In this document: positions 1 to 64,000 of the stretch, one piece after another
How positions within the stretch are numbered: position 1 is the first letter of the stretch
Layout of the letters: every line of letters begins with the position of its first letter
Origin: Terribacillus sp. FSL K6-0262
GTDB lineage: Bacteria; Bacillota; Bacilli; Bacillales; Amphibacillaceae
Reading direction: 5' to 3'
Assembly (NCBI RefSeq): GCF_037977385.1
Contig: NZ_CP150277.1
Span: 1,837,001 to 1,901,000 of the forward strand
Length of the DNA: 64,000 nucleotides
Program-made: the position numbers and the translations under genes
Notes under the pieces: generated by a model
The model's database searches: none
What the model was told of the DNA's origin: nothing
The model's input: only the letters and a program-made list of their open reading frames with translations

Positions 1-527
1 TGTATATCGGCAAAGGAAAACAAGAATTGCTTTTCGCAAGCAATGAGGAAGCAAATCCAGCTAAGTTTTATCTATTTTCTGCCCCTGCACATACCTCTTA
101 TCCAACCAAGCATGCATCCTTCCGAGATATTCCGGGAGATGCCATGGGTGCAAAAGAAAGTGCGAATGAGCGTGTCATCCGCCGTATCATTCATCTTGAA
201 GGCATCCAGAGCTGTCAAATTGCCATGGGTATCACGATTCTCGAAAGCGGCAGTGTCTGGAACAGCATGCCGACCCATACCCACAATCGCAGGATGGAGG
301 CATATCTGTATATCGATTTGGATGAGGACGCAAGTATGTTCCATTTGATGGGCGAACCGAATGAAACGCGTCATCTTGTCATGAAGAATGAGCAAGCTGT
401 CATATCACCGCCTTGGTCCATCCATTGCGGCAGTGCTACAAGCAATTATGCATTCATTTGGGCAATGGCTGGTGAAAACAAAACATACACCGACATGGAT
501 CAGGTGTCGATGGATGAGCTTCGCTAG
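1..527 (+). CDS. kduI: 5-dehydro-4-deoxy-D-glucuronate isomerase, C-terminal part (5' end outside window)
   Basis: Interconverts 5-keto-4-deoxyuronate (DKI) and DKII in the cytoplasm, the step before KduD in breakdown of unsaturated uronates from pectin or glycosaminoglycans. The reading frame is open from base 3 and 174 codons are visible; KduI is normally about 276 residues, so the N-terminal third lies upstream. Visible family features are the NPAKFYLFSAPAHTSYPT segment and the cupin metal-binding region PTHTHNRRMEAYLYI, followed by a later SIHCG histidine; these supply the zinc ligands in KduI. It ends 12 bases before kduD, which has its own strong RBS, so the two are co-transcribed. Identification is firm; only the missing start is uncertain. 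Confidence 0.95.
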   Translation, partial: YIGKGKQELLFASNEEANPAKFYLFSAPAHTSYPTKHASFRDIPGDAMGAKESANERVIRRIIHLEGIQSCQIAMGITILESGSVWNSMPTHTHNRRMEAYLYIDLDEDASMFHLMGEPNETRHLVMKNEQAVISPPWSIHCGSATSNYAFIWAMAGENKTYTDMDQVSMDELR

Positions 528-539
528 AGGGGGATGAAT

Positions 540-1316
540 ATGAGTTTGACGGACTTTTCGATGGATTACTTTAGTTTGACTGGCAAAGTGGCGATCGTGA
601 CAGGGGGCAGCAAGGGGCTTGGTCAAGGTTATGCAGTTGCTTTGGCAAAGGCAGGTGCGGATGTTTTCGTCGTCACCCACAGAGATGATTGGGGGGAAAC
701 GAAGGCGCTGATGGAAGCAGCAGGGGGCAAGGTGCATTTTCATCAGGCTGATCTGACTGATAGAGAGCAAGTGAAACAAGTTGTGCCGAGCTGTGTGGAT
801 GTGTTCGGAAAGGTCGATATTCTCGTCAATAATGCCGGAACGATCATCCGGACGCCGCTGCTGGAGTACAGGGAAGAAGATTGGGATAAGGTGATGGACG
901 TCAACCTGCATGCTGTTTATCTGCTGGGACAGGAAGCAGCGAAAGCGATGGCAGAACAAGGCGGCGGGAAGATCATCAATGTCGCATCCATGCTGTCGTT
1001 CCAAGGGGGTAAATTCGTACCGTCTTACACTGCCAGCAAGCATGCGGTAGCAGGATTGACCAAAGCCTTCGCCAATGAACTGGGAGCATATAATATCCAG
1101 ACAAATGCGATTGCGCCGGGATACGTGGCGACTGCGAATACTGCGCCGATACGTGCTGATGAAAAAAGGAATGCGGAAATTCTGTCCCGTATACCAAGCG
1201 GGCGCTGGGCAGATCCGTCCGATTTGATGGGAGTGGTCGTATTCCTGGCAAGCCGTGCGTCCGATTATATGAATGGCCATGTCCTGGCAGTGGATGGGGG
1301 CTGGCTCGCGAGATAA
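540..1316 (+). CDS. kduD: 2-dehydro-3-deoxy-D-gluconate 5-dehydrogenase (KduD), SDR family
   Basis: NAD-dependent reduction of DKII to 2-keto-3-deoxygluconate (KDG), the step after KduI. The 258-residue protein is a classical short-chain dehydrogenase: TGGSKGLGQG nucleotide-binding motif near residue 20, NNAG near 95, catalytic Ser plus SYTASK (YxxxK) near 160-166, and a C-terminal VDGGW. Two ATGs are possible, at 534 and 540; the RBS AGAGGGGG at 526-533 abuts the first and sits six bases from the second, so 540 is chosen. It lies directly behind kduI and ahead of the KDG permease and kinase, fixing its pathway role. Confidence 0.94.
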   Translation: MSLTDFSMDYFSLTGKVAIVTGGSKGLGQGYAVALAKAGADVFVVTHRDDWGETKALMEAAGGKVHFHQADLTDREQVKQVVPSCVDVFGKVDILVNNAGTIIRTPLLEYREEDWDKVMDVNLHAVYLLGQEAAKAMAEQGGGKIINVASMLSFQGGKFVPSYTASKHAVAGLTKAFANELGAYNIQTNAIAPGYVATANTAPIRADEKRNAEILSRIPSGRWADPSDLMGVVVFLASRASDYMNGHVLAVDGGWLAR

Positions 1317-1529
1317 GCAGGGTGGAAGTTTGCGTCGGGGCAGTTTGACGGGAAAGAGAGATTGAGAGGACTGGGAAGGTGACCAAAGATCTGGAGAATC
1401 TTTGTGTATGCCACCCTCTCATTCCAATGATCTGGCCGATCATTATAAAAATAGCATATCACCCTATGTGATTCAAATATCTCAATTTCTTTTGCTCGAT
1501 TACCTATAAGGAAAGGTAAGGGATGCAAA

Positions 1530-2540
1530 ATGAAAATAATGAAAACGATGGAGAGAATTCCTGGCGGGCTCATGCTCGTACCGTTATTTTTAGGGGCAAT
1601 CATCAATACCTTCGCACCGAATTCGGCGGAATATTTCGGGTCATTCACAGGCGGACTCATGACTGGTACCATTCCGATCCTTGCTGTGTGGTTCTTCTGT
1701 ATGGGAGCAGGCATCCAGCTGAAATCGACGGGTACGATCCTGCGAAAGTCCGGAACGCTCGTCATCACTAAAATTGCCGTTGCATGGATCGTAGCTATCA
1801 TTGCAGCTCAGTTTCTGCCTGAAGGTGGTATTCAGACAGGTTTGTTTGCCGGTTTTTCCGTCCTGACTCTTGTTGCGGCCATGGATATGACGAATGGCGG
1901 GCTTTATGCATCGATCATGCAGCAGTATGGATCAAAAGAGGAAGCCGGGGCATTCGTACTCATGTCCTTGGAATCCGGTCCGCTTATGACGATGATCATC
2001 CTTGGTTCCACAGGCCTTGCTGCGTTTGAACCGCAAGTTTTCGTCGGTGCGGTACTGCCATTCCTGGTCGGCTTCCTGCTTGGGAACCTGGATGGTGATC
2101 TGCGTGCTTTCTTCAGCAGGGCAACACAGACAATGATTCCTTTCTTCGGTTTTGCACTGGGTAACTCGATTGATTTGGGGGTCATTCTGGACACTGGGCT
2201 TGCTGGTATCATCCTTGGTGTACTCGTTATCGTCGTGACTGGTATTCCGCTTATGCTTGCAGATAAGTATATCGGCGGCGGAAATGGAACCGCCGGTATC
2301 GCAGCTTCCAGTACGGCAGGAGCGGCAGTTGCCAATCCGATGATCATCGCGACCATGATTCCGGAATTCATGCCGGTAGCAGAAGCGGCTACTGCGCTGG
2401 TTGCGGCATCCGTGGTTGTCACTTCGATCCTCGTTCCGATCATAACGGCTTATTGGGCGCAATATATGAAAAAGAAGGAAAAACGGAACTCGGATGATAC
2501 GGCTATCGATCCGAACAATATCAACTCAAATACTGTATAA
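1530..2540 (+). CDS. kdgT: 2-keto-3-deoxygluconate permease (KdgT)
   Basis: Proton-coupled uptake of KDG and related keto-deoxy sugar acids across the cell membrane. The 336-residue protein is almost entirely hydrophobic, with about ten predicted membrane segments. It carries the family's start (MERIPGG, residues 7-13, then FLGAIINTF) and Gly/Ala-rich helices near the C-terminus ([16 protein letters not shown]), with a short charged tail. The start at 1530 has AAAGGTAAGGG just upstream; an ATG at 1523 is in another frame. It follows kduD by 213 bases, a gap large enough for its own promoter although none stands out. A weak hairpin near 2550-2580 separates it from kdgK. Confidence 0.93.
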
Positions 2541-2598
2541 AAACAAATGGAGAGGCATATACAGTATGTCTCTCTTTGCATAAAGGAGACGTTGACAG

Positions 2599-3549
2599 AT
2601 GAGCAGGATTCTAACGATTGGGGAGCCGATGGCGCTATTCGTGGCGGAACAGGAAGGCTTACTGGATGATGCGGAACGCTTTTCGCGTTTCATTGCCGGG
2701 GCGGAAGTTAATTTTTCCATCGGGATGGCGCGTCTTGGACATCAGGTGACGTATATCACGAAGCTGGGCTTGGATCCTTTCGGCAGGAACATTCATAAAT
2801 TTTTACGGAAAAATAAGATCGATACCTCCTTTATCGCCTATGAGCCCGAATTTGTGACGGGGATGCAATGGAAGCAGAAAGTGAAAAGCGGCGATCCGGA
2901 GGTATTCTCGGCAAGGAAGAATTCCGCGGCTTCACATATGGATAAAAAGCTGATCAAAAAAATAAAATGGGCTGATTATGACCTTCTCCATCTTACAGGT
3001 ATCCCGCCTGCTTTGTCGGATGGCTGCCGGGAGCTTGTTTTTCAGATGATGAAGGAGGCGAAGGAAAATGGGCTGCAAGTATCATTCGATCCGAATCTTC
3101 GGCCGGGATTGTGGCCGGATAAGCAGGAAATGGCACGGGTCATCAATGATCTTGCCGGCCAAGCTGATATCATCTTCCCGGGCGCAGCAGAAGGAAGACA
3201 ATTGACTGGCAAGAACGATGTGCTCGATATTGCCGCGTATTACCATGAAGCTGGAGTGCCGACCGTTGTATTGAAGCTTGGGGAGGAAGGTGCCTTCACA
3301 AGCTGTATGGATGGTATGCAATTCTATACAGAAGGCTTCCCGGTCGAAGAAGTCGTCGATACGGTCGGTGCAGGAGATGGCTTTGCGGTCGGTGTTGTGA
3401 GCGGATTGCTGGAAGGATTGAAGCTTTCGGACAGCATTGCAAGGGGAGCTGCCATTGGTGCACTGGCAGTCATGTCACCTGGGGATAATGACGGTCTGCC
3501 AAATCGGGATGAGCTGCTGCGATTCATGAAACGGGAGCCGATCGGATAA
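2599..3549 (+). CDS. kdgK: 2-keto-3-deoxygluconate kinase (PfkB family)
   Basis: Phosphorylates KDG to KDPG with ATP in the cytoplasm, feeding KdgA. The 316-residue protein has the ribokinase/PfkB layout: an N-terminal GEPMALF strand, a substrate region RFIAGAEVNFSIGMARLG near residues 30-47, and the C-terminal signature DTVGAGDGFAVG near 253-264, whose Asp is the catalytic base. Start ATG 2599 has AAAGGAG upstream. It is the last gene of the rightward kdu/kdg run and ends at a strong hairpin shared with the convergent kdgR. Confidence 0.94.
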   Translation: MSRILTIGEPMALFVAEQEGLLDDAERFSRFIAGAEVNFSIGMARLGHQVTYITKLGLDPFGRNIHKFLRKNKIDTSFIAYEPEFVTGMQWKQKVKSGDPEVFSARKNSAASHMDKKLIKKIKWADYDLLHLTGIPPALSDGCRELVFQMMKEAKENGLQVSFDPNLRPGLWPDKQEMARVINDLAGQADIIFPGAAEGRQLTGKNDVLDIAAYYHEAGVPTVVLKLGEEGAFTSCMDGMQFYTEGFPVEEVVDTVGAGDGFAVGVVSGLLEGLKLSDSIARGAAIGALAVMSPGDNDGLPNRDELLRFMKREPIG

Positions 3550-3554
3550 AAAAG

Positions 3555-3574
3555 GGCCTTCCATCTGGAAGGCC
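3555..3574. terminator. bidirectional terminator between kdgK and kdgR
   Basis: Perfect 9-bp stem GGCCTTCCA/TGGAAGGCC with a 2-nt loop lies between the convergent stops. On the minus strand it is followed by a T-run (A-run at 3548-3553 on the plus strand), so it best terminates kdgR; on the plus strand the tail is only pyrimidine-rich. Confidence 0.8.
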
Positions 3575-3581
3575 TTCTCCT

Positions 3582-4343
3582 CTAACCGGTATAGCCCAAT
3601 GCGCGGGATATTTCCTCGCTGCAGGCTCTTACCTTCTGTATCAATTCGGCATTCACCCGGTCTGTTGTCACTCGGTTGCTTGGTCCTGAGATGCTGAAGC
3701 TAGCCACGATCCGGTGCTCATGGCTGTAAATCGGAGCGGCTATACAGCGGATGCCTTCTTCATTTTCAATATCATCGAGTGCATACCCTTGTTGACGGAC
3801 TCTGTCCACTTCGGTGTACAGCTCTTCCTTCGAAGCAATCGTGCGTGGTGTACGCGGTATGAAGGCAATTGAATCAGCTATTTCCGCCAGCCTGCTTTCC
3901 GGCATGCCTGATAAGAGTATTTTTCCGACAGCTGTACAGTACATGGGAGCTCTGTTCCCGATCCGGGAATACATGCGGATCGTCTGGTTGCTTTCGAGCT
4001 TATCGATGTAGACGATTTCACCTTTATCCTCGATGCATAAATGCACCGTCTCATTCACATCTGCACAAAGCTGTTTCAGATATGGCTTGGCTATATTGAC
4101 GATATTGTTATTATTCAAGACGCTGCGCGCAACGTAAAGAGTTTGCAACCCAACTTTATAATTGTCCGATTCCGGATCTTTGGCAACGTAATTCATGTCC
4201 ACAAGCGTTGCCAGCAGCCGGTGAGTCGTACTTTTTGACAGATCTACCAGCTTGGTCAGCTTCGCAATCGGCAAACCATCTGGGTGATCGGAAAGCGTAT
4301 TCAAAATAGTTAGCGCTCGTTCAAGTGATTGCACATTAGACAT
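3582..4343 (-). CDS. kdgR: IclR-family transcriptional regulator (KdgR-type)
   Basis: Likely repressor of the surrounding KDG genes. The 253-residue protein has an N-terminal winged helix (RALTILNTLSDHPDGLPIAK, then LSKSTTHRLLATL as recognition helix, residues about 8-48) and a C-terminal IclR effector domain with the typical GNRAPMYCTAVGKILL (about 128-143) and FSISGPSNR segments. IclR members next to KDG genes generally sense KDG or a related keto-sugar acid; that link is inferred from location. It is transcribed away from kdgA, and the 97-bp gap between them holds an inverted repeat that could be its operator. Confidence 0.9.
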   Translation of the reverse strand: MSNVQSLERALTILNTLSDHPDGLPIAKLTKLVDLSKSTTHRLLATLVDMNYVAKDPESDNYKVGLQTLYVARSVLNNNNIVNIAKPYLKQLCADVNETVHLCIEDKGEIVYIDKLESNQTIRMYSRIGNRAPMYCTAVGKILLSGMPESRLAEIADSIAFIPRTPRTIASKEELYTEVDRVRQQGYALDDIENEEGIRCIAAPIYSHEHRIVASFSISGPSNRVTTDRVNAELIQKVRACSEEISRALGYTG

Positions 4344-4403
4344 AGATTTTACTCCGTTTCCATTGCGTTCATTGCTTACTTCTATGATACGGGAACGGCT
4401 GGT

Positions 4404-4427
4404 ATTTGTAAATTTCAGTATACAAAT
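4404..4427. promoter_or_regulatory. candidate operator in the kdgR-kdgA gap
   Basis: Inverted repeat ATTTGTA-N10-TACAAAT lies just upstream of the kdgA ribosome binding site, between two divergent genes. Its position and two-fold symmetry fit a binding site for the adjacent IclR regulator; no second copy was found before kdgT. Confidence 0.45.
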
Positions 4428-4440
4428 GGAGGGGAAACAA

Positions 4441-5100
4441 ATGAGAAAAGCTGAGGTTCTGGCTAAGCTGACTGATCAAGGTATCGTAGCTGTCGTTCGT
4501 GCCGATTCGGCAGAAGAGGCAATCCGGATTTCAGATGCTTGTATAGAAGGCGGTATTACAGGGATTGAGGTGACGTTTACCGTCAAGGACGCAGACCAGG
4601 TTATCAAGCGGCTTGCCGATTTATATAAAGAGAACACAGATGTAGTGGTCGGAGCCGGAACAGTGCTTGATAGTACGACAGCTCGTCTGGCCATACTTGC
4701 CGGTGCCAGTTTCATCGTCAGTCCGACGTTCGATGCCGACACTGCCAAACTGTGTAATCTTTATCAAGTCCCTTATTTGCCGGGGTGTATGACGATCGGG
4801 GAGATAAAACAGGCCATGGAAGCAGGGGCAGACATCATCAAGCTCTTCCCGGGAAGTGTGTTTGGACCGGATTTCATCAAAGCGGTCAAAGCTCCGCTTC
4901 CGCAGGCGAATATCATGCCGACCGGCGGGGTGGACTTGGAGAATATCGGAAATTGGCTGAAAAATGGTGCAGCTGCTGTCGGGGTCGGCGGCAATCTTGT
5001 GGCACCTGCCGCTACAGGTGACTATGCTAAGATCACGTCCATCGCTCAGCAATATGTAGAAAAAGTAATGGAAGCAAGAGTGCAGCGTGTGAACATTTGA
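4441..5100 (+). CDS. kdgA: KDPG aldolase (2-dehydro-3-deoxyphosphogluconate aldolase)
   Basis: Cleaves KDPG to pyruvate and glyceraldehyde 3-phosphate, the last step of the pathway in this cluster. 219 residues, usual for the class I Eda/KdgA family. Landmarks: GIVAVVRADSAEEA near the N-terminus, catalytic Glu in GIEVTFTV, GAGTVLD, and the Schiff-base lysine in IIKLFPGS followed by PTGGV. The open frame extends upstream to 4363, but ATG 4441 with GGAGGGG seven bases before it is the proper start. Divergent from kdgR; probably controlled by it through the inverted repeat at 4404-4427. Confidence 0.94.
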   Translation: MRKAEVLAKLTDQGIVAVVRADSAEEAIRISDACIEGGITGIEVTFTVKDADQVIKRLADLYKENTDVVVGAGTVLDSTTARLAILAGASFIVSPTFDADTAKLCNLYQVPYLPGCMTIGEIKQAMEAGADIIKLFPGSVFGPDFIKAVKAPLPQANIMPTGGVDLENIGNWLKNGAAAVGVGGNLVAPAATGDYAKITSIAQQYVEKVMEARVQRVNI

Positions 5101-5156
5101 ACATGAGTCAAGCCCCCTGGGACATAAACTGAACACGGAGGAAGGGGGCCTGCTTC

Positions 5157-5375
5157 ATGTCAGCGACTAAGCGGGGAATTGTGATTGTAGTCGTGAAGGC
5201 GACAGCCATTTACTCGTTCGTCATGATAGATATTGCCGCTGGGACAGGTTTGTATGTGACTGCGAAGCTTTTGGGGGCGGGAATGATTGTTGCTTCCCTC
5301 TGCAGCATGGCCGGTGTCGAAGGTCTGAAGAGAGGACCTGCATTCGTCCGTGATCTGACAGGAAGGGGACGCTAG
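5157..5375 (+). CDS. small hypothetical membrane protein
   Basis: A 72-residue open frame with two hydrophobic stretches (IVIVVVKATAIYSFVMI and KLLGAGMIVASLCSMAG) and a basic C-terminus. A GGAGG lies 15 bases before the ATG, rather far, and the G-rich segment between them also pairs with a C-rich stretch at about 5111, which could instead be the end of the kdgA transcript. It is followed by a strong terminator at 5413-5437. No family recognised; it may not be a gene. Confidence 0.38.
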   Translation: MSATKRGIVIVVVKATAIYSFVMIDIAAGTGLYVTAKLLGAGMIVASLCSMAGVEGLKRGPAFVRDLTGRGR

Positions 5376-5412
5376 GAAATGGTATGGTGATCAGGGATTT
5401 TGACATAATACA

Positions 5413-5437
5413 AAGGAATGCAGGAGCTGCATTCCTT
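5413..5437. terminator. terminator between small ORF and GH43-like gene
   Basis: Perfect 11-bp stem AAGGAATGCAG/CTGCATTCCTT with a 3-nt loop, followed on the plus strand by ATTATTTT. It sits between convergent reading frames and can serve both. Confidence 0.75.
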
Positions 5438-5438
5438 A

Positions 5439-6488
5439 TTATTTTGCGGCAGCATCTTCATTAAGCCGCATATTTCCGACGGTAAAATAAAAAGGTGCAG
5501 GAAACGGCGGCTTTTTCCCTCTCTTGATTCGGGCGCCAGCTTCATTAAGCCAGTAGATGGATTTATTGATAGCCGAGAAGAATACAACCAGCTCTCCGTT
5601 ATCATCAACACAAAGACAGGAGCCGAATATGCCGTTCTGGTACCAGGCTTCGCCATTGTCTGCTTTAAGGACCAGCTTCGGCTCTTCCGACCAATCGGCT
5701 CTTGTAAAGCTGGCTGTTTTGCTTTTGAACAACCAGAGATCTTGCGGTTTATATGTCTCTTCACCGAAGGCGTTGCCGCAGCGGCTGACGAGTAAGTAGT
5801 ACATATCATGAATCCGTTTCGGCCTTGCGTGCGTGAAAGCATCCTCCCGGGTGAAAAACAAGCGGGGCTTCGACCAGTTGTCCAAGCCGTTTTCGCTTTC
5901 GGACGCATACACCTCATGCATCGGAATATCTCCTTTGGCCGGTTCGTGTGGCGTAGCTGCAAACCACATCTTCCATTTCCCTTCATCATAGATCACTTTA
6001 GGGGCAAGTACACTGTCATTTCGGACGGTCCCTACCATCACGGGCTTTGGATGACGGAACCATCTGCCATGCCTCATTTCCAGACAGCCGATGGAATAAG
6101 GAGATTCATTTCCTGCGACATTGCTGGCACTCCGACCCGTGTAGTAAATACGGCGCACATAATCTCCATTTACCTTCCCTTCCGCATAACAAGGTTCACG
6201 CAGTCCATACCGATCCCAGGCGGCTTCCTTTGGCTGGGGAAGCAAAGGCTTCGCTTTGTGCGGTTTTCCCGGGTAAGTCGTAATCCGCCAGGCATTGGCT
6301 GTCAGCGGAGCTCCTTTTGGTAGGCTGGCGCTGAATAGATTATTTTTGAGATTGCGCTGGAAGCCCCCAAAGAACATCCACCATTGGTCATCTATTTTCT
6401 GTACACTCGGGTCGCCCAATCCTAGCAAATTACGGATCGGTTTGTACCCGTCCAGCATGGAATATAATAGATTCGGTTTTGCATCCAT
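5439..6488 (-). CDS. GH43-like beta-propeller protein (possible glycosidase)
   Basis: A 349-residue protein with repeated Trp/Tyr/Phe-rich blades typical of five-bladed propellers of the GH43/GH68 type: GDPSVQKIDDQWWMFFGG near residue 25-42, KVIYDEGKWKMWFAA near 175, PKRIHDMYYLLVSR near 230, and FGSCLCVDDNGELVVFFS near 300. An acidic residue precedes several blades (DPS, EPC, DSV), as in GH43 active sites, but the catalytic triad cannot be assigned by eye. No signal peptide, so probably cytosolic. The frame is open to 6533, but GAGGTGG five bases before ATG 6488 sets the start. Being next to uronate genes suggests oligosaccharide handling; substrate unknown. Confidence 0.6.
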   Translation of the reverse strand: MDAKPNLLYSMLDGYKPIRNLLGLGDPSVQKIDDQWWMFFGGFQRNLKNNLFSASLPKGAPLTANAWRITTYPGKPHKAKPLLPQPKEAAWDRYGLREPCYAEGKVNGDYVRRIYYTGRSASNVAGNESPYSIGCLEMRHGRWFRHPKPVMVGTVRNDSVLAPKVIYDEGKWKMWFAATPHEPAKGDIPMHEVYASESENGLDNWSKPRLFFTREDAFTHARPKRIHDMYYLLVSRCGNAFGEETYKPQDLWLFKSKTASFTRADWSEEPKLVLKADNGEAWYQNGIFGSCLCVDDNGELVVFFSAINKSIYWLNEAGARIKRGKKPPFPAPFYFTVGNMRLNEDAAAK

Positions 6489-6864
6489 CCTTACCACCTC
6501 ACTAGTCAGCAGTATGGACGGATGAAGCATCAAACATACCAGGCAGCAAAGTCTTGTAAAACAGAAACGCCGTCATCACGCTTTTTGCTCCAGCCATGAT
6601 CCTTCCGATGATTTTTGATCGATAAAGTCTAAAACAATTTGCAATTGAGTCAGTTGATTTCTTTGTGCTGAAGCATGTCTGCATTAACTCAGGATGCTCA
6701 TATATGGCTTGTTTCGGCAATACATAGGTAGAGTTTCGATTAATCTGAGCTGCATCCAGCTTTTTTCATACAAAGATCGTTTGCATCCCTTCCATGTCCG
6801 TCGGCAAAAAAGAGCGATGCCATGGACAATTGATTTCGGGAAGTGATCTTTGAAAAAGGGCCAC
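6489..6864. other. stretch without a confident gene
   Basis: 376 bases between thiW and the GH43-like gene. On the minus strand a protein-like frame runs from about 6770 to 6502 (it includes TYVLPKQAIYEHPELMQTC) but has no clear RBS or recognisable family; it may be a remnant. No promoter or RNA element stood out. Confidence 0.3.
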
Positions 6865-7359
6865 TTAGGATCCTGATTTATGCTTGTTCTGTTTAGGCGT
6901 TTTAACCCGTCGGATAATGAGCCAGCCAAGTAAGGCACCCGTAATGGAACTGGCGAGGAAACCCGGAACAAATGCAAATGCGCCGGTTTTTTGTCCCATA
7001 AGTAAATTAGCAATCGGAACGGATAGCAGGGAACCCAGCACGCCGGTGCCGATCATCTCGCCAATCGCCGCTGCACCCTTCCGGCGGAAGAGGCGATAAA
7101 ACAACCCGGCAAACAAAGCACCTATCATCCCTCCCGGAAAAGCCAGCAAACTCCCAAGCCCCAGCATATTGCGAACAAGCCCGATAAGGAAGGCGACAAC
7201 TACAGCAGGCCCAGGACCAAGCAGAACAGCAGCAATGACATTCACTGCGTGCTGTACAGGAAAAGCACGGGCAGCCCCTGTTGGGAACCAGATGAATTGT
7301 GCACCGAGCACGCCGATTGCAGCGAGGATGGCCATGAGGGTCAGTTTTTTGGTTTTCAA
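6865..7359 (-). CDS. thiW: ThiW family membrane protein (predicted thiazole-precursor transporter S component)
   Basis: Predicted substrate-binding membrane subunit of an ECF transporter for the thiamin thiazole moiety (hydroxyethylthiazole). 164 residues with five hydrophobic segments; the diagnostic ThiW block is FPTGAARAFPVQHAVNVIAA near residues 25-44, followed by LLGPGPAVVVAFLIGL and a GLGSLLAFPGGMIGALFAG loop-helix. The start is TTG 7359 with GAGGTGG eight bases upstream. No thi genes and no recognisable TPP riboswitch lie next to it; it appears to stand alone. Basic C-terminal tail KTPKQNKHK. Confidence 0.88.
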   Translation of the reverse strand: MKTKKLTLMAILAAIGVLGAQFIWFPTGAARAFPVQHAVNVIAAVLLGPGPAVVVAFLIGLVRNMLGLGSLLAFPGGMIGALFAGLFYRLFRRKGAAAIGEMIGTGVLGSLLSVPIANLLMGQKTGAFAFVPGFLASSITGALLGWLIIRRVKTPKQNKHKSGS

Positions 7360-7468
7360 TTCTATCCACCTCGTTATTTCTAAAAAGTACTGCTGTCATT
7401 ATAAATTTAATTACAGGTTTCTGGAAGAGATGTATATATACGAGGGGGATTTGTGCAGGGAGGGATGT

Positions 7469-7564
7469 ATGGCATATTTACCAATTGCCATTCCAAGAGT
7501 TCCTCTTACAGTGGCAATAACATATGCTGACAGCAGCGAATATATCTGGAGGTGCAAAAATTGA
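7469..7564 (+). CDS. possible 31-codon peptide overlapping the collagen-like gene start
   Basis: ATG 7469 follows GGGAGGG by four bases, and its TGA overlaps the TTG start of the collagen-like gene (ATTGA), an arrangement that usually means translational coupling. The 31-residue product (begins MAYLPIAIPRVPLTV) matches nothing known. It may be a leader peptide or chance. Confidence 0.3.
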   Translation: MAYLPIAIPRVPLTVAITYADSSEYIWRCKN

Positions 7565-8289
7565 CTCCTTTGAATAATGGAGACGGATGCAGCGGCAGAG
7601 GAACATACTATCCAAATATGTTCAATGCCAATGCAACAGGAGCAACAGGCGTTACCGGCCCAACCGGTCCGACAGGGGAACAGGGTGTAGGGCTGCAAGG
7701 GGTCGTACCATTCAATGCTGCAGCTGCCCCTTCCTATCCAGTTTGGCAGATTGTCACATATAACGGCAGTCTTTATATATCGAATGTGGCATCCCCCAGC
7801 GGGATTCCAGACAGCTCCCCTGACTATACAATGTTAGCAGCTGCAGGAGCTACAGGCATACCAGGTCCGATTGGGCCTACCGGTGCAACGGGTGCGACGG
7901 GAATTGGATTAGGCGGTGTACTGCCATTCGATCCAGCAGCAGCGCCATTTTATACAGCGGATCAAGTGGTCGGTTATGGCGGCGGTTTGTACATCAGTGA
8001 AGTGGCATCTCCTGTTGGAATACCAGGAACTTAGCCAGACTATAGCACGCTTTTGGCTGGGATAACTGGAGCCATGGGGGTAACAGGGAATACTGGTGCA
8101 ATAGGAGTCGGATTGACTGGAGTGGTAGCGTTTGATGCTCAGCCACACCTTTTTATGAAGGTAATGTGATCGTAAACTTAACTGCCGGGAATACAGATGC
8201 TTTGCAGCTATTTGGTTTAGCGGGCACTGCCATACTGAACGGCGGGCGGTTCCATCGGAGCATCCCTTACCGTCACCCGCTTAAGCTAA
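7561..8289 (+). pseudogene. collagen-like (BclA/exosporium-type) gene, broken by one nonsense and two frameshifts
   Basis: The intact first part encodes Gly-X-Thr/Pro triplets (ATGATGVTGPTGPTGEQG; IPGPIGPTGATGATG) alternating with a repeated module of about 85 residues containing VPFNAAAAPSYP...YISNVASPSGIPD. Start TTG 7561 has GGAGGTG six bases before it. Codon 8032 is TAG where the repeat expects Ser (GT-SPDYS). After it the frame continues with GITGAMGVTG, then loses one base near 8140 (expected AAATPFYEGN) and gains one G near 8243, after which SIGASLTVTRLS and a TAA follow at 8287-8289. In total three lesions relative to its own internal repeat. Such proteins usually coat spores; this copy cannot make a full product unless the lesions are sequencing errors. 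Confidence 0.82.
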
Positions 8290-8295
8290 AAAAAA

Positions 8296-8323
8296 AGAGG
8301 TGCCCCAACTCGGCGGCACCTCT
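8296..8323. terminator. terminator between collagen-like pseudogene and marR
   Basis: 9-bp stem AGAGGTGCC/GGCACCTCT with a 10-nt loop; flanked by an A-run on the left (8288-8296) and T-rich tail on the right, so it can work in both directions between the convergent genes. Confidence 0.75.
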
Positions 8324-8771
8324 ATTTCTTTTGTTTTCGTATGACATCATTAATCCGCATCATGGTCTCTGTCATTTGATGCAATTCTTCAAGGTCGATT
8401 TTGGAATAATATTTATCGATGAGTATCTCGTCCAATTGTTTGAGGCTTTCCATATACTCTCGTCCTTTGGTTCCGAGAGCCAGAAAGTATTCCCGCTTAT
8501 TCGTGGGATTGGCTTGCTTCGTAATCATTTCTCTTTTCTCCAATTTGGATAGCACTTGGCTTACAGCACTTTTGGAGATGCCGAAATCTGCTGCGATATC
8601 ATTGGCGGTGGTTTGGTCGTTCTTCTGGATATAAGACAGCATGTATTCCTGTTGGACGGTCAAATCCAGCTCATCTAGTTTCTTGGTTTCTTGAGAGATC
8701 AGGATGCCGAACTCCTCATATGCTTCATTCATTCTTCGGATGACTTCCTTATATGAATGGTCCATGTTCAT
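8322..8771 (-). CDS. MarR-family transcriptional regulator
   Basis: 149-residue winged-helix protein with the family core TTANDIAADFGISKSAVSQVLSKLEKREMI (residues about 53-82) followed by the wing NKREYFLALGTKGREY. The frame is open further upstream, but ATG 8771 with GGAAGG is the sensible start. It is the second gene of a minus-strand pair behind an MFS exporter (23-bp gap), so it most likely represses that exporter in response to a toxic compound. Confidence 0.87.
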   Translation of the reverse strand: MNMDHSYKEVIRRMNEAYEEFGILISQETKKLDELDLTVQQEYMLSYIQKNDQTTANDIAADFGISKSAVSQVLSKLEKREMITKQANPTNKREYFLALGTKGREYMESLKQLDEILIDKYYSKIDLEELHQMTETMMRINDVIRKQKK

Positions 8772-8793
8772 CGTTCCTTCCAAAACTGCTTCT

Positions 8794-10002
8794 TTATTGC
8801 ATATTACGCCATTTCTTAGCTTTTGCAAATACCAAGACTGCCATAAGCAATCCGGTTCCGGCGAATGCGGCAAGCAGAATCCTTGCCGAGAGGCCGATGG
8901 ACATCAAAGAACTGAACAAAGTTTGGGAGATTGGATCGAATGCCGTGGAAGCCAAAAATACAATACTCATGACCCGTCCCATCATTGCGGGGTCCGTTTT
9001 TTCCTGAATGATGACATCGGTCGGGATGTACGTAATGAAGCCGAAGAATCCGATCATTGCTGCAACAGGAATCAGCCAATGCAAACTTGGAATCTGACTG
9101 AAGATCCCAAGAGATAAAACGCTGACAATCAGGAACAAGAGCACTAGTCTTCCGCGATTCTTTTTTAGTGTGAAGAAAAGCAGGAAGATAGTGGCTGCTA
9201 GGGAGCCGACAGAGAAACCAGCCTCTAAAAAGCTAAGATCCAGAGCGCTGCCGCCCAGCTCTTCCGCAAGTATTGGCAAGCTCAGGAACATCGGGCCGAA
9301 TACAAAGAAATTCACAATGATGATGATGCTGATGGCAGATATATAGATGGAAGAAGAACGCAAGTAACGATAGCCTTCTTTGAACTCCGTCATAAAAGAC
9401 GTAGTTTCTTTGTATTTATCTGGCTTGGCATCCTTGATAAATGCAGGGAATACGAAGCATGCGCCTATGACCGTAGCAGCAATGCTGACCGCAAAAGTAG
9501 CACTGAAATCATAATAGTGCAGGATGGCGCCTGCAGCAATCGGGCCGATCAAATATAACAGTTCCTGGGAACTGTGAATGAGTGTATTGGCAGGTTGCAG
9601 CTCTTTTTGGGTCACAATGCTGGGAATCAAGGACGAAAGAGCAGGAAAGAAAAATCCATCCAAGCAGCCGATGAAAAATGAAACAACCAGCAATAACGCA
9701 ATCGTCAGGGAATCGTGAGCAAGCCCCCAAAGCAGGACACCGATCAACAGACCCTGCAGCAATTGGGTGCTGAACAGGATCTTTGATTTCTGGATGCGAT
9801 CAGCGAGTACACCGCCAATTATCATCGTGATCATACGCGGTATGGAAGCAGCCGCCATGACCAATCCGAGGTATTGGGGATGATGTAAAACATCGACGAC
9901 GTACCAGGATACGGTGATCATATACATGGAAAAACTCAAAACCGAGAAAAGTTCTGAGAAAAGCAGACAGCTGAATTGTTTATTTGTGAATAATGCCTTC
10001 AT
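8794..10002 (-). CDS. MFS transporter (MFS_3-type efflux pump)
   Basis: 402-residue, twelve-helix major facilitator. Typical MFS loop 2-3 motif GGVLADRIQKSKILF near residues 63-77 and the GPIAAGAILHYYDFSATFAV block in helix 5-6, as in the MFS_3 (enterobactin/macrolide exporter-like) group. In-frame GTG 10011 lies inside the RBS (GAGGTG 10009-10014), so ATG 10002, six bases downstream, is chosen. Directly upstream of marR in the same operon; probably exports a drug or toxic metabolite. Substrate unknown. Confidence 0.87.
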   Translation of the reverse strand: MKALFTNKQFSCLLFSELFSVLSFSMYMITVSWYVVDVLHHPQYLGLVMAAASIPRMITMIIGGVLADRIQKSKILFSTQLLQGLLIGVLLWGLAHDSLTIALLLVVSFFIGCLDGFFFPALSSLIPSIVTQKELQPANTLIHSSQELLYLIGPIAAGAILHYYDFSATFAVSIAATVIGACFVFPAFIKDAKPDKYKETTSFMTEFKEGYRYLRSSSIYISAISIIIIVNFFVFGPMFLSLPILAEELGGSALDLSFLEAGFSVGSLAATIFLLFFTLKKNRGRLVLLFLIVSVLSLGIFSQIPSLHWLIPVAAMIGFFGFITYIPTDVIIQEKTDPAMMGRVMSIVFLASTAFDPISQTLFSSLMSIGLSARILLAAFAGTGLLMAVLVFAKAKKWRNMQ

Positions 10003-10015
10003 CATAAACACCTCA

Positions 10016-10045
10016 TAAATTAAGTTAACTAAACTAAACTATATA
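10016..10045. promoter_or_regulatory. possible MarR operator/promoter region of the MFS-marR operon
   Basis: Upstream of the MFS start lies AT-rich sequence with the palindrome GTTAAC and repeated ACTAA units (AAGTTAACTAAACTAAAC). Short symmetric TTAGTT-type sites are common for MarR proteins; the assignment is by position only. Confidence 0.3.
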
Positions 10046-10116
10046 TACTTCTTTACTTATTGTCAACAGAGTACTATTTGTTTGGTATATACTGGATGAA
10101 AATGAAGGGAGTACAA

Positions 10117-10434
10117 GTGGCCTACGCATTGATCCATCATGAAGAAACAAAGGAAGTACTTATGGTTCATAACAAAAAGAACGGCAGCTGGACATTGCCG
10201 GGAGGCTTAGTCGAGCAAGGTGAGTCGCTTGCCGAAGCTGCGGTGCGGGAGGCGAAGGAAGAAACTGGGCTGGTCGTAGAAGTAACCACCATCCTTGCAG
10301 TGAAAGAGGCAAAGCTGCAAGCCAGGGATGAGCATGCTATCTTTGTGACATTCAATGCCAGGCCGATCAGTGAAGAAATTCGGATACAGGATACGGAAAA
10401 AATAGCTGAGGATGTATGGATATCTTGTGCATGA
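10117..10434 (+). CDS. Nudix hydrolase, C-terminus probably lost
   Basis: Hydrolyses a nucleoside-diphosphate-linked substrate. The Nudix box is complete: [24 protein letters not shown], residues about 29-52, with the catalytic REAKEE. The GTG start at 10117 has AAGGGAG five bases upstream; earlier ATGs lack an RBS. The protein stops at 105 residues, while relatives run to about 140-150. Directly after the stop, sequence in other frames reads VHEDEMS and then FWFPPHHG, like the usual W..E..PWYPHG tail, which suggests frameshifts near 10425-10450. Confidence 0.7.
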
Positions 10435-10596
10435 AGATGAAATGAGTTTTGGTTTCCTCCTCATCATGGGCGGATTTAATCATTGACATCCCATAAAGCA
10501 GTGATCGCAGCAAATGAGCGAAACGGAAAGCCGGCATCTTTTGGCCGTCTTATTTGTTTATATCCAGATTCGGACACATAAAGTTAACAGAATAAT

Positions 10597-10642
10597 ACTA
10601 CATATACATTTTTGTGTTTGAGTTATATCCATATATAGTTTT
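10597..10642 (+). promoter_or_regulatory. candidate pair of NrdR boxes upstream of nrdI
   Basis: Two similar 16-mers, ACTACATATACATTTT (10597-10612) and ATCCATATATAGTTTT (10627-10642), resemble the NrdR consensus ACACTATATATAGTGT. They lie 30 bases apart start to start, about three helical turns, the usual spacing of paired NrdR boxes. Both are imperfect, so this is suggestive. Confidence 0.45.
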
Positions 10643-10753
10643 CTTTGTTAAGATAGAGGGAAGAGAACATCTATCGAATCGACACGCTTTATGATAAAAT
10701 GATGAACAGACTGGACTGATACGATGGTACTTTCTGATAAAGGAACAGCAACG

Positions 10754-11203
10754 ATGCAAAAATCCCTCCAAACAAAAACCTTACTCATTGCATATGCTTC
10801 AGTCAGTGGCAACACGGAGGAAGTTGCCGAGCTGATTGCGGGAGAATTGAACCAAAAGCAGCAAGACGTGACGCTCTATTGCATCAATGGCAATGAGCCG
10901 TTTCCGCATGTTCCGGATTATGATGCGATGCTGATCGGCACGTATACATGGGGCTCAGGCGATACCCCATTCGATGTAAAGGATTTTGTGGCGGATGTAG
11001 GATATAAGCCAGAGAATGTATTTGTCTTTGGCACAGGAGATACGCAATTCGGCGGAGACGATATGTTTTGCATGGCGGCGGACAAGCTGGCAAAATTTTA
11101 TCATTCACCGATTGCACCGCTCAAGATCGAGCAGTCACCAAGGGGATCTCAGGAAGAAGAAGTATTGGAATGGACGAGAGGAGTATTGGAATGGCTAAAT
11201 TGA
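10754..11203 (+). CDS. nrdI: NrdI flavodoxin-like protein
   Basis: Flavin protein that supplies the oxidant for assembling the dimanganese-tyrosyl radical cofactor of NrdF. 149 residues; FMN-binding motifs ASVSGNTEEVAELI (residues about 14-27), GTYTWGSGDTP (about 65-75) and FGTGDTQFGGDDMFC. Start ATG 10754 has AAAGGA about nine bases upstream; an earlier ATG at 10724 lacks an RBS. Its 3' end overlaps nrdF by 13 bases, implying tight translational coupling. Confidence 0.93.
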   Translation: MQKSLQTKTLLIAYASVSGNTEEVAELIAGELNQKQQDVTLYCINGNEPFPHVPDYDAMLIGTYTWGSGDTPFDVKDFVADVGYKPENVFVFGTGDTQFGGDDMFCMAADKLAKFYHSPIAPLKIEQSPRGSQEEEVLEWTRGVLEWLN

Positions 11204-12228
11204 TGAAGGCTGCGGTGCTTGAGCCGAAGCATCCAAATAAATCTACTGCATTATTCAACGGGGAAGCAAGCGGAATCCTGCATTGGGATAATGTTGCATA
11301 CCCGCATTTCTATGAATTGCGCAAAACGATCCGCGGTCTGTTCTGGACTGCAAATGAAGTGAATATGGTGGCAGATACAAAGCAATTCGCTCATCTATCG
11401 GAGCAGGAGCGTACAGCATTCCTGAAAATCATCGGTTTGCTTGCGACATTGGACGGTCCGCAAACGGATATCGCCTCCAAAATCGCTGCTTATTCGACAG
11501 ATCCTAGTGTCAAATCTATCCTGGCAACGATTGCCGACCAGGAAAGCGAGCATAATCACAGCTATACGTATGTACTGGCTTCTGTTACAAATTATGATAA
11601 CCAGATTGCATCTTTCAATGAAGGGCGCACGGATAAAGTATTGCTTGAACGCAATGAAAGAATTGCGGCTGTATATAACGAATTTGCACAAAATCCGACA
11701 ATCGAAACAGTCCTTAAAGCAATGGTTTACTCAGCTCTATTGGAAGGCTTATTCTTCTACAGCGGGTTTGCGTTCTTTTATAATTTGGCACGCAACCAGA
11801 AAATGGTCGGCACTTCCACGATGATTTCTTATATCAATCGGGATGAACTGCATCATGGCCGTTTCATCAGTGAATTATTCCGAGCAACGCTGGCGGAAAA
11901 TCCGGAGTATAACAACGAGGAATTCATTGAGTGGGTATATGATCAATTCCGTCATTCTGTCGAGCAGGAAACAAGATGGAGCCGTTATGTACTTGATGGT
12001 ATCGATGGCATCAACTTGGATGATATGGAAGGCTACGTAAAATATCGTGCAAATAAAATGCTGCGCATGCTCGGACTAAGCGAGATTTACGAAGGCTATG
12101 AAAAGAATCCGATGAAGTGGATCCGTGCTTACACAGATAACTTCAACGGTACAAAATCCGATTTCTTCGAACAGAAGTCCCGCCAGTACACAAAAACCAG
12201 TGACCTGAACGGGTTTGACGATCTATAA
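11191..12228 (+). CDS. nrdF: class Ib ribonucleoside-diphosphate reductase small subunit
   Basis: Beta subunit carrying the metal-tyrosyl radical that starts nucleotide reduction in the partner NrdE. 345 residues; metal ligands visible as the Asp in LDGPQTD, ESEH (ExxH) with the radical Tyr four residues later (HNHSY), Glu in LLEGLFFYSGF, and DELHH (ExxH). The start ATG 11191 overlaps nrdI and has GAGAGGA before it. The N-terminus (MAKLMKAAV...GILHWDNVAYPHFYELRK) looks divergent from the Bacillus subtilis type. No nrdE is adjacent: the next gene downstream is an unrelated antiterminator on the other strand. Confidence 0.92.
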   Translation: MAKLMKAAVLEPKHPNKSTALFNGEASGILHWDNVAYPHFYELRKTIRGLFWTANEVNMVADTKQFAHLSEQERTAFLKIIGLLATLDGPQTDIASKIAAYSTDPSVKSILATIADQESEHNHSYTYVLASVTNYDNQIASFNEGRTDKVLLERNERIAAVYNEFAQNPTIETVLKAMVYSALLEGLFFYSGFAFFYNLARNQKMVGTSTMISYINRDELHHGRFISELFRATLAENPEYNNEEFIEWVYDQFRHSVEQETRWSRYVLDGIDGINLDDMEGYVKYRANKMLRMLGLSEIYEGYEKNPMKWIRAYTDNFNGTKSDFFEQKSRQYTKTSDLNGFDDL

Positions 12229-12237
12229 GAACAGCAA

Positions 12238-12263
12238 AGAGCCAGCCGGTCACGGCTGGCTCT
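12238..12263. terminator. terminator between nrdF and licT
   Basis: Perfect 11-bp stem AGAGCCAGCCG/CGGCTGGCTCT with a 4-nt loop between convergent genes; the tail on the plus strand is moderately T-rich. Confidence 0.75.
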
Positions 12264-13107
12264 GGTTATATACTTCTTTCTTTTGTACAACCCGGTGTAT
12301 GTGAATGGTCAGGTAAAGCAAATCCTCATTGGTAAGCTGCTCCTGATACATCTTTTGGATATAGGATTGGATTTTCTGCGCACAGGAGAAGGCTTTGCTG
12401 TAATTGACCTTCACCATCTCGAATAAACTATTATCTTCCTCTTTCTGGCTGCGATGGTTCAGGATTCGCTGAGCAAAAAATTTCAAATGGGTAACAAATC
12501 GATAATAGGCAAGCGACTCTTCGTCATATTCAATGCCAAAATGAAATTTTACAATGTGAAGGACGTCCTGGATGAACTTTGTGATATTGATCATGACTGG
12601 CATATCTTCGTTCATTTGTGCATTGACTATATGCAAGGCAATGAAGCCTGCCTCATCTTCAGGCAGAATGATACCGACTTTCTCGGCTATGATCGATAGG
12701 GCGTGCTGTCCGATTCGATATTCATCTGGATAAAAACGTTTTGTTTCCCAAAGCAACGCGTTCTTTATATCAATTCCCTGCTGAAAACGTTCTACAGCAT
12801 AATAGATGTGATCAGTCAAACTTACATAGATATTATCGTGTATCTTCTTGTTGGTGTGCTGTTTGGCGTATCGGATGATCTCTTCGGATACCTCGACGAA
12901 AGAAAGCGGTATTTCAGCCAATAATTCCATCAGCCGTTTATTCATTTCCTTATCATCGAGCTTGAATATCTTCTCGATACGGGACTCATCCACTTTATCA
13001 CCGGCTTTGCGGCCAAAAGCAATACCCCGTCCCATGATGACAAGCTCATGTTCCTGCTCGTCCAAGACGGTGATGACATTATTATTCAACACTTGCTTGA
13101 TCTGCAT
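12250..13107 (-). CDS. licT: BglG/SacY-family transcriptional antiterminator (LicT-type)
   Basis: RNA-binding regulator that stabilises a RAT hairpin so that transcription passes a terminator ahead of beta-glucoside PTS genes. 285 residues: N-terminal CAT RNA-binding domain (MQIKQVLNNNVITVLDEQ..., with GRGIAFGRKAGD at about 29-40), then two PRD domains with conserved histidines near residues 100 (SLTDHIYYAVERF), 159 (ALHIVNAQ) and 270 (LTIHIHRV). The frame runs to a GTG at 13116, but AGGTGA five bases before ATG 13107 fixes the start. No PTS gene is adjacent; the only visible RAT/PTS target is at about 51.2 kb. Confidence 0.9.
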   Translation of the reverse strand: MQIKQVLNNNVITVLDEQEHELVIMGRGIAFGRKAGDKVDESRIEKIFKLDDKEMNKRLMELLAEIPLSFVEVSEEIIRYAKQHTNKKIHDNIYVSLTDHIYYAVERFQQGIDIKNALLWETKRFYPDEYRIGQHALSIIAEKVGIILPEDEAGFIALHIVNAQMNEDMPVMINITKFIQDVLHIVKFHFGIEYDEESLAYYRFVTHLKFFAQRILNHRSQKEEDNSLFEMVKVNYSKAFSCAQKIQSYIQKMYQEQLTNEDLLYLTIHIHRVVQKKEVYNQSQP

Positions 13108-13533
13108 CAGGATCACCTATTCCTTAAAAGAGGATAATCTATCTAGGTCTATAGTATAGGAAAATGAGAACGATTACAATCGCCATTGCCTACAAAAAAG
13201 TGAGCGGCTCGATCATCTCCGATATTCAGGCCATTTCATCCCCATCTTCCTATCGTTGGATTGATGAACCGGGATCCAGAGAGCTTAAAGGAGAGATGTA
13301 TCAACTTCCCTTGGTGCGCTCTATCTTCTGGATTGCCGGAATTATCGATCCTTAGTTTTGTCTTTGAGGATGGATCGCTATCAGAGGATAAAGGGATGTG
13401 ATGCTGCTGATGCAGCCCTTTTATTCGCTGAGGGCTCATGAGAAGCAGGGTGATGTTTTTTGAGATGGATTGCCAAAATCAGATGCAGATGTTATTTTGT
13501 TGCTATACCGTCTGGACGGTTAGGGGTGAAAGA
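13108..13533. other. gap between licT and the tetR-SMR operon
   Basis: 426 bases with no convincing gene. A terminator-like hairpin (AAGGG...GCTGC-TGAT-GCAGC...CCTT, about 13391-13420) followed by TTTTATT faces rightward. No RAT-like element was recognised upstream of licT. The right end holds the tetR operator at 13507-13520. Confidence 0.4.
13507..13520. promoter_or_regulatory. palindromic operator of the TetR-SMR operon
   Basis: Perfect 14-bp palindrome ACCGTCTGGACGGT sits 13 bases before the tetR start, overlapping the leader. Short perfect palindromes immediately upstream of autoregulated TetR genes are typical operators. Confidence 0.65.
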
Positions 13534-14070
13534 ATGAAAACACAAGATAGAATCTTGGACGCAGCTGCTAAGCTCATCCTTGAAGAGGGCGTCAGTAATG
13601 TCACGCTTGAAAAAATAGCCAAGCGGGCAGAGATCAGTAAAGGCGGCTTGCTATATCATTATCGTACAAAGGAATCTCTATATCAGGAGATGAATTTGAC
13701 TGCTATAAGAGAATTTGAAGAAACGATTGATCGTTATCTTAAAGAAAAGCCAAATGGGAGAGGAGCTTATACAAGGGCTTATGCATTAGCCACGCTGGAG
13801 GATATCCAAAAAGGGGCAATACATCGAAGCAGCGCGCTTATTTCCATCTTTAGCGACCATCCAGAAATCTTGGAGCTCTGGAAAGAAGGTTATTCGAGAT
13901 GGCAGCAGCAGCTCGAGCAGGACGGTTTGGAATGGGAAGAGATGGCTACGATTCGCTTTGTCTGTGATGGGCTATGGTTCAATGAGATGTCTGGAATGAC
14001 CAGCACATCGGCCTTTGCGGCAGAATTAATGCACAGGCTGCTGGACCGGATGGATAAAGGAGGAAAATGA
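13534..14070 (+). CDS. TetR-family regulator of SMR efflux genes (YvdT-like)
   Basis: 178 residues with the standard N-terminal helix-turn-helix: RILDAAAKLILEEG (about 5-18), VTLEKIAKRAEISKGGLLYHYRTKESLYQEM (about 22-52). The C-terminal domain resembles TetR_C_6-type regulators of SMR pumps. ATG 13534 preceded by GGGGTGA is preferred over the open frame upstream. Its stop overlaps the first SMR gene (ATGA), giving a TetR-SMR-SMR operon as in the yvdTSR locus of Bacillus subtilis; it likely represses the operon through the palindrome just upstream. Confidence 0.87.
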   Translation: MKTQDRILDAAAKLILEEGVSNVTLEKIAKRAEISKGGLLYHYRTKESLYQEMNLTAIREFEETIDRYLKEKPNGRGAYTRAYALATLEDIQKGAIHRSSALISIFSDHPEILELWKEGYSRWQQQLEQDGLEWEEMATIRFVCDGLWFNEMSGMTSTSAFAAELMHRLLDRMDKGGK

Positions 14071-14387
14071 AAATGGGTTATTTATTCTTGGCGGCTTCCA
14101 TACTGTTTGAAGTTTTCAGCTCGACAATGCTGAAATTATCGGATGGATTTAAGCGGCTGCTGCCTATCATCGGCATTGTAGTGGGCTATGGCATAAGCTT
14201 TTATGCATTGTCGATTACATTGCAATCGTTGCCGCTAGGGGTGGTTTATGCTACCTGGAGCGGGGTCGGGACGATTTTGACGGTTGTGATCGGTATATTG
14301 CTTTTCAAGGAGAAAATCAATAAAAAAGGAGCACTGGGCATTGCTATATTGCTTGTCGGGCTTATATTGATGAATTTATCAAAGTAA
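14067..14387 (+). CDS. small multidrug resistance (SMR) protein, first of pair
   Basis: 106-residue, four-helix proton-coupled efflux subunit. The membrane-embedded glutamate essential in SMR proteins is in helix 1 (ILFEVFSSTMLKLSDGF), and the helix 3 YATWSGVGT motif is present. Overlaps the tetR stop and lies 13 bases before a second SMR gene; such paired SMR genes (YkkCD, EbrAB, YvdRS types) act as heterodimers. The short hydrophilic C-terminus marks it as the shorter subunit. ATG 14073 is an alternative start with better RBS spacing. Confidence 0.9.
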   Translation: MKMGYLFLAASILFEVFSSTMLKLSDGFKRLLPIIGIVVGYGISFYALSITLQSLPLGVVYATWSGVGTILTVVIGILLFKEKINKKGALGIAILLVGLILMNLSK

Positions 14388-14400
14388 AGGAAGATGTGGT

Positions 14401-14751
14401 ATGAAAGCAGGTTTATTTCTTGCAGCGGCAATCATATTGGAGACGATTGCTTCTTCCATGCTGAAAGTATCCGACGGATTTTCTGTATTGCTTCCATCTG
14501 TCATTGTGGTGATCGGATATCTTGGAGCATTCCTATTTTTATCTTTTACGCTGAAATCCATGTCTTTGTCCACAGCTTACGCAACCTGGTCGGGAGCAGG
14601 GACAGCACTCACGGCGATGATCGGAATAGGGTTTTTCGGAGAATCGGTATCACTGATGAAATTCAGTGGATTGATATTGGTCATTGTCGGCTTGGTGCTT
14701 CTCAATACACAGCATAAGGAAGCAAAAGAAAAAGAAGCTTCGGCTCAATGA
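14401..14751 (+). CDS. small multidrug resistance (SMR) protein, second of pair
   Basis: 116-residue four-helix SMR protein: Glu in helix 1 (AAIILETIASSMLKVSDGF), helix 3 YATWSGAGTALTAMIG, and a charged C-terminal extension (HKEAKEKEASAQ) absent from its partner. Asymmetric pairs like this usually form heterodimeric pumps for quaternary ammonium, guanidinium-like or dye cations; which one cannot be read here. Ends at a strong terminator. Confidence 0.9.
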   Translation: MKAGLFLAAAIILETIASSMLKVSDGFSVLLPSVIVVIGYLGAFLFLSFTLKSMSLSTAYATWSGAGTALTAMIGIGFFGESVSLMKFSGLILVIVGLVLLNTQHKEAKEKEASAQ

Positions 14752-14785
14752 AATAAGAGGTACTGCGCAGACGGTACCTCTTATT
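14752..14785 (+). terminator. terminator of the TetR-SMR operon
   Basis: Perfect 12-bp stem AATAAGAGGTAC/GTACCTCTTATT with a 10-nt loop followed by TTTT. Confidence 0.85.
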
Positions 14786-14887
14786 TTTTCAGCACATATA
14801 TTAGCAGGATACGCATTTCTTGAAATCAGGGCATGGCCCTTTTGTATTCAGCGAGAAGATTTCCGTAAGAAAATTTAACAGAAAACT

Positions 14888-14915
14888 TTGAAAATTATAG
14901 CGAGGCAGATAAGAT
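14888..14915 (+). promoter_or_regulatory. possible promoter of gntR
   Basis: TTGAAA, 16-bp spacer, TAAGAT. The operator copy at 14932-14945 lies about 17 bases downstream of the -10, placed to block transcription. Confidence 0.4.
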
Positions 14916-14931
14916 TAGTAGTAACCAATTG

Positions 14932-14945
14932 AGTCGACAATCGAC
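14932..14945. promoter_or_regulatory. GntR operator, copy 1
   Basis: AGTCGACAATCGAC, an inverted repeat (GTCGA-CAA-TCGAC). The 13-mer GTCGACAATCGAC occurs again, in identical form, between gntR and the transporter gene (15663-15675). A repeated palindrome flanking a GntR gene marks the regulator's own binding site. Confidence 0.75.
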
Positions 14946-14968
14946 GGAGGATACGTTTCATAAGGCAG

Positions 14969-15637
14969 GTGTCTCGTATAAAACAACTTGATTTAAGTAA
15001 GCAGGGACTTTCTTATATCATCTCAGAATATATCATGGAACAAATCATAACAGGCGAATTGAAAGCGGGAGATAAATTAATCGAAAGCCAATATGCTGAA
15101 CAATTTGGGACAAGCAGAGCCCCTATCCGGGAAGCTTTCATCCTTTTGACAAACCAAGGGTTATTAGAGAAAATCCCTCGTAAAGGTACAGTCGTGCGTG
15201 GTTATACAAAAGCTGATATATCGGATATTTTGGAACTTCGCATTGTCCTGGAAGAGATGGCGATGAGCCGCATCATTGAAAGAGGGATCATATCTGATTG
15301 TGTTTTGAAAATGGAAGGGATACTCATTCAAATGCATGTCAATCAAAACAAAAGTGATTATACCAAGCTTAATTATCTCTTCCATCAATGCATTATCGAT
15401 ATGGCGGGTAGCAGCATCATCAAGAAAATGTATGAAGGATTGGGAATATCCCTTTTGGGACTGCAGAGCTTAACATTTTCAGACAAGCAAAATGTAGCTA
15501 AATCGATCAAAGATCATCGTGTCATTGTTTCTTTGCTGAAAGAAAATCAAGCAAGCGAAGTGGCTGCCTTACTTCAGCAGCACAACAAGGATTTACTGCA
15601 CCATGTCAAGCGGCGTATCCATGCGGGAATGAGCTGA
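14969..15637 (+). CDS. GntR-family (FadR/FCD subfamily) regulator
   Basis: 222 residues: winged helix at the N-terminus (IMEQIITGELKAGDKLIESQ, then SRAPIREAFILLTNQGLLEK) and an all-helical FCD effector domain with metal-binding-type residues (ELRIVLEEMA, LNYLFHQCIIDMAG, KDHRVIVSLL). The only in-frame start is GTG 14969, with a poor RBS; the good GGAGG at 14946-14950 is 18 bases away. It heads a unit with an MFS carrier and an enolase-superfamily enzyme and presumably senses their substrate; two copies of one palindrome mark its operators. Confidence 0.85.
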   Translation: MSRIKQLDLSKQGLSYIISEYIMEQIITGELKAGDKLIESQYAEQFGTSRAPIREAFILLTNQGLLEKIPRKGTVVRGYTKADISDILELRIVLEEMAMSRIIERGIISDCVLKMEGILIQMHVNQNKSDYTKLNYLFHQCIIDMAGSSIIKKMYEGLGISLLGLQSLTFSDKQNVAKSIKDHRVIVSLLKENQASEVAALLQQHNKDLLHHVKRRIHAGMS

Positions 15638-15660
15638 TCGAAATGATCAGCTTCCATATA

Positions 15661-15677
15661 AAGTCGACAATCGACTT
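15661..15677. promoter_or_regulatory. GntR operator, copy 2
   Basis: Perfect inverted repeat AAGTCGACAATCGACTT located directly before the GGAGG of the MFS gene; contains the same 13-mer as copy 1 before gntR. A regulator bound here could block an internal promoter or translation initiation region of the transporter. Confidence 0.75.
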
Positions 15678-15691
15678 AAAGGAGGAACAAG

Positions 15692-16939
15692 ATGAAAGCA
15701 TTCTTTTCCAGGCATTCTGCAGGCAAGTATTCCGTGTTGGTTTTATTGTTCATCGGATGGTGCATTTCGTATATTGATCGAGCAGCAATCAGTATTGCAT
15801 TGGCATCCATCGGCGCTGACTTCAATTTGGATTCTTCTGTTCTTGGAATTGTATTAAGTGTTTTCTTCATTGGTTATGCCGCCATGCAAATACCCGGAGG
15901 ATGGCTTGCTGATCGATTTGGTTCAAAGAATGTCATTCTTTCAGCAATCTTGCTCTGGTCTGTTTTTACAGCAATCACTGGACTTGCATGGTCATTGGCT
16001 TCCCTTATTGCCATTCGTCTGCTTTTTGGCCTGGGGGAAGGAGCTTATCCTTCTGCCAGTATCAAGGGTCTCGCTGAAAACTTCCCGAAAGAGCAGAGGC
16101 CTAAAATGTCCTCTGTCATGCTTTCTTCCAACTACATTGGAAGTGCCATCGCTCCTTTGCTGGTAGCCCCGCTTCTGTTGGCTTTTGGGTGGCGGAACTT
16201 GTTCTTTATCATCGGAATTGCTGGAGTGGTGTTTGCACTAATATATTGGTTTTGGGTTAAACCTGTAAAACCGAAAAACATGGATCAGATACAAACCGGC
16301 CAAGCAATAAAGAAAACCGAAAAGGTACCACTCAAACAGCTTTTGGCAACCCCGATCCTTTGGCAGCTTGCGCTGATTTGGTTCGGCATGAGTCTCATCA
16401 ATAAGGGGCTGGATTCTTGGATGCCGACCTATTTGCTGACGGAAAGAGGACTGGATTTAAAAGCTATCGGACTGCTTACCCCGCTTCCTTTCATCGCTGC
16501 TGGAATTTCAACAGCAATTGGCGGATGGGTGATGGTGAAATTTTTTGACGGCAGGGAAAAAATCCTTTTGATAACAAGTGCTTCCATCACTGCTATCTTC
16601 CTTTATTTCATGTATACCGCTCAAACTGTAGGATCCGTCATTGCCTTTCAAGGCATCGTCTATTTCTTCAAATCATTTGTATTGGCAACCACAATGGCAT
16701 TGCCATTGAAAATTTTATCAGGAAAAGTTGCCGGTTCTGCTGCAGGTGTCATCAACCTGTTTGGTCAATCAGCTGGCTTTGTTTCCCCTGTCATCATTGG
16801 AATCATTGTCGAGGTATCCGGTTCTTTTGGCTCTGCATTTTGGTTTTTGATTGTGGCGGCATGTTTGTCCGTTGCAATCAGCTTCATGCTTAACACACGG
16901 AAGCATCGTCATTCCAATGCCAATGTACAAGCAATTTAA
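15692..16939 (+). CDS. MFS transporter, anion:cation symporter (ACS) type
   Basis: 415-residue, twelve-helix uptake carrier of the family that imports organic anions (hexuronates, glucarate, N-acyl compounds). Visible are CISYIDRAAISIALASIG in helix 1-2, GGWLADRFGSKNVILSA (loop 2-3 motif) and GEGAYPSASIKGLAENFPKEQR in loop 4-5, the ACS signature. ATG 15692 has AAAGGAGG eight bases upstream. Lies between its GntR regulator and an NSAR/OSBS-like enzyme, so it probably imports that enzyme's substrate, for example an N-acylated amino acid; that is inference. Confidence 0.87.
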   Translation: MKAFFSRHSAGKYSVLVLLFIGWCISYIDRAAISIALASIGADFNLDSSVLGIVLSVFFIGYAAMQIPGGWLADRFGSKNVILSAILLWSVFTAITGLAWSLASLIAIRLLFGLGEGAYPSASIKGLAENFPKEQRPKMSSVMLSSNYIGSAIAPLLVAPLLLAFGWRNLFFIIGIAGVVFALIYWFWVKPVKPKNMDQIQTGQAIKKTEKVPLKQLLATPILWQLALIWFGMSLINKGLDSWMPTYLLTERGLDLKAIGLLTPLPFIAAGISTAIGGWVMVKFFDGREKILLITSASITAIFLYFMYTAQTVGSVIAFQGIVYFFKSFVLATTMALPLKILSGKVAGSAAGVINLFGQSAGFVSPVIIGIIVEVSGSFGSAFWFLIVAACLSVAISFMLNTRKHRHSNANVQAI

Positions 16940-16960
16940 TATGGAGGAGGAAAATGAAAG

Positions 16961-18088
16961 ATGAAAATCAAAAAAATAGTGCTGCGTAAACTGAAAATGG
17001 ATTTGAAGAAGCCATTTCTCGTAAGCTTTGGTGAATTGAAACATAAGGATTTTATTGTTGCCGAAGTACATTCCGGGAATCACATTGGTTATGGGGATTG
17101 CTCTGCTATGCCGTTTCCTTACTACAGTGAAGAGACAAATAAGACTGCTTGGCATATTCTCGAAGATTATCTGATTCCCTTGATTTATTCGCAGGAAGAG
17201 ATCACACATCCGGAGGAAGTATATCATCTTTTCAAGCATATACGAAGAAATAATATGGCGAAATCGGCGCTGGACTGCGCAATCTGGGATTTATACGCCA
17301 AAGAACAAGGCATTCCGCTTGCGCAGGCATTGGGTGGTGTACGCAAGCAGGTGGAGACCGGTGTAAGCATCGGTATTCAGGAAAGTCCGGAGGCATTGGT
17401 GGAAGTCGTCAGACAGCATCGTGCGGAGGGTTATAAACGGGTAAAGGTAAAAATCAAGCCCGGCAGTGATCTTGCATTCCTGAAAGCTGTACGCGAAGAA
17501 TTCCCTGAGGTCATGCTGATGGCCGATGCAAATTCTGCCTATACATTAAAGGATATCGGATTATTTAAGGAACTCGACAAGCTTAATATGATCATGATCG
17601 AACAGCCGCTTTCCCATGACGATATTGTAGACCACGCCAAGCTTCAAGCGGAGGTAAACACGAGAATTTGCCTGGATGAAAGTATACATTCAGTCGAAGA
17701 TGCCAGAAAGGCGATAGAGCTCGGGAGTACGGGGACAATCAACATCAAAGTGGCACGTGTCGGAGGCTTGACTGCAGCTAAAAAAATTCAAGCGCTTTGT
17801 GCAGGATACGATATTCCGGTTTGGTGCGGAGGCATGGTGGATTCGGGTATAGGACGAGCCCATAATATAGCGGCAGCCACCCTTCCAAATTATCAATTCC
17901 CAAACGATATCCCAGCTTCAGACAGATACTATATACAAGATTTCGTTACACCGGATGCAGTATTGGACAGTGAAAGCAGGATTCACGTGTTGGATAAACC
18001 AGGAATCGGATTTGAACCAATCCCTGATATCTATGAACGATATACGTATGAAAGGAAGGAATTCCTTCGTCCGAATGTGCTTGTTTAA
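16961..18088 (+). CDS. enolase superfamily enzyme, NSAR/OSBS-like (N-succinylamino acid racemase group)
   Basis: 375 residues with the MLE-subgroup catalytic set: KVKIKPG (KxK) near 163, Asp in MADANSAY near 188, Glu in IEQPL near 213, Asp in CLDES near 238 and the second lysine in INIKVARVGG near 262. The C-terminal block WCGGMVDSGIGRAHNIA...DIPASDRY is the hallmark of the OSBS/NSAR family. No menaquinone genes are nearby; a GntR regulator and an organic-anion MFS are, which favours racemisation or dehydration of an imported N-acyl amino acid over menaquinone synthesis. Dipeptide epimerase or muconate cycloisomerase activity cannot be excluded. Confidence 0.82.
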   Translation: MKIKKIVLRKLKMDLKKPFLVSFGELKHKDFIVAEVHSGNHIGYGDCSAMPFPYYSEETNKTAWHILEDYLIPLIYSQEEITHPEEVYHLFKHIRRNNMAKSALDCAIWDLYAKEQGIPLAQALGGVRKQVETGVSIGIQESPEALVEVVRQHRAEGYKRVKVKIKPGSDLAFLKAVREEFPEVMLMADANSAYTLKDIGLFKELDKLNMIMIEQPLSHDDIVDHAKLQAEVNTRICLDESIHSVEDARKAIELGSTGTINIKVARVGGLTAAKKIQALCAGYDIPVWCGGMVDSGIGRAHNIAAATLPNYQFPNDIPASDRYYIQDFVTPDAVLDSESRIHVLDKPGIGFEPIPDIYERYTYERKEFLRPNVLV

Positions 18089-18095
18089 TAAGCAG

Positions 18096-18128
18096 AAAAG
18101 ACTCCTCATGTACATGGAGGAGTCTTTT
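18096..18128. terminator. terminator between the NSAR-like gene and the iron transporter
   Basis: 11-bp stem AAAAGACTCCT/AGGAGTCTTTT, extended by an inner CATGTACATG palindrome; A- and T-runs on either side make it bidirectional for the two convergent units. Confidence 0.8.
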
Positions 18129-18139
18129 CAGTATAGTGA

Positions 18140-19144
18140 CTATTTTTTCAGCAATAGATAAAGGAAGTACGGAGCACCAATAAAGGCCACGACGATACCG
18201 GCAGGCAGGCCGTCAGCAGTCGCGATATTCCGTCCGATCGTATCTGCCAACAGCAGGAGCCAGCCTCCGATCAAGGCAGCGACGGGAAGGACATATTGAT
18301 GTCTCGCGCCGACAAGTGCACGTGCAATATGGGGTGCCATCAGCCCGACGAAGCTGATGCCGCCAGCAACGGAAACGGCTGCTGCCGCAATGGCGACCGC
18401 TGCCACCAGCAATATGATCCGATCCCGGGTCAGCTGGACGCCGATGCCGACTCCGACTTCTTCGCTTAGGGCCAATACGTTCAGCCGATTCGCCATATAA
18501 AGGGTCAACGGAAAGATGACAATGATCCACGGCAGCAGTGCAAGGACGAATGGCCAGTCCGTCCCCCAAATATTCCCCGCCAGCCATTTGGCTATGAAAT
18601 CGACTTTTTCCCTATCGGCCGAGGATATCAAGACGATCATCATACCTGAGAGAGCCATGGAAAAACCGACTCCGACTAATACAAGTCGAACTGGCTGCAG
18701 TCCATGTCTTTTACGATAAGAAAACAGGTAAATCAGCATAGCAGTCACCAGCGCGCTGGCAAAGCCGACAAGAGGCAGGACATAAGCAAAGTTTCCGGCA
18801 TCGATCGGCATGAACAAAAAGAACACGGCGATACCTAGCCCAGCTCCTGAGTTGATCCCGATGATACCAGGGTCGGTCAGGTCATTCCGGGTGATGCCTT
18901 GCAGGATTGTACCGGCCAGTGCCAATGCCATCCCGGCAAGCAGCGTGACCGCAATGCGGGGGAGCCGCACATCAAATAGGACAAATGATTCGGGAAAGGT
19001 CCCATTACCGAGTAATGTCGGCAGTAAACGATCATAGGAAAGTGAAGCAGGACCAAGTCCCATCCCAATGATGATGGTGACCAGAATGAGGGCAGCCAAT
19101 GCGATCATCAGGATGGCCTGTCTGCTTTTTTTAGCTGTTTTCAT
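18140..19144 (-). CDS. iron-siderophore ABC transporter permease (FecCD family), distal gene
   Basis: 334-residue inner-membrane permease with about ten helices. Family signatures: DVRLPRIAVTLLAGMALALAG (about 58-78), ILQGITRNDLTDPGIIGINSGAGLG (about 80-104), GGISFVGLMAPHIAR (about 270-284) and the C-terminal GLPAGIVVAFIGAPYFLYLLLKK. Overlaps the preceding permease by four bases. With it forms the heterodimeric channel of a YfiZ/YfhA- or FeuBC-like system; no ATPase gene is in this operon, so an FhuC/YusV-type shared ATPase is presumably encoded elsewhere. Confidence 0.92.
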   Translation of the reverse strand: MKTAKKSRQAILMIALAALILVTIIIGMGLGPASLSYDRLLPTLLGNGTFPESFVLFDVRLPRIAVTLLAGMALALAGTILQGITRNDLTDPGIIGINSGAGLGIAVFFLFMPIDAGNFAYVLPLVGFASALVTAMLIYLFSYRKRHGLQPVRLVLVGVGFSMALSGMMIVLISSADREKVDFIAKWLAGNIWGTDWPFVLALLPWIIVIFPLTLYMANRLNVLALSEEVGVGIGVQLTRDRIILLVAAVAIAAAAVSVAGGISFVGLMAPHIARALVGARHQYVLPVAALIGGWLLLLADTIGRNIATADGLPAGIVVAFIGAPYFLYLLLKK

Positions 19145-20136
19145 GAGTAAGCCCGACCTCCCCGATGAACGATGAATAAGAAGAATGGCAGACCGAGCGC
19201 AGCTACGATAGCTACAAGCGGCGTTTCATATGGTGCATTTACCGTCCGGGCAGCTGTATCAGCCAAAAGCATGAAGGTTCCGCCGGCAAAGAAGGACAAC
19301 GGCAATATATAACGATAATCCGTCCCAGCAAAAAAGCGGACGATGTGAGGAATCATCAAACCAATGAAGGTCATGTTTCCGACCAATGCGACAGATGCCC
19401 CTGCCAGCAGGATGGTCACAAGGAATAACAGCGCTTTGATTGCGAATGTCTTCTGACCAAGTCCGACAGCAACCTCATCACTCAAACTGAGCAGTGTCAG
19501 CTGATGGGATAGGAATAGCGATAATAGGATGCCTGCCAGTATGATCGGTATGATGAGCTGCAGCTGTGTCCAATTGACGCCGACCAATCCTCCGGCTGTC
19601 CAGGCAGAGACTTGCTTGGACAGTTTAAAGCTCAAGCCGATAGCTTCTGAAACTGCATATAACAGGGCGGACACAGCAGCGCCTGCCAGCACGACCTTGA
19701 CCGGGGAAAGGCCGCCCAGGCGGAGGGAACCGATCCCGAACACAAGACCGGCACCGATGGCAGCGCCGATGAAGCAGGCGATGATGATGACGATATAATT
19801 CGCATCGGGAATGAAGGCCATGGCAGCAGCGAGTGCTGCATTGGCTCCAGCTGTCAAACCGAGCAGTCCTGGGTCTGCCAGCGGGTTTCGGGTCAATCCT
19901 TGCATGATGGCACCTGCCACAGCCAGGGCAGCTCCGACGAAGAAGGCCCCGATTTCACGCGGCAGCCTGTTTTCGCGGATGACCAGGATATCATCGTTGG
20001 TATGGCTGCTGAATAACGCATTCCATACATCACGTAAGGAAATATCAGCCGCTCCAAGGGATAAAGCCAAGACAAATGCCGCAATGGATAAAATAAGTCC
20101 AATGAAAAGTTTCAAAGCAAATGGTATGTTCTTCAT
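19141..20136 (-). CDS. iron-siderophore ABC transporter permease (FecCD family), proximal gene
   Basis: 331 residues, about ten helices, with RLPREIGAFFVGAALAVAGAIM, GLTRNPLADPGLLGLTAGAN and VGNMTFIGLMIPHIVRFFAG, all characteristic of FecCD permeases. It lies 42 bases after the binding-protein gene and overlaps the second permease (ATGA type). The order binding protein-permease-permease and the Fur box ahead of the operon place it in ferric-siderophore uptake. Confidence 0.92.
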   Translation of the reverse strand: MKNIPFALKLFIGLILSIAAFVLALSLGAADISLRDVWNALFSSHTNDDILVIRENRLPREIGAFFVGAALAVAGAIMQGLTRNPLADPGLLGLTAGANAALAAAMAFIPDANYIVIIIACFIGAAIGAGLVFGIGSLRLGGLSPVKVVLAGAAVSALLYAVSEAIGLSFKLSKQVSAWTAGGLVGVNWTQLQLIIPIILAGILLSLFLSHQLTLLSLSDEVAVGLGQKTFAIKALLFLVTILLAGASVALVGNMTFIGLMIPHIVRFFAGTDYRYILPLSFFAGGTFMLLADTAARTVNAPYETPLVAIVAALGLPFFLFIVHRGGRAYS

Positions 20137-20178
20137 CAGCCACGCATCTTTCTATGTAAGGATAAGGGAAAGAGCTTC

Positions 20179-21102
20179 CTATTTTCCTAGGAAGCTCTCC
20201 TTGATGAACTCTAACTGGTAATCCAATGTATTGGAGTCGTTAAAGTAAAAGGCATTTCCGTCCACTTCATATACCCGATCATTTTTTGCAGCAGCAGTGT
20301 TTTGGAAGGATTCGGAGTCTTCAACGGATGTGTCTGCATCATCGAATTTACTGAAGATCACATAGTCGCCCATGTACTCTGGCAAAACTTCTGTCGATAA
20401 TGCGAAGTAGCCAGCCTCCAGTGCATCCTCTTTCACCTTCTCGGGCATATTCAAGCCCATCGCCTGATAAAGCACTTCGGTTCCGCGGCCCCAGTTATCG
20501 CCATATACATAGAGCTGTTTATCGAAGTTCTCCACCACGGACACGGTTGCATCGGGTCCGATATTCTCCTTGATCTGTTCACCGGCCTCTGCAGCACGCT
20601 TTGTGAAATCATCGACCCAAGCCTGTGCTTCGTCCTCTTTGTTGACCAGCTTGCCGATTTCCACATGCTGATCGAGATAGTTCAGCTTACCGTAAGTGAA
20701 GGTCACTGTAGGGGCAATTTCTTTCAGTTTATCGAGATTTTTCAAGCTTGAGAGTCCGATGATCAAGTCAGGTTTGAGCTCGATGATTTTTTCTAAGTCA
20801 TCCTCGGTGACTTCCTCTGCGTCCTTCAAGGCATCTTTAAAACGAGGATTCTGCATGGACCACGCATCGGCACCGACAATCGGTACATCCAGATCGATCA
20901 AATCACCGACATATGAAGAAAGAACGACAACACGCTTCGGATCAGCGGGCACTTCGACCGGTCCATCCTCGGAATCATATGTAATCATTTCGCCTTCATT
21001 GTCAGCTGAATCCGCTTTCTTGTTGGAATCAGCGGAATCGTTGCTGCCGCATGCAGCCAATATAAGCAAAAGAATAAATAAAGCCGGAATTAATTTTTTC
21101 AT
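20179..21102 (-). CDS. ferric-siderophore binding lipoprotein (YfiY/FecB-like)
   Basis: 307-residue extracytoplasmic receptor of the ABC importer. Signal peptide KKLIPALFILLLILAACG with lipobox LAAC, a polar Ser/Asp linker, then the class III binding fold: DPKRVVVLSSYVGDLIDLDV (about 55-74), LKPDLIIGLSS and FVIFSKF-like segment in the C-lobe. An in-frame GTG at 21114 is part of the RBS (GAGGAGTG), so ATG 21102 is the start. First gene of the Fur-controlled operon. Ligand probably a hydroxamate or citrate-type siderophore; not resolvable by eye. Confidence 0.92.
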   Translation of the reverse strand: MKKLIPALFILLLILAACGSNDSADSNKKADSADNEGEMITYDSEDGPVEVPADPKRVVVLSSYVGDLIDLDVPIVGADAWSMQNPRFKDALKDAEEVTEDDLEKIIELKPDLIIGLSSLKNLDKLKEIAPTVTFTYGKLNYLDQHVEIGKLVNKEDEAQAWVDDFTKRAAEAGEQIKENIGPDATVSVVENFDKQLYVYGDNWGRGTEVLYQAMGLNMPEKVKEDALEAGYFALSTEVLPEYMGDYVIFSKFDDADTSVEDSESFQNTAAAKNDRVYEVDGNAFYFNDSNTLDYQLEFIKESFLGK

Positions 21103-21132
21103 TATGTATGTCACTCCTCATACTAATAGGGG

Positions 21133-21159
21133 GGTGCCCTGTTAGGGGGACAGGGCACC
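21133..21159 (-). other. perfect hairpin in the leader of the siderophore operon
   Basis: 10-bp perfect stem GGTGCCCTGT/ACAGGGCACC with a 7-nt loop (TAGGGGG on the plus strand), between the Fur box and the RBS of the binding-protein gene. No T-run follows in either direction, so it is not a normal terminator; it may affect mRNA stability or translation. Confidence 0.5.
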
Positions 21160-21177
21160 AGGGTTATACGATGAGAA

Positions 21178-21192
21178 TGAGAATGATTATCA
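21178..21192. promoter_or_regulatory. Fur box of the siderophore operon
   Basis: TGAGAATGATTATCA matches the Bacillus Fur 7-1-7 consensus TGATAATNATTATCA with one mismatch; the flanking GAGAATGA... extends the repeat. It lies 76 bases upstream of the binding-protein start. Confidence 0.85.
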
Positions 21193-21271
21193 ATCTCGCT
21201 TGATTCCATAATAAAGGCAGAAAATTCGGATGTCAACATTGATTTTGAGATTTATTTTCGGTATATTTAAA

Positions 21272-21286
21272 TGAGAATGATTATCA
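21272..21286. promoter_or_regulatory. Fur box of the ferredoxin reductase gene
   Basis: The same 15-mer TGAGAATGATTATCA recurs 26 bases before the GTG start of the rightward reductase gene, so both divergent transcripts should be iron-repressed. Confidence 0.85.
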
Positions 21287-21311
21287 CTATCGTTTTGAAG
21301 GAGGAATCAGT

Positions 21312-22358
21312 GTGCAGGAAGATTGGCTATATGATGTGACGATCATCGGTGGAGGTCCCGCTGGATTATATTCCGCTTTCTATAGCGGGCTGCGGCAAAT
21401 GAAGACAAAGATCATCGAGTTCCAGCCTTATCTGGGCGGTAAGCTCCATGTTTATCCGGAAAAGATGGTCTGGGATGTGGGCGGAGTGCCACCGCTTCCA
21501 GCTGGCAAACTGATAGATCAGCTCACCGAGCAGGCAATGACCTTTGATCCCGATGTGGTATTGAACGAAAAGGTAACGAGTATCAAACGCAATGAAGAGG
21601 ATATATTCGAACTCCACACAGCGGGCGGTGTAACGCATTATTCGAAAACAATCATCGTGGCTGCAGGCGGCGGTATCCTTAATCCGCAGAAGCTTTCCAT
21701 CGAAGGCTGCGAAAAGTTCGAGGTTGCGAATCTTAATTATACGGTGAAAGACATGCAGCGCTTCCGGGATAAGACGGTCATCATCTCAGGCGGCGGTAAT
21801 TCAGCGGTCGATTGGGCCAATGAATTGGAGCCGATTGCGAAACAAGTATATGTCACCTATCGGAACGAAGCTTTAAAAGGACATGAAGCGTCTGTAGAGC
21901 GTCTTATGTGCAGCGGGGCACGCTGCTTCCTGTGCACTTCGATTACGAAGCTTGTTGCATGCCCGAATCAGCAGCATATCGAGCGGGTCGAGCTGACGAA
22001 TCATGAAACCAATGAAATTACGTATTTACCGATTGATGAGGTCATTGTCAATCACGGCTATGACAGGGACATGGATCTGATTCAGAACAGTGAAGTGGAT
22101 ATCGAGCTAGTGGATAATTACTACATTGCAGGAACACCAAGCGGCGAATCTTCCGTACCAGGACTGTTTGCTGCAGGGGACATCCTGAAACATGAGGGTA
22201 AAGTCCACCTCATAGCCGGCTGTTTCCAGGATGCAGCCAATGCAGTCAATAAGGCCAAACAATTTATCGAGCCTTCCGCAGACGAATGGGGGATGGTTTC
22301 TTCCCATAATGTATTATTCAAGCAGCGGAATCGGGAGCTGGCGAAGAAATTAGTCTAG
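21312..22358 (+). CDS. ycgT: ferredoxin/flavodoxin-NADP+ reductase, YcgT/YumC type
   Basis: 348-residue thioredoxin-reductase-like flavoprotein without the CxxC redox pair, which defines the YumC/YcgT ferredoxin-NADP reductases. FAD motif GGGPAGLYSAFYSG (about 13-26), NADP motif SGGGNSAVDWANEL (about 159-172) and GLFAAGDILKHEGKVHLIAGCFQDAANAVN near the C-terminus. GTG 21312 with AAGGAGG upstream. Placed behind a Fur box and divergent from a siderophore transporter, it fits a role in reductive release of iron or redox supply under iron limitation, like Fur-regulated YcgT of Bacillus subtilis. Confidence 0.9.
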   Translation: MQEDWLYDVTIIGGGPAGLYSAFYSGLRQMKTKIIEFQPYLGGKLHVYPEKMVWDVGGVPPLPAGKLIDQLTEQAMTFDPDVVLNEKVTSIKRNEEDIFELHTAGGVTHYSKTIIVAAGGGILNPQKLSIEGCEKFEVANLNYTVKDMQRFRDKTVIISGGGNSAVDWANELEPIAKQVYVTYRNEALKGHEASVERLMCSGARCFLCTSITKLVACPNQQHIERVELTNHETNEITYLPIDEVIVNHGYDRDMDLIQNSEVDIELVDNYYIAGTPSGESSVPGLFAAGDILKHEGKVHLIAGCFQDAANAVNKAKQFIEPSADEWGMVSSHNVLFKQRNRELAKKLV

Positions 22359-22379
22359 AGCGCAGATGCGCTCTTTTTT
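22358..22379 (+). terminator. terminator of ycgT
   Basis: GAGCGCA-GA-TGCGCTC stem followed by TTTTTT, beginning at the stop codon. Confidence 0.85.
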
Positions 22380-22427
22380 ATAGCGGGTTATGAACATAAT
22401 CCAATTTACAGCAACAATAATATTTCA

Positions 22428-22462
22428 AGAAAAGGAAGCTGGCAGAAAGCAGCTTCCTTTCT
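22428..22462 (-). terminator. terminator of the tartrate dehydrogenase gene
   Basis: Inverted repeat AAGGAAGCT/AGCTTCCTT extended by AAGAA/TTCTT, just beyond the minus-strand stop; a T-rich tail follows on the minus strand. Confidence 0.65.
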
Positions 22463-22470
22463 TGATGGAA

Positions 22471-23529
22471 TTATAATTTATGGACCCTTTCCACGATCGC
22501 TCCAGTTACATCCTCCGTTCCATACGCACCGCCAAGGTCAGGTGTCAGGATTCCGGCTGCTGTCACGTCTTCTATGATAGCCAGCAGTTCATCGCCGAGT
22601 TCTTCCTCGCCGAAATGATCAAGCATCAGCTTTGCCGTCCAAATCTGACCGATTGGATTGGCGATTCCTTTGCCCACGATATCCGGTGCGGAGCCATGCA
22701 CTGGTTCGAACATCGAAGGGTATTTACCGTTCACATTGATATTGGCTGCTGGTGCAATCCCGATACTTCCCATGATGGCGGCGCCTATATCGGTCAATAC
22801 ATCGCCGAATAAATTGCTGGCGACAATGACATCGAAGCGCTGCGGCTGTGTGACGAAGAAGGCGGCCAGGGCATCGATATGCTGGCTGTCTGTCTCTATA
22901 TCCGGATAATCTTTTTTAACGGATTGAAAGACTTCGTCCCAAAACGGCATGGAATGAACGATTCCGTTGGATTTCGTTGCGCTTGTGACATGCTTCCTGC
23001 GTTTTGCGGCCAGCTCAAATGCATAGCGCATCGCTCTTTCCGAACCGCGTCTTGAGAATACTGCGTTTTGGATAGCCATCTCTTCCTCGCCGCGGAAAAT
23101 CCGTCCGCCAATTTCACTATATTCACCTTCACTGTTTTCCCGCACCACCAGCAAATCGAAATCCTTCGGGTTGGCAAGCGGGGAAGTAATACCCTTCAGC
23201 AGCTTGGCGGGACGGATATTGATCACTTGCTCGAATTCACGGCGTATTTTGATCAGCATGCCCCATAGGGAGACATGATCCGGTACAAGCTTTTGGTTCC
23301 CGACAGCACCGAGGAAGATAGCGTCTGCATCCTGCAGTCTGTCCAATGCATCATCCGGCATCATCCGGTCATGCTCCAGGTAATATTCACAGCTCCATGG
23401 ATATTCGGTGAAATCGAACTTCAATCCGCCATGCACCTCGGAAATCGCTTTCAAAACAGTCTGAGCTGCCGGAACCACCTCTTTACCGACTCCATCCCCT
23501 GGCAAACTGGCTATTTTTAAATTCTTCAT
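22471..23529 (-). CDS. ttuC: tartrate dehydrogenase/decarboxylase, D-malate dehydrogenase type (TtuC/YcsA family)
   Basis: NAD- and Mn-dependent oxidative decarboxylation of D-malate or tartrate. 352 residues of the isocitrate/isopropylmalate dehydrogenase fold: LPGDGVGKEVVPAA (about 8-21), substrate Arg cluster IRREFEQVINIRPAK, VVRENSEGEYSEIGG (about 135-149), NLFGDVLTDIGAA with metal Asp, and EPVHGSAPDIVGKGIANP. The ENSEGEYS and NIRPAKLLKG segments match YcsA/TtuC rather than LeuB. ATG 23529 with AGGAGGAG is preferred to an earlier start at 23550. Single-gene unit. Confidence 0.87.
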   Translation of the reverse strand: MKNLKIASLPGDGVGKEVVPAAQTVLKAISEVHGGLKFDFTEYPWSCEYYLEHDRMMPDDALDRLQDADAIFLGAVGNQKLVPDHVSLWGMLIKIRREFEQVINIRPAKLLKGITSPLANPKDFDLLVVRENSEGEYSEIGGRIFRGEEEMAIQNAVFSRRGSERAMRYAFELAAKRRKHVTSATKSNGIVHSMPFWDEVFQSVKKDYPDIETDSQHIDALAAFFVTQPQRFDVIVASNLFGDVLTDIGAAIMGSIGIAPAANINVNGKYPSMFEPVHGSAPDIVGKGIANPIGQIWTAKLMLDHFGEEELGDELLAIIEDVTAAGILTPDLGGAYGTEDVTGAIVERVHKL

Positions 23530-23702
23530 AAGTCTCCTCCTAATTTTCATCTGTGTTTCCTGCTCTTTTCACGGAATTTGTCCTGTGAGACAGTGGCGAT
23601 ATGTTAAACAATGGAAAGAGCATTTTGGCTCCATGGTTGATAGCGGTTACTTTTATTCTACATGAATGAAATAAAGTTCGAAAATAATTCACGCTGATTT
23701 GA

Positions 23703-23731
23703 TTGAAAATACTGTATATATATTTTATAAT
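23703..23731 (+). promoter_or_regulatory. sigma-A promoter ahead of the CNNM/CorC gene
   Basis: TTGAAA (23703-23708), 17-bp spacer, consensus TATAAT (23726-23731). Transcription would begin near 23738, giving a leader of about 190 bases that contains a terminator. Confidence 0.75.
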
Positions 23732-23770
23732 CTCGCTAAGCTAGCATAAATGAACGGAGAAACAGGCCTC

Positions 23771-23804
23771 CATCCCGGTAACGAGATGGGGGTCTTTTTT
23801 CAAA
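23771..23804 (+). terminator. leader terminator (possible attenuator) upstream of the CNNM/CorC gene
   Basis: 10-bp stem GGCCTCCATC/GATGGGGGTC (with G-U pairs), loop of about 10 nt, then TTTTTT, only about 35 bases downstream of the predicted transcription start and 120 bases before the gene. A terminator between promoter and gene suggests attenuation. No known riboswitch was recognised. Confidence 0.6.
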
Positions 23805-23926
23805 CTGGAAAGGAGGCGATTCCCTTGGGAAGGTGAAGGTTTTGAATATATTGCCGCTGCGGAAGAAGACCCCAATATAGACAGTAAGCATAATACGGAG
23901 GTGAACCCCTGTAAAAGGGGGAAAAT

Positions 23927-25243
23927 TTGGACCCATTATTAATACTCAATCTAGCTTTAGTCGCCTTGTTCATCATTCTGACGGCATTCTTCGTCGGTGC
24001 CGAATTCTCGGTCGTGAAGGTACGTATGTCACGCATCGAACAGCTCATCGAGGAAGGGAACAAGAACGCCTTAGTCGTACAGAAGCTTGTCCGTGATCTC
24101 GATTACTACTTATCTGCCTGTCAGCTTGGAATCACTGTCACTGCATTGGTACTTGGTGCATTGGGTGAGCCGACTGTCGAGAAGATATTGCACCCGGTAT
24201 TCGATTACTTCGGTTTATCAGAATCTCTTTCTACCATTCTTTCATTCGCCATCGCCTTTGCGGTCGTGACTTTCCTGCATGTCGTCATCGGTGAGCTGGC
24301 TCCGAAAACCTTGGCTATCCAATATACAGAGAAGATGACGCTCATCCTGGCGCGTCCGCTATACTGGTTCGGAAAGCTGATGGCACCTTTCATCTACACA
24401 CTGAATGGATCTGCACGCGTATTCCTGCGCATGTTCGGCGTGAAGCAGGTTGCGCATGAACAGGCCCACTCCGAAGAGGAACTGAAGATCATCATGGCAC
24501 AAAGCTTCCAGAGCGGTGAAATCAACAAGACTGAGCTGGATTATATGGAAAACATTTTTACATTCAACGATCGCGTCGTAAAGGATATCCTTGTACCGCG
24601 GACACAGGTCATTGCAATCTCCGATGCTATGACTCGCAAGGAAATCCAGGAAGTGATGGTCGAGCACCAATATACACGTTATCCCGTTTCACAAGACGGT
24701 GATAAGGACAGGATTTATGGCTTTGTGAACGTCAAAGAAATGCTCACTGATTTCACGTCCAGGGAGGATAAGGAACTGGAAGATTTCATTCACCCCATAC
24801 CGACGGTGCATGAAGGAACGAGTCTCAATGATACACTGCTGACTATGCAGAAAAAGCGTGTCCATATCGCGTTAGTCGTCGATGAGTACGGCGGAACTGC
24901 TGGCATCGTGACGATGGAGGATATGCTGGAGGAAATCGTCGGTGAAATCCGTGACGAATTCGATGCCAATGAAAAGCCGGATATCCAAAAGGTTGCTGAG
25001 GATAAATACCGTTTGAATGGCCGGGTGTTGCTTGAAGAAGTGGAGGAGCAGTTTGACATTCGTTTTGTAAATGAAGCGGAAGTCGATACAATCGGCGGCT
25101 GGATGCTCACCAATCTTCGCAATATCGAGGAGCATCGACTCATGGAAGCCCATGGCTTTGAGTGGGAAATAACCGAAATGCAAAATCACCAAATCGTGGA
25201 AGTGGAGATGCGCAAGCAAAACCAACCCAGTACCATAGGTTAA
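23927..25243 (+). CDS. CNNM/CorC-type membrane protein with CBS domains (UPF0053 family)
   Basis: 438 residues: an N-terminal DUF21/CNNM transmembrane domain of about 190 residues ([20 protein letters not shown]..., [17 protein letters not shown]), a tandem CBS pair ([20 protein letters not shown]... and [24 protein letters not shown]) and a C-terminal CorC/HlyC domain ([16 protein letters not shown]). Family members are implicated in magnesium/cobalt efflux and sodium-dependent Mg export. The start is TTG 23927, with GGGGG five bases upstream; CCCCT at 23906-23910 can pair with this RBS. A GGAGGTG at 23898-23904 opens a short overlapping frame, so initiation may be regulated. Confidence 0.88.
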
Positions 25244-25563
25244 TGTGGAAATGAACACCTTTCCTGCTGAAATCGGTTAATGAGCCGAATGATGCGGGAG
25301 GGTGTTTTTGCTAGTGGCATCATGCGATATTTTTAATTGCATCCTAATGGATTGCTTCCAAGGTGCAAGATTTATTACTGCGCTTGTAGTCTATCAAAGT
25401 AGATATTCTACCTCGTAATCCTAAAAGAAGCGCATCTTCAATAAAATAAACGCCGTCCTTATAAAGGAGCGGCGTTTATTTATTGGATGTATCTACTTTC
25501 TGCATTTAGTATCATATTCAAAGCAACATCTATGTTTTCCAGCGGGTGGATTACATGTGCAGG
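25244..25563. terminator. gap with terminators between the CNNM gene and the DHA2 efflux gene
   Basis: 320 bases between convergent genes, no gene seen. Near 25254-25310 an ACACC...GGGTGTTTTT stem probably ends the CNNM transcript. At 25444-25481 the 12-bp inverted repeat AAATAAACGCCG/CGGCGTTTATTT is a strong bidirectional terminator. Confidence 0.7.
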
Positions 25564-27093
25564 TCAAGCCTCGCGCTTTTCTTTCTCTTTATCGCTTTCG
25601 AGCTTCCCGTTGCCAATGAACAGGGCTGCAATGACTGCTGCGGCAATCAGTGCCGCAGAGACTAAGAACATGCTATGCAGGCCGCCGATAAAGATATTTA
25701 CCAGTTCGTTGTAAATATCTGCAGGTACGCCTATTGGGTTGCGCAGTATATCTTGAATGTTACCGGAAAGTACACTTACCATTTCAGGGCTTTCACGGAC
25801 GCTTGCTTCGATATCCGAAGACATTTGACTATTCAATACGCCGCCTAAAACACTGATGCCGATGGTGGCACCCAGGGATCGGAACAAATTGATGGAGGCC
25901 GTGGCGGCTCCGATATCTTCCTTTGGAACCAATTCCTGTGTCAAAGTGGTCAACGCAGGCATCAGTACACCCATTCCCAAGCCGATCAACCCAGCACAGC
26001 AGCCAAAGAACCAAAGCGATGTATCGGCTGACAGCGTGTACAGCATCAGGAATCCGCCCACCATGATCAGCAGACTCGTGACAAGCAGGTTCCTATACTT
26101 GAATTTTGTCAGGACAAAACCTCCGAATATCCCGGCGACCATGGCAGCAATCATCATGGGAAGCAGCATGTAACCGGATGCGGTAGCGGACAGCTGCTTT
26201 ACATTTTGCAGATAAAGCGGAAGGAACGATATTGCGCCAAACATGCCAAGCCCCATAAAGAAGCTGACAATGGATAAGATAGAGGTGACACGGTTCTTAA
26301 ACAAGTAGATTGGTAAAATGGGATCTTTTGTTTTCGTCTCGATCCATACAAAGACCGCGAGCAAGGATAACCCGCCGGTCAGCAGCGTGATGACAAGCGG
26401 GGAGCCCCAAGTATGACTCGCTGAAGCTCCGCCTTCACCGCCGGTCAAGACCGTCGTCAGCAATGTTGCTACGATACCAATGGAGAGTGTGATGGCTCCC
26501 CACCAATCAATGGATGGATTTTGCTTGTCGGTACTTTGCTGATACCCGAACCAGATGAAAATGGCAGCAATCAAAGCAATTGGAATATTAATGAAGAATA
26601 TCCAATGCCAACTCAAGTTCTCTGTCAAAAATCCTCCGATTGCAGGTCCGATGATACTGGAAATCATGAACATGGATCCAAGGACACCTTGTATCTTGGC
26701 ACGCTGTTCCACGGAATAGATATCTGCAATCATCGTAAAGGCAAGAGGCATCAAGGCTCCAGCCCCGATCCCTTGAATTCCCCTGGCAATGACCAATAGG
26801 ACAATATCGTGAGCTAATCCGCATAGGATGGATCCTGCCAGGAAAAAGCCGAGTCCGATCAAATAGATTTTCTTGCGGTCGAACAAATCGGATAATTTTC
26901 CGAATATGGGAATACCGATCGATTCGGCGAGCATGTAAATGGCAACGACCCAGCTGTAAAACGCCAGGCCGCCCAGGTCGCTTGTAATCGTAGGGAGTGC
27001 TGTGGATACGATGGTCTGATCCAAGGAAGCGAACAGCAGCCCCAGCATAACGCCAATTGTAACCAGCGTCTTGTTGGTCCCTCTTTTTTTCAT
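25564..27093 (-). CDS. DHA2-family MFS multidrug efflux transporter (EmrB/QacA type)
   Basis: 509 residues and fourteen predicted helices. Motif A GIPIFGKLSDLFDRKKIYLIG, motif B RGIQGIGAGALMP (residues about 104-116) with the conserved Arg, helix-1 motif LDQTIVSTALPTI and the drug-exporter motif C region GPAIGGFLTENLSWHWIFFINIP place it in DHA2. It overlaps the upstream tetR stop by four bases, so the two form one autoregulated efflux operon, similar to ycnCB of Bacillus subtilis. Confidence 0.92.
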   Translation of the reverse strand: MKKRGTNKTLVTIGVMLGLLFASLDQTIVSTALPTITSDLGGLAFYSWVVAIYMLAESIGIPIFGKLSDLFDRKKIYLIGLGFFLAGSILCGLAHDIVLLVIARGIQGIGAGALMPLAFTMIADIYSVEQRAKIQGVLGSMFMISSIIGPAIGGFLTENLSWHWIFFINIPIALIAAIFIWFGYQQSTDKQNPSIDWWGAITLSIGIVATLLTTVLTGGEGGASASHTWGSPLVITLLTGGLSLLAVFVWIETKTKDPILPIYLFKNRVTSILSIVSFFMGLGMFGAISFLPLYLQNVKQLSATASGYMLLPMMIAAMVAGIFGGFVLTKFKYRNLLVTSLLIMVGGFLMLYTLSADTSLWFFGCCAGLIGLGMGVLMPALTTLTQELVPKEDIGAATASINLFRSLGATIGISVLGGVLNSQMSSDIEASVRESPEMVSVLSGNIQDILRNPIGVPADIYNELVNIFIGGLHSMFLVSAALIAAAVIAALFIGNGKLESDKEKEKREA

Positions 27094-27977
27094 GAATTCC
27101 TCTCCGTTTCTTTATATGTAAATTGTATAGACTTCACTATCGGCTCGACTTCCTCTGATTGGGACAAGTAGTATAGCACAGAGTCTACAAGATATTCTCT
27201 CGGTCTGGACATTGAAAACTCTTGTTGCAGAAATGCTATGTTCGAAAGGTAATTATCCCTTTCTGATTCATCGATAGGGGCATTCAGAAGGATTTCCTCC
27301 ATACGATGCAGCTTTTCTGACAAGGTATTTTCCTTTTTATGAAACATCTTATTTTCTTCCAGAATGAGTCTGTCTATTAAGGATGGCAGTAGGTGCAGGG
27401 ATTGATGATGATCCTTGATGATTATTTTCATGGCCGCTGCAATGTATCGTGCTATTTGAACAAAATCAATATCATCTGTTCCAAAAATGTGGATAATCTC
27501 AAGCCATTCCTTTACCAATCCTTCATACGTGACAGCCATACTCCATAGAGAGCGATCATCCAAATCAGCTCCAAAAGCATGACGGAAATTCTTTTTATGC
27601 ATGCGATATATTTCGAGCTTGTAAGGCTTTGCGTATTGTTTCATTTCGTCCAGTTCTTCTTCTGAGAATGCCTCGGGCACAGAAGCAAAAAGCTCATGAT
27701 TGAAATGGAAATGGGAAAGAAACATTGCTATCTTTCTAATGAGTTTTTCATCGGCAGTCAAATTGCCGAGGTCTAACTCATCGTTTTTCCTATGCAGTTC
27801 TTCATGCTGTAAGTTGAGTGCATGAAGCAAAATTTCTTTTTTTGAATCAAAAACTTTATAAAGAGAAGCCTTTGAGATACGGCACTTTCGAACAATGTCT
27901 TCAACGGAGGTTCGGCTGTACCCCTTTTCTTTGAACAAGAGAACAGACGATTCGATAATCCTTTGTTTTATATCCAT
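27090..27977 (-). CDS. TetR-family regulator of the DHA2 exporter (YcnC-like)
   Basis: 295 residues, long for TetR. N-terminal HTH: RIIESSVLLFKEKGYSRTSV (about 5-24) and CRISKASLYKVFDSKKEIL (about 33-51). The C-terminal extension (residues 200-295) is unusual and resembles the YcnC group. First gene of the efflux operon; its promoter contains an 18-bp palindrome filling the -35/-10 spacer, a classic autorepression arrangement. Confidence 0.88.
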   Translation of the reverse strand: MDIKQRIIESSVLLFKEKGYSRTSVEDIVRKCRISKASLYKVFDSKKEILLHALNLQHEELHRKNDELDLGNLTADEKLIRKIAMFLSHFHFNHELFASVPEAFSEEELDEMKQYAKPYKLEIYRMHKKNFRHAFGADLDDRSLWSMAVTYEGLVKEWLEIIHIFGTDDIDFVQIARYIAAAMKIIIKDHHQSLHLLPSLIDRLILEENKMFHKKENTLSEKLHRMEEILLNAPIDESERDNYLSNIAFLQQEFSMSRPREYLVDSVLYYLSQSEEVEPIVKSIQFTYKETERNS

Positions 27978-27998
27978 GATCTGCTCCTTTCTGCTTGG

Positions 27999-28028
27999 AT
28001 TTTACAGTACCGACTAGTACTGAGTCAA
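27999..28028 (-). promoter_or_regulatory. promoter with embedded operator for the TetR-DHA2 operon
   Basis: Reading on the minus strand: -35 TTGACT (28028-28023), 18-bp spacer, -10 TAAAAT (28004-27999). The spacer is exactly the inverted repeat CAGTAC-N6-GTACTG (28005-28022), so a bound TetR dimer would occlude RNA polymerase. Confidence 0.75.
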
Positions 28029-28223
28029 ATAAATTCCTTTAACTTAAATCAAAATACGGTACTGAATGGTTTCCTTCGGGGTGATACAAAACTGGGAAAA
28101 CCATTCATTTGTAGTGCGGACAAGCGGAGGGAAGAAAATCTGGTTTTTCTAAGGTCTCCTGCAATTCGATGTTCAACTTTAACAATAATCGAATTAAATT
28201 TGATAATAAATAACAATAATATG

Positions 28224-28252
28224 TTGACTTTTAACAAAAATACGCCTATCAT
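28224..28252 (+). promoter_or_regulatory. promoter of the D-threonate operon
   Basis: TTGACT (28224-28229), 17-bp spacer, TATCAT (28247-28252), about 40 bases before the deoR start. Confidence 0.7.
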
Positions 28253-28274
28253 GAACACATAAGATGTTCATGAT
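28248..28274. promoter_or_regulatory. operator of the D-threonate operon
   Basis: Perfect 10-bp inverted repeat ATCATGAACA-N7-TGTTCATGAT overlapping the -10 and start region of the deoR promoter; position fits autorepression by the DeoR protein encoded next. Confidence 0.75.
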
Positions 28275-28293
28275 TAACAAAAGGTGATATAAA

Positions 28294-29061
28294 ATGCAGC
28301 CAAACGAACGCAGGAATGTGATTTTAGAACAATTGAATAAAAACGAAAAGATAGATATCGACGCACTTGCCAAAGAGCTGGATGTATCTGCCATGACGAT
28401 CCGCCGTGATTTGAATTACTTGGAGGAGCAAGAGCAGATCATCCGCACCCTGGGCGGTGCAATCCTGAACAAACCATTGGTAATGGAGTCTTCCTTTCAA
28501 ACCAAGGAAGGAAAGAATGCACAGGAGAAGCGCTTGATTGCCAAACGTGCTGCTGAACTGGTGCAGGAACACTTTACCATCCTGCTTGATTCGGGGACGA
28601 CGACACTCGAGATCGCCAAGCTGTTGAAGCACAAGCGCAATTTGACGGTCGTAACGAATGATATCAAGATTGCGGCCGAACTGATGGATAGTGAGGTCAA
28701 GGTGATTTTGACTGGCGGCGAGATGCAGAACAATATCGGAGCACTGTTCGGTCCGCTTACCGAACAGACGCTGCGCAACCTGCATGTGGATTTGTTTTTC
28801 CTGGGCGCCCATGCAGTGCATCTCCAAGTCGGTGTGACGGCGCCTACCTTTGAGAAGGCTTCCATCAAGAAGTTGATGATCGAGTCGGCGCAGGCTACTT
28901 GGCTGGTGGCTGATTCGAGCAAGCTGGATCAAAAGGCGTTGGCTAAGGTTTGTGATTTGGAAGCATTATCCGGTGTCATTTCGGATAGCGGAATAAGGTC
29001 TTATCACCCGGAAGAATTGACGGAGCTTTTGGAGGTCGTAGCAGCAGAGGGGGAAGCCTGA
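28294..29061 (+). CDS. DeoR-family regulator of D-threonate utilisation
   Basis: 255 residues with the DeoR HTH (NERRNVILEQLNKNEKIDID...ALAKELDVSAMTIRRDLNYLEE, residues about 4-46) and the sugar-phosphate sensor domain (LDSGTTTLEIAKLL, VVTNDIKIAAELM, LTGGEM). ATG 28294 with AAAAGGTGA upstream. It heads an operon with a four-carbon acid sugar kinase, PdxA2 and GntP, and its stop overlaps the kinase start by one base. It probably senses a phosphorylated intermediate and controls the operon via the palindrome at 28248-28274. Confidence 0.9.
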   Translation: MQPNERRNVILEQLNKNEKIDIDALAKELDVSAMTIRRDLNYLEEQEQIIRTLGGAILNKPLVMESSFQTKEGKNAQEKRLIAKRAAELVQEHFTILLDSGTTTLEIAKLLKHKRNLTVVTNDIKIAAELMDSEVKVILTGGEMQNNIGALFGPLTEQTLRNLHVDLFFLGAHAVHLQVGVTAPTFEKASIKKLMIESAQATWLVADSSKLDQKALAKVCDLEALSGVISDSGIRSYHPEELTELLEVVAAEGEA

Positions 29062-30347
29062 TGAAGATTGGTGTGATTGCAGATGATCTGACTGGTGGTA
29101 ATGGCACGGGTGTCAAACTGACGAAGCTGGGATATAACGTTGCGACGATGGTCTTTTACGACCATCTGCCCTCCTCGGATCAAATCAATGGCGTGATTGT
29201 CGATACGGATAGCCGCTATGTGAAAGGGGAGGTCGCGCATCGCCGGGTGAAAACGGTGGCGCAGAACTTGAAGAAGTGGGAAACGGATATTGTCTGCAAG
29301 AGGATCGATAGTACAATCCGCGGAAATATCGGTGTTGAACTGGATACCCTGCTTGATGAGTTGGGACCGCAAGCGATTGCGGTTGTCGTACCAGCTTATC
29401 CGGATTCGGGACGAATCGTCTCCGGCGGGTATTTGCTCGTTCATGGTGTACCGGTACAGCTTTCGGATGTCGGGAAGGACCCGGTCAAGCCGGTGACAGA
29501 ATCGCATGTCCCGAAGCTGGTGGAAAAACAGAGCGAATACCCAGTAGCAAGCATTGGCTTGGAAACAATACTGGCCGGAAAGGAAGCCATCGAGCAAAAG
29601 ATGGAGGAGGCAATCGATGCCGGTGCAAGAATCCTTGTCCCGGATATCATTACGAATGAGGACATCGATGCAGTGGCAGGGGCCATGGCGGAGCTTGAGG
29701 CTTACCAAATGGTGCCGGCCGATCCTGGTCCGCTGACAGCGGCATTCGCAAGAGCTTTCAGCCGCAAGCGGATGAAGGATAAGAAAATCATCGTCACAGT
29801 CGGCAGCGTAACATCCAACAGCTCCAGCCAGCTGCAATACTTGATCGATAAGACGAATTTGCGACCGATTTATGTTGATTCCAAGAAGCTGGCGACAGTG
29901 GACGGTATGTGGGATGAAGAGGTGGATCGAGTAATTGACCTGGCAAAGCAGGAGATGAGGAAGCAGGATATACTCTTGATCACCACGGATGCACCAGGAG
30001 CTGAAATCCTTGATTTGAAAACGCTTGCGGCAAATCAGGGTGTGAGTCAGGACGCATTGGCGAAGCGGATTGCTGATGGTTTGGGGAAAATCACGAGAGT
30101 GGTTGTACAGGAAAGCGAGTTTGAAATCGGCGGCTGTTTTTCCAGTGGCGGAGATGTAACCGCTTCACTTTGCTCGATCAGCAGAGCGGAAGGCATTCAG
30201 CTGATGGATGAGATCCTGCCGCTGATCGCTTATGGCAAATTCATCGGCGGTTATCTGGATGGCATCCCGATCGTGACCAAAGGCGGCACCGCCGGCGGGA
30301 CGAAGGCGATTTATACAAGCGTGAAATATTTGGAAGCCAAATTCTAA
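29061..30347 (+). CDS. dtnK: four-carbon acid sugar kinase (D-threonate kinase, DtnK/OtnK family)
   Basis: ATP-dependent 4-phosphorylation of a C4 acid sugar. 428 residues; N-terminal domain starts [18 protein letters not shown] (DDLTG motif) and contains [12 protein letters not shown] near residue 80; the C-terminal nucleotide-binding domain has [14 protein letters not shown] (about 250-263) and the terminal GDVTASLC / TKGGTAGG glycine loops near 370-415. Followed 14 bases later by pdxA2; the kinase plus PdxA2 pair is the established D-threonate route to dihydroxyacetone phosphate. No DenD-type oxidoreductase is present, which favours D-threonate over D-erythronate as substrate. Confidence 0.88.
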
Positions 30348-30361
30348 GGAGGAAAAACACT

Positions 30362-31372
30362 ATGTCTGAAAGAGCTATCATCGCAATTCCAATGGGAGAT
30401 CCGGCTGGTATCGGACCGGAGATTACAATGAAGTCCTTAACGAAGCAAGAGATTTACGATGTGTGTAAACCACTCGTGATCGGTGATACAGCAGTGATCA
30501 AAAAAGCGATTGAAATCGTGGAAGCGAATTTGGAAGTGAATGAAGTATCTTCCCCGGCGGATGGACAATATGAATTGGGCACTGTCGACGTAATCAATCT
30601 GGACAACATTGATATGGAAAAGCTGGAGTACGGTCAAGTTTCCGCTCAAGGCGGTCAGGGAGCTTTCGAATATATCAAGAAATCCGTCCAGCTTGCGATG
30701 GATGGCCAGGTTCAGGCACTGGCAACTACACCGATTAACAAGGAGTCCTTGAAAGCAGCCAAGGTTCCTTATATCGGACATACAGAGATGCTGGAGGATC
30801 TTGCTGGATCGGATGATCCGCTGACAATGTTCCAGGTGAATGGCATGCGTATCTTTTTCCTCACTCGTCACCTTTCCTTGAAAGATGCCATCGCGCAGAT
30901 GACGAAAGAAAGAGTGCACGATTACTTGGTTCGCTGTGATAAAGCACTGCAGCGCCTAGGTGTGGAATCCCGCCGATTTGCAGTGGCAGGCTTGAACCCG
31001 CATAGCGGTGAAGGCGGCTTGTTCGGCTGGGAAGAAGTAGAGGAAATCAAACCTGGTATCGAGCTTGCCATGAAGGAAGGCATCGACGCGGTCGGCCCGG
31101 TCCCTGCTGACTCGGTATTCTTCCAGGCCCTGAATGGCAAATACGATGCAGTACTTTCCTTGTATCATGATCAAGGACATATCGCTGCAAAAATGACAGA
31201 CTTCCATCGTACTGTTTCCATCACGAACGGTCTGCCGTTCCTGCGCACATCCGTTGACCACGGTACGGCGTTCGATATTGCAGGTAAGAACATTGCGGAG
31301 AGCATCAGCATGGAAGAATGCATCAAGGTTGCGGCTGAATACGCGCCAAACTTCACACGTACAACGCTGTAA
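30362..31372 (+). CDS. pdxA2: 4-phospho-D-threonate 3-dehydrogenase (PdxA2)
   Basis: NAD-dependent oxidation and decarboxylation of 4-phospho-D-threonate to dihydroxyacetone phosphate and CO2. 336 residues of the PdxA family: [12 protein letters not shown] at the N-terminus, metal histidines in [11 protein letters not shown] (about 138-148), [12 protein letters not shown] (about 262-273) and the substrate loop [13 protein letters not shown]. Its linkage to DtnK and a GntP permease, rather than to pyridoxine genes, identifies the PdxA2 paralogue. Confidence 0.9.
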
Positions 31373-31384
31373 GAAGGCAATATA

Positions 31385-31426
31385 CCGTCAGAAAGGAAGG
31401 ATGCGTCAATCCTTCCTTTCTGACGG
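31385..31426 (+). other. long perfect intercistronic hairpin between pdxA2 and gntP
   Basis: 18-bp perfect stem (31385-31402 pairs with 31409-31426; starts CCGTCAGAAAGG, ends CCTTTCTGACGG) with the 6-nt loop GCGTCA. No T-run follows. Within one operon such a stem usually limits 3'-5' decay or partly terminates transcription. Confidence 0.7.
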
Positions 31427-31469
31427 GCAATAATGAAAACACTTACAAATGGATTTGGGGGAAATCATC

Positions 31470-32816
31470 ATGCCATTACTGATCATAGCTTTAGGTGTAC
31501 TATTACTGCTCATCATGATTATGGGACTCAAGCTCAATACATTTGTTTCCTTGATCATCGTTTCCTTTATTGTTGCGCTGCTGTTAGGCATGCCGATGTC
31601 AGATGTCGTCAGCTCGATTGAAAGCGGTTTAGGCGGGACGCTCGGACATATTGCGCTGATCTTTGGTATGGGCGCCATGCTCGGCCGTCTGATTGCGGAT
31701 GCCGGCGGTGCCAATCGGATTGCTACGACACTTATCGATAAATTTGGTGAAAAACGTATTCAATGGGCTGTCCTGTTTGCTTCTTTCATCGTTGGTATAG
31801 CCTTGTTCCTCGAAGTGACAATCGTCTTGCTCATACCGATCATTTTCTCGATTGCAAAAGAATTGAAAGTATCCATCGTCCATCTTGGATTGCCGATGGT
31901 CACAGCTGCACTTGCAACACACGCTTTTCTCCCGCCGCATCCAGGTCCGACTGCAGTAGCTGCGGAGTATGGGGCAAATATTGGACTTATGCTTATTTAT
32001 GGAATCATCATAGCGATACCTACCGTGATTCTTGCTGGTATTCTATATCCCAAGCTGGCAAAACGGATCGTTCCGACTGCTTGGACACGTGAGGGCAGTG
32101 AATCCTTTGGCGTCGCAAAATCCTTTAAGGAAGAAGAGATGCCAGGTTTCGGTATCAGTGTTTTCACTGCACTATTCCCAGTCATCCTCATGGCAATCGG
32201 TGCAGCTGTGGATATCGCCCAAGCTGAAACTGGATTTGCTGACAATCTGTTGATAGAAATCATCCGTTTTGTGGGTAACTCCTCCACGGCAATGGTGATT
32301 TCCCTGCTGGTTGCGATATACACAATGGGGATAAGAAGAAATATCCCGATCAAGAGGCTGATGGATTCCTGTGGATCAGCCATCAATGCACTTGGAATGC
32401 TGTTATTGATCATTGGTGGAGGCGGAGCCTTGAAACAGGTGCTTATCGATGGCGGCGTTGGTGATTATGTTGCATCCATCTTTGCAGGCTCATCCATGTC
32501 ACCGGTATTCTTTGCTTGGATGGTAGCAGCAATTTTGCGTATCTGCCTTGGTTCAGGTACCGTTGCCACGCTGACGACGGCTGGTCTGGTCATTCCATCC
32601 CTTGGAACCATGCCGGATGTGAATTTGGAGCTTGTAGCGCTGGCAACGGGTGCAGGAAGTGCCATTGCCTCCCACGTCAATGACGCCGGATTCTGGATGG
32701 TCAAAGAATCCCTTGGCATGACATTGAAAGAAGCTTTTGGTACGTATACAGTGCTTTCGACAGTCGTGGCTGTCTCGGGTCTTGTATTCACAATGATTCT
32801 TGATATCTTCATTTAA
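31470..32816 (+). CDS. GntP-family gluconate/acid-sugar permease
   Basis: 448 residues, about twelve to fourteen helices. Family marks: LGGTLGHIALIFGMGAMLG near residue 55, ALATHAFLPPHPGPTAVA near 150 (HPGP motif) and ICLGSGTVATLTTAGL plus GSAIASHVNDAGFWMVKE near the C-terminus. GGGGGA eight bases upstream supports ATG 31470 over the in-frame ATG at 31449. Last gene of the DeoR-DtnK-PdxA2 operon; likely the D-threonate importer by association, though other C4-C6 aldonates are possible. Confidence 0.9.
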   Translation: MPLLIIALGVLLLLIMIMGLKLNTFVSLIIVSFIVALLLGMPMSDVVSSIESGLGGTLGHIALIFGMGAMLGRLIADAGGANRIATTLIDKFGEKRIQWAVLFASFIVGIALFLEVTIVLLIPIIFSIAKELKVSIVHLGLPMVTAALATHAFLPPHPGPTAVAAEYGANIGLMLIYGIIIAIPTVILAGILYPKLAKRIVPTAWTREGSESFGVAKSFKEEEMPGFGISVFTALFPVILMAIGAAVDIAQAETGFADNLLIEIIRFVGNSSTAMVISLLVAIYTMGIRRNIPIKRLMDSCGSAINALGMLLLIIGGGGALKQVLIDGGVGDYVASIFAGSSMSPVFFAWMVAAILRICLGSGTVATLTTAGLVIPSLGTMPDVNLELVALATGAGSAIASHVNDAGFWMVKESLGMTLKEAFGTYTVLSTVVAVSGLVFTMILDIFI

Positions 32817-32824
32817 AACAATAC

Positions 32825-32860
32825 AAAACGACACCCCGTCCTTGGACGGGGTGTCGTTTT
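32825..32860. terminator. terminator between gntP and uppP
   Basis: 17-bp perfect stem (AAAACGACACCCCGTCC paired with GGACGGGGTGTCGTTTT), 2-nt loop, flanked by A- and T-runs: a very strong bidirectional terminator for convergent genes. Confidence 0.9.
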
Positions 32861-33672
32861 TATAAGATGAACAGTGTGATGATCGCTAAGAATAGGCAAT
32901 AGATGGAGAAATAAATCAACTTGCCCTTCTTCATGATATCAATGAACCATTTCAGCGCGAAATAGGAGCATACAAGTGAGGCAGCAAATGCCGCGCCATA
33001 AGCGATCAAGTTCTCAGAAGTGAAATTTTGGCTGAATAAGTCGGGAATCTCCAGGATGCTGGCTCCTAAACTTACGGGAATATAAAGCAAAAAGGAGAAC
33101 ATCAGAGCGGTATCCCGATTCAATCCTGTCAGCATGGCAGTCACGACGGTTGCTCCAGAGCGGCTGATACCGGGGATGAGCGCAATGGATTGCCCGATTC
33201 CTATCAATAAAGCTTCTTTCCACCCCATTTTGTGCATATTCTTCGTTCCTTTCATATTCCTGATGAAGAACAAAGATATGGCAGTCAGCAGAAGTGCAAC
33301 GCCCACGGTGAAGGTGCTTTTTAGATTTTCCCCGATAAAGTCATTAAGAAGGAATCCCAGAACAGCAGCTGGTATCGTTCCGATAATGAGATAGAGGACG
33401 AGTTTGAAGTCATCCTTCTGTGAATCTTCCCGTTTCCAAAGGTATTCATAGGAGGAAACAGCCAACCTGGTGATTTCTGATTTATATACAAGTATCACAG
33501 CTATAAGAGAAGCAGTGTTGACCACCACTTCGAAGCTTAAGTCTTCGACACCCAAACCAAGCAGACGCTGCGCGATGATTAAATGTCCGCTTGAACTGAT
33601 GGGAATCGGTTCAGATATTCCTTGTATGATGCCTAACACGATATATTTCCCTAGCATGATCCAAAAATCCAT
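32860..33672 (-). CDS. uppP: undecaprenyl-diphosphate phosphatase (UppP/BacA)
   Basis: Recycles undecaprenyl pyrophosphate to the monophosphate lipid carrier for cell wall synthesis; also gives bacitracin resistance. 270 residues, eight helices; catalytic motifs ISEPIPISSSGHLII (about 20-34) and GIGQSIALIPGISRSGAT (about 157-174). The usual E-FLPISSSGH is here EPIPISSSGH, a Leu-to-Ile-Pro variant with the Glu kept. Divergent from two SEDS cell-wall polymerase genes, so this is a cell envelope locus. Confidence 0.93.
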   Translation of the reverse strand: MDFWIMLGKYIVLGIIQGISEPIPISSSGHLIIAQRLLGLGVEDLSFEVVVNTASLIAVILVYKSEITRLAVSSYEYLWKREDSQKDDFKLVLYLIIGTIPAAVLGFLLNDFIGENLKSTFTVGVALLLTAISLFFIRNMKGTKNMHKMGWKEALLIGIGQSIALIPGISRSGATVVTAMLTGLNRDTALMFSFLLYIPVSLGASILEIPDLFSQNFTSENLIAYGAAFAASLVCSYFALKWFIDIMKKGKLIYFSIYCLFLAIITLFIL

Positions 33673-33721
33673 TTTTAAAATTCCTCTCCATTATTTATCC
33701 GGCTTTGTTTTCTACTTGCCT

Positions 33722-33750
33722 ACGATATAGAAATGTTGAAGTTTTGTCAA
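33722..33750 (-). promoter_or_regulatory. probable uppP promoter
   Basis: On the minus strand: TTGACA (33750-33745), 17-bp spacer, TATCGT (33727-33722), giving a short leader before the uppP start at 33672. Confidence 0.55.
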
Positions 33751-33764
33751 TATAATGGCCAGTG

Positions 33765-33807
33765 CATACAGATTGTGTTGACAAAGTGTCAACGCAATCT
33801 GTATGAT
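33765..33807 (+). promoter_or_regulatory. palindromic promoter of the tandem SEDS genes
   Basis: TTGACA (33778-33783), 18-bp spacer, TATGAT (33802-33807). The whole element lies in a 41-bp near-perfect inverted repeat: 19-bp arms 33765-33783 and 33787-33805 with one mismatch and a 3-nt centre AAG. Because of the symmetry a second TTGACA points left. The palindrome is likely a regulator's operator. Confidence 0.7.
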
Positions 33808-33858
33808 TACGGAAGCCGGTGATCTTCTGGCCAATGTTTTAAATTGGAGATGCTTTAT

Positions 33859-34989
33859 GTGTTATCTAAGATCAAAGAGGTAGATAAAACATTACTGTTT
33901 TTCATCATATGTATCTGTTTATTCGGCTTGATCATGGTATATAGTGCCAGTTATCCGTTGAGTTCTGTTAAATATGACGTATCAACCTATTTTTTCCATC
34001 GGCAGTGGATATCTTTTTTGATTGGCCTGTTTGCTATGTCTGTCGGTTTTTTCTTACCTTACAAGCTATACCGTCAATGGAATCCGCTTCTGGTCATAGG
34101 ATCCATACTGGTTTTGATCCTCGTCCTCACACCTTGGTTTGGAGAATCGAGGAATAATTCCCAGCGTTGGCTGGAGTTAGGTCCTGTCACCCTGCAGCCA
34201 GCTGAATTCGTTAAGTTTACGATGGTCGTTTATTTTGCATCTGTGTACGGAAAAAAACAAAAATTGCTTACTAGTTTTAAAGAGGAAGTTCTCCCCCCGC
34301 TCTTGCTGCTAGGTACGGTATTCGTGCTCATACTCATGCAGCCGGACTTGGGGACTGCTACTTCCATCGCGATTCCCTGTTTCTTTATCCTGCTTTGTGC
34401 CGGCATCAAACTGCGTCATCTGCTCGCAATAGCTATGGTCGGTATTGGCGCTGTCATTTATTTAGCGGTATCTGCACCTTACCGGTTGGCACGTGTCTTA
34501 TCCTTCCGGGACCCATTCAGTGATGCTGATGGAAAAGGCTATCAGCTGATCAATGGATATGAAGCCATTGCCTCAGGAGGAGTGTTTGGGAAAGGAATAG
34601 GGGGAGGCGTGCAAAAGCTAGGATTTCTTCCTGAAGCCCATACAGACTTCATCATGGCGGTGATTCTGGAAGAGCTGGGGACATTTGGATTGGCAGCGGT
34701 GTTCTTCCTATATTTCAGTCTTTTAATAAAAGGGGTATACATAGCTTTGCGGGCGGAGGATTCTTTTGGGACCCTGCTTACTATCGGATTTTTATTTCAG
34801 ATAATGGTACAGGTAGTTTTCAACTTGGGTGCGGTTTCCGGTCTTTTGCCCATAACAGGGATCCCATTACCCTTTATAAGCTATGGTGGTTCCTCTTTGA
34901 TAGTGAATCTGTTTACGATGGGCATTATTTTACAGATATCAAGGCATTCAAAGCAATATAGCATTTCCCTGGCGGAAAGAAGGCGTTAA
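33859..34989 (+). CDS. SEDS peptidoglycan polymerase, FtsW/SpoVE-like (first of tandem pair)
   Basis: Membrane glycosyltransferase that polymerises lipid II. 376 residues with ten helices: FGLIMVYSASYPL in helix 1, SQRWLELGPVTLQPAEFVKFTMV (about 112-134) with the conserved catalytic-loop region, MQPDLGTATSIAIP, and GKGIGGGVQKLGFLPEAHTDFIMAVILEELGTFG followed by the helix 9-10 signature GLLPITGIPLPFISYGGSSLI. Three in-frame starts exist (TTG 33844, ATG 33850, GTG 33859); GGAGA at 33846-33850 best suits GTG 33859. Two bases separate it from a second SEDS gene; two SEDS genes in one operon is uncommon. Confidence 0.88.
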   Translation: MLSKIKEVDKTLLFFIICICLFGLIMVYSASYPLSSVKYDVSTYFFHRQWISFLIGLFAMSVGFFLPYKLYRQWNPLLVIGSILVLILVLTPWFGESRNNSQRWLELGPVTLQPAEFVKFTMVVYFASVYGKKQKLLTSFKEEVLPPLLLLGTVFVLILMQPDLGTATSIAIPCFFILLCAGIKLRHLLAIAMVGIGAVIYLAVSAPYRLARVLSFRDPFSDADGKGYQLINGYEAIASGGVFGKGIGGGVQKLGFLPEAHTDFIMAVILEELGTFGLAAVFFLYFSLLIKGVYIALRAEDSFGTLLTIGFLFQIMVQVVFNLGAVSGLLPITGIPLPFISYGGSSLIVNLFTMGIILQISRHSKQYSISLAERRR

Positions 34990-34991
34990 AT

Positions 34992-36164
34992 ATGTTTTTA
35001 AAGAGATTGCGCTTAGGCGAAATCGATAAGGTAATCCTTACCATCGTATGTTTGCTGTGCGGAATCAGTATTTTATTCATTTACAGCACGCAATCCGGAG
35101 GTCAATTTGGCAGTCAGAACTTTGCGCTGAGGCAATCCATCAACTATTTGATAGGCTTTGCCCTATTATTATTGTTCAGGCTATTGGATTTGAATCAGCT
35201 TCGATTACTGGCTTGGCCATTCTATATTGTTTCGGTGCTGTCTCTACTTTTCCTGACTATCGCTCCAGAGTCGATAGCCCCTGATATATTAGGTGCCAAA
35301 AGGTGGTTCAGCATTCCGCTTGTGGGCTCTGTCCAGCCATCGGAATTTTTCCGGATCGCATTGATTTTGTTGACAGCTAAATTGATATATGATCATAAGG
35401 AAAAACATCCCAACCACGAAATGAAGGAAGATTTACTGCTTTTGGGCAAGATATTACTAATTGCCATTCCGCCTAGCTTGCTGGTTTACCAGCAGCCTGA
35501 TACTGGTATGGTGATGCTTTATATATTTGCCATAGCAGCGATGCTCGGGATGATAAAACTGAATAAGGTTGTAGTGGGTATAGGCATCTTGGTACCAATG
35601 CTGCTCGTCGGTATGATCGTTTGTTTATTTCTCTTTAAACCAGAGATAATTTACGAGGATGTCATACCGAAGCTGAAGCCCCATCAGCAGGAACGGATCA
35701 TTGGCTGGCTGGATCCGAGTGATAACCGCAACCAAGCTTTTCAAAGCTCAAGATCTGTCTTGGCAGTCGGAACAGGTGGTTTGACGGGGAAAGGGATAGA
35801 AGGAGGAAACGTGTATGTACCGGAGAAGCATACTGATTTCATCTTTGCATCCATTGCGGAGGAAGGTGGGTTTCTTACCGGATCGGCAGTCATTCTGCTC
35901 TTCTTCCTTTTGATAGGGAGGATCATGGAGATAGGGTCGAAGACGAAGGATACCTTCGGAACCTTTATATGTGCAGGTTTGGCATTAAGCCTGACAATCC
36001 AGATCGTACAGAATATCGGGATGGTGGAAGGAATGCTGCCGGTAAAAGGCATATCCCTCCCTTTCTTGACATATGGAGGCAGCTCTCTATTCTCTAATAT
36101 GATTCTATTGGGGATGGTCATGTCCGTGCGGAATACATATGCCCACCAGTTCTTCAGCAAGTAA
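34992..36164 (+). CDS. SEDS peptidoglycan polymerase, RodA-like (second of tandem pair)
   Basis: 390-residue ten-helix lipid II polymerase. Landmarks: ISILFIYSTQSGGQFG, AKRWFSIPLVGSVQPSEFFRIALI (about 98-121), YQQPDTGMVMLY, GTGGLTGKGIEGG...VPEKHTDFIFASIAEEGGF and GMLPVKGISLPFLTYGGSSLF. The large extracellular loop (KPEIIYEDVIPKLKPHQQERIIGWLDPSDN) is typical of RodA. Translationally coupled to the first SEDS gene. Without a class B PBP gene next door the partners are unknown; roles in sporulation, stress or a second elongasome are all possible. Confidence 0.88.
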   Translation: MFLKRLRLGEIDKVILTIVCLLCGISILFIYSTQSGGQFGSQNFALRQSINYLIGFALLLLFRLLDLNQLRLLAWPFYIVSVLSLLFLTIAPESIAPDILGAKRWFSIPLVGSVQPSEFFRIALILLTAKLIYDHKEKHPNHEMKEDLLLLGKILLIAIPPSLLVYQQPDTGMVMLYIFAIAAMLGMIKLNKVVVGIGILVPMLLVGMIVCLFLFKPEIIYEDVIPKLKPHQQERIIGWLDPSDNRNQAFQSSRSVLAVGTGGLTGKGIEGGNVYVPEKHTDFIFASIAEEGGFLTGSAVILLFFLLIGRIMEIGSKTKDTFGTFICAGLALSLTIQIVQNIGMVEGMLPVKGISLPFLTYGGSSLFSNMILLGMVMSVRNTYAHQFFSK

Positions 36165-36178
36165 AATATTTCAAATTA

Positions 36179-36207
36179 AAAAGCCTGCAAACGCATTGCA
36201 GGCTTTT
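36179..36207. terminator. terminator between SEDS operon and SDR gene
   Basis: 12-bp stem AAAAGCCTGCAA/TTGCAGGCTTTT with a 5-nt loop, T-run on both strands; serves convergent genes. Confidence 0.85.
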
Positions 36208-36214
36208 TTCCGAT

Positions 36215-36958
36215 TTATTGAGCCAAGTATCCGCCATCCACTACAAGCGTTTCGCCAGTTACGAAGTCGTTTTCAGTCAAGAATACGATAGCGTGTGCAA
36301 TTTCGCTCGCTTTACCAAGACGGCCGATTGGGTGTTTTGCAACGAGTCCATCGTAGAAGTCGCCAAGAGCTTCTTTGTTCACCATGCCGGATTCGACAAA
36401 GCCTGGATTGATAGCATTTACACGGATTCCTTTATCGCCATATTCGACTGCAAGGGATTTAGTCAATGTATTGACTGCACCTTTGCTGGCATTGTAAGAG
36501 AATGCGCCAGGCTGTGCCACGAATCCAAGTACAGAAGAGGTATTGATGATTACACCGCCGCCTGATTTCAGCATTTCCTGAATGGCGAATTTGGAAGCCA
36601 GGAAGATACCATCCTGATTGACTGCAATCACTTTGCGGTATTCCTCGTAGGATAGTTCATGAGTCGCACCCATGCCTCCGATACCAGCATTATTTACAAG
36701 AATATCGACTTGGCCGTAGTGTGCCACTGTTTGATCGATCAAGCTTTTGATCGAATCTTCGTCGGCAGCATTGAATGGAATGAATAAAACATCGCCGCCA
36801 GCGGCTTTCAATCTTTCTGTTTCCCTTTGGCCTGCTTCAGCATTATAGTCTGCAAGGACTACTTTGCCGCCTTTATTCACATATGCTTCAGCAGTGGCAA
36901 GACCAATACCGGATGCTGCCCCAGTTACGATTGCTACTTTCCCCTCGATTGTTGCCAT
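36215..36958 (-). CDS. SDR-family oxidoreductase
   Basis: 247-residue classical short-chain dehydrogenase: TGAASGIGLATAEAY (12-26), ADYNA (Asp after beta-2, favouring NAD), NNAGIGG near 89, catalytic Ser in NTSSVLG near 141 and SYNASK near 156-161, C-terminal VDGGYLAQ. Related to 3-oxoacyl-ACP reductase/glucose dehydrogenase-like SDRs; substrate unknown. Single-gene unit; a second, similar SDR is encoded at 38.7 kb. Confidence 0.85.
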   Translation of the reverse strand: MATIEGKVAIVTGAASGIGLATAEAYVNKGGKVVLADYNAEAGQRETERLKAAGGDVLFIPFNAADEDSIKSLIDQTVAHYGQVDILVNNAGIGGMGATHELSYEEYRKVIAVNQDGIFLASKFAIQEMLKSGGGVIINTSSVLGFVAQPGAFSYNASKGAVNTLTKSLAVEYGDKGIRVNAINPGFVESGMVNKEALGDFYDGLVAKHPIGRLGKASEIAHAIVFLTENDFVTGETLVVDGGYLAQ

Positions 36959-37095
36959 TGTTCTCTACCCCCATTTTATTAGGTAATTTAACCTGCTACT
37001 TTATGATGAACTTCTTGCTTTAACAAGTCAAGGAATTGACACAATCTTAAAAATAGAAGTAAAAAAGGGATTGGTTGATAGGCGGCACTCCCCCT

Positions 37096-37192
37096 TGATC
37101 CACACACTTATACACAACGGTCTCGTATGATGGTCATTATCCACATGTGGATAATGGTGAATGTCTAAGGAAGCTAAATCCCATTATCCACG
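37096..37192. other. cluster of five DnaA-box-like nonamers
   Basis: In the 425-bp gap 36959-37383, five sites match the DnaA box TTATCCACA within one base: TGATCCACA (37096-37104), TTATACACA (37108-37116), TTATCCACA (37137-37145, perfect), TGTGGATAA (37146-37154, perfect, opposite strand) and TTATCCACG (37184-37192). The two perfect boxes abut head-to-head in a 22-bp palindrome. No dnaA, dnaN or AT-rich unwinding region is adjacent, so it is not an obvious oriC. Clusters of this kind titrate or activate DnaA in Bacillus and Escherichia coli. The rest of the gap holds only an ACCGTC...GACGGT hairpin near 37265-37292. Confidence 0.65.
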
Positions 37193-37383
37193 ATTTGCTG
37201 GGGATATCTTATAAAATCTTGTTTATTGTCATATCTGATCGATGCTCCTCCGGGATAAAGAAAACCGTCAAGCTGGAAAGCAAGACGGTCTTGGATCAGT
37301 CAGTGAATACTGTCAAACAAGCTGCTGAGACGCACATATTTAATGGCTTTTATCCCTTAGTGTCACCACTTCACTTAGAGCTG

Positions 37384-37596
37384 CTATGATTGTTCTTTGG
37401 ATTCAGCTTTAACTGCTGCTGCGCGTTTTTTCGCTTTTCGGTATAGCAGTGTCCCTGCCAAGCCATAAACAAGGCCGAGCACCAATGATGCAACGCCGAT
37501 ATAGAATTTATCGCCAGCCCAAATCATGATACCTATTCCTGCGAGGATACAAAGCAGCCCGAGAAAGAGGAGGTAAAGGGCGTTCTTCATTAACAT
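37384..37596 (-). CDS. small membrane protein, unknown function
   Basis: 70 residues with two hydrophobic helices (LYLLFLGLLCILAGIGIMIW and FYIGVASLVLGLVYGLAGTLLY) and a basic, Ala/Lys-rich C-terminal tail. GGGAGG precedes ATG 37596 by about ten bases; the frame is open to 37614. No family recognised with certainty. Stands alone beside the DnaA-box cluster. Confidence 0.65.
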   Translation of the reverse strand: MLMKNALYLLFLGLLCILAGIGIMIWAGDKFYIGVASLVLGLVYGLAGTLLYRKAKKRAAAVKAESKEQS

Positions 37597-37819
37597 AAAT
37601 AAACAGCCTCCCAATAAGCGGTTAAACTTGTACTATTATAACAGAAAGCCGCTCCGATTTTATGTGTTATCTGTTAAACTGCGGACTTTCCGATATAATG
37701 GCGGTAATGCAGACAGCGAGGCGCGACAGCGTTGGAGCCAAGATCCATTCTTGTCATGCGGGAGGGATCCAAGGGGCCGGTGAGCAGGATTTACATAAAA
37801 GAAGTGAAGGAGCGGTTGG

Positions 37820-38305
37820 ATGATGAAAGAGCTGTCTGAGGCAATTCGTTTAAGAGAAGCAGGGAATCTGACGGAAGCTAATGAAAGATTGGTCAAGTTG
37901 GCTGCAGCTTATCCAAATGACGCGGATGTGAACTACCAGTGTGCATGGAGCTTTGATGTACTTGGGCAGGAAGCTGCTGCTGTGCCTTATTATGAACGAG
38001 GGATTGCCCTGGGATTACCAAAGAAGCACGAGGAAGGAGCTTATTTAGGGTTAGGAAGTACATATCGGACATTGGGAAACTATAAAAAAGCTGAGCAAAT
38101 TTTGGGCAGGGCAATGAAGCTGTTCCCGGAAAATAATGTTTTTCCTGTTTTCTACGCTATGGTGCAATATAATCAAAAAGAGCATGGTAAAGCGATGCGT
38201 ATTCTTCTTCGGCTGCTGGCAGAAACAACCTCGGATCGAGATATCATGGAGTATCGAAAGGCAATTGCTTTTTATGCGGATAAGCTGGATGATGTCTGGA
38301 GTTGA
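37820..38305 (+). CDS. tetratricopeptide (TPR) repeat protein
   Basis: 161 residues, all-helical, with three TPR-like units: EAIRLREAGNLTEANERLVKL, CAWSFDVLGQEAAAVPYYERGIAL and GLGSTYRTLGNYKKAEQILGRAMKLFPEN. Resembles small TPR proteins found widely in Bacillaceae, whose partners are mostly unknown. No signal peptide or membrane segment. RBS AAGGAG lies before ATG 37820; ATG 37823 is an alternative. Confidence 0.75.
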   Translation: MMKELSEAIRLREAGNLTEANERLVKLAAAYPNDADVNYQCAWSFDVLGQEAAAVPYYERGIALGLPKKHEEGAYLGLGSTYRTLGNYKKAEQILGRAMKLFPENNVFPVFYAMVQYNQKEHGKAMRILLRLLAETTSDRDIMEYRKAIAFYADKLDDVWS

Positions 38306-38662
38306 ATCAGGACAGGATGACTCTTCTTCAGTCAGCCACTTATGTTTCCGGTTTTCTTCTTCCTGCCGATTGGTGAATGGATCAGGTCAAAATCCCAATA
38401 GAAGCATTCCATGAAGAAGGGAATAACTAAATCACTGGTGCTTAAAACGACCAATACCCCCTGAGCACCGCTCCCTCGGTCCTCAGCCTGCTTGTGGAAC
38501 TGCACTCCTGCACGGTCTGTTCCGGTTGGACAAGGAAGGTTCCGTGTTCTGCCTTAGCTAATATAGATTAACGTCAAAAACCCGAACGTACGCGTATCTT
38601 TATTTCAAGATTCGCGTCATGGTTCGGGTTTTCATTTAGCTGAAACACTTTTGTCCCAGATA
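38306..38662. other. gap with terminator between TPR gene and SDR gene
   Basis: 357 bases, no gene seen. At 38577-38633 an imperfect long stem (AAAAACCCGAAC... paired with GTTCGGGTTTT, inner ACGCG/CGCGT) forms a bidirectional terminator. Directly after it lies a 25-mer that recurs at 49016-49040. Confidence 0.55.
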
Positions 38663-39400
38663 TTATTGTGCTGTATAACCGCCATCGACAATCAAGCTGT
38701 TACCAGTCATGTAAGAAGAATCATCAGAAGCTAGGAACAGAACAGCTTTCGCCATTTCTTCCGCTTTACCGAGACGTTTCATCGGTGTCATCGTGGAAAG
38801 TGCAGCTTTATCATCTTCCGGGATGATCGGTGTGTCGATGAAGCCAGGGCATAGTGCATTTACACGGATGTTTTTGTCTGCATACTCGAGTGCAAGAGAA
38901 CGTGTAAGGTTCACGACGCCGCCTTTGGCAGCATTATATGCCGCAGAACCAGGTGATCCGACCCAGCCATACATGGAAGCTGTGTTGACGATATTGCCGC
39001 TTCCATTCAAAAGCATGACACGAAGCGCTTCGCGGGCAACCAAGAACACGCCGTCCAAGTCCACGTTTACAGTGTTGCGCCATTCTGTATAATCCAACTC
39101 GTGTGAAGGATGTACACGGCCGATGCCGGCGTTGTTGAATACGATATCCACTTTGCTGTAAGCATCAACTGCTTGCTTGAAAAGATCTAATACTTCTTGT
39201 TCATTTGTAATATTCGTTTTGATGAAGATTGCTTCTGCACCTTGTGCTTTCAGCTCTTCCTCCATCGCTTTTCCCTTTTCCTCGTTCAAGTCGACTAACA
39301 CGAGCTTAGCGCCTTCTGCTGCGAAAAGACGAGCTGTAGCAGCGCCGATACCTGATGCTCCCCCTGTGATCAGCGCGACTTTATTTTCTAATTTCCCCAT
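38663..39400 (-). CDS. SDR-family oxidoreductase
   Basis: 245 residues: TGGASGIGAATARLF (12-26), VDLNEEKG (Asp, NAD preference), NNAGIGR near 90, NTASMYGW with catalytic Ser near 142, AYNAAK near 156, C-terminal VDGGYTAQ. ATG 39400 is preferred, with GGGGGAAAC upstream; the frame extends to 39472 without an RBS. It is divergent from a TetR gene across a 146-bp gap with an inverted repeat, so it may be the regulator's target. Substrate unknown. Confidence 0.85.
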   Translation of the reverse strand: MGKLENKVALITGGASGIGAATARLFAAEGAKLVLVDLNEEKGKAMEEELKAQGAEAIFIKTNITNEQEVLDLFKQAVDAYSKVDIVFNNAGIGRVHPSHELDYTEWRNTVNVDLDGVFLVAREALRVMLLNGSGNIVNTASMYGWVGSPGSAAYNAAKGGVVNLTRSLALEYADKNIRVNALCPGFIDTPIIPEDDKAALSTMTPMKRLGKAEEMAKAVLFLASDDSSYMTGNSLIVDGGYTAQ

Positions 39401-39499
39401 TTTTGTTTCCCCCAGTATAATGGAATTAAATCGGTTACAATTCAATTGTAATACTTTGGACACATATCTCAATCATTAGCTTCAAAGCAAATGTCTACT

Positions 39500-39520
39500 T
39501 ATTGGACAGATAATCCAATA
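39500..39520. promoter_or_regulatory. candidate TetR operator between SDR and tetR
   Basis: Inverted repeat TATTGGA-N7-TCCAATA in the divergent gap, 26 bases before the tetR start; overlapping TGTCT/AGACA half-sites flank it. Confidence 0.5.
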
Positions 39521-39546
39521 GTGTCTGACAAAGGGGGGATTTTTTA

Positions 39547-40149
39547 ATGGAACATGAACAAGATTCGACATCCAGACGGCGCAATCGGACAAAAGAGCAT
39601 TTTCGCGAGGCATTGATCAGGTTGATCAAGAAGAAAGGATATCACGCGGTCACTGTAAAAGATATTGTCGAAGAGGCAGCTTATAATCGCAGTACTTTTT
39701 ATTTCCATTATCAAGATAAAATCGAATTGGCAGAAGATCTGCTCGACAGAATGTTTACGGGACTGGAGAACGCCGCCGGCATGAATTACAAACCAGGAAG
39801 GATAACCTCTACCAAAGAGATAGATGTTCCATCCTTTTCGCTCATCGCTTATATCTATGAGAATAAAAACTTTTTTGAGCTAATTGAATATGAGGATACG
39901 CTGCCCGGCATGCATACTCGTTTTCCCAATGCGATTCTCCATATTTATAAAAAACAATTTGAATTCAAAACGATAAATGATATGCATGTTAACATGGATT
40001 ACTTCAAGGTCTATACAGCCTTCGGGTTTTATGGACTCGTGCGCGAGTTGATAGCAAAGGATTTTAATATTCCAGAAGAACAGTTCACCAAGGAAGTCAT
40101 CGAGTTATCACAAACGCATATTCATTCCTTTAAATATATAGGACGTTAA
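39547..40149 (+). CDS. TetR/AcrR-family regulator
   Basis: 200 residues. The HTH is FREALIRLIKKKGYHAVTV (about 19-36) and AAYNRSTFYFHYQDKIELAEDL (about 44-65), the YNRSTFYFHY form typical of the TetR_C_7 subgroup. The C-terminal domain is aromatic-rich. Divergent from an SDR gene; the gap carries a symmetric candidate operator. Ligand unknown. Confidence 0.85.
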   Translation: MEHEQDSTSRRRNRTKEHFREALIRLIKKKGYHAVTVKDIVEEAAYNRSTFYFHYQDKIELAEDLLDRMFTGLENAAGMNYKPGRITSTKEIDVPSFSLIAYIYENKNFFELIEYEDTLPGMHTRFPNAILHIYKKQFEFKTINDMHVNMDYFKVYTAFGFYGLVRELIAKDFNIPEEQFTKEVIELSQTHIHSFKYIGR

Positions 40150-40187
40150 AAAAACTCAACCTCGTTTTAACGAGGTTGAGTTTTTTT
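40148..40187. terminator. terminator between tetR and the MFS gene
   Basis: 19-bp perfect stem with a 2-nt loop (ACTCAACCTCGTT/AACGAGGTTGAGT core) ending in seven T on each strand; a strong bidirectional terminator. Confidence 0.92.
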
Positions 40188-40191
40188 GTTA

Positions 40192-41607
40192 TCACACAGG
40201 TTTATTTTCTTCTTCTTGTTCAGCTTTCCACCATAATGCGTCTTCTGGGTTCTCGACAGCTTCTTTGTAATCGGACTTCGTAGCAACTGTTGGATAAGAT
40301 CCTTTTAGGGATTTTCCTGAAGTGCTCTTGAATAAGAACAAAATCACCAGGAATCCGATCACACTCACGATCGTCAGGTACCAGCCAGGTGCCAGGTTAT
40401 TCCCGGTTTGATGGACGAGCCATGTCGAGACCAGTGGAGTGGTCCCGCCAAATATGGAGACCGAGACATTGAAGGTTACAGACAATGTCCGGTACCTGAT
40501 ATCGGTATAGAACATCGTTGGCAGTGATCCAGGCATTGTGCCCTCATAAGTGGCAAGCAGCACACCCAAAATGAGAATACCTAATGAAACAAATAGCAAA
40601 CCATTCATGTTCACTAAATAAAACGCAAGTGCAGATAAGAGGGATAAGCCTCCCAGACCAATCAAGAACACCGTTTTGTTTCCGATCATATCGCTGAGCT
40701 TACCGAACATCAGAGCCAGCGGGACCATGATAATCATGACAACCGTGATCAGTACAGTTCCGACAGTGCTGGATAATCCGACAACCTCATCCAAGTAGGA
40801 AGGCATGTAGGATAACAGCATATAGTTTGTCACATTAAAGAACGCCACTGCTACGAAACAAACAAGAATATCTTTTTTGTGGTTCTTTAATATGGAAAGG
40901 AAGCTTTCTTCCTCCTGGCCGTCATCACCCGAAAGTTCATTTTCAAAAATCGGTGACTCCTCCAGGCTCCTTCTTAAATACAGTCCGACAAGACCCAGCG
41001 GCAAACCGAGTAGAAACGGTATTCTCCAGCCCCATGAAGCCATTTGTTCATCGGACAATGTAATGAAGAGCAAGCTGGCGACCAGTGAAGCTAATATATA
41101 GCCCGTAAGCGTACCGATTTCCAGTCCGCTTCCCAGGATGTTACGTTTATTATCCGGGGAGGATTCAGCAATGTAGACCATTGCACCGGCGTATTCGCCT
41201 CCAGTTGAAAACCCTTGAATGATTCTGGCAACCAGCAGAAGGATAGGCGCCCATATTCCGATTTGATCATACGTAGGCAGTAAACCGATAAGCAACGTAG
41301 AACAAGCCATTAAAATGATGGTGGTCGTCAAAACGACCTTTCTCCCTAATTTGTCACCTATCCTGCCGAATATGACGCCGCCTAACGGACGCATGAGGAA
41401 GGCGATCGCAAATGTTGCAAAGGTAAACACCAATTTTAATTCATCATTCTGAACTGCACTAAAGAAATTTTGGCTTATGATTACAGCTAAATAGGAATAT
41501 AATCCAAAATCAAACCATTCCATCGCGTTTCCCACACCTGTGGCAAACACACTTTTCTTCGCCTTGTTAATGTCAACGACGTTGATCTTTTTCTTATTGA
41601 ATTTCAT
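40192..41607 (-). CDS. MFS transporter, metabolite:H+ symporter (ProP-like)
   Basis: 471 residues, twelve helices, MHS subfamily of proline/betaine, citrate and alpha-ketoglutarate importers. Signatures: [18 protein letters not shown] (helix 1), [21 protein letters not shown] (loop 2-3) and [21 protein letters not shown] (helix 4). A Glu/Asp-rich insert ([13 protein letters not shown]) lies in the central loop, but the long C-terminal coiled coil of Escherichia coli ProP is missing. ATG 41607 follows GGAG; an upstream ATG at 41622 overlaps that RBS. Likely imports a compatible solute or organic acid. Confidence 0.85.
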
Positions 41608-42249
41608 TTTTGTCAACTCCATGGTATGCGGTTATACAAGGACAACAAATATCATCAAAAAGGTAAGGTGGATTTTGAAGTTTTCTACAGTACTGCTTTT
41701 GCCTCAGCAGCTGTCGAAGAACCAGCAAAGCCGTCATATCAAGAAGATGTATTTGATAAATTAGTCATGGTTTAAAATGATGCACTTTTGTTTTATGTGA
41801 TGTTATTGTGCACCAAAAACCTTTTAACCATACTGATAAAGTTTTGTGAAAACCAAGGGGAAAGAAAACGGAGCAAATATGTGGCATGTCAAAAATTTAA
41901 TACAAAAAAGCTTTTCAAATTTAATTTGAAGAGCATCTTATTTAGTGTGAAATTATATCATCCTAAATAAATCAGCAAGCAAAGGAGATATATTCCCTCC
42001 TTTCCACCACAAAGGATATATACATCTTTCCATTCAAATGAATACAAGTCATGGTTAATACCACGACAAGGATCATCCTTGTATTACCGCTCTTTTTTGA
42101 CCTATAGTTAAATACCCTAATATAAAATGGTTTAAACATCAACTATTTCAACTTATAATGCTTGTGTGATAAGCTGTCATATACTGCAGCATATTTTTTC
42201 TATCAATACAGGCAGATCATCAGAGATTATATAAGAAAGAGGTGCCGGA
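41608..42249. other. AT-rich gap of 642 bases, one cryptic ORF
   Basis: No confident gene. A 49-codon frame on the plus strand (41626-41775; contains VDFEVFYSTAFASAAVEEP) has protein-like composition but no RBS, and may be a remnant. A TCAAAT/ATTTGA stem lies near 41909-41937. The rest shows no recognisable element. Confidence 0.35.
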
Positions 42250-42675
42250 ATGAAATTCAGTGAATACAAAATCGGTCAGCGCTATGAGACAAAATCGATC
42301 AAATTATCCAAACAAGATATCATCGACTTCGCCAAAGTATATGATCCACAATATATGCACATTGATGAAGAAAAGGCGAAAGAAGGCCGATTCGGCAATC
42401 TGATTGCGTCTGGTATGCAGACGATGAGCACATCCTTCAAGCTGTGGGTCGAGGAAGACATCTACGGAGAGGAAGTCGTGGCTGGCACCGGGATGAACAA
42501 TGTCAAATTCATCAAGCCGGTATTCCCCGATGATGAACTGCGGGTCATCGCGGAAGTGATCGAAACTGTGCCGAAACGCCGCGGCAATGGTATCGTAACC
42601 ATACAGCTGAACACCTATAATCAAGATGAGGTAAAAGTATTCCAAGCAGAATTAAGTGCACTTATAAATGATTAA
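42250..42675 (+). CDS. MaoC-like hot-dog dehydratase/hydratase
   Basis: 141-residue single hot-dog domain. The catalytic region DFAKVYDPQYMHIDEEKAK (about 27-45) matches the (R)-specific enoyl-CoA hydratase motif with its Asp and His, followed by FGNLIASGMQTMS. Beta strands with KFIKPVFPDDELRV follow. Acts in fatty acid or polyhydroxyalkanoate-type metabolism in relatives; the substrate here is unknown. AGAGGTG precedes the start. Monocistronic, ending at a strong hairpin. Confidence 0.85.
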   Translation: MKFSEYKIGQRYETKSIKLSKQDIIDFAKVYDPQYMHIDEEKAKEGRFGNLIASGMQTMSTSFKLWVEEDIYGEEVVAGTGMNNVKFIKPVFPDDELRVIAEVIETVPKRRGNGIVTIQLNTYNQDEVKVFQAELSALIND

Positions 42676-42681
42676 AAAGAG

Positions 42682-42712
42682 AAAGGGGACATCCAATATG
42701 ATGTCCCCTTTT
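42682..42712. terminator. terminator between maoC and the cupin remnant
   Basis: 12-bp stem AAAGGGGACATC/GATGTCCCCTTT with a 6-nt loop, T-run on the plus strand; overlaps the stop of the convergent cupin fragment. Confidence 0.85.
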
Positions 42713-42941
42713 AGCTTCTCGTTATTTCATTCAATTTCTCGAAGCAAATATTCACGGTTCGCTGATCGGAACGAGTGCGATGCATGACACCGGCGGGAAT
42801 GGTGAATGGATCGCCAGGCAGCAAGCTTACTGTACGATCTTCCAGATCTTTGTACAGCTCGCCTTCCAAGATGAAGAAAGCCTCATCACAATCGTCATGC
42901 TTATGCCAATGATATTCCCCGTCAATGACAGCCGCAGCAGC
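42711..42941 (-). pseudogene. truncated cupin-domain gene
   Basis: In one minus-strand frame the sequence reads VIDGEYHWHKHDDCDEAFF, then LEGELYKDLEDRTVSLLPGD and FTIPAGVMHRTRS, the metal-binding double motif of a single-domain cupin, ending in NEITRS and a stop at 42711. The frame is closed by TGA at 42944, so the first half of the usual 110-residue protein is missing. It lies directly behind a damaged acetyltransferase gene and looks like the downstream half of a deletion junction. Confidence 0.7.
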
Positions 42942-42959
42942 TCAAGCTGTCCGATCGGT

Positions 42960-43225
42960 TCAGCTGCGGGGAGAAGAGCGGCATTCACTTTGAAGCAAGC
43001 TGAAAAGGAGTACATCCTGAAACTGCCCTTCCCATTTCCGTCTTTGGCGGATGATACCCTCCTGATGGAAGCCGGCATGTTTGACCAATCGCTGGGATGC
43101 AACGTTATCGGCGTTGACCTTGACCTCCAGCCGATTCAGCTGCAGACTGTCAAAGCCAATGTGCAGCAGTCCGTGCAAGGCAGCTCCTGGGAAATGGGCT
43201 TCAGTGAAACGGATTGGCGGGACAT
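42960..43225 (-). pseudogene. internally deleted GNAT acetyltransferase
   Basis: An AAGGAGGAG RBS and ATG 43225 open a frame starting MSRQSVSLKPISQEL, like a RimJ/RimL-type N-terminus. After a frameshift and loss of the middle, another frame gives the GNAT acetyl-CoA region and end: LHIGFDSLQLNRLEVKVNAD, then NVASQRLVKHAGFHQEG and DVLLFSLLQSE. About 100 residues of a normal 170-180 are absent. It sits immediately after a rap gene; no intact copy is in the window. Confidence 0.65.
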
Positions 43226-43269
43226 TTGCTCCTCCTTATCGCAATACTTCTGGCCTGCTCATCAAAATG

Positions 43270-44334
43270 TTAGGATTGCAGGGAAAGTTTATAATAATAG
43301 ATGGCCAGATCATCCTGTCCGATTTCGGTGAAGTAAGCTGCCAATTCATTGGCGTAGGTACGGACATTGTAATGGTCGCCCTTCTTCCGGAATAACTCGA
43401 TGCCTTCGATCCATACTGTTTCGAAGTTGGCTCGGTCGACATACTTTTTGTGCAGCATGGCAAATTCCCATTTGAATATGTCATCCTTCTCATCGATACT
43501 GAGCTGGAATCCTTCCTGATAGGCATCCATTGCCAAATCCTGCTGTCCTGTTTTCCAATAGGAATCAGCCAGGAGGAATAAAGTCTGCAAATAGGCATTA
43601 TATGTCCGGTACTTCCGTGCAGCTGTCAGATATGGAATAGCTGCCAGAGGCATTTGCTGTACCGTATATAGATATCCGATATTATGTTGGATCAGCGCGG
43701 CTAGGTGGCCTTCATGCTCAAAATCGGTATGTGACAGCGCATCATTCAACGTATGCTCCGCTTGAGTGAATTCCTTTTGCTCGATGAAATTCAGCCCGCG
43801 CATCAATTCACTCCGGGCAAGCAGATAGCGGTATGCAGGATATTTTTCAAAGATTTTCACTGCATATTCTGTGTGGAAAACAGCGAGGGATGTAATATCC
43901 AAATGATGATAGGTCATTGCTTTGCGGAAGTGGAAATCTCCATGCTCCACTTCGTCATCAATGGAAGAGAGATACTCCTCTGCCTTTTCAAAAGCCGCCA
44001 GTGCGCATATATATTCTTTCTCGGCACTTAGCTGCATCCCTTCTGCAAGATGATGATAATAATATAATGCTGGAACAAATGCATGCATATACCCGCTTGC
44101 TTCCGAATGATATGCCTTGCTTTTTTCCAAATCGGATACAAGCACATGAAACCTGCAGGAGAGCAGCAAATATACAATGTAGAGTGTATCCTCCTGTTTC
44201 AGTTCCTCGATTCGTCCCGTTAACTCATGATACATATCCGATGCTTCCTGGCGCTTCCCCAGCCGGATAGACCGGTACCAATCCTCCATAGACGCCGTCA
44301 AATCCCTATCTAAAACGAACAAACTCCTGTCCAT
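43270..44334 (-). CDS. Rap-family response regulator phosphatase/anti-activator (orphan)
   Basis: Rap proteins bind Spo0F-P, ComA or similar regulators and are inhibited by Phr peptides. 354 residues: an N-terminal three-helix bundle (SMEDWYRSIRLGKRQEAS, about 15-32) and five or more TPR units, for example FEKAEEYLSSIDDEVEHGDF, YTVQQMPLAAIPYLTAARKY and LFLLADSYWKTGQQDLAMDA. It shares LLADSYWKT and KWEFAMLHKKY with the second rap gene at 52-53 kb. No phr-like signal-peptide frame follows it; the next sequence is a decayed GNAT gene. Target unknown. Confidence 0.87.
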   Translation of the reverse strand: MDRSLFVLDRDLTASMEDWYRSIRLGKRQEASDMYHELTGRIEELKQEDTLYIVYLLLSCRFHVLVSDLEKSKAYHSEASGYMHAFVPALYYYHHLAEGMQLSAEKEYICALAAFEKAEEYLSSIDDEVEHGDFHFRKAMTYHHLDITSLAVFHTEYAVKIFEKYPAYRYLLARSELMRGLNFIEQKEFTQAEHTLNDALSHTDFEHEGHLAALIQHNIGYLYTVQQMPLAAIPYLTAARKYRTYNAYLQTLFLLADSYWKTGQQDLAMDAYQEGFQLSIDEKDDIFKWEFAMLHKKYVDRANFETVWIEGIELFRKKGDHYNVRTYANELAAYFTEIGQDDLAIYYYKLSLQS

Positions 44335-44651
44335 ACGCGTCCCCTTTATTGTAGTCTTTCGTTATATTTTACCATTTTCGTCGAATTTTGTAGATAAAGC
44401 TGCATGTAACTGGTGAAAGAGTTTAGTTAAAGGCTGCAGGGGGAAGGCCATTCTATATCCTGCCGAAAGGGAGCATTTGATAGAGCTGGAATTTGCGGGG
44501 TAAGGACGCTTCTTTTCTAGCCTTTTCCATTATATTGACAGATTCCTGAAAGTTATCGGGATTCTGCTGTAATCGCCATCTAACTGCTTACTCTCGATCT
44601 TGATTTTTTGTTATAATTCGAGATGATCCAAGTTATATAAAAAGTAAGGTG
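44335..44651. other. gap between rap and the DUF454 gene
   Basis: 317 bases, no gene. The right end has an extended -10 (TGTTATAAT, -10 at 44612-44617) without a good -35, a plausible promoter for the DUF454 gene. A short frame ending EREHLIELEFAG near 44500 may be a remnant. Confidence 0.35.
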
Positions 44652-45065
44652 ATGATCATAAAAAAGCTTAAAAATGCACTGTTCTTCCTGCTTGGGACTA
44701 TTTTCTTGGGCTTTGGCATAGCGGGGATTGTTTTGCCTGTATTGCCTGGCGGTCCATTTTTAATGGCAGCTGCTTTTTGTTATGCGAAAAGCTCCAAACG
44801 GATTGACAATTGGTTTAAAAGCACTACTTTCTATACAAAATACGTTCTCGCAATCAAAGAAAAGAAAGGCATGACCCTTAAAGAAAAAATCCGCATCAAC
44901 ATAATTGCGGATGCATTCATTTTGTTTTCGGTATTTTATATTGATATATGGATTGTGAAGATAATTTTGATTGTACTTGGTCTCATTAAGCATTATTACT
45001 TCATAAAGAAGATAAAAACGATAAAGCCGGAGCAAGCAAGCGACGGTATCAAAACTCGCGCATGA
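44652..45065 (+). CDS. DUF454 (YbaN-like) inner membrane protein
   Basis: 137 residues with three or four hydrophobic helices. The family signature is IAGIVLPVLPGGPFLMAAAFCYAKSS (about 24-49), in which LPxLPxTPF is typical of DUF454; WFKSTTFYTKYV follows. A second hydrophobic pair lies at 85-120 and the C-terminus is basic. Function unknown; homologues are often near stress or haem genes. An in-frame GTG at 44649 belongs to the RBS. Confidence 0.82.
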   Translation: MIIKKLKNALFFLLGTIFLGFGIAGIVLPVLPGGPFLMAAAFCYAKSSKRIDNWFKSTTFYTKYVLAIKEKKGMTLKEKIRINIIADAFILFSVFYIDIWIVKIILIVLGLIKHYYFIKKIKTIKPEQASDGIKTRA

Positions 45066-45083
45066 TTATATATAAATCAGAGG

Positions 45084-45117
45084 AAAGACCGTTTCCTGAA
45101 GTGAAACGGTCTTTTTT
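45084..45117. terminator. terminator between DUF454 gene and VOC gene
   Basis: 12-bp stem AAAGACCGTTTC/GAAACGGTCTTT, 7-nt loop, T-run on plus strand; overlaps the convergent stop region. Confidence 0.82.
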
Positions 45118-45499
45118 ATGTCATTTTATTTCCAACCGCAATCCATCGGCCATCGATATCTTCAAAAACAAACTCCTTGTTTCCATAGTCGGTCACCATC
45201 AAGGGACGCACGATGGGTATACCCATATCCACCAATTCCTGCAGCATTGCGGCCTGCTTTTCCGTGATGAAATAAGCATCATAGCCATAGCCATACTGCA
45301 AGCGGTTCGGGAAAATTCTGTGAAGTGCGGATTGCGTCAGAATCAGCTCGATATTATCCCGATAGAGACATATATGCGGCTCTGTACTATCGAGGTAAGG
45401 CGTCGCCCGGAACCCAAGCTTCCCGTAAAAATCAGCCGTCACATGCAGATCGGGGCAGGGGAATATCTGAAGTGAATGGGAAAAGGATGGTTTTGTCAT
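45116..45499 (-). CDS. VOC-superfamily (glyoxalase/bleomycin resistance-like) protein
   Basis: 127 residues, two betaalphabetabetabeta modules: IFPCPDLHVTADFYGKLGFRA (about 12-32) and a C-terminal strand EFVFEDIDGRWIAVG. IELILTQSALHRIFP fills the middle. Similar in size to bleomycin/fosfomycin-type binding proteins, but metal ligands are not clear. The start overlaps the stop of a 15-codon upstream frame (ATGA), and only that upstream frame has a strong RBS. Confidence 0.8.
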   Translation of the reverse strand: MTKPSFSHSLQIFPCPDLHVTADFYGKLGFRATPYLDSTEPHICLYRDNIELILTQSALHRIFPNRLQYGYGYDAYFITEKQAAMLQELVDMGIPIVRPLMVTDYGNKEFVFEDIDGRWIAVGNKMT

Positions 45500-45543
45500 G
45501 GAGACACACCATTGTCTTTAAATCCGATATGTAAGCTGTCCAT
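45496..45543 (-). CDS. 15-codon upstream ORF coupled to the VOC gene
   Basis: ATG 45543 is preceded by a strong AAGGAGG; the frame encodes 15 residues (MDSLHIGFKDNGVSP) and its TGA overlaps the VOC start as ATGA. The VOC gene has no RBS of its own, so its translation probably depends on this leader. It could also be the remnant of a lost upstream gene. Confidence 0.45.
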   Translation of the reverse strand: MDSLHIGFKDNGVSP

Positions 45544-45627
45544 ATTCTTTCCTCCTTGAATCTATATACGCTCTCATCCGTGTTTTTTCCTTCCGTGGAT
45601 CATCTTTCAGGATTATAAAAAAGAAAA

Positions 45628-45660
45628 CAAAGCCGGGATAGTCAATCTATCCCGGCTTTG
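45628..45660 (-). terminator. terminator of the 56-residue membrane protein gene
   Basis: 14-bp perfect stem CAAAGCCGGGATAG/CTATCCCGGCTTTG with a 5-nt loop; on the minus strand followed by TTTTCTTTTTT. Confidence 0.85.
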
Positions 45661-45812
45661 TTTGATGATTTGCCATAGCCTGTAATAATAGCTGCAGAAA
45701 AAAGCAGAAATGTGATGATAAAGCCGATCAATGGGTAATTCATCAAAATCCCAAGTGTCAGCATACTTAATCCAGCGAGAGCGAACATTAGCTTGCTTAT
45801 TAAGTTTCTCAT
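45642..45812 (-). CDS. small membrane protein (56 residues)
   Basis: Encodes MRNLISKLMFALAGLSMLTL followed by GILMNYPLIGFIITFLLFSA and a short polar tail ending in KAGID: two hydrophobic helices around an NYP turn. RBS is weak (TAGGA close to the ATG). The stop lies inside the following terminator hairpin, and the frame is clean over its full length. No family recognised; plausible as a single small gene. Confidence 0.55.
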   Translation of the reverse strand: MRNLISKLMFALAGLSMLTLGILMNYPLIGFIITFLLFSAAIITGYGKSSNKAGID

Positions 45813-45926
45813 ATTCCTAGGGTAACATTTCCAAGGGAATGGAAGTCAAGTTGAATAATGTTGCTCATTTCATATTCGTATAGATTTTTTATCTTAAATT
45901 ACGATATAATCGTTATATAAGAAGGG

Positions 45927-46352
45927 ATGATGATTTTGTCTGTCCAACAATTAAATGCAATGTATATGAATATTTACCGGCAGCTTCGTTTTACCTACCA
46001 GGATAAATTGACACACCAAGCCGTAAGGATTCTTCAGACAATCAGATTGGAAAAAGAAGTGCATGTATCCCGGATTGCGGAGACCTTGGGGGTTTCTCAT
46101 AATACAGCATCGGAGCATGTGAAACGCCTTATCCAGAAGGGGTACATCAAAAAACAGCGGAGGGAAGCCGATGAACGAAAGGTCTATCTTCAGCTAACCA
46201 AGCAGGGGGAGACTAGTGTGAAGCAGCATACAGAATTGGATGAAGAGAAACTGGCTGTCGTGATGCAGTCACTTTCCAAAGAGGAGCAGGAGGTAATACT
46301 AGCTGGATTTCAACTGTTAGAGGAGCGAGCAAGAAAATGTTTTTCGTCGTGA
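45927..46352 (+). CDS. MarR-family regulator
   Basis: 141-residue winged helix: HQAVRILQTIRLEKEVHVSRIAE (about 30-52), recognition helix GVSHNTASEHVKRLIQKGYI, wing RREADERKVYLQLTKQGE. AAGGG lies directly before two ATGs (45927, 45930) and nine bases before TTG 45936, which may be the true start. The 3' end overlaps the next membrane gene by 16 bases, so it probably regulates that gene. Not close to MhqR in sequence, although MhqR-like boxes lie 450 bases downstream. Confidence 0.85.
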   Translation: MMILSVQQLNAMYMNIYRQLRFTYQDKLTHQAVRILQTIRLEKEVHVSRIAETLGVSHNTASEHVKRLIQKGYIKKQRREADERKVYLQLTKQGETSVKQHTELDEEKLAVVMQSLSKEEQEVILAGFQLLEERARKCFSS

Positions 46353-46675
46353 AGATTCTCATTAGTGCTGTTATTATTGGGGTTGTTACCGAAGTTGCAA
46401 AAAGATTTCCGACCTATGGAGGAATCATTGCAGCCCTTCCTCTAGTGAGCTTGCTTAGTGTATTCTGGCTTTTCATCCAGGGGCAAACTGCACCCCAATT
46501 ATCCCGCTTTGTCTGGGGAGTCGTGACAGGTCTGCCGGCAACCATCGTAATGCTTGTTTGTCTGTATGCGGCTTTACGGATAACGGGCCATTTAGGTTTT
46601 GCATTGCTGGTTGGGGTGGCTAGCTGGCTGTTGTTTTTGTTTGTACAACAGAAAATGGCTGCGCTCCTTTCTTAA
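46337..46675 (+). CDS. DUF3147-family membrane protein
   Basis: 112 residues, four hydrophobic helices; starts FVVKILISAVIIGVVTEVAKRFPTYGGIIAALPLVS, characteristic of DUF3147 with its conserved KRFPxxGG loop. Start ATG 46337 lies inside the marR gene. Function unknown; the coupling to MarR hints at transport or resistance. Confidence 0.8.
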   Translation: MFFVVKILISAVIIGVVTEVAKRFPTYGGIIAALPLVSLLSVFWLFIQGQTAPQLSRFVWGVVTGLPATIVMLVCLYAALRITGHLGFALLVGVASWLLFLFVQQKMAALLS

Positions 46676-46765
46676 GGATGGAAATAGTCGCTTCTCATCA
46701 AAAGGAGGAAAGGCTGGTGCAAGGGTACCGGTCTTTTTGTGTGAAAAAAATATTAGGAGAACCAG

Positions 46766-46814
46766 TTGACAGGTTCATTTTACATGATATATAATTATCT
46801 CGAATTCGAGATAA
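46766..46814 (+). promoter_or_regulatory. promoter with MhqR box 1 for the mhqN-mhqO unit
   Basis: Consensus promoter TTGACA (46766-46771), 18-bp spacer, TATAAT (46790-46795). It is overlapped by the perfect 20-bp palindrome TTATCTCGAATTCGAGATAA (46795-46814), which matches the known MhqR operator of Bacillus subtilis (TATCTCGAATTCGAGATA). Confidence 0.85.
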
Positions 46815-46849
46815 AAACTTCTTCTTGCACCGCTTATTTTTTTAACCCA

Positions 46850-46910
46850 ATATCTCGATTTCGAATTAAATGATATTTTTTTAATGATATATCTCGAATT
46901 CGAGGTAAAT
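46850..46910. promoter_or_regulatory. MhqR boxes 2 and 3
   Basis: Two more copies follow: ATATCTCGATTTCGAATT (46850-46867, imperfect) and ATATCTCGAATTCGAGGT (46889-46906, one half imperfect). Three boxes before one transcript suggest cooperative repression of the quinone-stress genes. Confidence 0.75.
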
Positions 46911-46927
46911 GAGGGGATGAGGAAAAG

Positions 46928-47235
46928 ATGGTGCAATTTACCGAGTTAATCAACCAGAGGAGACCGGCAAGCAGCTTTCTTCCAAATCATTTAATTTTGA
47001 AGAAGGAGCTTGATGAGATCTTTGAGTAGTAAAGCTGGGACCATCAGCATTCAATCTGCAGCATACGAATTTCGTCGTTGTATTGGATCCTGATAAGGAG
47101 CAGGAATTGAAATATGCAGCAAATAGGCAGTACATGGTCGAAAGTCCTTGTATTAGCGAAAAAACAAGCTTTCCATAGGCTAAAGGATTGACCCTTTAAG
47201 GCAAGCCTGTCAGTGAATTTGTAAGCTATAAATAA
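46928..47235 (+). pseudogene. mhqN: mhqN nitroreductase pseudogene
   Basis: ATG 46928 with GGGGATGAGGAAA upstream opens FTELINQRRPASSFLP, as in MhqN (YdfN) flavin nitroreductases. A TAG stops it at codon 33. A shifted frame continues with KLGPSAFNLQHTNFVVVLD and DPDKEQELKYAANRQY, another shift gives VLVLAKKQAF, and after a large internal deletion the normal C-terminus GKPVSEFVSYK and TAA appear at 47203-47235. About half the gene is gone. Its place between MhqR boxes and mhqO matches the mhqNOP operon of Bacillus subtilis. Confidence 0.82.
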
Positions 47236-47250
47236 AGGAGTGAATATGAA

Positions 47251-48186
47251 ATGACAAAACAAACGCAAGGCATTCATCATATTACCGCAATTGTTGGCCA
47301 TCCGCAGGAAAATACCGATTTCTATGCCGGTGTCCTTGGACTCCGCCTCGTAAAAAAAACAGTGAACTTCGATGATCCAGGAACATATCATCTTTACTTT
47401 GGCGATGAAAAAGGAAAACCAGGTACGATCATCACCTTCTTCCCATGGCCGAATGCATACCAAGGCCGAATCGGCGACGGACAAGTCGGGGTCACTTCTT
47501 ATGTTGTCCCAAAAGGAGCACTGGCTTTCTGGGAAAGCAGACTCTCAAAATTTGATATTGCTTATACGAAAACGGAACGCTTCGGCGAAACGTATTTACA
47601 GTTTGATGACGTTCATGGGCTGCATTTGGAAATCGTGGAAAGGGAAGCAGGAGAAAAAAATACCTGGACATTTGGCGGTGTGACGCCAGATGTTGCGATC
47701 AAAGGGTTCGGCGGTGCCATCCTTTATTCCAGAAGACCTGGTGAAACAGCACAGCTTTTAGAGCATATGGGTCTGGAGAAGGTCGGGGAGGAAGGCGACT
47801 ATATCCGCTATCAGGCAGCTGGTGATATCGGGAATATCATTGATATCAAACAGACAACGAGCGGAAGGAGCCAAATGGGTGTCGGAACGGTCCACCACAT
47901 CGCATGGCGTGCAAGCGATGATCAGGATCAGCTTGATTGGAGCGACTATGTGACCAGCCTAGGGTATGGTGTGACACCTGTCCAGGACCGCAACTATTTC
48001 AATGCCATCTACTTCCGGGAGCATGGTCAGATCCTGTTCGAGATTGCAACGGACCCGCCAGGATTCGCAATCGATGAATCAGGGGATACATTGGGTGAAG
48101 GCTTGAAGCTGCCGCCGCAATATGAACAGCATAGAGAAAAAATCGAGAATCATGTCCTTCCGTTTGAAGTGAGGGAGCTGGATTAA
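47251..48186 (+). CDS. mhqO: ring-cleaving dioxygenase, MhqO/MhqA family
   Basis: Extradiol-type dioxygenase that opens hydroquinone or catechol adducts in quinone detoxification. 311 residues, two VOC domains; Fe ligands appear as His in GIHHITAI (residue about 9), His in VGTVHHIAWR (about 217) and Glu in ILFEIATDPPG (about 266). AAAGGAG lies about twelve bases before ATG 47251. Controlled by three MhqR boxes upstream of the dead mhqN; followed by a quinone reductase gene. Confidence 0.9.
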   Translation: MTKQTQGIHHITAIVGHPQENTDFYAGVLGLRLVKKTVNFDDPGTYHLYFGDEKGKPGTIITFFPWPNAYQGRIGDGQVGVTSYVVPKGALAFWESRLSKFDIAYTKTERFGETYLQFDDVHGLHLEIVEREAGEKNTWTFGGVTPDVAIKGFGGAILYSRRPGETAQLLEHMGLEKVGEEGDYIRYQAAGDIGNIIDIKQTTSGRSQMGVGTVHHIAWRASDDQDQLDWSDYVTSLGYGVTPVQDRNYFNAIYFREHGQILFEIATDPPGFAIDESGDTLGEGLKLPPQYEQHREKIENHVLPFEVRELD

Positions 48187-48297
48187 GCAGAGAAAGCGGC
48201 ATAAGAATTACATGCAGAACTATTGACGCAATCAATGGGGGTGATTCTTATAAAATGACAAGTTAAAGCAAACTATATAAGAGGAGTGTAAATCGAA

Positions 48298-48957
48298 ATG
48301 GGATTTTTGGATAAATTATTCGGAAAAACAAAGGAGAATGAAAAAATGGAAAACGTAAAATTGGCAGTGATATATTACAGCATGGGCGGCACAAACTATC
48401 AAATGGCTAAATGGGCTCAAGAAGCAGCAAAAGAATCAGGAGCAGAAGTAAGATTACTGCAAGTACAAGAGCTTGCGCCACAGTCCGTCATCGATGCAAA
48501 CCCAGCATGGAAGGCGCAGGTCGAAGCAACAAAAGATGTACCAGTGGCAGCTTCTGATGATCTGGAGTGGGCAGATGCCATCATCTTCAGCGTACCGACG
48601 CGCTTCGGTAACATGCCATCCCAAATGAAGCAATTCCTTGATCTTCAAGGCGGTCTATGGGCAAACGGTAAAACAGTGAATAAAGTAGTCAGTGCCATGA
48701 CATCCGCACAAAACCCCCACGGCGGACAGGAAGCGACACTACTGTCCCTTTACACATCCATGATGCATTGGGGCGCAATCATCGCAACACCAGGCTACAC
48801 AGATCCGGTTCTATTCGCAGCTGGAGGCAACCCTTACGGCACAAGCGTTACTGTCGGACAAGACGGCAAAATGATCGAAGATGTGGAAGCAGCAGTGAAG
48901 CATCAGGCGAAACGTACAGTTTCTGTGGCAGAGTGGGTTAAAAAAGGAAATCAATGA
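48298..48957 (+). CDS. NAD(P)H:quinone oxidoreductase, flavodoxin-like (WrbA type)
   Basis: Two-electron quinone reductase protecting against quinone electrophiles. The 203-residue core from 48346 has the FMN loop YYSMGGTNYQMAKWAQEAA, FSVPTRFGNMPSQMKQFLD (about 81-99 of the core) and TSAQNPHGGQEATLLSLYT, all typical of WrbA. ATG 48298 (AGAGGAG upstream) adds 16 residues, MGFLDKLFGKTKENEK; ATG 48346 also has AAAGGAG. Which start is used is open. Follows mhqO by 111 bases and fits the same detoxification role. Confidence 0.88.
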   Translation: MGFLDKLFGKTKENEKMENVKLAVIYYSMGGTNYQMAKWAQEAAKESGAEVRLLQVQELAPQSVIDANPAWKAQVEATKDVPVAASDDLEWADAIIFSVPTRFGNMPSQMKQFLDLQGGLWANGKTVNKVVSAMTSAQNPHGGQEATLLSLYTSMMHWGAIIATPGYTDPVLFAAGGNPYGTSVTVGQDGKMIEDVEAAVKHQAKRTVSVAEWVKKGNQ

Positions 48958-48976
48958 TAGGTTATAGAAAGAATTC

Positions 48977-49010
48977 AAAAACCTGTGTCTTTTAGGGACA
49001 CAGGTTTTTT
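48977..49010 (+). terminator. terminator of the quinone reductase gene
   Basis: 13-bp stem AAAAACCTGTGTC/GACACAGGTTTTT with a T-run. Confidence 0.85.
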
Positions 49011-49722
49011 GATGGTTTCATCTAGCTGAAACGCTTTTATTCGTATCTTCTCTCAGTATGAATTGAAGAATGATCAAAAGACGCCGACCATCCCTAATGG
49101 GCAATTGAATCCATATTGATAAAAGGATGACCTGCTCACAAGTGAAAAATGAATGTTGCAAAAGCCGAGAAGACAATTTCTCGGCTTTTTTTGATATCTA
49201 TTTAAGGCTATGGATGGATTTCTGCCGGAATTTTGTCGGATTGTCCCGGTGTGCCCGGCAAAGATCCATGCCCTGGCCAAATGTATTAACGGATGTTGAA
49301 GACAGTGTTAAAACAATTAATAAAATCTTAATAGTAATAGCCTTTAATAAGACAAGCTAAGTTTGTTACATTCTGTATGTGGGTAAAGAGAAAAGGATTT
49401 TACAAGACACTTATCATGCTTGATCTCAGCGTATATCAAAAAGATTAATGATGAACTGGTGAATTCCGGAAAAGTCAGTCCATCAGGTATCTGAAAGAAA
49501 CCAGGAAAATTTCAAACTGAAAATGTGGGAGTATCTAGTTTAGAAGAACAGAATATGTCACTCGCAGCATCGTAAATAGTCATCATTTAAAGGATGAGTG
49601 CTGCCGCTCATACGTTTTTTACAGGATCTTAATTAATTATTTAAGAGTTGAATTGTTTATGCAGAAACAGTAAAAACAAAAAACTATATTACCAGGCTAG
49701 ATTCTGAGATGTGGGGTGCGTG
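49011..49722. other. gap of about 710 bases with decayed coding fragments
   Basis: Several short protein-like frames remain but no gene is intact. One ends QYELKNDQKTPTIPNGQLNP before 49119. A strong hairpin AAAGCCGAGAA/TTCTCGGCTTT with T-run at 49161-49192 follows. Another frame ends SAGILSDCPGVPGKDPCPGQ near 49288. From 49387 a frame (ISAYIKKINDELVNSGKVSP) is interrupted by one TGA and resumes to a stop near 49575 (VGVSSLEEQNMSLAAS). These look like remnants of lost genes. A 25-mer shared with 38631-38655 sits at 49016. Confidence 0.4.
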
Positions 49723-51006
49723 ATGGTCAGAGACGTGTTAGATATTTTGAGTCAGTTTACTTTTTACATAGGTTTAATATTTACGTTGATATTCGTTTAT
49801 AAATTGGTGTATATCATCGTTGCATTCAAAGCGAGAAGGGAAAGACATCCAGAGAAGGAAGTCCCTCTTCGTAAATATGCTTTTTTAATTCCGGCCCGCA
49901 ATGAGGAGCTTGTCATTGGACAGCTGATAGAAAGTATAAAAAACCAGAAATACCCGAAGGAATTGTACGATATCTATGTGATAGCTGACAATTGTACGGA
50001 TAATACGGCCCGCCTGGCCGAGGAAGCGGGAGCGATCGTTTCGGAGCGGTTCAATCAGAACCAGGTCGGGAAGGGCTATGCGCTGAATCATTTACTGCAT
50101 ATCATCGAAACGGAGCATGCATCGGAACAATACGATGGGTACTTTGTGTTCGATGCGGATAATCTCCTGGACGAAAATTATATAGCGGAAATGAATAAAA
50201 CCTTCAATCAAGGCTATAAGGTCATTACCAGCTACCGTAATTCCAAAAACTACGACCAGAATTGGATCACGGCTGGGTATGCACTCTGGTTTTTGTATGA
50301 AGCGGAGTTCCTTAACCGTCCAAGAATGTATTTAAACACGAGCTGCGCCATTTCAGGAACCGGATTCTTGATACATGCGGATGTCATAAAAGAAAATGGC
50401 GGGTGGGTGCATCATCTTCTTACCGAAGATATCGAATTCACTGCTGCTCAGATCATCAAGGGCGAAAAGATCGGATACTGCGGCCGAGCCATTTTCTATG
50501 ACGAACAGCCAGCTGCCTTCAGTCAATCCTGGAAGCAGCGATTGCGCTGGGCAAAGGGATTTTATCAGGTATTCATGAATTATGGGAAGGATTTGTTCCA
50601 TGGCATGATCCGCGGAAAGGGATATCGATTCTCTTGCTTTGATATGTTGATGACGGTCCTGCCGGTAGTCATTGTTTCCATGCTCTGCCTCATCGGGAAC
50701 GTAGTGATACTTTTGCTTGTCCCATTTGAAGGAAAAGCCTTGCTGCAGTCATATCTGGTAGTAGGAGCAATCGGTGTTTTGTGGATCTACAGCCTTCTTT
50801 TTGGAATCGGTCTTATTACAACAATCATGGAGTGGAAAAATATCCGCTGTCCAAACTGGAAAAAGATTTTTTACCTGTTCACTTTCCCGCTATTCCTCTT
50901 TACTTATTTGCCGATATCCGTCGTGGCGCTGTTCAAGAAGATTGAATGGAAACCGATTCCTCATACAGTGGTGAAATCTCTTGATGACCTGCGATCCAGG
51001 TCATGA
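49723..51006 (+). CDS. family 2 membrane glycosyltransferase (IcaA/BcsA-like processive type)
   Basis: 427 residues. One N-terminal helix, a cytoplasmic GT-A domain with LIPARNEELVIGQLIESIKN (about 53-72), Asp motifs VIADNCTDNT and FVFDADNLLDENY (DxD), LLTEDIEFT (TED) and QRLRWAKGF (QxxRW), then three to four C-terminal helices. That set defines processive beta-glycosyltransferases making polysaccharides such as poly-N-acetylglucosamine or hyaluronan-like chains. ATG 49723 with GGGGTG upstream; the frame opens at 49711. No other polysaccharide gene is adjacent, so the product is unknown. Confidence 0.87.
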   Translation: MVRDVLDILSQFTFYIGLIFTLIFVYKLVYIIVAFKARRERHPEKEVPLRKYAFLIPARNEELVIGQLIESIKNQKYPKELYDIYVIADNCTDNTARLAEEAGAIVSERFNQNQVGKGYALNHLLHIIETEHASEQYDGYFVFDADNLLDENYIAEMNKTFNQGYKVITSYRNSKNYDQNWITAGYALWFLYEAEFLNRPRMYLNTSCAISGTGFLIHADVIKENGGWVHHLLTEDIEFTAAQIIKGEKIGYCGRAIFYDEQPAAFSQSWKQRLRWAKGFYQVFMNYGKDLFHGMIRGKGYRFSCFDMLMTVLPVVIVSMLCLIGNVVILLLVPFEGKALLQSYLVVGAIGVLWIYSLLFGIGLITTIMEWKNIRCPNWKKIFYLFTFPLFLFTYLPISVVALFKKIEWKPIPHTVVKSLDDLRSRS

Positions 51007-51128
51007 AGCATACCTTGCATGCACGCTTAACCAGGCCTATACCAGGTCTGGTTTTTTGAAAATGAGTGGTCAGGAATTGTGGGAGAAAAGCAAACCTTTT
51101 TCGGATGGATAAAATGAATCGAAGAAAA

Positions 51129-51160
51129 ATGTTGACGCTTACATTTTCATCGCATATACT
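51129..51160 (+). promoter_or_regulatory. promoter and likely cre site of the PTS gene
   Basis: TTGACG (51132-51137), 17-bp spacer, TATACT (51155-51160). ATGTTGACGCTTACAT (51129-51144) matches the CcpA cre consensus WTGNNANCGNWNNCAW at all but one position and covers the -35, implying glucose repression. Confidence 0.65.
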
Positions 51161-51183
51161 GAAGTCAGTTAAATAAAACCATT

Positions 51184-51257
51184 AGACATGTGACTGGTAA
51201 TGCAGGCAGGATCTAATTCGGCAAGCTATTTTCATTTGCCGTATTAGGTCCTTTTTT
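51184..51257 (+). promoter_or_regulatory. RAT antiterminator and overlapping terminator (LicT/SacY-type control)
   Basis: The segment TGTGACTGGTAATGCAGGCA (51189-51208) with flanking AGACA/GGATCT matches the ribonucleic antiterminator of BglG-family proteins. It overlaps a terminator: 16-bp arms 51209-51224 and 51236-51251 followed by TTTTTT. The two folds are mutually exclusive at GGATCT, as in licS and bglP leaders. The LicT-type protein encoded at 12.3-13.1 kb is the obvious candidate to act here. Confidence 0.8.
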
Positions 51258-51300
51258 GTTTTCTTTCTACCCGTCGCATTCGAGAAAGAGAGGGTTAGGA

Positions 51301-51828
51301 ATGGATTACAAACAGGTCGCGAAGGATATTTTGCAGCATATCGGCGGCAAGGAAAATATCGCCCATCTCGGTCATTGCTCCACGCGTCTTCGTTTCTCGT
51401 TAGTCGATGACAAGAAGGCGGATATCAAGGCATTGGAAAGTACGCCAGGCGTCATCGCTGTCCGGATGACGGCTCAATGCCAGGTTGTCATCGGTAATGA
51501 CGTGGTGGAGGTGTACGAGGAGCTGCAGAAGCTTGTCGGGGATGCCGGCGGGGAAGAAGCGGCGGCTCAGCCGAAAGAGAAGAAAAAAATCGGCGCTGCG
51601 ATTCTTGATTTCATCGTCGGTGTATTCCAGCCGCTCGTACCAGCAATTGCCGGCGGTGGTATCCTGAAGTCACTATTACTCTTGCTGGCACTGATCGGGG
51701 TCTTGGAATCCGAAAGCCACACCTATCAGATCCTGAATATGGTCGGAGATGCGCCGTTGTACTTCCTGCCATTGCTGGTAGCCGTTACGACTGCATTAGC
51801 TTCCTATAACATATATAGATTCCCTTAA
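51301..51828 (+). pseudogene. bglP: beta-glucoside PTS EIIBC gene, truncated
   Basis: Phosphotransferase permease, normally about 610-630 residues (IIB-IIC-IIA). Only 175 remain: the IIB domain with active-site Cys in LGHCSTRLRFSLVDDKKADI (about 22-41) and QVVIGNDVVEVYEEL, a linker, and the first two helices of IIC (VGVFQPLVPAIAGGGILKSL; PLYFLPLLVAVTTA). At codon about 168 homology ends and the frame finishes in an unrelated LASYNIYRFP. The promoter, cre and RAT are intact, so the loss is at the 3' side, where a rap-phr cassette begins. Not functional as a transporter. Confidence 0.85.
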
Positions 51829-51850
51829 AGCCTCCTTTTAAGGGAGGCTT
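51828..51850 (-). terminator. terminator after phr at the PTS junction
   Basis: Stem AAGCCTCC/GGAGGCTT with a 7-nt loop between the truncated PTS stop and the phr stop; probably came with the rap-phr cassette. Confidence 0.6.
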
Positions 51851-51856
51851 GTCTTA

Positions 51857-52000
51857 TTATTTATCAAATAAATTCAAGGAAAATATAGCGCTGCCGAAAT
51901 CACCTTGTTTTTCTGCCAAGCCTTCTTGATTTGCTAAACCAGCTATTCCACTGATAATGATTGTACCGATTAGAATTGCAGAGAATATAATCTTTTTCAT
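51857..52000 (-). CDS. phr: Phr-type secreted signalling peptide precursor
   Basis: 47 residues, 12 bases downstream of an intact rap gene, with GGAGGA RBS overlapping the rap stop. The product starts MKKIIFSAILIGTIIISGIA, a typical secretion signal with two lysines and a hydrophobic core, followed by a cleavage-site-like GLANQEG and a polar C-terminus (EKQGDFGSAIFSLNLFDK). Phr precursors are 38-60 residues, exported, cut to penta/hexapeptides and reimported by Opp to inhibit the cognate Rap. Which five residues form the signal cannot be told; no Arg/Lys-at-position-2 pentamer is obvious. Confidence 0.8.
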   Translation of the reverse strand: MKKIIFSAILIGTIIISGIAGLANQEGLAEKQGDFGSAIFSLNLFDK

Positions 52001-52012
52001 ATAATTTCCTCC

Positions 52013-53065
52013 TTATATTAGAGCCAAGAGATAGTATTTTGTCGCGAGCTCATAGTCCTTAGTTACAGTATAGTATTCAGCGAGCTCTCTTGAGAAGAGC
52101 CTCACGTTATAAACATCATTAATTCTCCGGAAATATTCTATACCCTCTTGCCATACGCTCTCAAAGTTGTTCTGATCTTCATATTTTTTGTGCAGCATTG
52201 CAAATTCCCATTTTTTCGTAATATCATCCCTGTCGATGCTCTTCTGAAACCCTTCAGTATAGACTTCCATAGCTTTTGATGATTGGTTTGTTTTCCAATA
52301 GGAATCTGCCAACAAATAGAGGATTTTCAATTCTATTCGCTCTTGTTTTCCTTCCAATGCTGCTTCCAGATATCGAATTGCAGTACCAGGTAACTCACGC
52401 TTTACATATAATAGTCCAAGGTTGAGATTGGTAGAAGCCTGGAGACTTTTATTTTCTATTTTTTTGCACGTTGCTAATGCTCTGTGAAGGTATTCTTCAG
52501 ACATTTCATAATTAAGTAAGTCCATATAGTTCATGCCCTGGACTAGCTCTGTACGAGCAAGCAAGAAATTCATTGCCTTAATTGACTTGAACGCATCAAC
52601 GGCTCTTTCTGCATGTACAGCAGACAATGTTGTAATATCGAGGAAATAGTAAACCATCGCTTTTATTAGATGGAATTCTCCTATTTCAGCCTTTTCACTT
52701 AGATGAACTAAATATTTTTCAGCCTGTTCTAAGCACCGTAAGGCGTCCTGATGTTGTTTTTCATAATAATAAGTAATCCCTTCAGCAAAGTAATAATGGT
52801 ACTTATTAAGCTCCGTAAAGTGCTCTTCATACTGCTTGGCTTTTGCTAAGGATCTCTTACTCTCCAGTAGGTTGTTATGCATTGCATGGTATCGGCTTTC
52901 AGACAAAAAATATCTGATAAGAGAATCAGTATCGTACTCGTCAGTATGCTTTTTCAAATCTTCATAAATATTAGTTGCAGCTTCCTTCTTATCTAGTCGA
53001 ATGCTGACCGACCAATTTTCCAGATAACCTGCAATATCAAGGTGTTCTGAAGCATTCCGTCCCAT
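52013..53065 (-). CDS. rap: Rap-family response regulator phosphatase/anti-activator, paired with phr
   Basis: 350 residues, entirely helical: N-terminal bundle AGYLENWSVSIRLDKKEAA (about 12-30) and a run of TPR units such as CLEQAEKYLVHLSEKAEIGE, LGLLYVKRELPGTAIRYLEA and ILYLLADSYWKTNQSSKAME. It is homologous along its length to the orphan rap at 43-44 kb. The phr gene follows directly, forming a complete quorum-sensing cassette that should tune sporulation, competence or another response-regulator pathway. Rap is AT-richer than the neighbouring metabolic genes, in keeping with acquisition. Confidence 0.9.
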   Translation of the reverse strand: MGRNASEHLDIAGYLENWSVSIRLDKKEAATNIYEDLKKHTDEYDTDSLIRYFLSESRYHAMHNNLLESKRSLAKAKQYEEHFTELNKYHYYFAEGITYYYEKQHQDALRCLEQAEKYLVHLSEKAEIGEFHLIKAMVYYFLDITTLSAVHAERAVDAFKSIKAMNFLLARTELVQGMNYMDLLNYEMSEEYLHRALATCKKIENKSLQASTNLNLGLLYVKRELPGTAIRYLEAALEGKQERIELKILYLLADSYWKTNQSSKAMEVYTEGFQKSIDRDDITKKWEFAMLHKKYEDQNNFESVWQEGIEYFRRINDVYNVRLFSRELAEYYTVTKDYELATKYYLLALI

Positions 53066-53174
53066 AGTTCAAAGCTCCCTTATATTTAGTTATATAAGTA
53101 TATTCTACCGTTATTTGTCGATTGTCACATTGGGAAACCCGATAATAATAGACCTACTATACTACAAATCTACT

Positions 53175-53205
53175 GGGTCACTTTCCTCGCCGAAGAAAGT
53201 GACCC
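53175..53205. terminator. hairpin near the decayed rap-phr remnant
   Basis: Perfect 11-bp stem GGGTCACTTTC/GAAAGTGACCC with a 9-nt loop, just beyond the stop of the phr-like frame on the minus strand. No T-run follows on the minus strand; AAAAA follows on the plus strand. Terminator function is uncertain. Confidence 0.45.
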
Positions 53206-53216
53206 AAAAACTTGTC

Positions 53217-53300
53217 TCAACCACTTTCTCCATAAGTATACGAGCCTAGAGGTAAGGTAACAGTGAAAGTGACGACTATTTTGGTTATGGCAATGTTCAC
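53217..53300 (-). CDS. possible phr-like peptide next to the rap remnant
   Basis: GTG 53300 with GGAGG nine bases upstream opens a 27-residue frame (MNIAITKIVVTFTVTLPLGS, then YTYGESG): one lysine, a hydrophobic core and a polar tail. It starts one base after the stop of a frame encoding a Rap C-terminus, the same geometry as the intact rap-phr pair upstream. Shorter than usual Phr precursors, so it may be decayed. Confidence 0.38.
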   Translation of the reverse strand: MNIAITKIVVTFTVTLPLGSYTYGESG

Positions 53301-53301
53301 T

Positions 53302-53445
53302 TCAATCGTCCTCCATATAGAAAGTGAGATACAAAAAGGCAGCATACCCTTTGGTGTGCTGCCTATATCTGCTTGCAAGCTCATACTTCCCATTATCAGT
53401 ATAGTAGTGGGCCAGTTTCTTTGAATAGCTTCTTAGAAAGTCGCA
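53302..53445 (-). pseudogene. C-terminal remnant of a second rap gene
   Basis: The minus-strand frame reads KKLAHYYTDNGKYELASRY, closely matching the end of the intact neighbour (RELAEYYTVTKDYELATKYY). Upstream of the Cys-Asp codons near 53445 no further Rap similarity remains, so about 90 percent of the gene is gone. Lies 240 bases upstream of the intact rap in the same orientation, indicating an earlier tandem copy. Confidence 0.65.
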
Positions 53446-53714
53446 GGAAAAATATAACACTATTTATTTTGAGAAATAAAGTGGAACACGATATACTACA
53501 GCAGCTCCTTTGTCTTTTTAGAAAACTCTATTGCATTTGATTTTAGAAAAGCGATAGCTTTTCATCCATTATTTGAATTATGCTGTTAGTAGATAGATTA
53601 CATAGAAATGTACAATAAGCAGCTTTTAAAATATGTTAGATTTATACTATTCATTTGTTTGATGCAGGACCACTTTCAACATATGAAATACTCTTAAACA
53701 ACAGGTGGGATAAA
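53446..53714. other. AT-rich gap before the lipoprotein gene
   Basis: About 270 bases, strongly AT-rich, no gene or recognisable control element apart from the lipoprotein RBS (GGTGGGATAAA). Confidence 0.4.
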
Positions 53715-54818
53715 GTGAAAAAATTAATCATGGCAGGTGCCAGCCTTGCAGTCATTCCGGCTTTATTGTTAGCGGGCTGTTCGCAGGATGCAGCTACACA
53801 AGACCAAGAGCCGAAGACAAAAGAAAATGCAGAAGTGAGCTCGGATGAGCAGGCAGCAAGTTCTCCGGAACCCGCGCCTCAGCCAAACTATCAAGCTATC
53901 GAACCTTCTGAGGCAGCCCGACCGCTGGAAAGTCATTATACGGAAACACAGCTGGCGGAAATGCCAACAACAGAGGCGCATGGGGATGACACGGAGAGAA
54001 GCGTTCCTTTAGGCCAAACCTTGGAGAAAGGAACGGAAGATGAAACAGATGGACCGCTTCAGAAAAATAGAATCGTTTCTTTTTATGGTCATCCTGATTC
54101 TACGACCATGGGAATCCTGGGAGAATACAGCCCGGAGGAGCTAATGGAAAAATTGAAGGATCAAACCAAGGCTTATTCCGAACTGGATCCGGAAAGACCG
54201 GCTATCCCGGCTATTGAATTGATCGCAACGGTTGCCCAGCGAAATCCTGGAGAGGATGGGCTTTATATGCATGCGACAGCTGACGAGGATATGGAAAGAT
54301 ATGCGAAGTTAGCCGAAGAGAATGATGCGCTGCTGATCCTCGATGTCCAATTAGGCCGTGACAATATCATGAATCAAGTAAAATCATTGGAGAAATATTT
54401 GAAATTGCCTTATGTCCACCTAGCAATTGATACGGAATTTCATGTGAAAGAGGGACAAGTTCCCGGAGAAGATTTGGGACATGTCGATGGCGAGAATGTG
54501 CAAGAAGCGATTGAATATGTATCGAATCTAGCGTCTGAGAATGGACTTCCTGACAAGGCTGTCATCGTCCACCAATTTGCAGACATCATCATCAGCAATA
54601 AAGAAGCTATCCAGCCCACAGAGAATGTGGAAGTGGTACTGAATAATGACGGCCATGGCATTGCAGCTCTGAAACGATCGGGTTATCATCAGCTTGTACA
54701 TAATCAGCCTATCCAATATGGCGGATTCAAGGTATTTTATCAGAAAGACGAACCTGTCATGACACCGGAAGAGGTTCTGGAACTAGATCCTGCACCTGCG
54801 TTTGTTAATTACCAATAA
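53715..54818 (+). CDS. secreted lipoprotein of unknown function
   Basis: 367 residues. GTG 53715 starts a lipoprotein signal (KKLIMAGASLAVIPALLLAGC, lipobox LAGC at about 18-21); the frame upstream to 53655 is not coding. A 100-residue Glu/Pro/Thr-rich linker follows, then a globular domain with IVSFYGHPDSTTMGILGEYS (about 119-138), LLILDVQLGRDNIMNQV and VHLAIDTEFHVKEG, whose alternating beta/alpha pattern and acidic strand ends suggest a TIM-barrel glycosidase-like fold. No catalytic assignment is possible. Followed 23 bases later by cutC, perhaps in one transcript. Confidence 0.75.
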   Translation: MKKLIMAGASLAVIPALLLAGCSQDAATQDQEPKTKENAEVSSDEQAASSPEPAPQPNYQAIEPSEAARPLESHYTETQLAEMPTTEAHGDDTERSVPLGQTLEKGTEDETDGPLQKNRIVSFYGHPDSTTMGILGEYSPEELMEKLKDQTKAYSELDPERPAIPAIELIATVAQRNPGEDGLYMHATADEDMERYAKLAEENDALLILDVQLGRDNIMNQVKSLEKYLKLPYVHLAIDTEFHVKEGQVPGEDLGHVDGENVQEAIEYVSNLASENGLPDKAVIVHQFADIIISNKEAIQPTENVEVVLNNDGHGIAALKRSGYHQLVHNQPIQYGGFKVFYQKDEPVMTPEEVLELDPAPAFVNYQ

Positions 54819-54841
54819 TACATAACAGGGTGGATTTACAT

Positions 54842-55474
54842 ATGCTTAAAGAAGTCTGTGTAGAGAATTTTAAGAATGTCCCCGAAGTCATCGCTAAAGG
54901 TGCAGATCGAATTGAACTGTGTGACAACCTTGCAGCAGGAGGTACCACAGTAAGTCATGGTGTAGCAAATGTGACGATTACGTATTGTCACGGTAAAAAC
55001 ATCAAAGTCATGAGCATGGTAAGGCCAAGAGGCGGCAATTTTGTTTTTAATAAAGAAGAAGTGGACATGATGAAGCAGGATTTAATCCATTTAAAGAATC
55101 TAGGAACAGATGGCGTAGTGCTGGGTTGCTTGACTGACACAGGCTGGATTGATGAAGACGCTATGCTCACCTTGCTGGATGCAGCAAAAGGGCTGGAGGT
55201 AACCTTTCATATGGCATTTGACCATATAAGCCCGGAAAGTCAGCTTAAAGCGATTGATTGGCTGGCGGGACACGGGGTACATCGAATCCTTACCCATGGA
55301 GGTCCGCTAGATACGAAGATGGAAGATAACCTAGTCAGGTTGAAGGAATATATAGACTACGCAAATGATAGAATCATTATCCTGCCTGGTGGGGGCATTT
55401 CTAGTAAAAACCTTCCCTTCATCATTTCTGCATTGAATTGCAGAGAAGTGCATGGGACAAGAATAGTTGATTGA
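54842..55474 (+). CDS. cutC: CutC-family protein
   Basis: 210-residue TIM barrel: LKEVCVENFKNVPEVIAKGADRIELCDNLAAGGTTVS at the N-terminus, MVRPRGGNF (about 60-68), VLGCLTDTG, TFHMAFDHI and LTHGGPL, all CutC signatures. CutC was named for copper homeostasis in Escherichia coli, but its enzymatic role is not settled. ATG 54842 with AGGGTGG upstream; ATG-like codon at 54830 lies within the RBS region. Confidence 0.9.
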   Translation: MLKEVCVENFKNVPEVIAKGADRIELCDNLAAGGTTVSHGVANVTITYCHGKNIKVMSMVRPRGGNFVFNKEEVDMMKQDLIHLKNLGTDGVVLGCLTDTGWIDEDAMLTLLDAAKGLEVTFHMAFDHISPESQLKAIDWLAGHGVHRILTHGGPLDTKMEDNLVRLKEYIDYANDRIIILPGGGISSKNLPFIISALNCREVHGTRIVD

Positions 55475-55515
55475 AAAAACAGCCCTCCCAGGTGAAAACA
55501 GGAGGGGCTGTTTCT
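55475..55515. terminator. terminator between cutC and pcp
   Basis: Stem AACAGCCCTCC/GGAGGGGCTGTT (one bulge) with a 12-nt loop and T-rich tail; separates convergent genes. Confidence 0.75.
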
Positions 55516-55542
55516 TTCGTTTTATAGCATCCGGGAAGAATT

Positions 55543-56139
55543 CTAGATCTCCCCGATAATAACCCGTACCGCTTCTTCCAAATCCTTCACCGACCAAGAA
55601 GGCAGCTTTGGATTGTCTAATGCCAATTCATGATGTGCTGGTATGTGCACGAATCCTGAGATCATATCCAGCTTATTCGTTTCGATATGATGTCTGACGG
55701 TGTACATCGTTTGGTTGCACAAATAAGTGCCGGCGGTATTCGAAATCTTTGCTGGCAGGTTATGTTCCAGCAGCTTTGCTGTCATGCTTTTGATTGGCAA
55801 GGTCGAGAAGTAAGCATCTGGTGCATCTTCTAGTATCTTTTGCCCGTCATACTGATTTCCGCCATTGTCGGGTTCTCCATCCATGCAGTTTATCGCGACC
55901 CTTTCCGGGGTGATTCTATTTCTGCCGGCTGCCAGACCTAGAGAGATAACGGCAGTAGGCTGGTGTTCGTCGATATGTTCCAGGATGATGCTGGACGTTT
56001 TTTTGAAATCGACAGGGAGTACCTTGCCGATTATCTTATTCCCATTTATCGTTTCGCCGTCCAGGCTGCGGACAATCAGTTCTGTAGGATTGGATGCCAT
56101 CCCTAGAAAAGCTTCAAATCCAGTAAGCAATATGCTCAA
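55543..56139 (-). CDS. pcp: pyrrolidone-carboxylate peptidase
   Basis: Cysteine peptidase (C15) that removes N-terminal pyroglutamate from peptides. 198 residues, close to the usual 200-215. Catalytic triad: Glu in TPERVAIN (about 79), Cys in GTYLCNQTMY (about 142) and His in GFVHIPAHHE (about 165). LLTGFEAFLGMASNPTE is the N-terminal signature (usually GFDPFGG-NPS). TTG start 56139 with AAGGAG eight bases upstream. Last gene of a minus-strand run with an S9 peptidase and an amidohydrolase. Confidence 0.92.
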   Translation of the reverse strand: MSILLTGFEAFLGMASNPTELIVRSLDGETINGNKIIGKVLPVDFKKTSSIILEHIDEHQPTAVISLGLAAGRNRITPERVAINCMDGEPDNGGNQYDGQKILEDAPDAYFSTLPIKSMTAKLLEHNLPAKISNTAGTYLCNQTMYTVRHHIETNKLDMISGFVHIPAHHELALDNPKLPSWSVKDLEEAVRVIIGEI

Positions 56140-56152
56140 TTCTACAACTCCT

Positions 56153-58141
56153 TTATTTCAAATACGTCTCGAACCAATCCGTTATTTCATTCAGGCGAAT
56201 AATACGCAAACCTGGATCTCCGCTTCGGGACAGCTCATGGTTCGATTCTGGGAACCGAACGAAACGAGTTGGTTTCTTTTGCTGTTTCAATGCAACATAC
56301 AGCTGCTCGGCCTGCTCGATCGGGCAGCGATAATCGTTTTCGCTATGCAGGATCAGCAATGGTGTCTGGATATTTTTCGCATAACGGAGCGGAGAGATTC
56401 GCCATAGCTCCTCAGGGTCTTCCATAACGGTCGTTTTGTGCTCCCATTCGGTAAAGAAGTAGCCGATATCACTCACACCATAGAAGCTGAGCCAGTTACT
56501 GATCGAGCGCTGTGTAACTGCCGCCTTAAACCTGTTCGTATGGCCGACGATCCAGTTCGTCATGAAGCCGCCATAGCTTCCGCCAGTAACACCTAAGCGG
56601 GAGGCGTCTATCCAATCATGATTTTCCAAGGCATAATCCACGGCTACCATCACATCGGCATAGTCGATGCCTCCATAATCGCCGCGCACAGCATCAACAA
56701 ACTGCTGCCCATAGCCATGGCTTCCTCTTGGGTTCATGTACAGGACACCATAGCCTTTGCCAGCAAGCACCTGAAACTCGTGCATGAAAGCATGACTGTA
56801 CATCGCGTGCGGGCCGCCATGAATCTCCAAGACAAGCGGATACGTTTCGCCTTCCTGGAAGCCGGCTGGTTTCATGATCCAGCCTTGCAGTTCGGTTCCA
56901 TCATTCGCTTTAAAATGAAAATCCTCTGGAGCAGATAATATTTTCGTTTGCAGCAAGTGCTCGTTAACGGCTGTCAGACGCTGCTCATCACTGCCTGACA
57001 AGGCCGACACAAACAAGTCGCCGGGAATAGCGGCTGATTGACTGACGGCGTAAACAAACCGCTCCTGATTCTTATCTGTACTAAAAGCGTAAACTTGGCG
57101 TTTCCCGCCAACAACTTTGGTGATGTTTTTATCTAACGTCACTTGATATAAGCCAGTGGATCCTCGTTCGCTTGCTAAGAAGAACAGGGCGTCATTTGTC
57201 TTGCTCCAGACAGCGCCGGCACTTGCAGCTCCCGTGCCCATATCATTGATCGCAACATCATGGCACTCCACATCCCAATCACTCGTCAAACAGGAGAGTT
57301 CCTTCGTTGCAAGGTCCAAGGTCCATACTCTCGTGAGGGTGGCTCCTGTGTATTCCAAATCATCACCCAGCAGGGATAGCTTTTTTCCATCCGGGGAGTA
57401 GTTTGGCGTATAGAATACTTTGTCGCTGCTCGTAAGTTTTTCTGTACGCTTCGTAGTTAAATCCAACTGATAGATATCCGAGAAGAATGTCTGCTCTGGA
57501 TCCTCTGAACGATTGGCGCTATATGCAACATGCATGCCATTTGGAGAAAATGCCGGTGAATGGTGGTTATATTCCCCATCTGTTAGTAAGGTGGGTGTAC
57601 CAGTCTCCAAATCTATCAATACGAGATGATCGAAGGTTTCGTCTGAAAAGCCCTTCGCATCTGACTTGTAAACCAGGTTCGTGGTGATATATGGCTTTCG
57701 TTTTTCCTCTGTTTTTTTCTCTTTAGCCTCCTTGTCTTCCAAATTGTCTGAAGCGGTTAACGGTACGGTAACCATGAGCTTCTTCCCGTCTGGTGACAAA
57801 ACCGGCTGAGAAGCACCTCTTTTGAAAGTGGTAACCTGACTCGCTTCACCGCCATTAAAAGCAATTTTCCATATTTGCTGCTTCCCGGAGCGGTTAGAAG
57901 TAAAGAAGATATGCTGTCCATCGGAAGACCATCTCGGCTGCACATCGGAGTGATCACCTTGGGTGAATTGGGTGATTTCCTTTGAATCCACATCCATCAG
58001 GAATAGATTCGATTGATATTTTTCCTTCTTGTTGATAACTTTCTGAACAAAAACAACCGACTTGCCATCAGGTGATAGCTGCGGATCCGATAAGAATGAA
58101 AAATTGAGTAAATCTTGTGCGGAAAGACCGTTTGCTGTCAT
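56153..58141 (-). CDS. S9-family acyl-peptide hydrolase/prolyl oligopeptidase-like (YuxL type)
   Basis: 662 residues: an N-terminal WD40-like beta-propeller (repeated SPDG...V blades, for example PQLSPDGKSVVFVQ, QPVLSPDGKKLMVTV, SPNGMHVAYSANRS) and a C-terminal alpha/beta hydrolase. Catalytic Ser in GVTGGSYGGFMTN (about 518), Asp in HSENDYRCP and His in ESNHELSRSG. The frame extends to 58168, but AGGAGG nine bases before ATG 58141 sets the start. Co-oriented with pcp (13-base gap), in a peptide degradation cluster. Confidence 0.92.
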   Translation of the reverse strand: MTANGLSAQDLLNFSFLSDPQLSPDGKSVVFVQKVINKKEKYQSNLFLMDVDSKEITQFTQGDHSDVQPRWSSDGQHIFFTSNRSGKQQIWKIAFNGGEASQVTTFKRGASQPVLSPDGKKLMVTVPLTASDNLEDKEAKEKKTEEKRKPYITTNLVYKSDAKGFSDETFDHLVLIDLETGTPTLLTDGEYNHHSPAFSPNGMHVAYSANRSEDPEQTFFSDIYQLDLTTKRTEKLTSSDKVFYTPNYSPDGKKLSLLGDDLEYTGATLTRVWTLDLATKELSCLTSDWDVECHDVAINDMGTGAASAGAVWSKTNDALFFLASERGSTGLYQVTLDKNITKVVGGKRQVYAFSTDKNQERFVYAVSQSAAIPGDLFVSALSGSDEQRLTAVNEHLLQTKILSAPEDFHFKANDGTELQGWIMKPAGFQEGETYPLVLEIHGGPHAMYSHAFMHEFQVLAGKGYGVLYMNPRGSHGYGQQFVDAVRGDYGGIDYADVMVAVDYALENHDWIDASRLGVTGGSYGGFMTNWIVGHTNRFKAAVTQRSISNWLSFYGVSDIGYFFTEWEHKTTVMEDPEELWRISPLRYAKNIQTPLLILHSENDYRCPIEQAEQLYVALKQQKKPTRFVRFPESNHELSRSGDPGLRIIRLNEITDWFETYLK

Positions 58142-58253
58142 GATTTGCTGCCTCCTGTCCAGGGACATCTATTTATTTGTCGTGATATGGGACAAGTTTT
58201 CGTATCCGGCATTAAATTCAGCAAGGATAACAAAGAAACTTGTCCGCGCTTTC

Positions 58254-59381
58254 TTATACCAATTCGCCGTTAATATAGGTTTGTACTGCTTTGTTTCTCA
58301 AATCGAACGGATTGCCGCTCCAGAGGACAAAGTCAGCATCCTTGCCTGCTTCAACGGAACCGACTCGATCGTCTACGCCTAGATGCTTCGCCGCATTTAA
58401 GGTGATGGCTTTAAGGGCTTCTTCTTCCGGCAGGCCGTATTTAACGGCTAAAATGGCACTTGTCATCAAATGCTCAATCGCAATGACAGGGTGATCGGTC
58501 GTGATGGAGAAAGGTACAGATTCCTCTGCCAGGGCCAGCAGTGTGTGCCAGCCTTTATCGGCAAGCTCGATTTTGGATCGGGGCGTCATAGTCGGACCTA
58601 CCGAAACACGGATAGCTTGTTTGGCGATGAACGGCGCTATTTGATGTCCCTCGGTACAATGCTCGATCGTCAAATCAATATCGAATTCCTTTTTTAGGCG
58701 TAAGACAGTGACGATATCGTCGGCGCGGTGGGCATGGACACGAAGCGGGATTTCTTTGTTTACCACTTTCGCGATATGTTCCAAGCCCAGGTTCCTGGCT
58801 GCTTTACCGGCTTGGCGCTCTTCCAGGTAGGTTTGTGCTTCGATTAATTTTTCCCGAAGAATGGCTGCGATGCCCATCCTGGTCGCCGGCATCCTTCCCT
58901 TATCCCCGTGGAACCGTTTCGGATTTTCACCTGTTGCTGCTTTTAAGCCGGAGGGATTGCGAATGACCATATCATCCACGATTGTGCCTGTCGTTTTTAA
59001 CACACACATTTCCCCGCCAATGACATTGGCACTTCCAGGCATTACTTGTACAGTGGTGACACCCGCACGCCTGGCATCCTCAAAGCCTTGATCTTTCGGG
59101 TTTATCCCATCAATCGCGCGTACTTGCGGAGTGGCTGCGGCACTTGTTTCATTGAAGTCATGCCCCTCTTTGCCGATCCCTTCCTCGTGCACCCCCAAAT
59201 GGGTATGCACATCAATCAGTCCAGGTGTAAAGTATTTGCCGGCAGCATCGATTATTTCATAGCCTTCGGGAATGCGGTCTGCTCCTATTGATGTGAATTT
59301 GCCCTCTTTTATTAAAATCGTTGTATTGCTTAAAAGCTTTCCTGTCCCATCTGCCCCGGATACATTCGTTATGGCCTTCAT
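58254..59381 (-). CDS. amidohydrolase-family metal-dependent hydrolase
   Basis: 375 residues. Metal ligands of the amidohydrolase fold are visible: LIDVHTHLGVHEE (about 55-67), HAHRADDI (about 221), LTIEHCTEGH (about 243) and ITTDHPVIA (about 296), with the C-terminal SVEAGKDADFVLWSGNP typical of imidazolonepropionase-like and isoaspartyl/prolidase-type members. First gene of the leftward run with S9 peptidase and pcp, so it could act on peptides or amino acid derivatives. Substrate unknown. Confidence 0.87.
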   Translation of the reverse strand: MKAITNVSGADGTGKLLSNTTILIKEGKFTSIGADRIPEGYEIIDAAGKYFTPGLIDVHTHLGVHEEGIGKEGHDFNETSAAATPQVRAIDGINPKDQGFEDARRAGVTTVQVMPGSANVIGGEMCVLKTTGTIVDDMVIRNPSGLKAATGENPKRFHGDKGRMPATRMGIAAILREKLIEAQTYLEERQAGKAARNLGLEHIAKVVNKEIPLRVHAHRADDIVTVLRLKKEFDIDLTIEHCTEGHQIAPFIAKQAIRVSVGPTMTPRSKIELADKGWHTLLALAEESVPFSITTDHPVIAIEHLMTSAILAVKYGLPEEEALKAITLNAAKHLGVDDRVGSVEAGKDADFVLWSGNPFDLRNKAVQTYINGELV

Positions 59382-59412
59382 TCACTAACCCCCATAAAAA
59401 TCCAAATTATCA

Positions 59413-59441
59413 TTGATTTCTGAAAATTTAGCTTGTATAAT
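59413..59441 (+). promoter_or_regulatory. promoter of the lrp-dpp operon
   Basis: TTGATT (59413-59418), 17-bp spacer, TATAAT (59436-59441), with a leader of about 120 bases before the lrp start, in the divergent gap with the amidohydrolase gene. Confidence 0.65.
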
Positions 59442-59569
59442 ACCCTCTATACCTGATTCCTAATAATGATATTAAATCACGAATTAATTATTGTAAATGT
59501 TATTTTATCTAACAATAAGTATCTAAAAGGGGATTTTTAAAGTAAATAAGTACGAAAGTAGGAAGTTTT

Positions 59570-60016
59570 GTGGAGTATCAAATTGATGAGCTGGATCGCG
59601 GTATCATCCGCATGTTATCGAAGGATGGCCGCTTGCCCTTTTCGGAAATGGCAAGTGAATTGAACGTAACCGAGAAAACAATCAGGCTTCGATACAAGAA
59701 TTTAGTACAGCACAATATCATCGAAGTGGTAGGAGTGGTGAATCCGATCGCGCTTGGGTTAAAAGCGGGGGCGATCATTCAAATAAAGACACAACAAGGA
59801 ACGATTGCCCAGGTGAGGGAAGCGCTGAGCACGATAAAGGAAGTTCGCTACATTACGATGACATCCGGGGATTACCAGCTGCTTATTCAAATCAATGTCC
59901 AAAGCCAGGAAGATATAAAGGACTGTATGCTGAAGCTTGACGGTATCGAAGGAATTGCCGGCATCAATACCATCATTCAACTGGAAAATTACAAGAATAC
60001 GTTCGAATATTTGTAG
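59570..60016 (+). CDS. Lrp/AsnC-family regulator
   Basis: 148 residues: N-terminal HTH (IDELDRGIIRMLSKDGRLPFSEMASELNV, then TEKTIRLRYKNL) and a RAM ligand-binding domain (GAIIQIKTQ, YITMTSGDYQLLIQINVQS). GTG 59570 with AGGAAG. First gene of an operon with a peptidase, DppA and the Dpp permease; likely senses an amino acid or dipeptide and controls both divergent peptide units. Confidence 0.88.
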   Translation: MEYQIDELDRGIIRMLSKDGRLPFSEMASELNVTEKTIRLRYKNLVQHNIIEVVGVVNPIALGLKAGAIIQIKTQQGTIAQVREALSTIKEVRYITMTSGDYQLLIQINVQSQEDIKDCMLKLDGIEGIAGINTIIQLENYKNTFEYL

Positions 60017-60031
60017 GAAGGAGCTGCTCCC

Positions 60032-61090
60032 ATGATTGAATTATTGAAGCAGTTGACAAGTCTGCAGGGTCCAAGCGGCTATGAACAAGAGGTCAGTTAT
60101 TTTCTGAAAGACTATCTGAAGGATAAAGTGGATGAAGTGAAAATAGATCCCATCGGTAACGTGATTGCCAAGAAAAGAGGCAGCCAGGCCGGACCGGTTG
60201 TGCTGCTGACAGCCCATATGGATGAAGTCGGTTTTATCGTGAAAAAGATAGAAGCCAACGGATTTCTGCGATTTGAGAAGCTTGGCGGCAATGATGACCG
60301 GAATCTGAACGCCCAGCCAGTGAAGGTGCTGGGTGAAAAAGGACATATAAATGGTGTGATTGGAACACTTTCTGCCCACTATGCCAAATTCGATGACGCG
60401 CAAAAGGTGAGAAGGCATAGTCAGTTATACATAGACGTTGGAGCAAGCTCTTCCCAAGAAGTGTTGGATATGGGTATCGAAGTTGGAACCCCCGTTACTT
60501 GGGGCTCTGAACTGCAAACGATCGGGGCAGCTGAAAAATTGAAGGTACGCGCCAAGTCACTGGATGATCGTGCGGGATGCGCTGTCATCCTTCAGGTGCT
60601 GGAGGAGGCAGCAGAGGATTTCGCCGGAGAGCTCGTTTGTTTATTCACCGTCCAGGAAGAGGTCGGTCTGCGTGGAGCCAAGACAGCGTCGGAGCATATC
60701 GATGCGGATGTCGCGATCGCGATTGATACCACCGCTGTAAGTGACACGCCGGAGCAGACTATGGATCAAACGCTGCGCTTAGGGAGCGGCACAGGCATCA
60801 AGGTGATGGATGCCAGCCTGATCGTTCCGAAGACAATGAAGCAGCAGCTCATGCAATTAGCGAAACAAAACAACATCCCTTATCAGCTGGAGGTATTCAC
60901 AGGGATAGGAACCGATGGCGGTGCGGTTACGTATGCCAACAAGGGTATTCCGACAGGCGTGTTATCCATCCCTTCCCGTTATACCCACTCAGCTGCAGAG
61001 CTTGTGGATGTAGGCGACCTTCTTGCAACGAAGGATTTAGTAAAAGCATTTGTACAGAGTGTGGATGAGCAATCACGTTTTCCTTTTTAA
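60032..61090 (+). CDS. M42-family aminopeptidase (YtoP/FrvX type)
   Basis: Dinuclear-metal cytosolic aminopeptidase. 352 residues; LLTAHMDEVGFIVK (about 67-80, first His/Asp), KSLDDRAGCAVI (about 183-194, bridging Asp), FTVQEEVGLRGA (about 213-224, catalytic Glu pair), IDTT and SRYTHSAAEL (about 320-329, last His). Follows lrp by 15 bases with AAGGAG; degrades the peptides brought in by Dpp. Confidence 0.92.
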   Translation: MIELLKQLTSLQGPSGYEQEVSYFLKDYLKDKVDEVKIDPIGNVIAKKRGSQAGPVVLLTAHMDEVGFIVKKIEANGFLRFEKLGGNDDRNLNAQPVKVLGEKGHINGVIGTLSAHYAKFDDAQKVRRHSQLYIDVGASSSQEVLDMGIEVGTPVTWGSELQTIGAAEKLKVRAKSLDDRAGCAVILQVLEEAAEDFAGELVCLFTVQEEVGLRGAKTASEHIDADVAIAIDTTAVSDTPEQTMDQTLRLGSGTGIKVMDASLIVPKTMKQQLMQLAKQNNIPYQLEVFTGIGTDGGAVTYANKGIPTGVLSIPSRYTHSAAELVDVGDLLATKDLVKAFVQSVDEQSRFPF

Positions 61091-61161
61091 AAGGGAGGAT
61101 ATATCTCTAAGTTCAGAAGTTTGAAAATTTATAATATTGAAATCGAGGGAGGCTGGCTGCG

Positions 61162-62010
61162 ATGAAGATTTTTATTTCGGCAGATATGGAAGGCATATCA
61201 GGTGTCGCGACCAATCAGCAGTTAAAGACAAATTCGGAATATCAGCGGTTCCGGAAGCTGATGACAGCAGATGTGAATGCAGCTATCGAAGGAGCTTTCA
61301 ATGGCGGGGCAACAGAGGTTGTCGTAGCCGATGGGCATGGCAATATGTCCAACATACTGGTGGAGGAGCTGGATTCGCGTGCAAGGCTTGTATCCGGGAA
61401 TAATCGCGTCATGTGCCAGCTGGAAGGGCTGGATGAGACATTTGACGGCATCATGTTCGTTGGACATCACGGGCGTGAAGCGGGCTCCGAACGCTCTGTC
61501 ATCAGCCATACATTAGCGGGTATCTGTATCAACGAAATGAAAATCAATGGCAGGGTCGTTGGCGAAACGGAAATGAATACACTTGTTGCCGGCAGCTTTG
61601 ATGTCCCAGCCATTTTCATAAGCGGTGACGATGCCTATGTAAAAGAAGTGCAAGAAACAATACCTGATGTGAAAGCTGCCGTTACCAAACGGGCCGTTGA
61701 TCGCTTTGCGGCGGAGCTGATCCATCCGGAGGCCGCTCGTCAGGAAATCCGAATCAAGGCAGAGGAAGCAGTCAATAATGTCCACTCCTTCAAACCGCAG
61801 ACAGTAAATGGCCCTGTTACCTTCGATATCGAGCTGAAAGGGCCGCAGCAGGCAATGATGACGACCACCTTGCCGACTGTTGCATTGACTGGTCCCAGGA
61901 GCATTCGCTTTACTTGCGATGATGTGGTAACAGCGTACAAGCATATGTGGGGCTGTGTCATCATTGCAATGACTGCGACGAACGGTGTGCTCGGCAGTGT
62001 CAATGCATAG
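61162..62010 (+). CDS. dppA: D-aminopeptidase DppA (M55)
   Basis: Zinc decameric peptidase that cleaves D-amino acid peptides such as D-Ala-D-Ala. 282 residues; zinc ligands in ISADMEGISG (Asp8, Glu10), VADGHGNMSN (His about 60), FVGHHGREAG (His about 104) and GETEMNTLVAG (Glu about 133). Precedes dppBC as in the dppABCDE operon of Bacillus subtilis, which is used for dipeptide recycling under starvation. ATG 61162 preceded by GAGGGAGG. Confidence 0.93.
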   Translation: MKIFISADMEGISGVATNQQLKTNSEYQRFRKLMTADVNAAIEGAFNGGATEVVVADGHGNMSNILVEELDSRARLVSGNNRVMCQLEGLDETFDGIMFVGHHGREAGSERSVISHTLAGICINEMKINGRVVGETEMNTLVAGSFDVPAIFISGDDAYVKEVQETIPDVKAAVTKRAVDRFAAELIHPEAARQEIRIKAEEAVNNVHSFKPQTVNGPVTFDIELKGPQQAMMTTTLPTVALTGPRSIRFTCDDVVTAYKHMWGCVIIAMTATNGVLGSVNA

Positions 62011-62047
62011 AGGGAGCAATAGCTAGAAAACCGCTGGAGGTGAATCC

Positions 62048-62974
62048 ATGTACATTGTAAAACGATTACTTACCATGCTGCTGACAATATGGGTGATTGC
62101 GAGTTTGACATTTTTGATCATGAAGTTTATCCCGGGTGATCCATTTGCATCCGATGCCGATGTGCTGCCGGAAGAGGTTTTGCAAAACATCCGGGCTAAA
62201 TATAACTTGGATGAGCCAGTGGCCGTGCAATACGTTTTGTATATGAAGGATTTGGTCACCTTTGATTTAGGATTCTCGATTCAATCCGAAACAAGATCAG
62301 TCAATTCGATCATTGCCGAGGGTGCGCCAGCTTCTGCTTTACTCGGACTGCAAGCCATGGTCGTCGCCTTGGTTCTGGGGCTCTTGTTGGGCATCGTAGC
62401 GGCATTGAACCATAATAGGGCACTTGATTATGTATCCATGTTTATTGCCATCGTCGGGATATCGGTCCCGAGCTTCATCCTGGCTCCATTACTGATCAAA
62501 TACCTTGCGGTGGATTGGGGATTGTTCCCTGTTGCATCATGGGGTACATGGCTGCATTCGGTGCTGCCGACACTGGCATTGGCTGCGACGCCGCTCGCTG
62601 TCATCGCCAGGTTCATGCGATCCAGCATGCTTGAGGTGACGAATCAGAATTATATCAAGACAGCTGATGCCAAGGGGCTGTCAAAGTCGAAGCTAGTCAT
62701 CAGGCACGGCATCCGGAATGCGATCCTGCCGGTTATCTCTTTCATCGGTCCTCTGTTTGTGTCTTTAATTACCGGAACATTCGTTATTGAAAAAATATTC
62801 GCAATTCCTGGTATCGGCCGCTATTTCGTAGACAGTATCTTCAACCGGGATTATCCGGTGATCATGGGTACCACCATTTTCTTCAGTACATTGCTGGTAT
62901 TGACATTATTCATCATCGATATATCCTATCGCTTCATTGACCCAAGAATCAAACTGACGAGTGGAGGGGAGTAA
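62048..62974 (+). CDS. dppB: dipeptide ABC transporter permease DppB
   Basis: 308 residues, six helices, starting MYIVKRLLTMLLTIWVIASLTFLI; the periplasmic segment contains FIPGDPF and RAKYNLDEPVAVQY, and the EAA loop reads YIKTADAKGLSKSKLVIRHGIRNA (about 199-222). It pairs with dppC, whose ATG follows the stop directly. Role: channel for dipeptide import. Confidence 0.95.
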   Translation: MYIVKRLLTMLLTIWVIASLTFLIMKFIPGDPFASDADVLPEEVLQNIRAKYNLDEPVAVQYVLYMKDLVTFDLGFSIQSETRSVNSIIAEGAPASALLGLQAMVVALVLGLLLGIVAALNHNRALDYVSMFIAIVGISVPSFILAPLLIKYLAVDWGLFPVASWGTWLHSVLPTLALAATPLAVIARFMRSSMLEVTNQNYIKTADAKGLSKSKLVIRHGIRNAILPVISFIGPLFVSLITGTFVIEKIFAIPGIGRYFVDSIFNRDYPVIMGTTIFFSTLLVLTLFIIDISYRFIDPRIKLTSGGE

Positions 62975-63919
62975 ATGGAAGCCAAACGCGTGGATGATTC
63001 CCTTTTCCGCCCCCTATCACCAGAAAAGAGGGGGCAAGACCCGGTCCAGCGCCCGAGTATGAGCGTCTGGAAGGAAACGATTGTAAACGTTGTAAAAAAT
63101 AAAATGGCAGTCCTCGGATTTTCCCTGCTGCTCATCATTATCGTCTTTGCGATAGCAGGCCCGCATATGGTGCCGTTCGATCCGGCCAAACAAAGCTTGG
63201 AGAATACAAATGTGGCGCCAAACAGTGAGCATTGGTTCGGCACCGATGACTTAGGCCGGGATGTGTGGTCGAGAACCTGGTATGGAGCCAGGGTATCGCT
63301 GACGATCGGACTTGTGGCCGCGGTGATTGATATCTTCCTTGGCGTGACGATCGGCGGCATCTCTGGTTATATGGCCGGGCGCAGCAAGGCCGGTGACCGG
63401 GTCGATGGCATTTTAATGCGCATCGTGGAGATTCTGTACGGTATTCCTTACTTATTGATCGTCATCTTGCTGATGGTGATCATGGAGCCCGGTGTCACAT
63501 CCATCATCATTGCTTTATCTGTCACGGGCTGGGTGGGGATGGCCAGGATCATACGCGGCCAAATCCTGCAGCTGAAGTCACAGGAATATGTGCTGGCTGC
63601 CCAAAAGCTGGGCACCTCCCATGCCAAGATCATTTGGCGGCATTTGATTCCCAATACAGCAGGCATCATCATCGTCAATCTGACCTTTACCATTCCTTCG
63701 GCTATCTTCGCCGAGTCATTCCTCAGCTTTCTGGGACTGGGCGTGCAAGCGCCATTTGCCAGCTGGGGGACGATGGCAAACGATTCCTTGGGTGTCATTT
63801 TAAGCGGCCAGTGGTGGCGTCTCTTTTTTCCGGGCTTTATGATTGCCCTCACCATGTTTGCTTTTAATGCCTTCGGGGACGGCCTGCAAGATGCACTGGA
63901 TCCCAAAGCAAATAAATAG
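62975..63919 (+). CDS. dppC: dipeptide ABC transporter permease DppC
   Basis: 314 residues; an extended cytoplasmic N-terminus, helix VLGFSLLLIIIVFAIAGPHM, the DppC/OppC hallmark HWFGTDDLGRDVWSRTWYGARVSLTIG (about 88-114) and the EAA loop YVLAAQKLGTSHAKIIWRHLIPN (about 205-227). ATG 62975 begins at the base after dppB's stop. Followed by dppD with a GGAGGTG RBS. Confidence 0.95.
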   Translation: MEAKRVDDSLFRPLSPEKRGQDPVQRPSMSVWKETIVNVVKNKMAVLGFSLLLIIIVFAIAGPHMVPFDPAKQSLENTNVAPNSEHWFGTDDLGRDVWSRTWYGARVSLTIGLVAAVIDIFLGVTIGGISGYMAGRSKAGDRVDGILMRIVEILYGIPYLLIVILLMVIMEPGVTSIIIALSVTGWVGMARIIRGQILQLKSQEYVLAAQKLGTSHAKIIWRHLIPNTAGIIIVNLTFTIPSAIFAESFLSFLGLGVQAPFASWGTMANDSLGVILSGQWWRLFFPGFMIALTMFAFNAFGDGLQDALDPKANK

Positions 63920-63930
63920 GAGGTGGGATG

Positions 63931-64000
63931 ATGGAACATTTACTGGAAGTGAACAATCTGGAAGTGAGCTTCAAGACATATGGAGGGGAAGTACAAGCAG
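63931..64000 (+). CDS. dppD: dipeptide ABC transporter ATPase DppD, first 23 codons (runs off window)
   Basis: ATG 63931 (seven bases after GGAGG; ATG 63928 is an alternative) opens LLEVNNLEVSFKTYGGEV, the standard N-terminal strand of Dpp/Opp ATPases just before the A-loop. The Walker motifs lie beyond the window edge. Its place after dppBC makes the identity secure. Confidence 0.9.
   Translation, partial: MEHLLEVNNLEVSFKTYGGEVQA

Follow-up and report, generated by a model that had tools for sequence, protein, structure and literature searches.

A candidate DnaA-binding site of Terribacillus that lies in a coding 3′ end and has outlived its gene

Introduction

Clusters of DnaA boxes outside oriC are thought to affect the timing of replication in Bacillus-type bacteria. 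Such clusters are known in Bacillus subtilis, as the original prediction for the present locus stated; there are six, and their joint removal leads to early initiation (PMC5295017 and PMC13220808, available sections). A review states, in the sections available, that B. subtilis clusters with significant roles comparable to those of E. coli have not been identified (PMC5295017). The regions that bind DnaA strongly in vitro include gcp/ydiF, trmE/jag, and yydA. Eight regions, most of them with 7–12 boxes, are strong binders; binding to regions with two to five boxes is weaker by a factor of several or more, and at the rplB site, with two boxes inside the gene, binding in vivo was undetectable (PMC4447404, available part). 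In E. coli, datA acts together with IHF (PMC5742627, available part). IHF, datA, and the DARS loci are reported to be absent from B. subtilis in the available text of PMC13220808.

Here, we describe a Terribacillus locus where a cluster of DnaA-box-like sequences can be traced inside a protein gene, in which it has apparently fixed synonymous codons, and was then left behind after the gene decayed. The locus lies in the window, which denotes the whole 64-kb stretch of DNA analyzed (1,837,001–1,901,000 of a genome consisting of a single contig of 3,346,030 bp). What is new is a candidate site within a coding 3′ end that has outlived its gene, and none of the papers in the collection searched combines "DnaA box" and "Terribacillus". 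The site is far smaller than the strong clusters of B. subtilis. If DnaA binds it, this single 18-bp sequence, located in ten genomes, would provide a clean test of whether a small remote site matters for initiation.

Results and Discussion

Anatomy of the box cluster

The locus occupies a gap of 425 bp (36959–37383) flanked by two minus-strand reading frames, an SDR gene and a small membrane-protein ORF (Table 1). A nonamer scan of the window found five DnaA-box-like nonamers with at most one mismatch within 97 bp, two of them perfect and abutting head to head, and thus reproduced the coordinates of the original prediction. The perfect boxes form the 18-bp core, TTATCCACATGTGGATAA, of a longer palindrome. 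The TTATACACA box lies 29–42 bp before the palindrome in all ten Terribacillus genomes, and its bases are V-Y-K codons in the relatives, so protein constraint acts there too. A counterpart of the TTATCCACG box, TCATCCACA, is present in six of the nine relatives, and the TGATCCACA box is absent from the corresponding position in the nine relatives compared. About 45 bp beyond the palindrome, the GGGGATATC block is kept in 10/10 genomes and belongs to a 13-nt invariant run in the relatives.

Table 1. Features of the locus, in window coordinates
Feature	Position	Strand	Remarks
DnaA-box-like TGATCCACA	37096..37104	+	one mismatch
DnaA-box-like TTATACACA	37108..37116	+	fits consensus TTATNCACA
Perfect palindrome, 22 bp	37135..37156		core 37137-37154 = two exact TTATCCACA, zero spacer
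Exact DnaA box TTATCCACA	37137	+	left half of head-to-head pair
Exact DnaA box TTATCCACA	37146	-	right half of head-to-head pair
DnaA-box-like TTATCCACG	37184..37192	+	one mismatch
GGGGATATC block	37200..37208		unchanged across window and nine relatives; no DnaA box
Decayed GH13 3′ end	37105..37236	-	approximate limits of alignable remnant; alignment with nine relatives
SDR gene	36215..36958	-	downstream of element; NCBIfam subfamily "glucose 1-dehydrogenase", above cut-off
Small membrane-protein ORF	37384..37614	-	upstream of element; start codon uncertain; counterpart in 9/9 relatives

Density of boxes and distance from oriC

The cluster exceeds chance expectation, as had been claimed. The whole 64-kb window was simulated 200 times with a first-order Markov model; the highest count of nonamers with at most one mismatch in any 97 bp was one in 147 simulations and two in the other 53, compared with five in the real sequence. 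The background of the window is itself enriched, with 32 such nonamers versus 16.9 expected from shuffles. Genome-wide, there are 175 matches to the consensus TTATNCACA and 67 copies of the exact TTATCCACA (20 for the reversed-pattern control). Two exact boxes lie within 200 bp of each other at five places, counted from the exact TTATCCACA list: three in the dnaA–mnmE zone, the studied locus, and 2,174,563. Recurrence of such clusters by chance at many loci is thus not what the genome displays; these density statements refer to exact TTATCCACA copies and the pair pattern.

The genes gyrB, recF, dnaN, dnaA, and mnmE are found at 1,675–1,690 kb, which places oriC 192 kb away from the cluster. 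The locus does not belong to oriC, and the prediction was right that dnaA and dnaN are not nearby. In the six of ten genomes that carry the locus and oriC on one contig, the distance was 192.4 (G000), 173.3 (G001), 174.6 (G002), 212.3 (G003), 168.5 (G004), and 193.0 kb (G009). The similarity of these distances is not independent evidence because gene order is conserved.

A phage or plasmid origin was rejected because searches of the phage and plasmid collections gave no match at E 1e-5. An RNA element was likewise rejected, since both Rfam matches were far under their gathering scores. No tRNA was found in the window, and the two terminator-like sites in a scan of 36100–38000 both lie outside the gap.

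The cluster lies in the 3′ end of a GH13 gene in relatives

The locus had been described as isolated and intergenic, which applies to the window genome alone. In the nine other Terribacillus genomes compared (the genus search covered ten, including the window genome), the same stretch belongs to the coding sequence of a GH13 glucosidase gene, at its 3′ end (Pfam alpha-amylase; NCBIfam PRK10933 subfamily, alpha,alpha-phosphotrehalase, above cut-off). In all nine, the SDR gene and the small membrane-protein gene flank it, and about 130 bp of it is alignable in the window genome. In-frame stops occur in the GH13 frame of two relatives, one in G006 and six close together in G003, where the frame resumes further on (L054, L057). 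Both genomes have matches to all 560 query residues despite the stops, and gene damage and sequencing error are both possible.

The 18-mer TTATCCACATGTGGATAA is identical at the locus in 10/10 genomes, amid DNA that for the most part cannot be aligned; the concern that the cluster might not be conserved in close relatives is thereby removed. In the alignment of the locus across the nine relatives (3,700 ungapped columns), the palindrome is the longest invariant run, at 20 nt, followed by two runs of 14. It encodes N-Y-P-H-V-D in the relatives, and the neighboring residues of the tail vary. Six consecutive codons are identical across all nine; when codon identity was simulated 20,000 times with the rates of the gene itself, a run of at least six appeared in 78 cases. 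Among the degenerate, amino-acid-invariant codons of the aligned stretch, 72 of 353 are codon-identical in all nine relatives; within the gene proper, the values are 51/156 for twofold and 10/92 for fourfold codons. The nine relatives fall into three groups, with identities of 72.9–77.7% between and 86.8–97.3% within groups, and for this reason are not independent witnesses.

Retention in the remnant was counted over columns invariant in the nine relatives only, and it reflects one full gene loss. The four boxes within the counted stretch (TTATACACA, both palindrome boxes, and TTATCCACG; the fifth, at 37096, lies outside it) kept 33 of 35 such columns versus 36 of 63 outside them (one-sided Fisher p 5e-5). 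The palindrome by itself kept 18/18, versus 51/80 elsewhere in the remnant (p 8e-4). That the palindrome is intact after decay of the GH13 gene suggests that the site matters in its own right. Retention of the GGGGATATC block, which is no DnaA box, weakens a purely DnaA-based reading a little.

If nothing were selected, the cluster would be a relic of GH13 codons that happen to resemble DnaA boxes and whose decay is pending. Coding for N-Y-P-H-V-D could hold the palindrome through protein constraint, the gene was lost only once, and the GGGGATATC block was kept in the same way. However, synonymous positions are fixed in the nine relatives to the extent simulated above, retention in the remnant is biased, and the residues adjacent to the motif vary. 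The motif is also missing from GH13 tails of other genera: the 10 C-termini read, out of 75 fetched from outside the genus, had neither NYPHVD nor the box pair. We therefore judge the relic explanation improbable.

Our preferred reading is that the locus is a genus-specific DnaA-binding site of Terribacillus; we assign a probability of about 0.8 to a DnaA-binding site under selection. The sequences establish how the locus is built, that it is conserved, that the gene has decayed, and that its geometry recurs at oriC. The reading as a DnaA site is further weakened by the overlap of the TTATACACA box with conserved protein residues and by a second exact copy of the 18-mer, which directly follows a -10-like sequence and so has the placement of an operator.

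Head-to-head pairs at oriC and elsewhere

A search of the ten genomes for pairs of the form TTATNCACA-N0-4-TGTGNATAA returned 37 sites, and the reversed control returned none. Ten lie upstream of dnaA, ten at dnaN/yaaA, ten at the studied locus, and seven before a PHP-domain gene. The 20 oriC assignments were read directly in five genomes and made by matching the 2.9–3.0 kb spacing in the other five; in G002, the oriC stretch read covered the dnaN/yaaA pair only. The dnaN/yaaA pair has the same 18-bp, zero-spaced, head-to-head geometry as the studied locus in 10/10 genomes, with one box varying at the N of the DnaA consensus TTATNCACA. The oriC region differs in having further boxes and the dnaA/dnaN context; the studied locus is 168–212 kb away in the six genomes measured.

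The second exact 18-mer lies at 2174563–2174580 in G000 (L003 5064–5081), between a nucleoside-hydrolase-like gene and the PHP-domain (HisJ-family) gene, just after a -10-like TATACT by our own reading. This copy is exact in seven of ten genomes and has one central base changed in the other three. With two mismatches, 5–8 sites per genome were found (0–3 for the reversed control). Outside the genus, 149 family genomes were searched, and 8 of them contain the exact 18-mer. Of the nine occurrences, four fall between dnaN and recF, two beside mnmE, and one each at rlmN, tdk, and proC/acyl-CoA synthetase, the last three named by reading translations. At four places in other genera (L036, L039, L050, and L051, around 1501–1518), the 18-mer sits within longer inverted repeats flanked by runs of A and of T and resembles a terminator stem; those in L036, L050, and L051 are at the dnaN end.

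These distributions bear on whether the palindrome could be the operator of an unknown dimeric regulator, with a half-site that matches the DnaA box by accident. Such an operator would suit the perfect symmetry, the presence of two exact sites per genome in 7/10, the 5–8 sites with two mismatches, and the three genomes that keep the outer 8+8 bases at the PHP gene with the center changed. It sits poorly with the zero-spaced geometry at dnaN/yaaA in 10/10 genomes, where the variation falls at the N of TTATNCACA, and with the other genera, in which six of nine places are by dnaN/recF or mnmE. We consider an operator unlikely, with slightly better prospects than a codon relic.

A different possibility is that DnaA regulates transcription locally, coupling the SDR gene, and in the relatives perhaps also the GH13 transcript end, to the replication state but leaving initiation timing unaffected. 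Local control of the SDR gene is possible and is the main alternative to a sink role. In its favor, about 180 bp separate the site from the SDR start downstream, the second copy is, as we read it, preceded by the -10-like TATACT and followed by the PHP-domain gene, and DnaA activates sda in B. subtilis (PMC4447404, available part). On the other hand, the distance from the palindrome to the SDR start varies among genomes, G001, G002, and G004 have a different promoter region, and promoter-like matches around the SDR gene numbered 3 versus 3.7 in shuffles. The odds are thus against local control, but it is the most credible of the rival explanations.

Comparison with DARS, datA, and the B. subtilis clusters

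The original prediction had also likened the cluster to DARS and datA, and neither comparison was supported. At the positions that we take to be those of DARS1 and DARS2 in E. coli K-12, the core box offsets are 14 and 12 at both, versus 9 for the Terribacillus pair. A DARS element has three core boxes at conserved spacing, with box I opposite to II and III, and this arrangement was not found at the Terribacillus locus, where no third box lies at 12. The arrangement read at the E. coli places agrees with that in the available part of PMC5742627. The Terribacillus boxes resemble those of DARS1 and DARS2 in being oppositely oriented and facing each other, and DARS is described as having head-to-head contact of DnaA at boxes I and II (PMC5742627, same part). 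Nevertheless, given the offsets and the reported absence of DARS loci from B. subtilis (PMC13220808, available text), an element that releases ADP from DnaA in the manner of DARS is highly improbable. The locus is like datA as a DnaA-box cluster outside oriC and a candidate sink, but datA works together with IHF (PMC5742627), and B. subtilis is reported to have neither IHF nor datA (PMC13220808), both as far as the available text goes.

The likeness to the B. subtilis clusters is closer in kind: both are groups of chromosomal boxes outside oriC and possible DnaA sinks, and the five nonamers in 97 bp, 192 kb from oriC, are several close boxes beyond chance. The six strong B. subtilis regions outside oriC have 4–11 boxes (PMC4447404, Table 1, available part), whereas the Terribacillus locus has fewer good ones, 3–5. 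The locus also differs in being centered on a zero-spaced head-to-head pair and in lying inside the 3′ end of a gene in relatives. It is not among the 20 regions of the PMC4447404 table, in a comparison made by name alone and within the available part of that source.

The window genome has further groups of nonamers. Seven lie at ~1,144.3–1,144.5 kb (L157 2818–2990) between tsaD(gcp) and ABC-F(ydiF), genes that also flank a known cluster in B. subtilis. Three lie upstream of mnmE. Nine lie within ~310 bp after an HtrA-like protease gene at ~1,718.9–1,719.2 kb (L005 1906–2215), 37 kb from oriC. The names HtrA-like, tsaD(gcp), and ABC-F(ydiF) were assigned by reading.

A possible role in initiation timing

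As a candidate DnaA-binding site, the locus could act as follows. DnaA would occupy the head-to-head pair, and the third good box, TTATACACA, 29–42 bp away, would complete a locus centered on the perfect pair. Because it lies ~170–210 kb from oriC, the locus would be duplicated early, soon after initiation. The doubled passive sink would then lower free DnaA and damp re-initiation, as proposed for the B. subtilis clusters.

The original reading of the cluster as a DnaA-titration site stands insofar as it fits a conserved, rare box locus outside oriC; the titration role itself is one that we infer. From the analysis as a whole, we give even odds to a sink or initiation-timing role of the Terribacillus locus. 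This role is weakened by the weak binding of few-box regions in B. subtilis and by the undetectable in vivo binding at the two-box rplB site (PMC4447404, available part).

More speculatively, and with little expectation that it is correct, the zero-spaced head-to-head pair may be a distinct control module of this lineage, present at oriC, on its dnaN side, and at two loci far from it. Two DnaA molecules placed face to face would be unable to join a head-to-tail filament, and the pair could serve for capping or nucleotide exchange, as a Gram-positive counterpart of DARS function. Selection on it would have fixed the codons of the host gene and outlasted that gene.

FtsW/RodA genes near the locus and near DnaA boxes

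Two tandem FtsW/RodA/SpoVE-family genes occupy 33844–36164 of the window. The second tandem gene has 33–40% identity to the matches listed in other genera and is absent from the locus in G002; in G008, no FtsW/RodA gene adjoins the locus up to the contig end. In B. subtilis, rodA lies close to vpr. A link from the locus to B. subtilis ywcI-vpr via FtsW/RodA genes was considered and failed, since the boxes there are those of the known gcp/ydiF cluster. FtsW/RodA had a match in 138 of 156 family genomes, and among 20 neighborhoods read, picked mainly from the top of the match list, three had at least three TTATNCACA in 250 bp. These three and one with seven scattered boxes were inspected (L169, L171, L180, and L184; gene names from translations), and each of the four has its FtsW/RodA gene flanked by gcp and ydiF, beside DnaA boxes.
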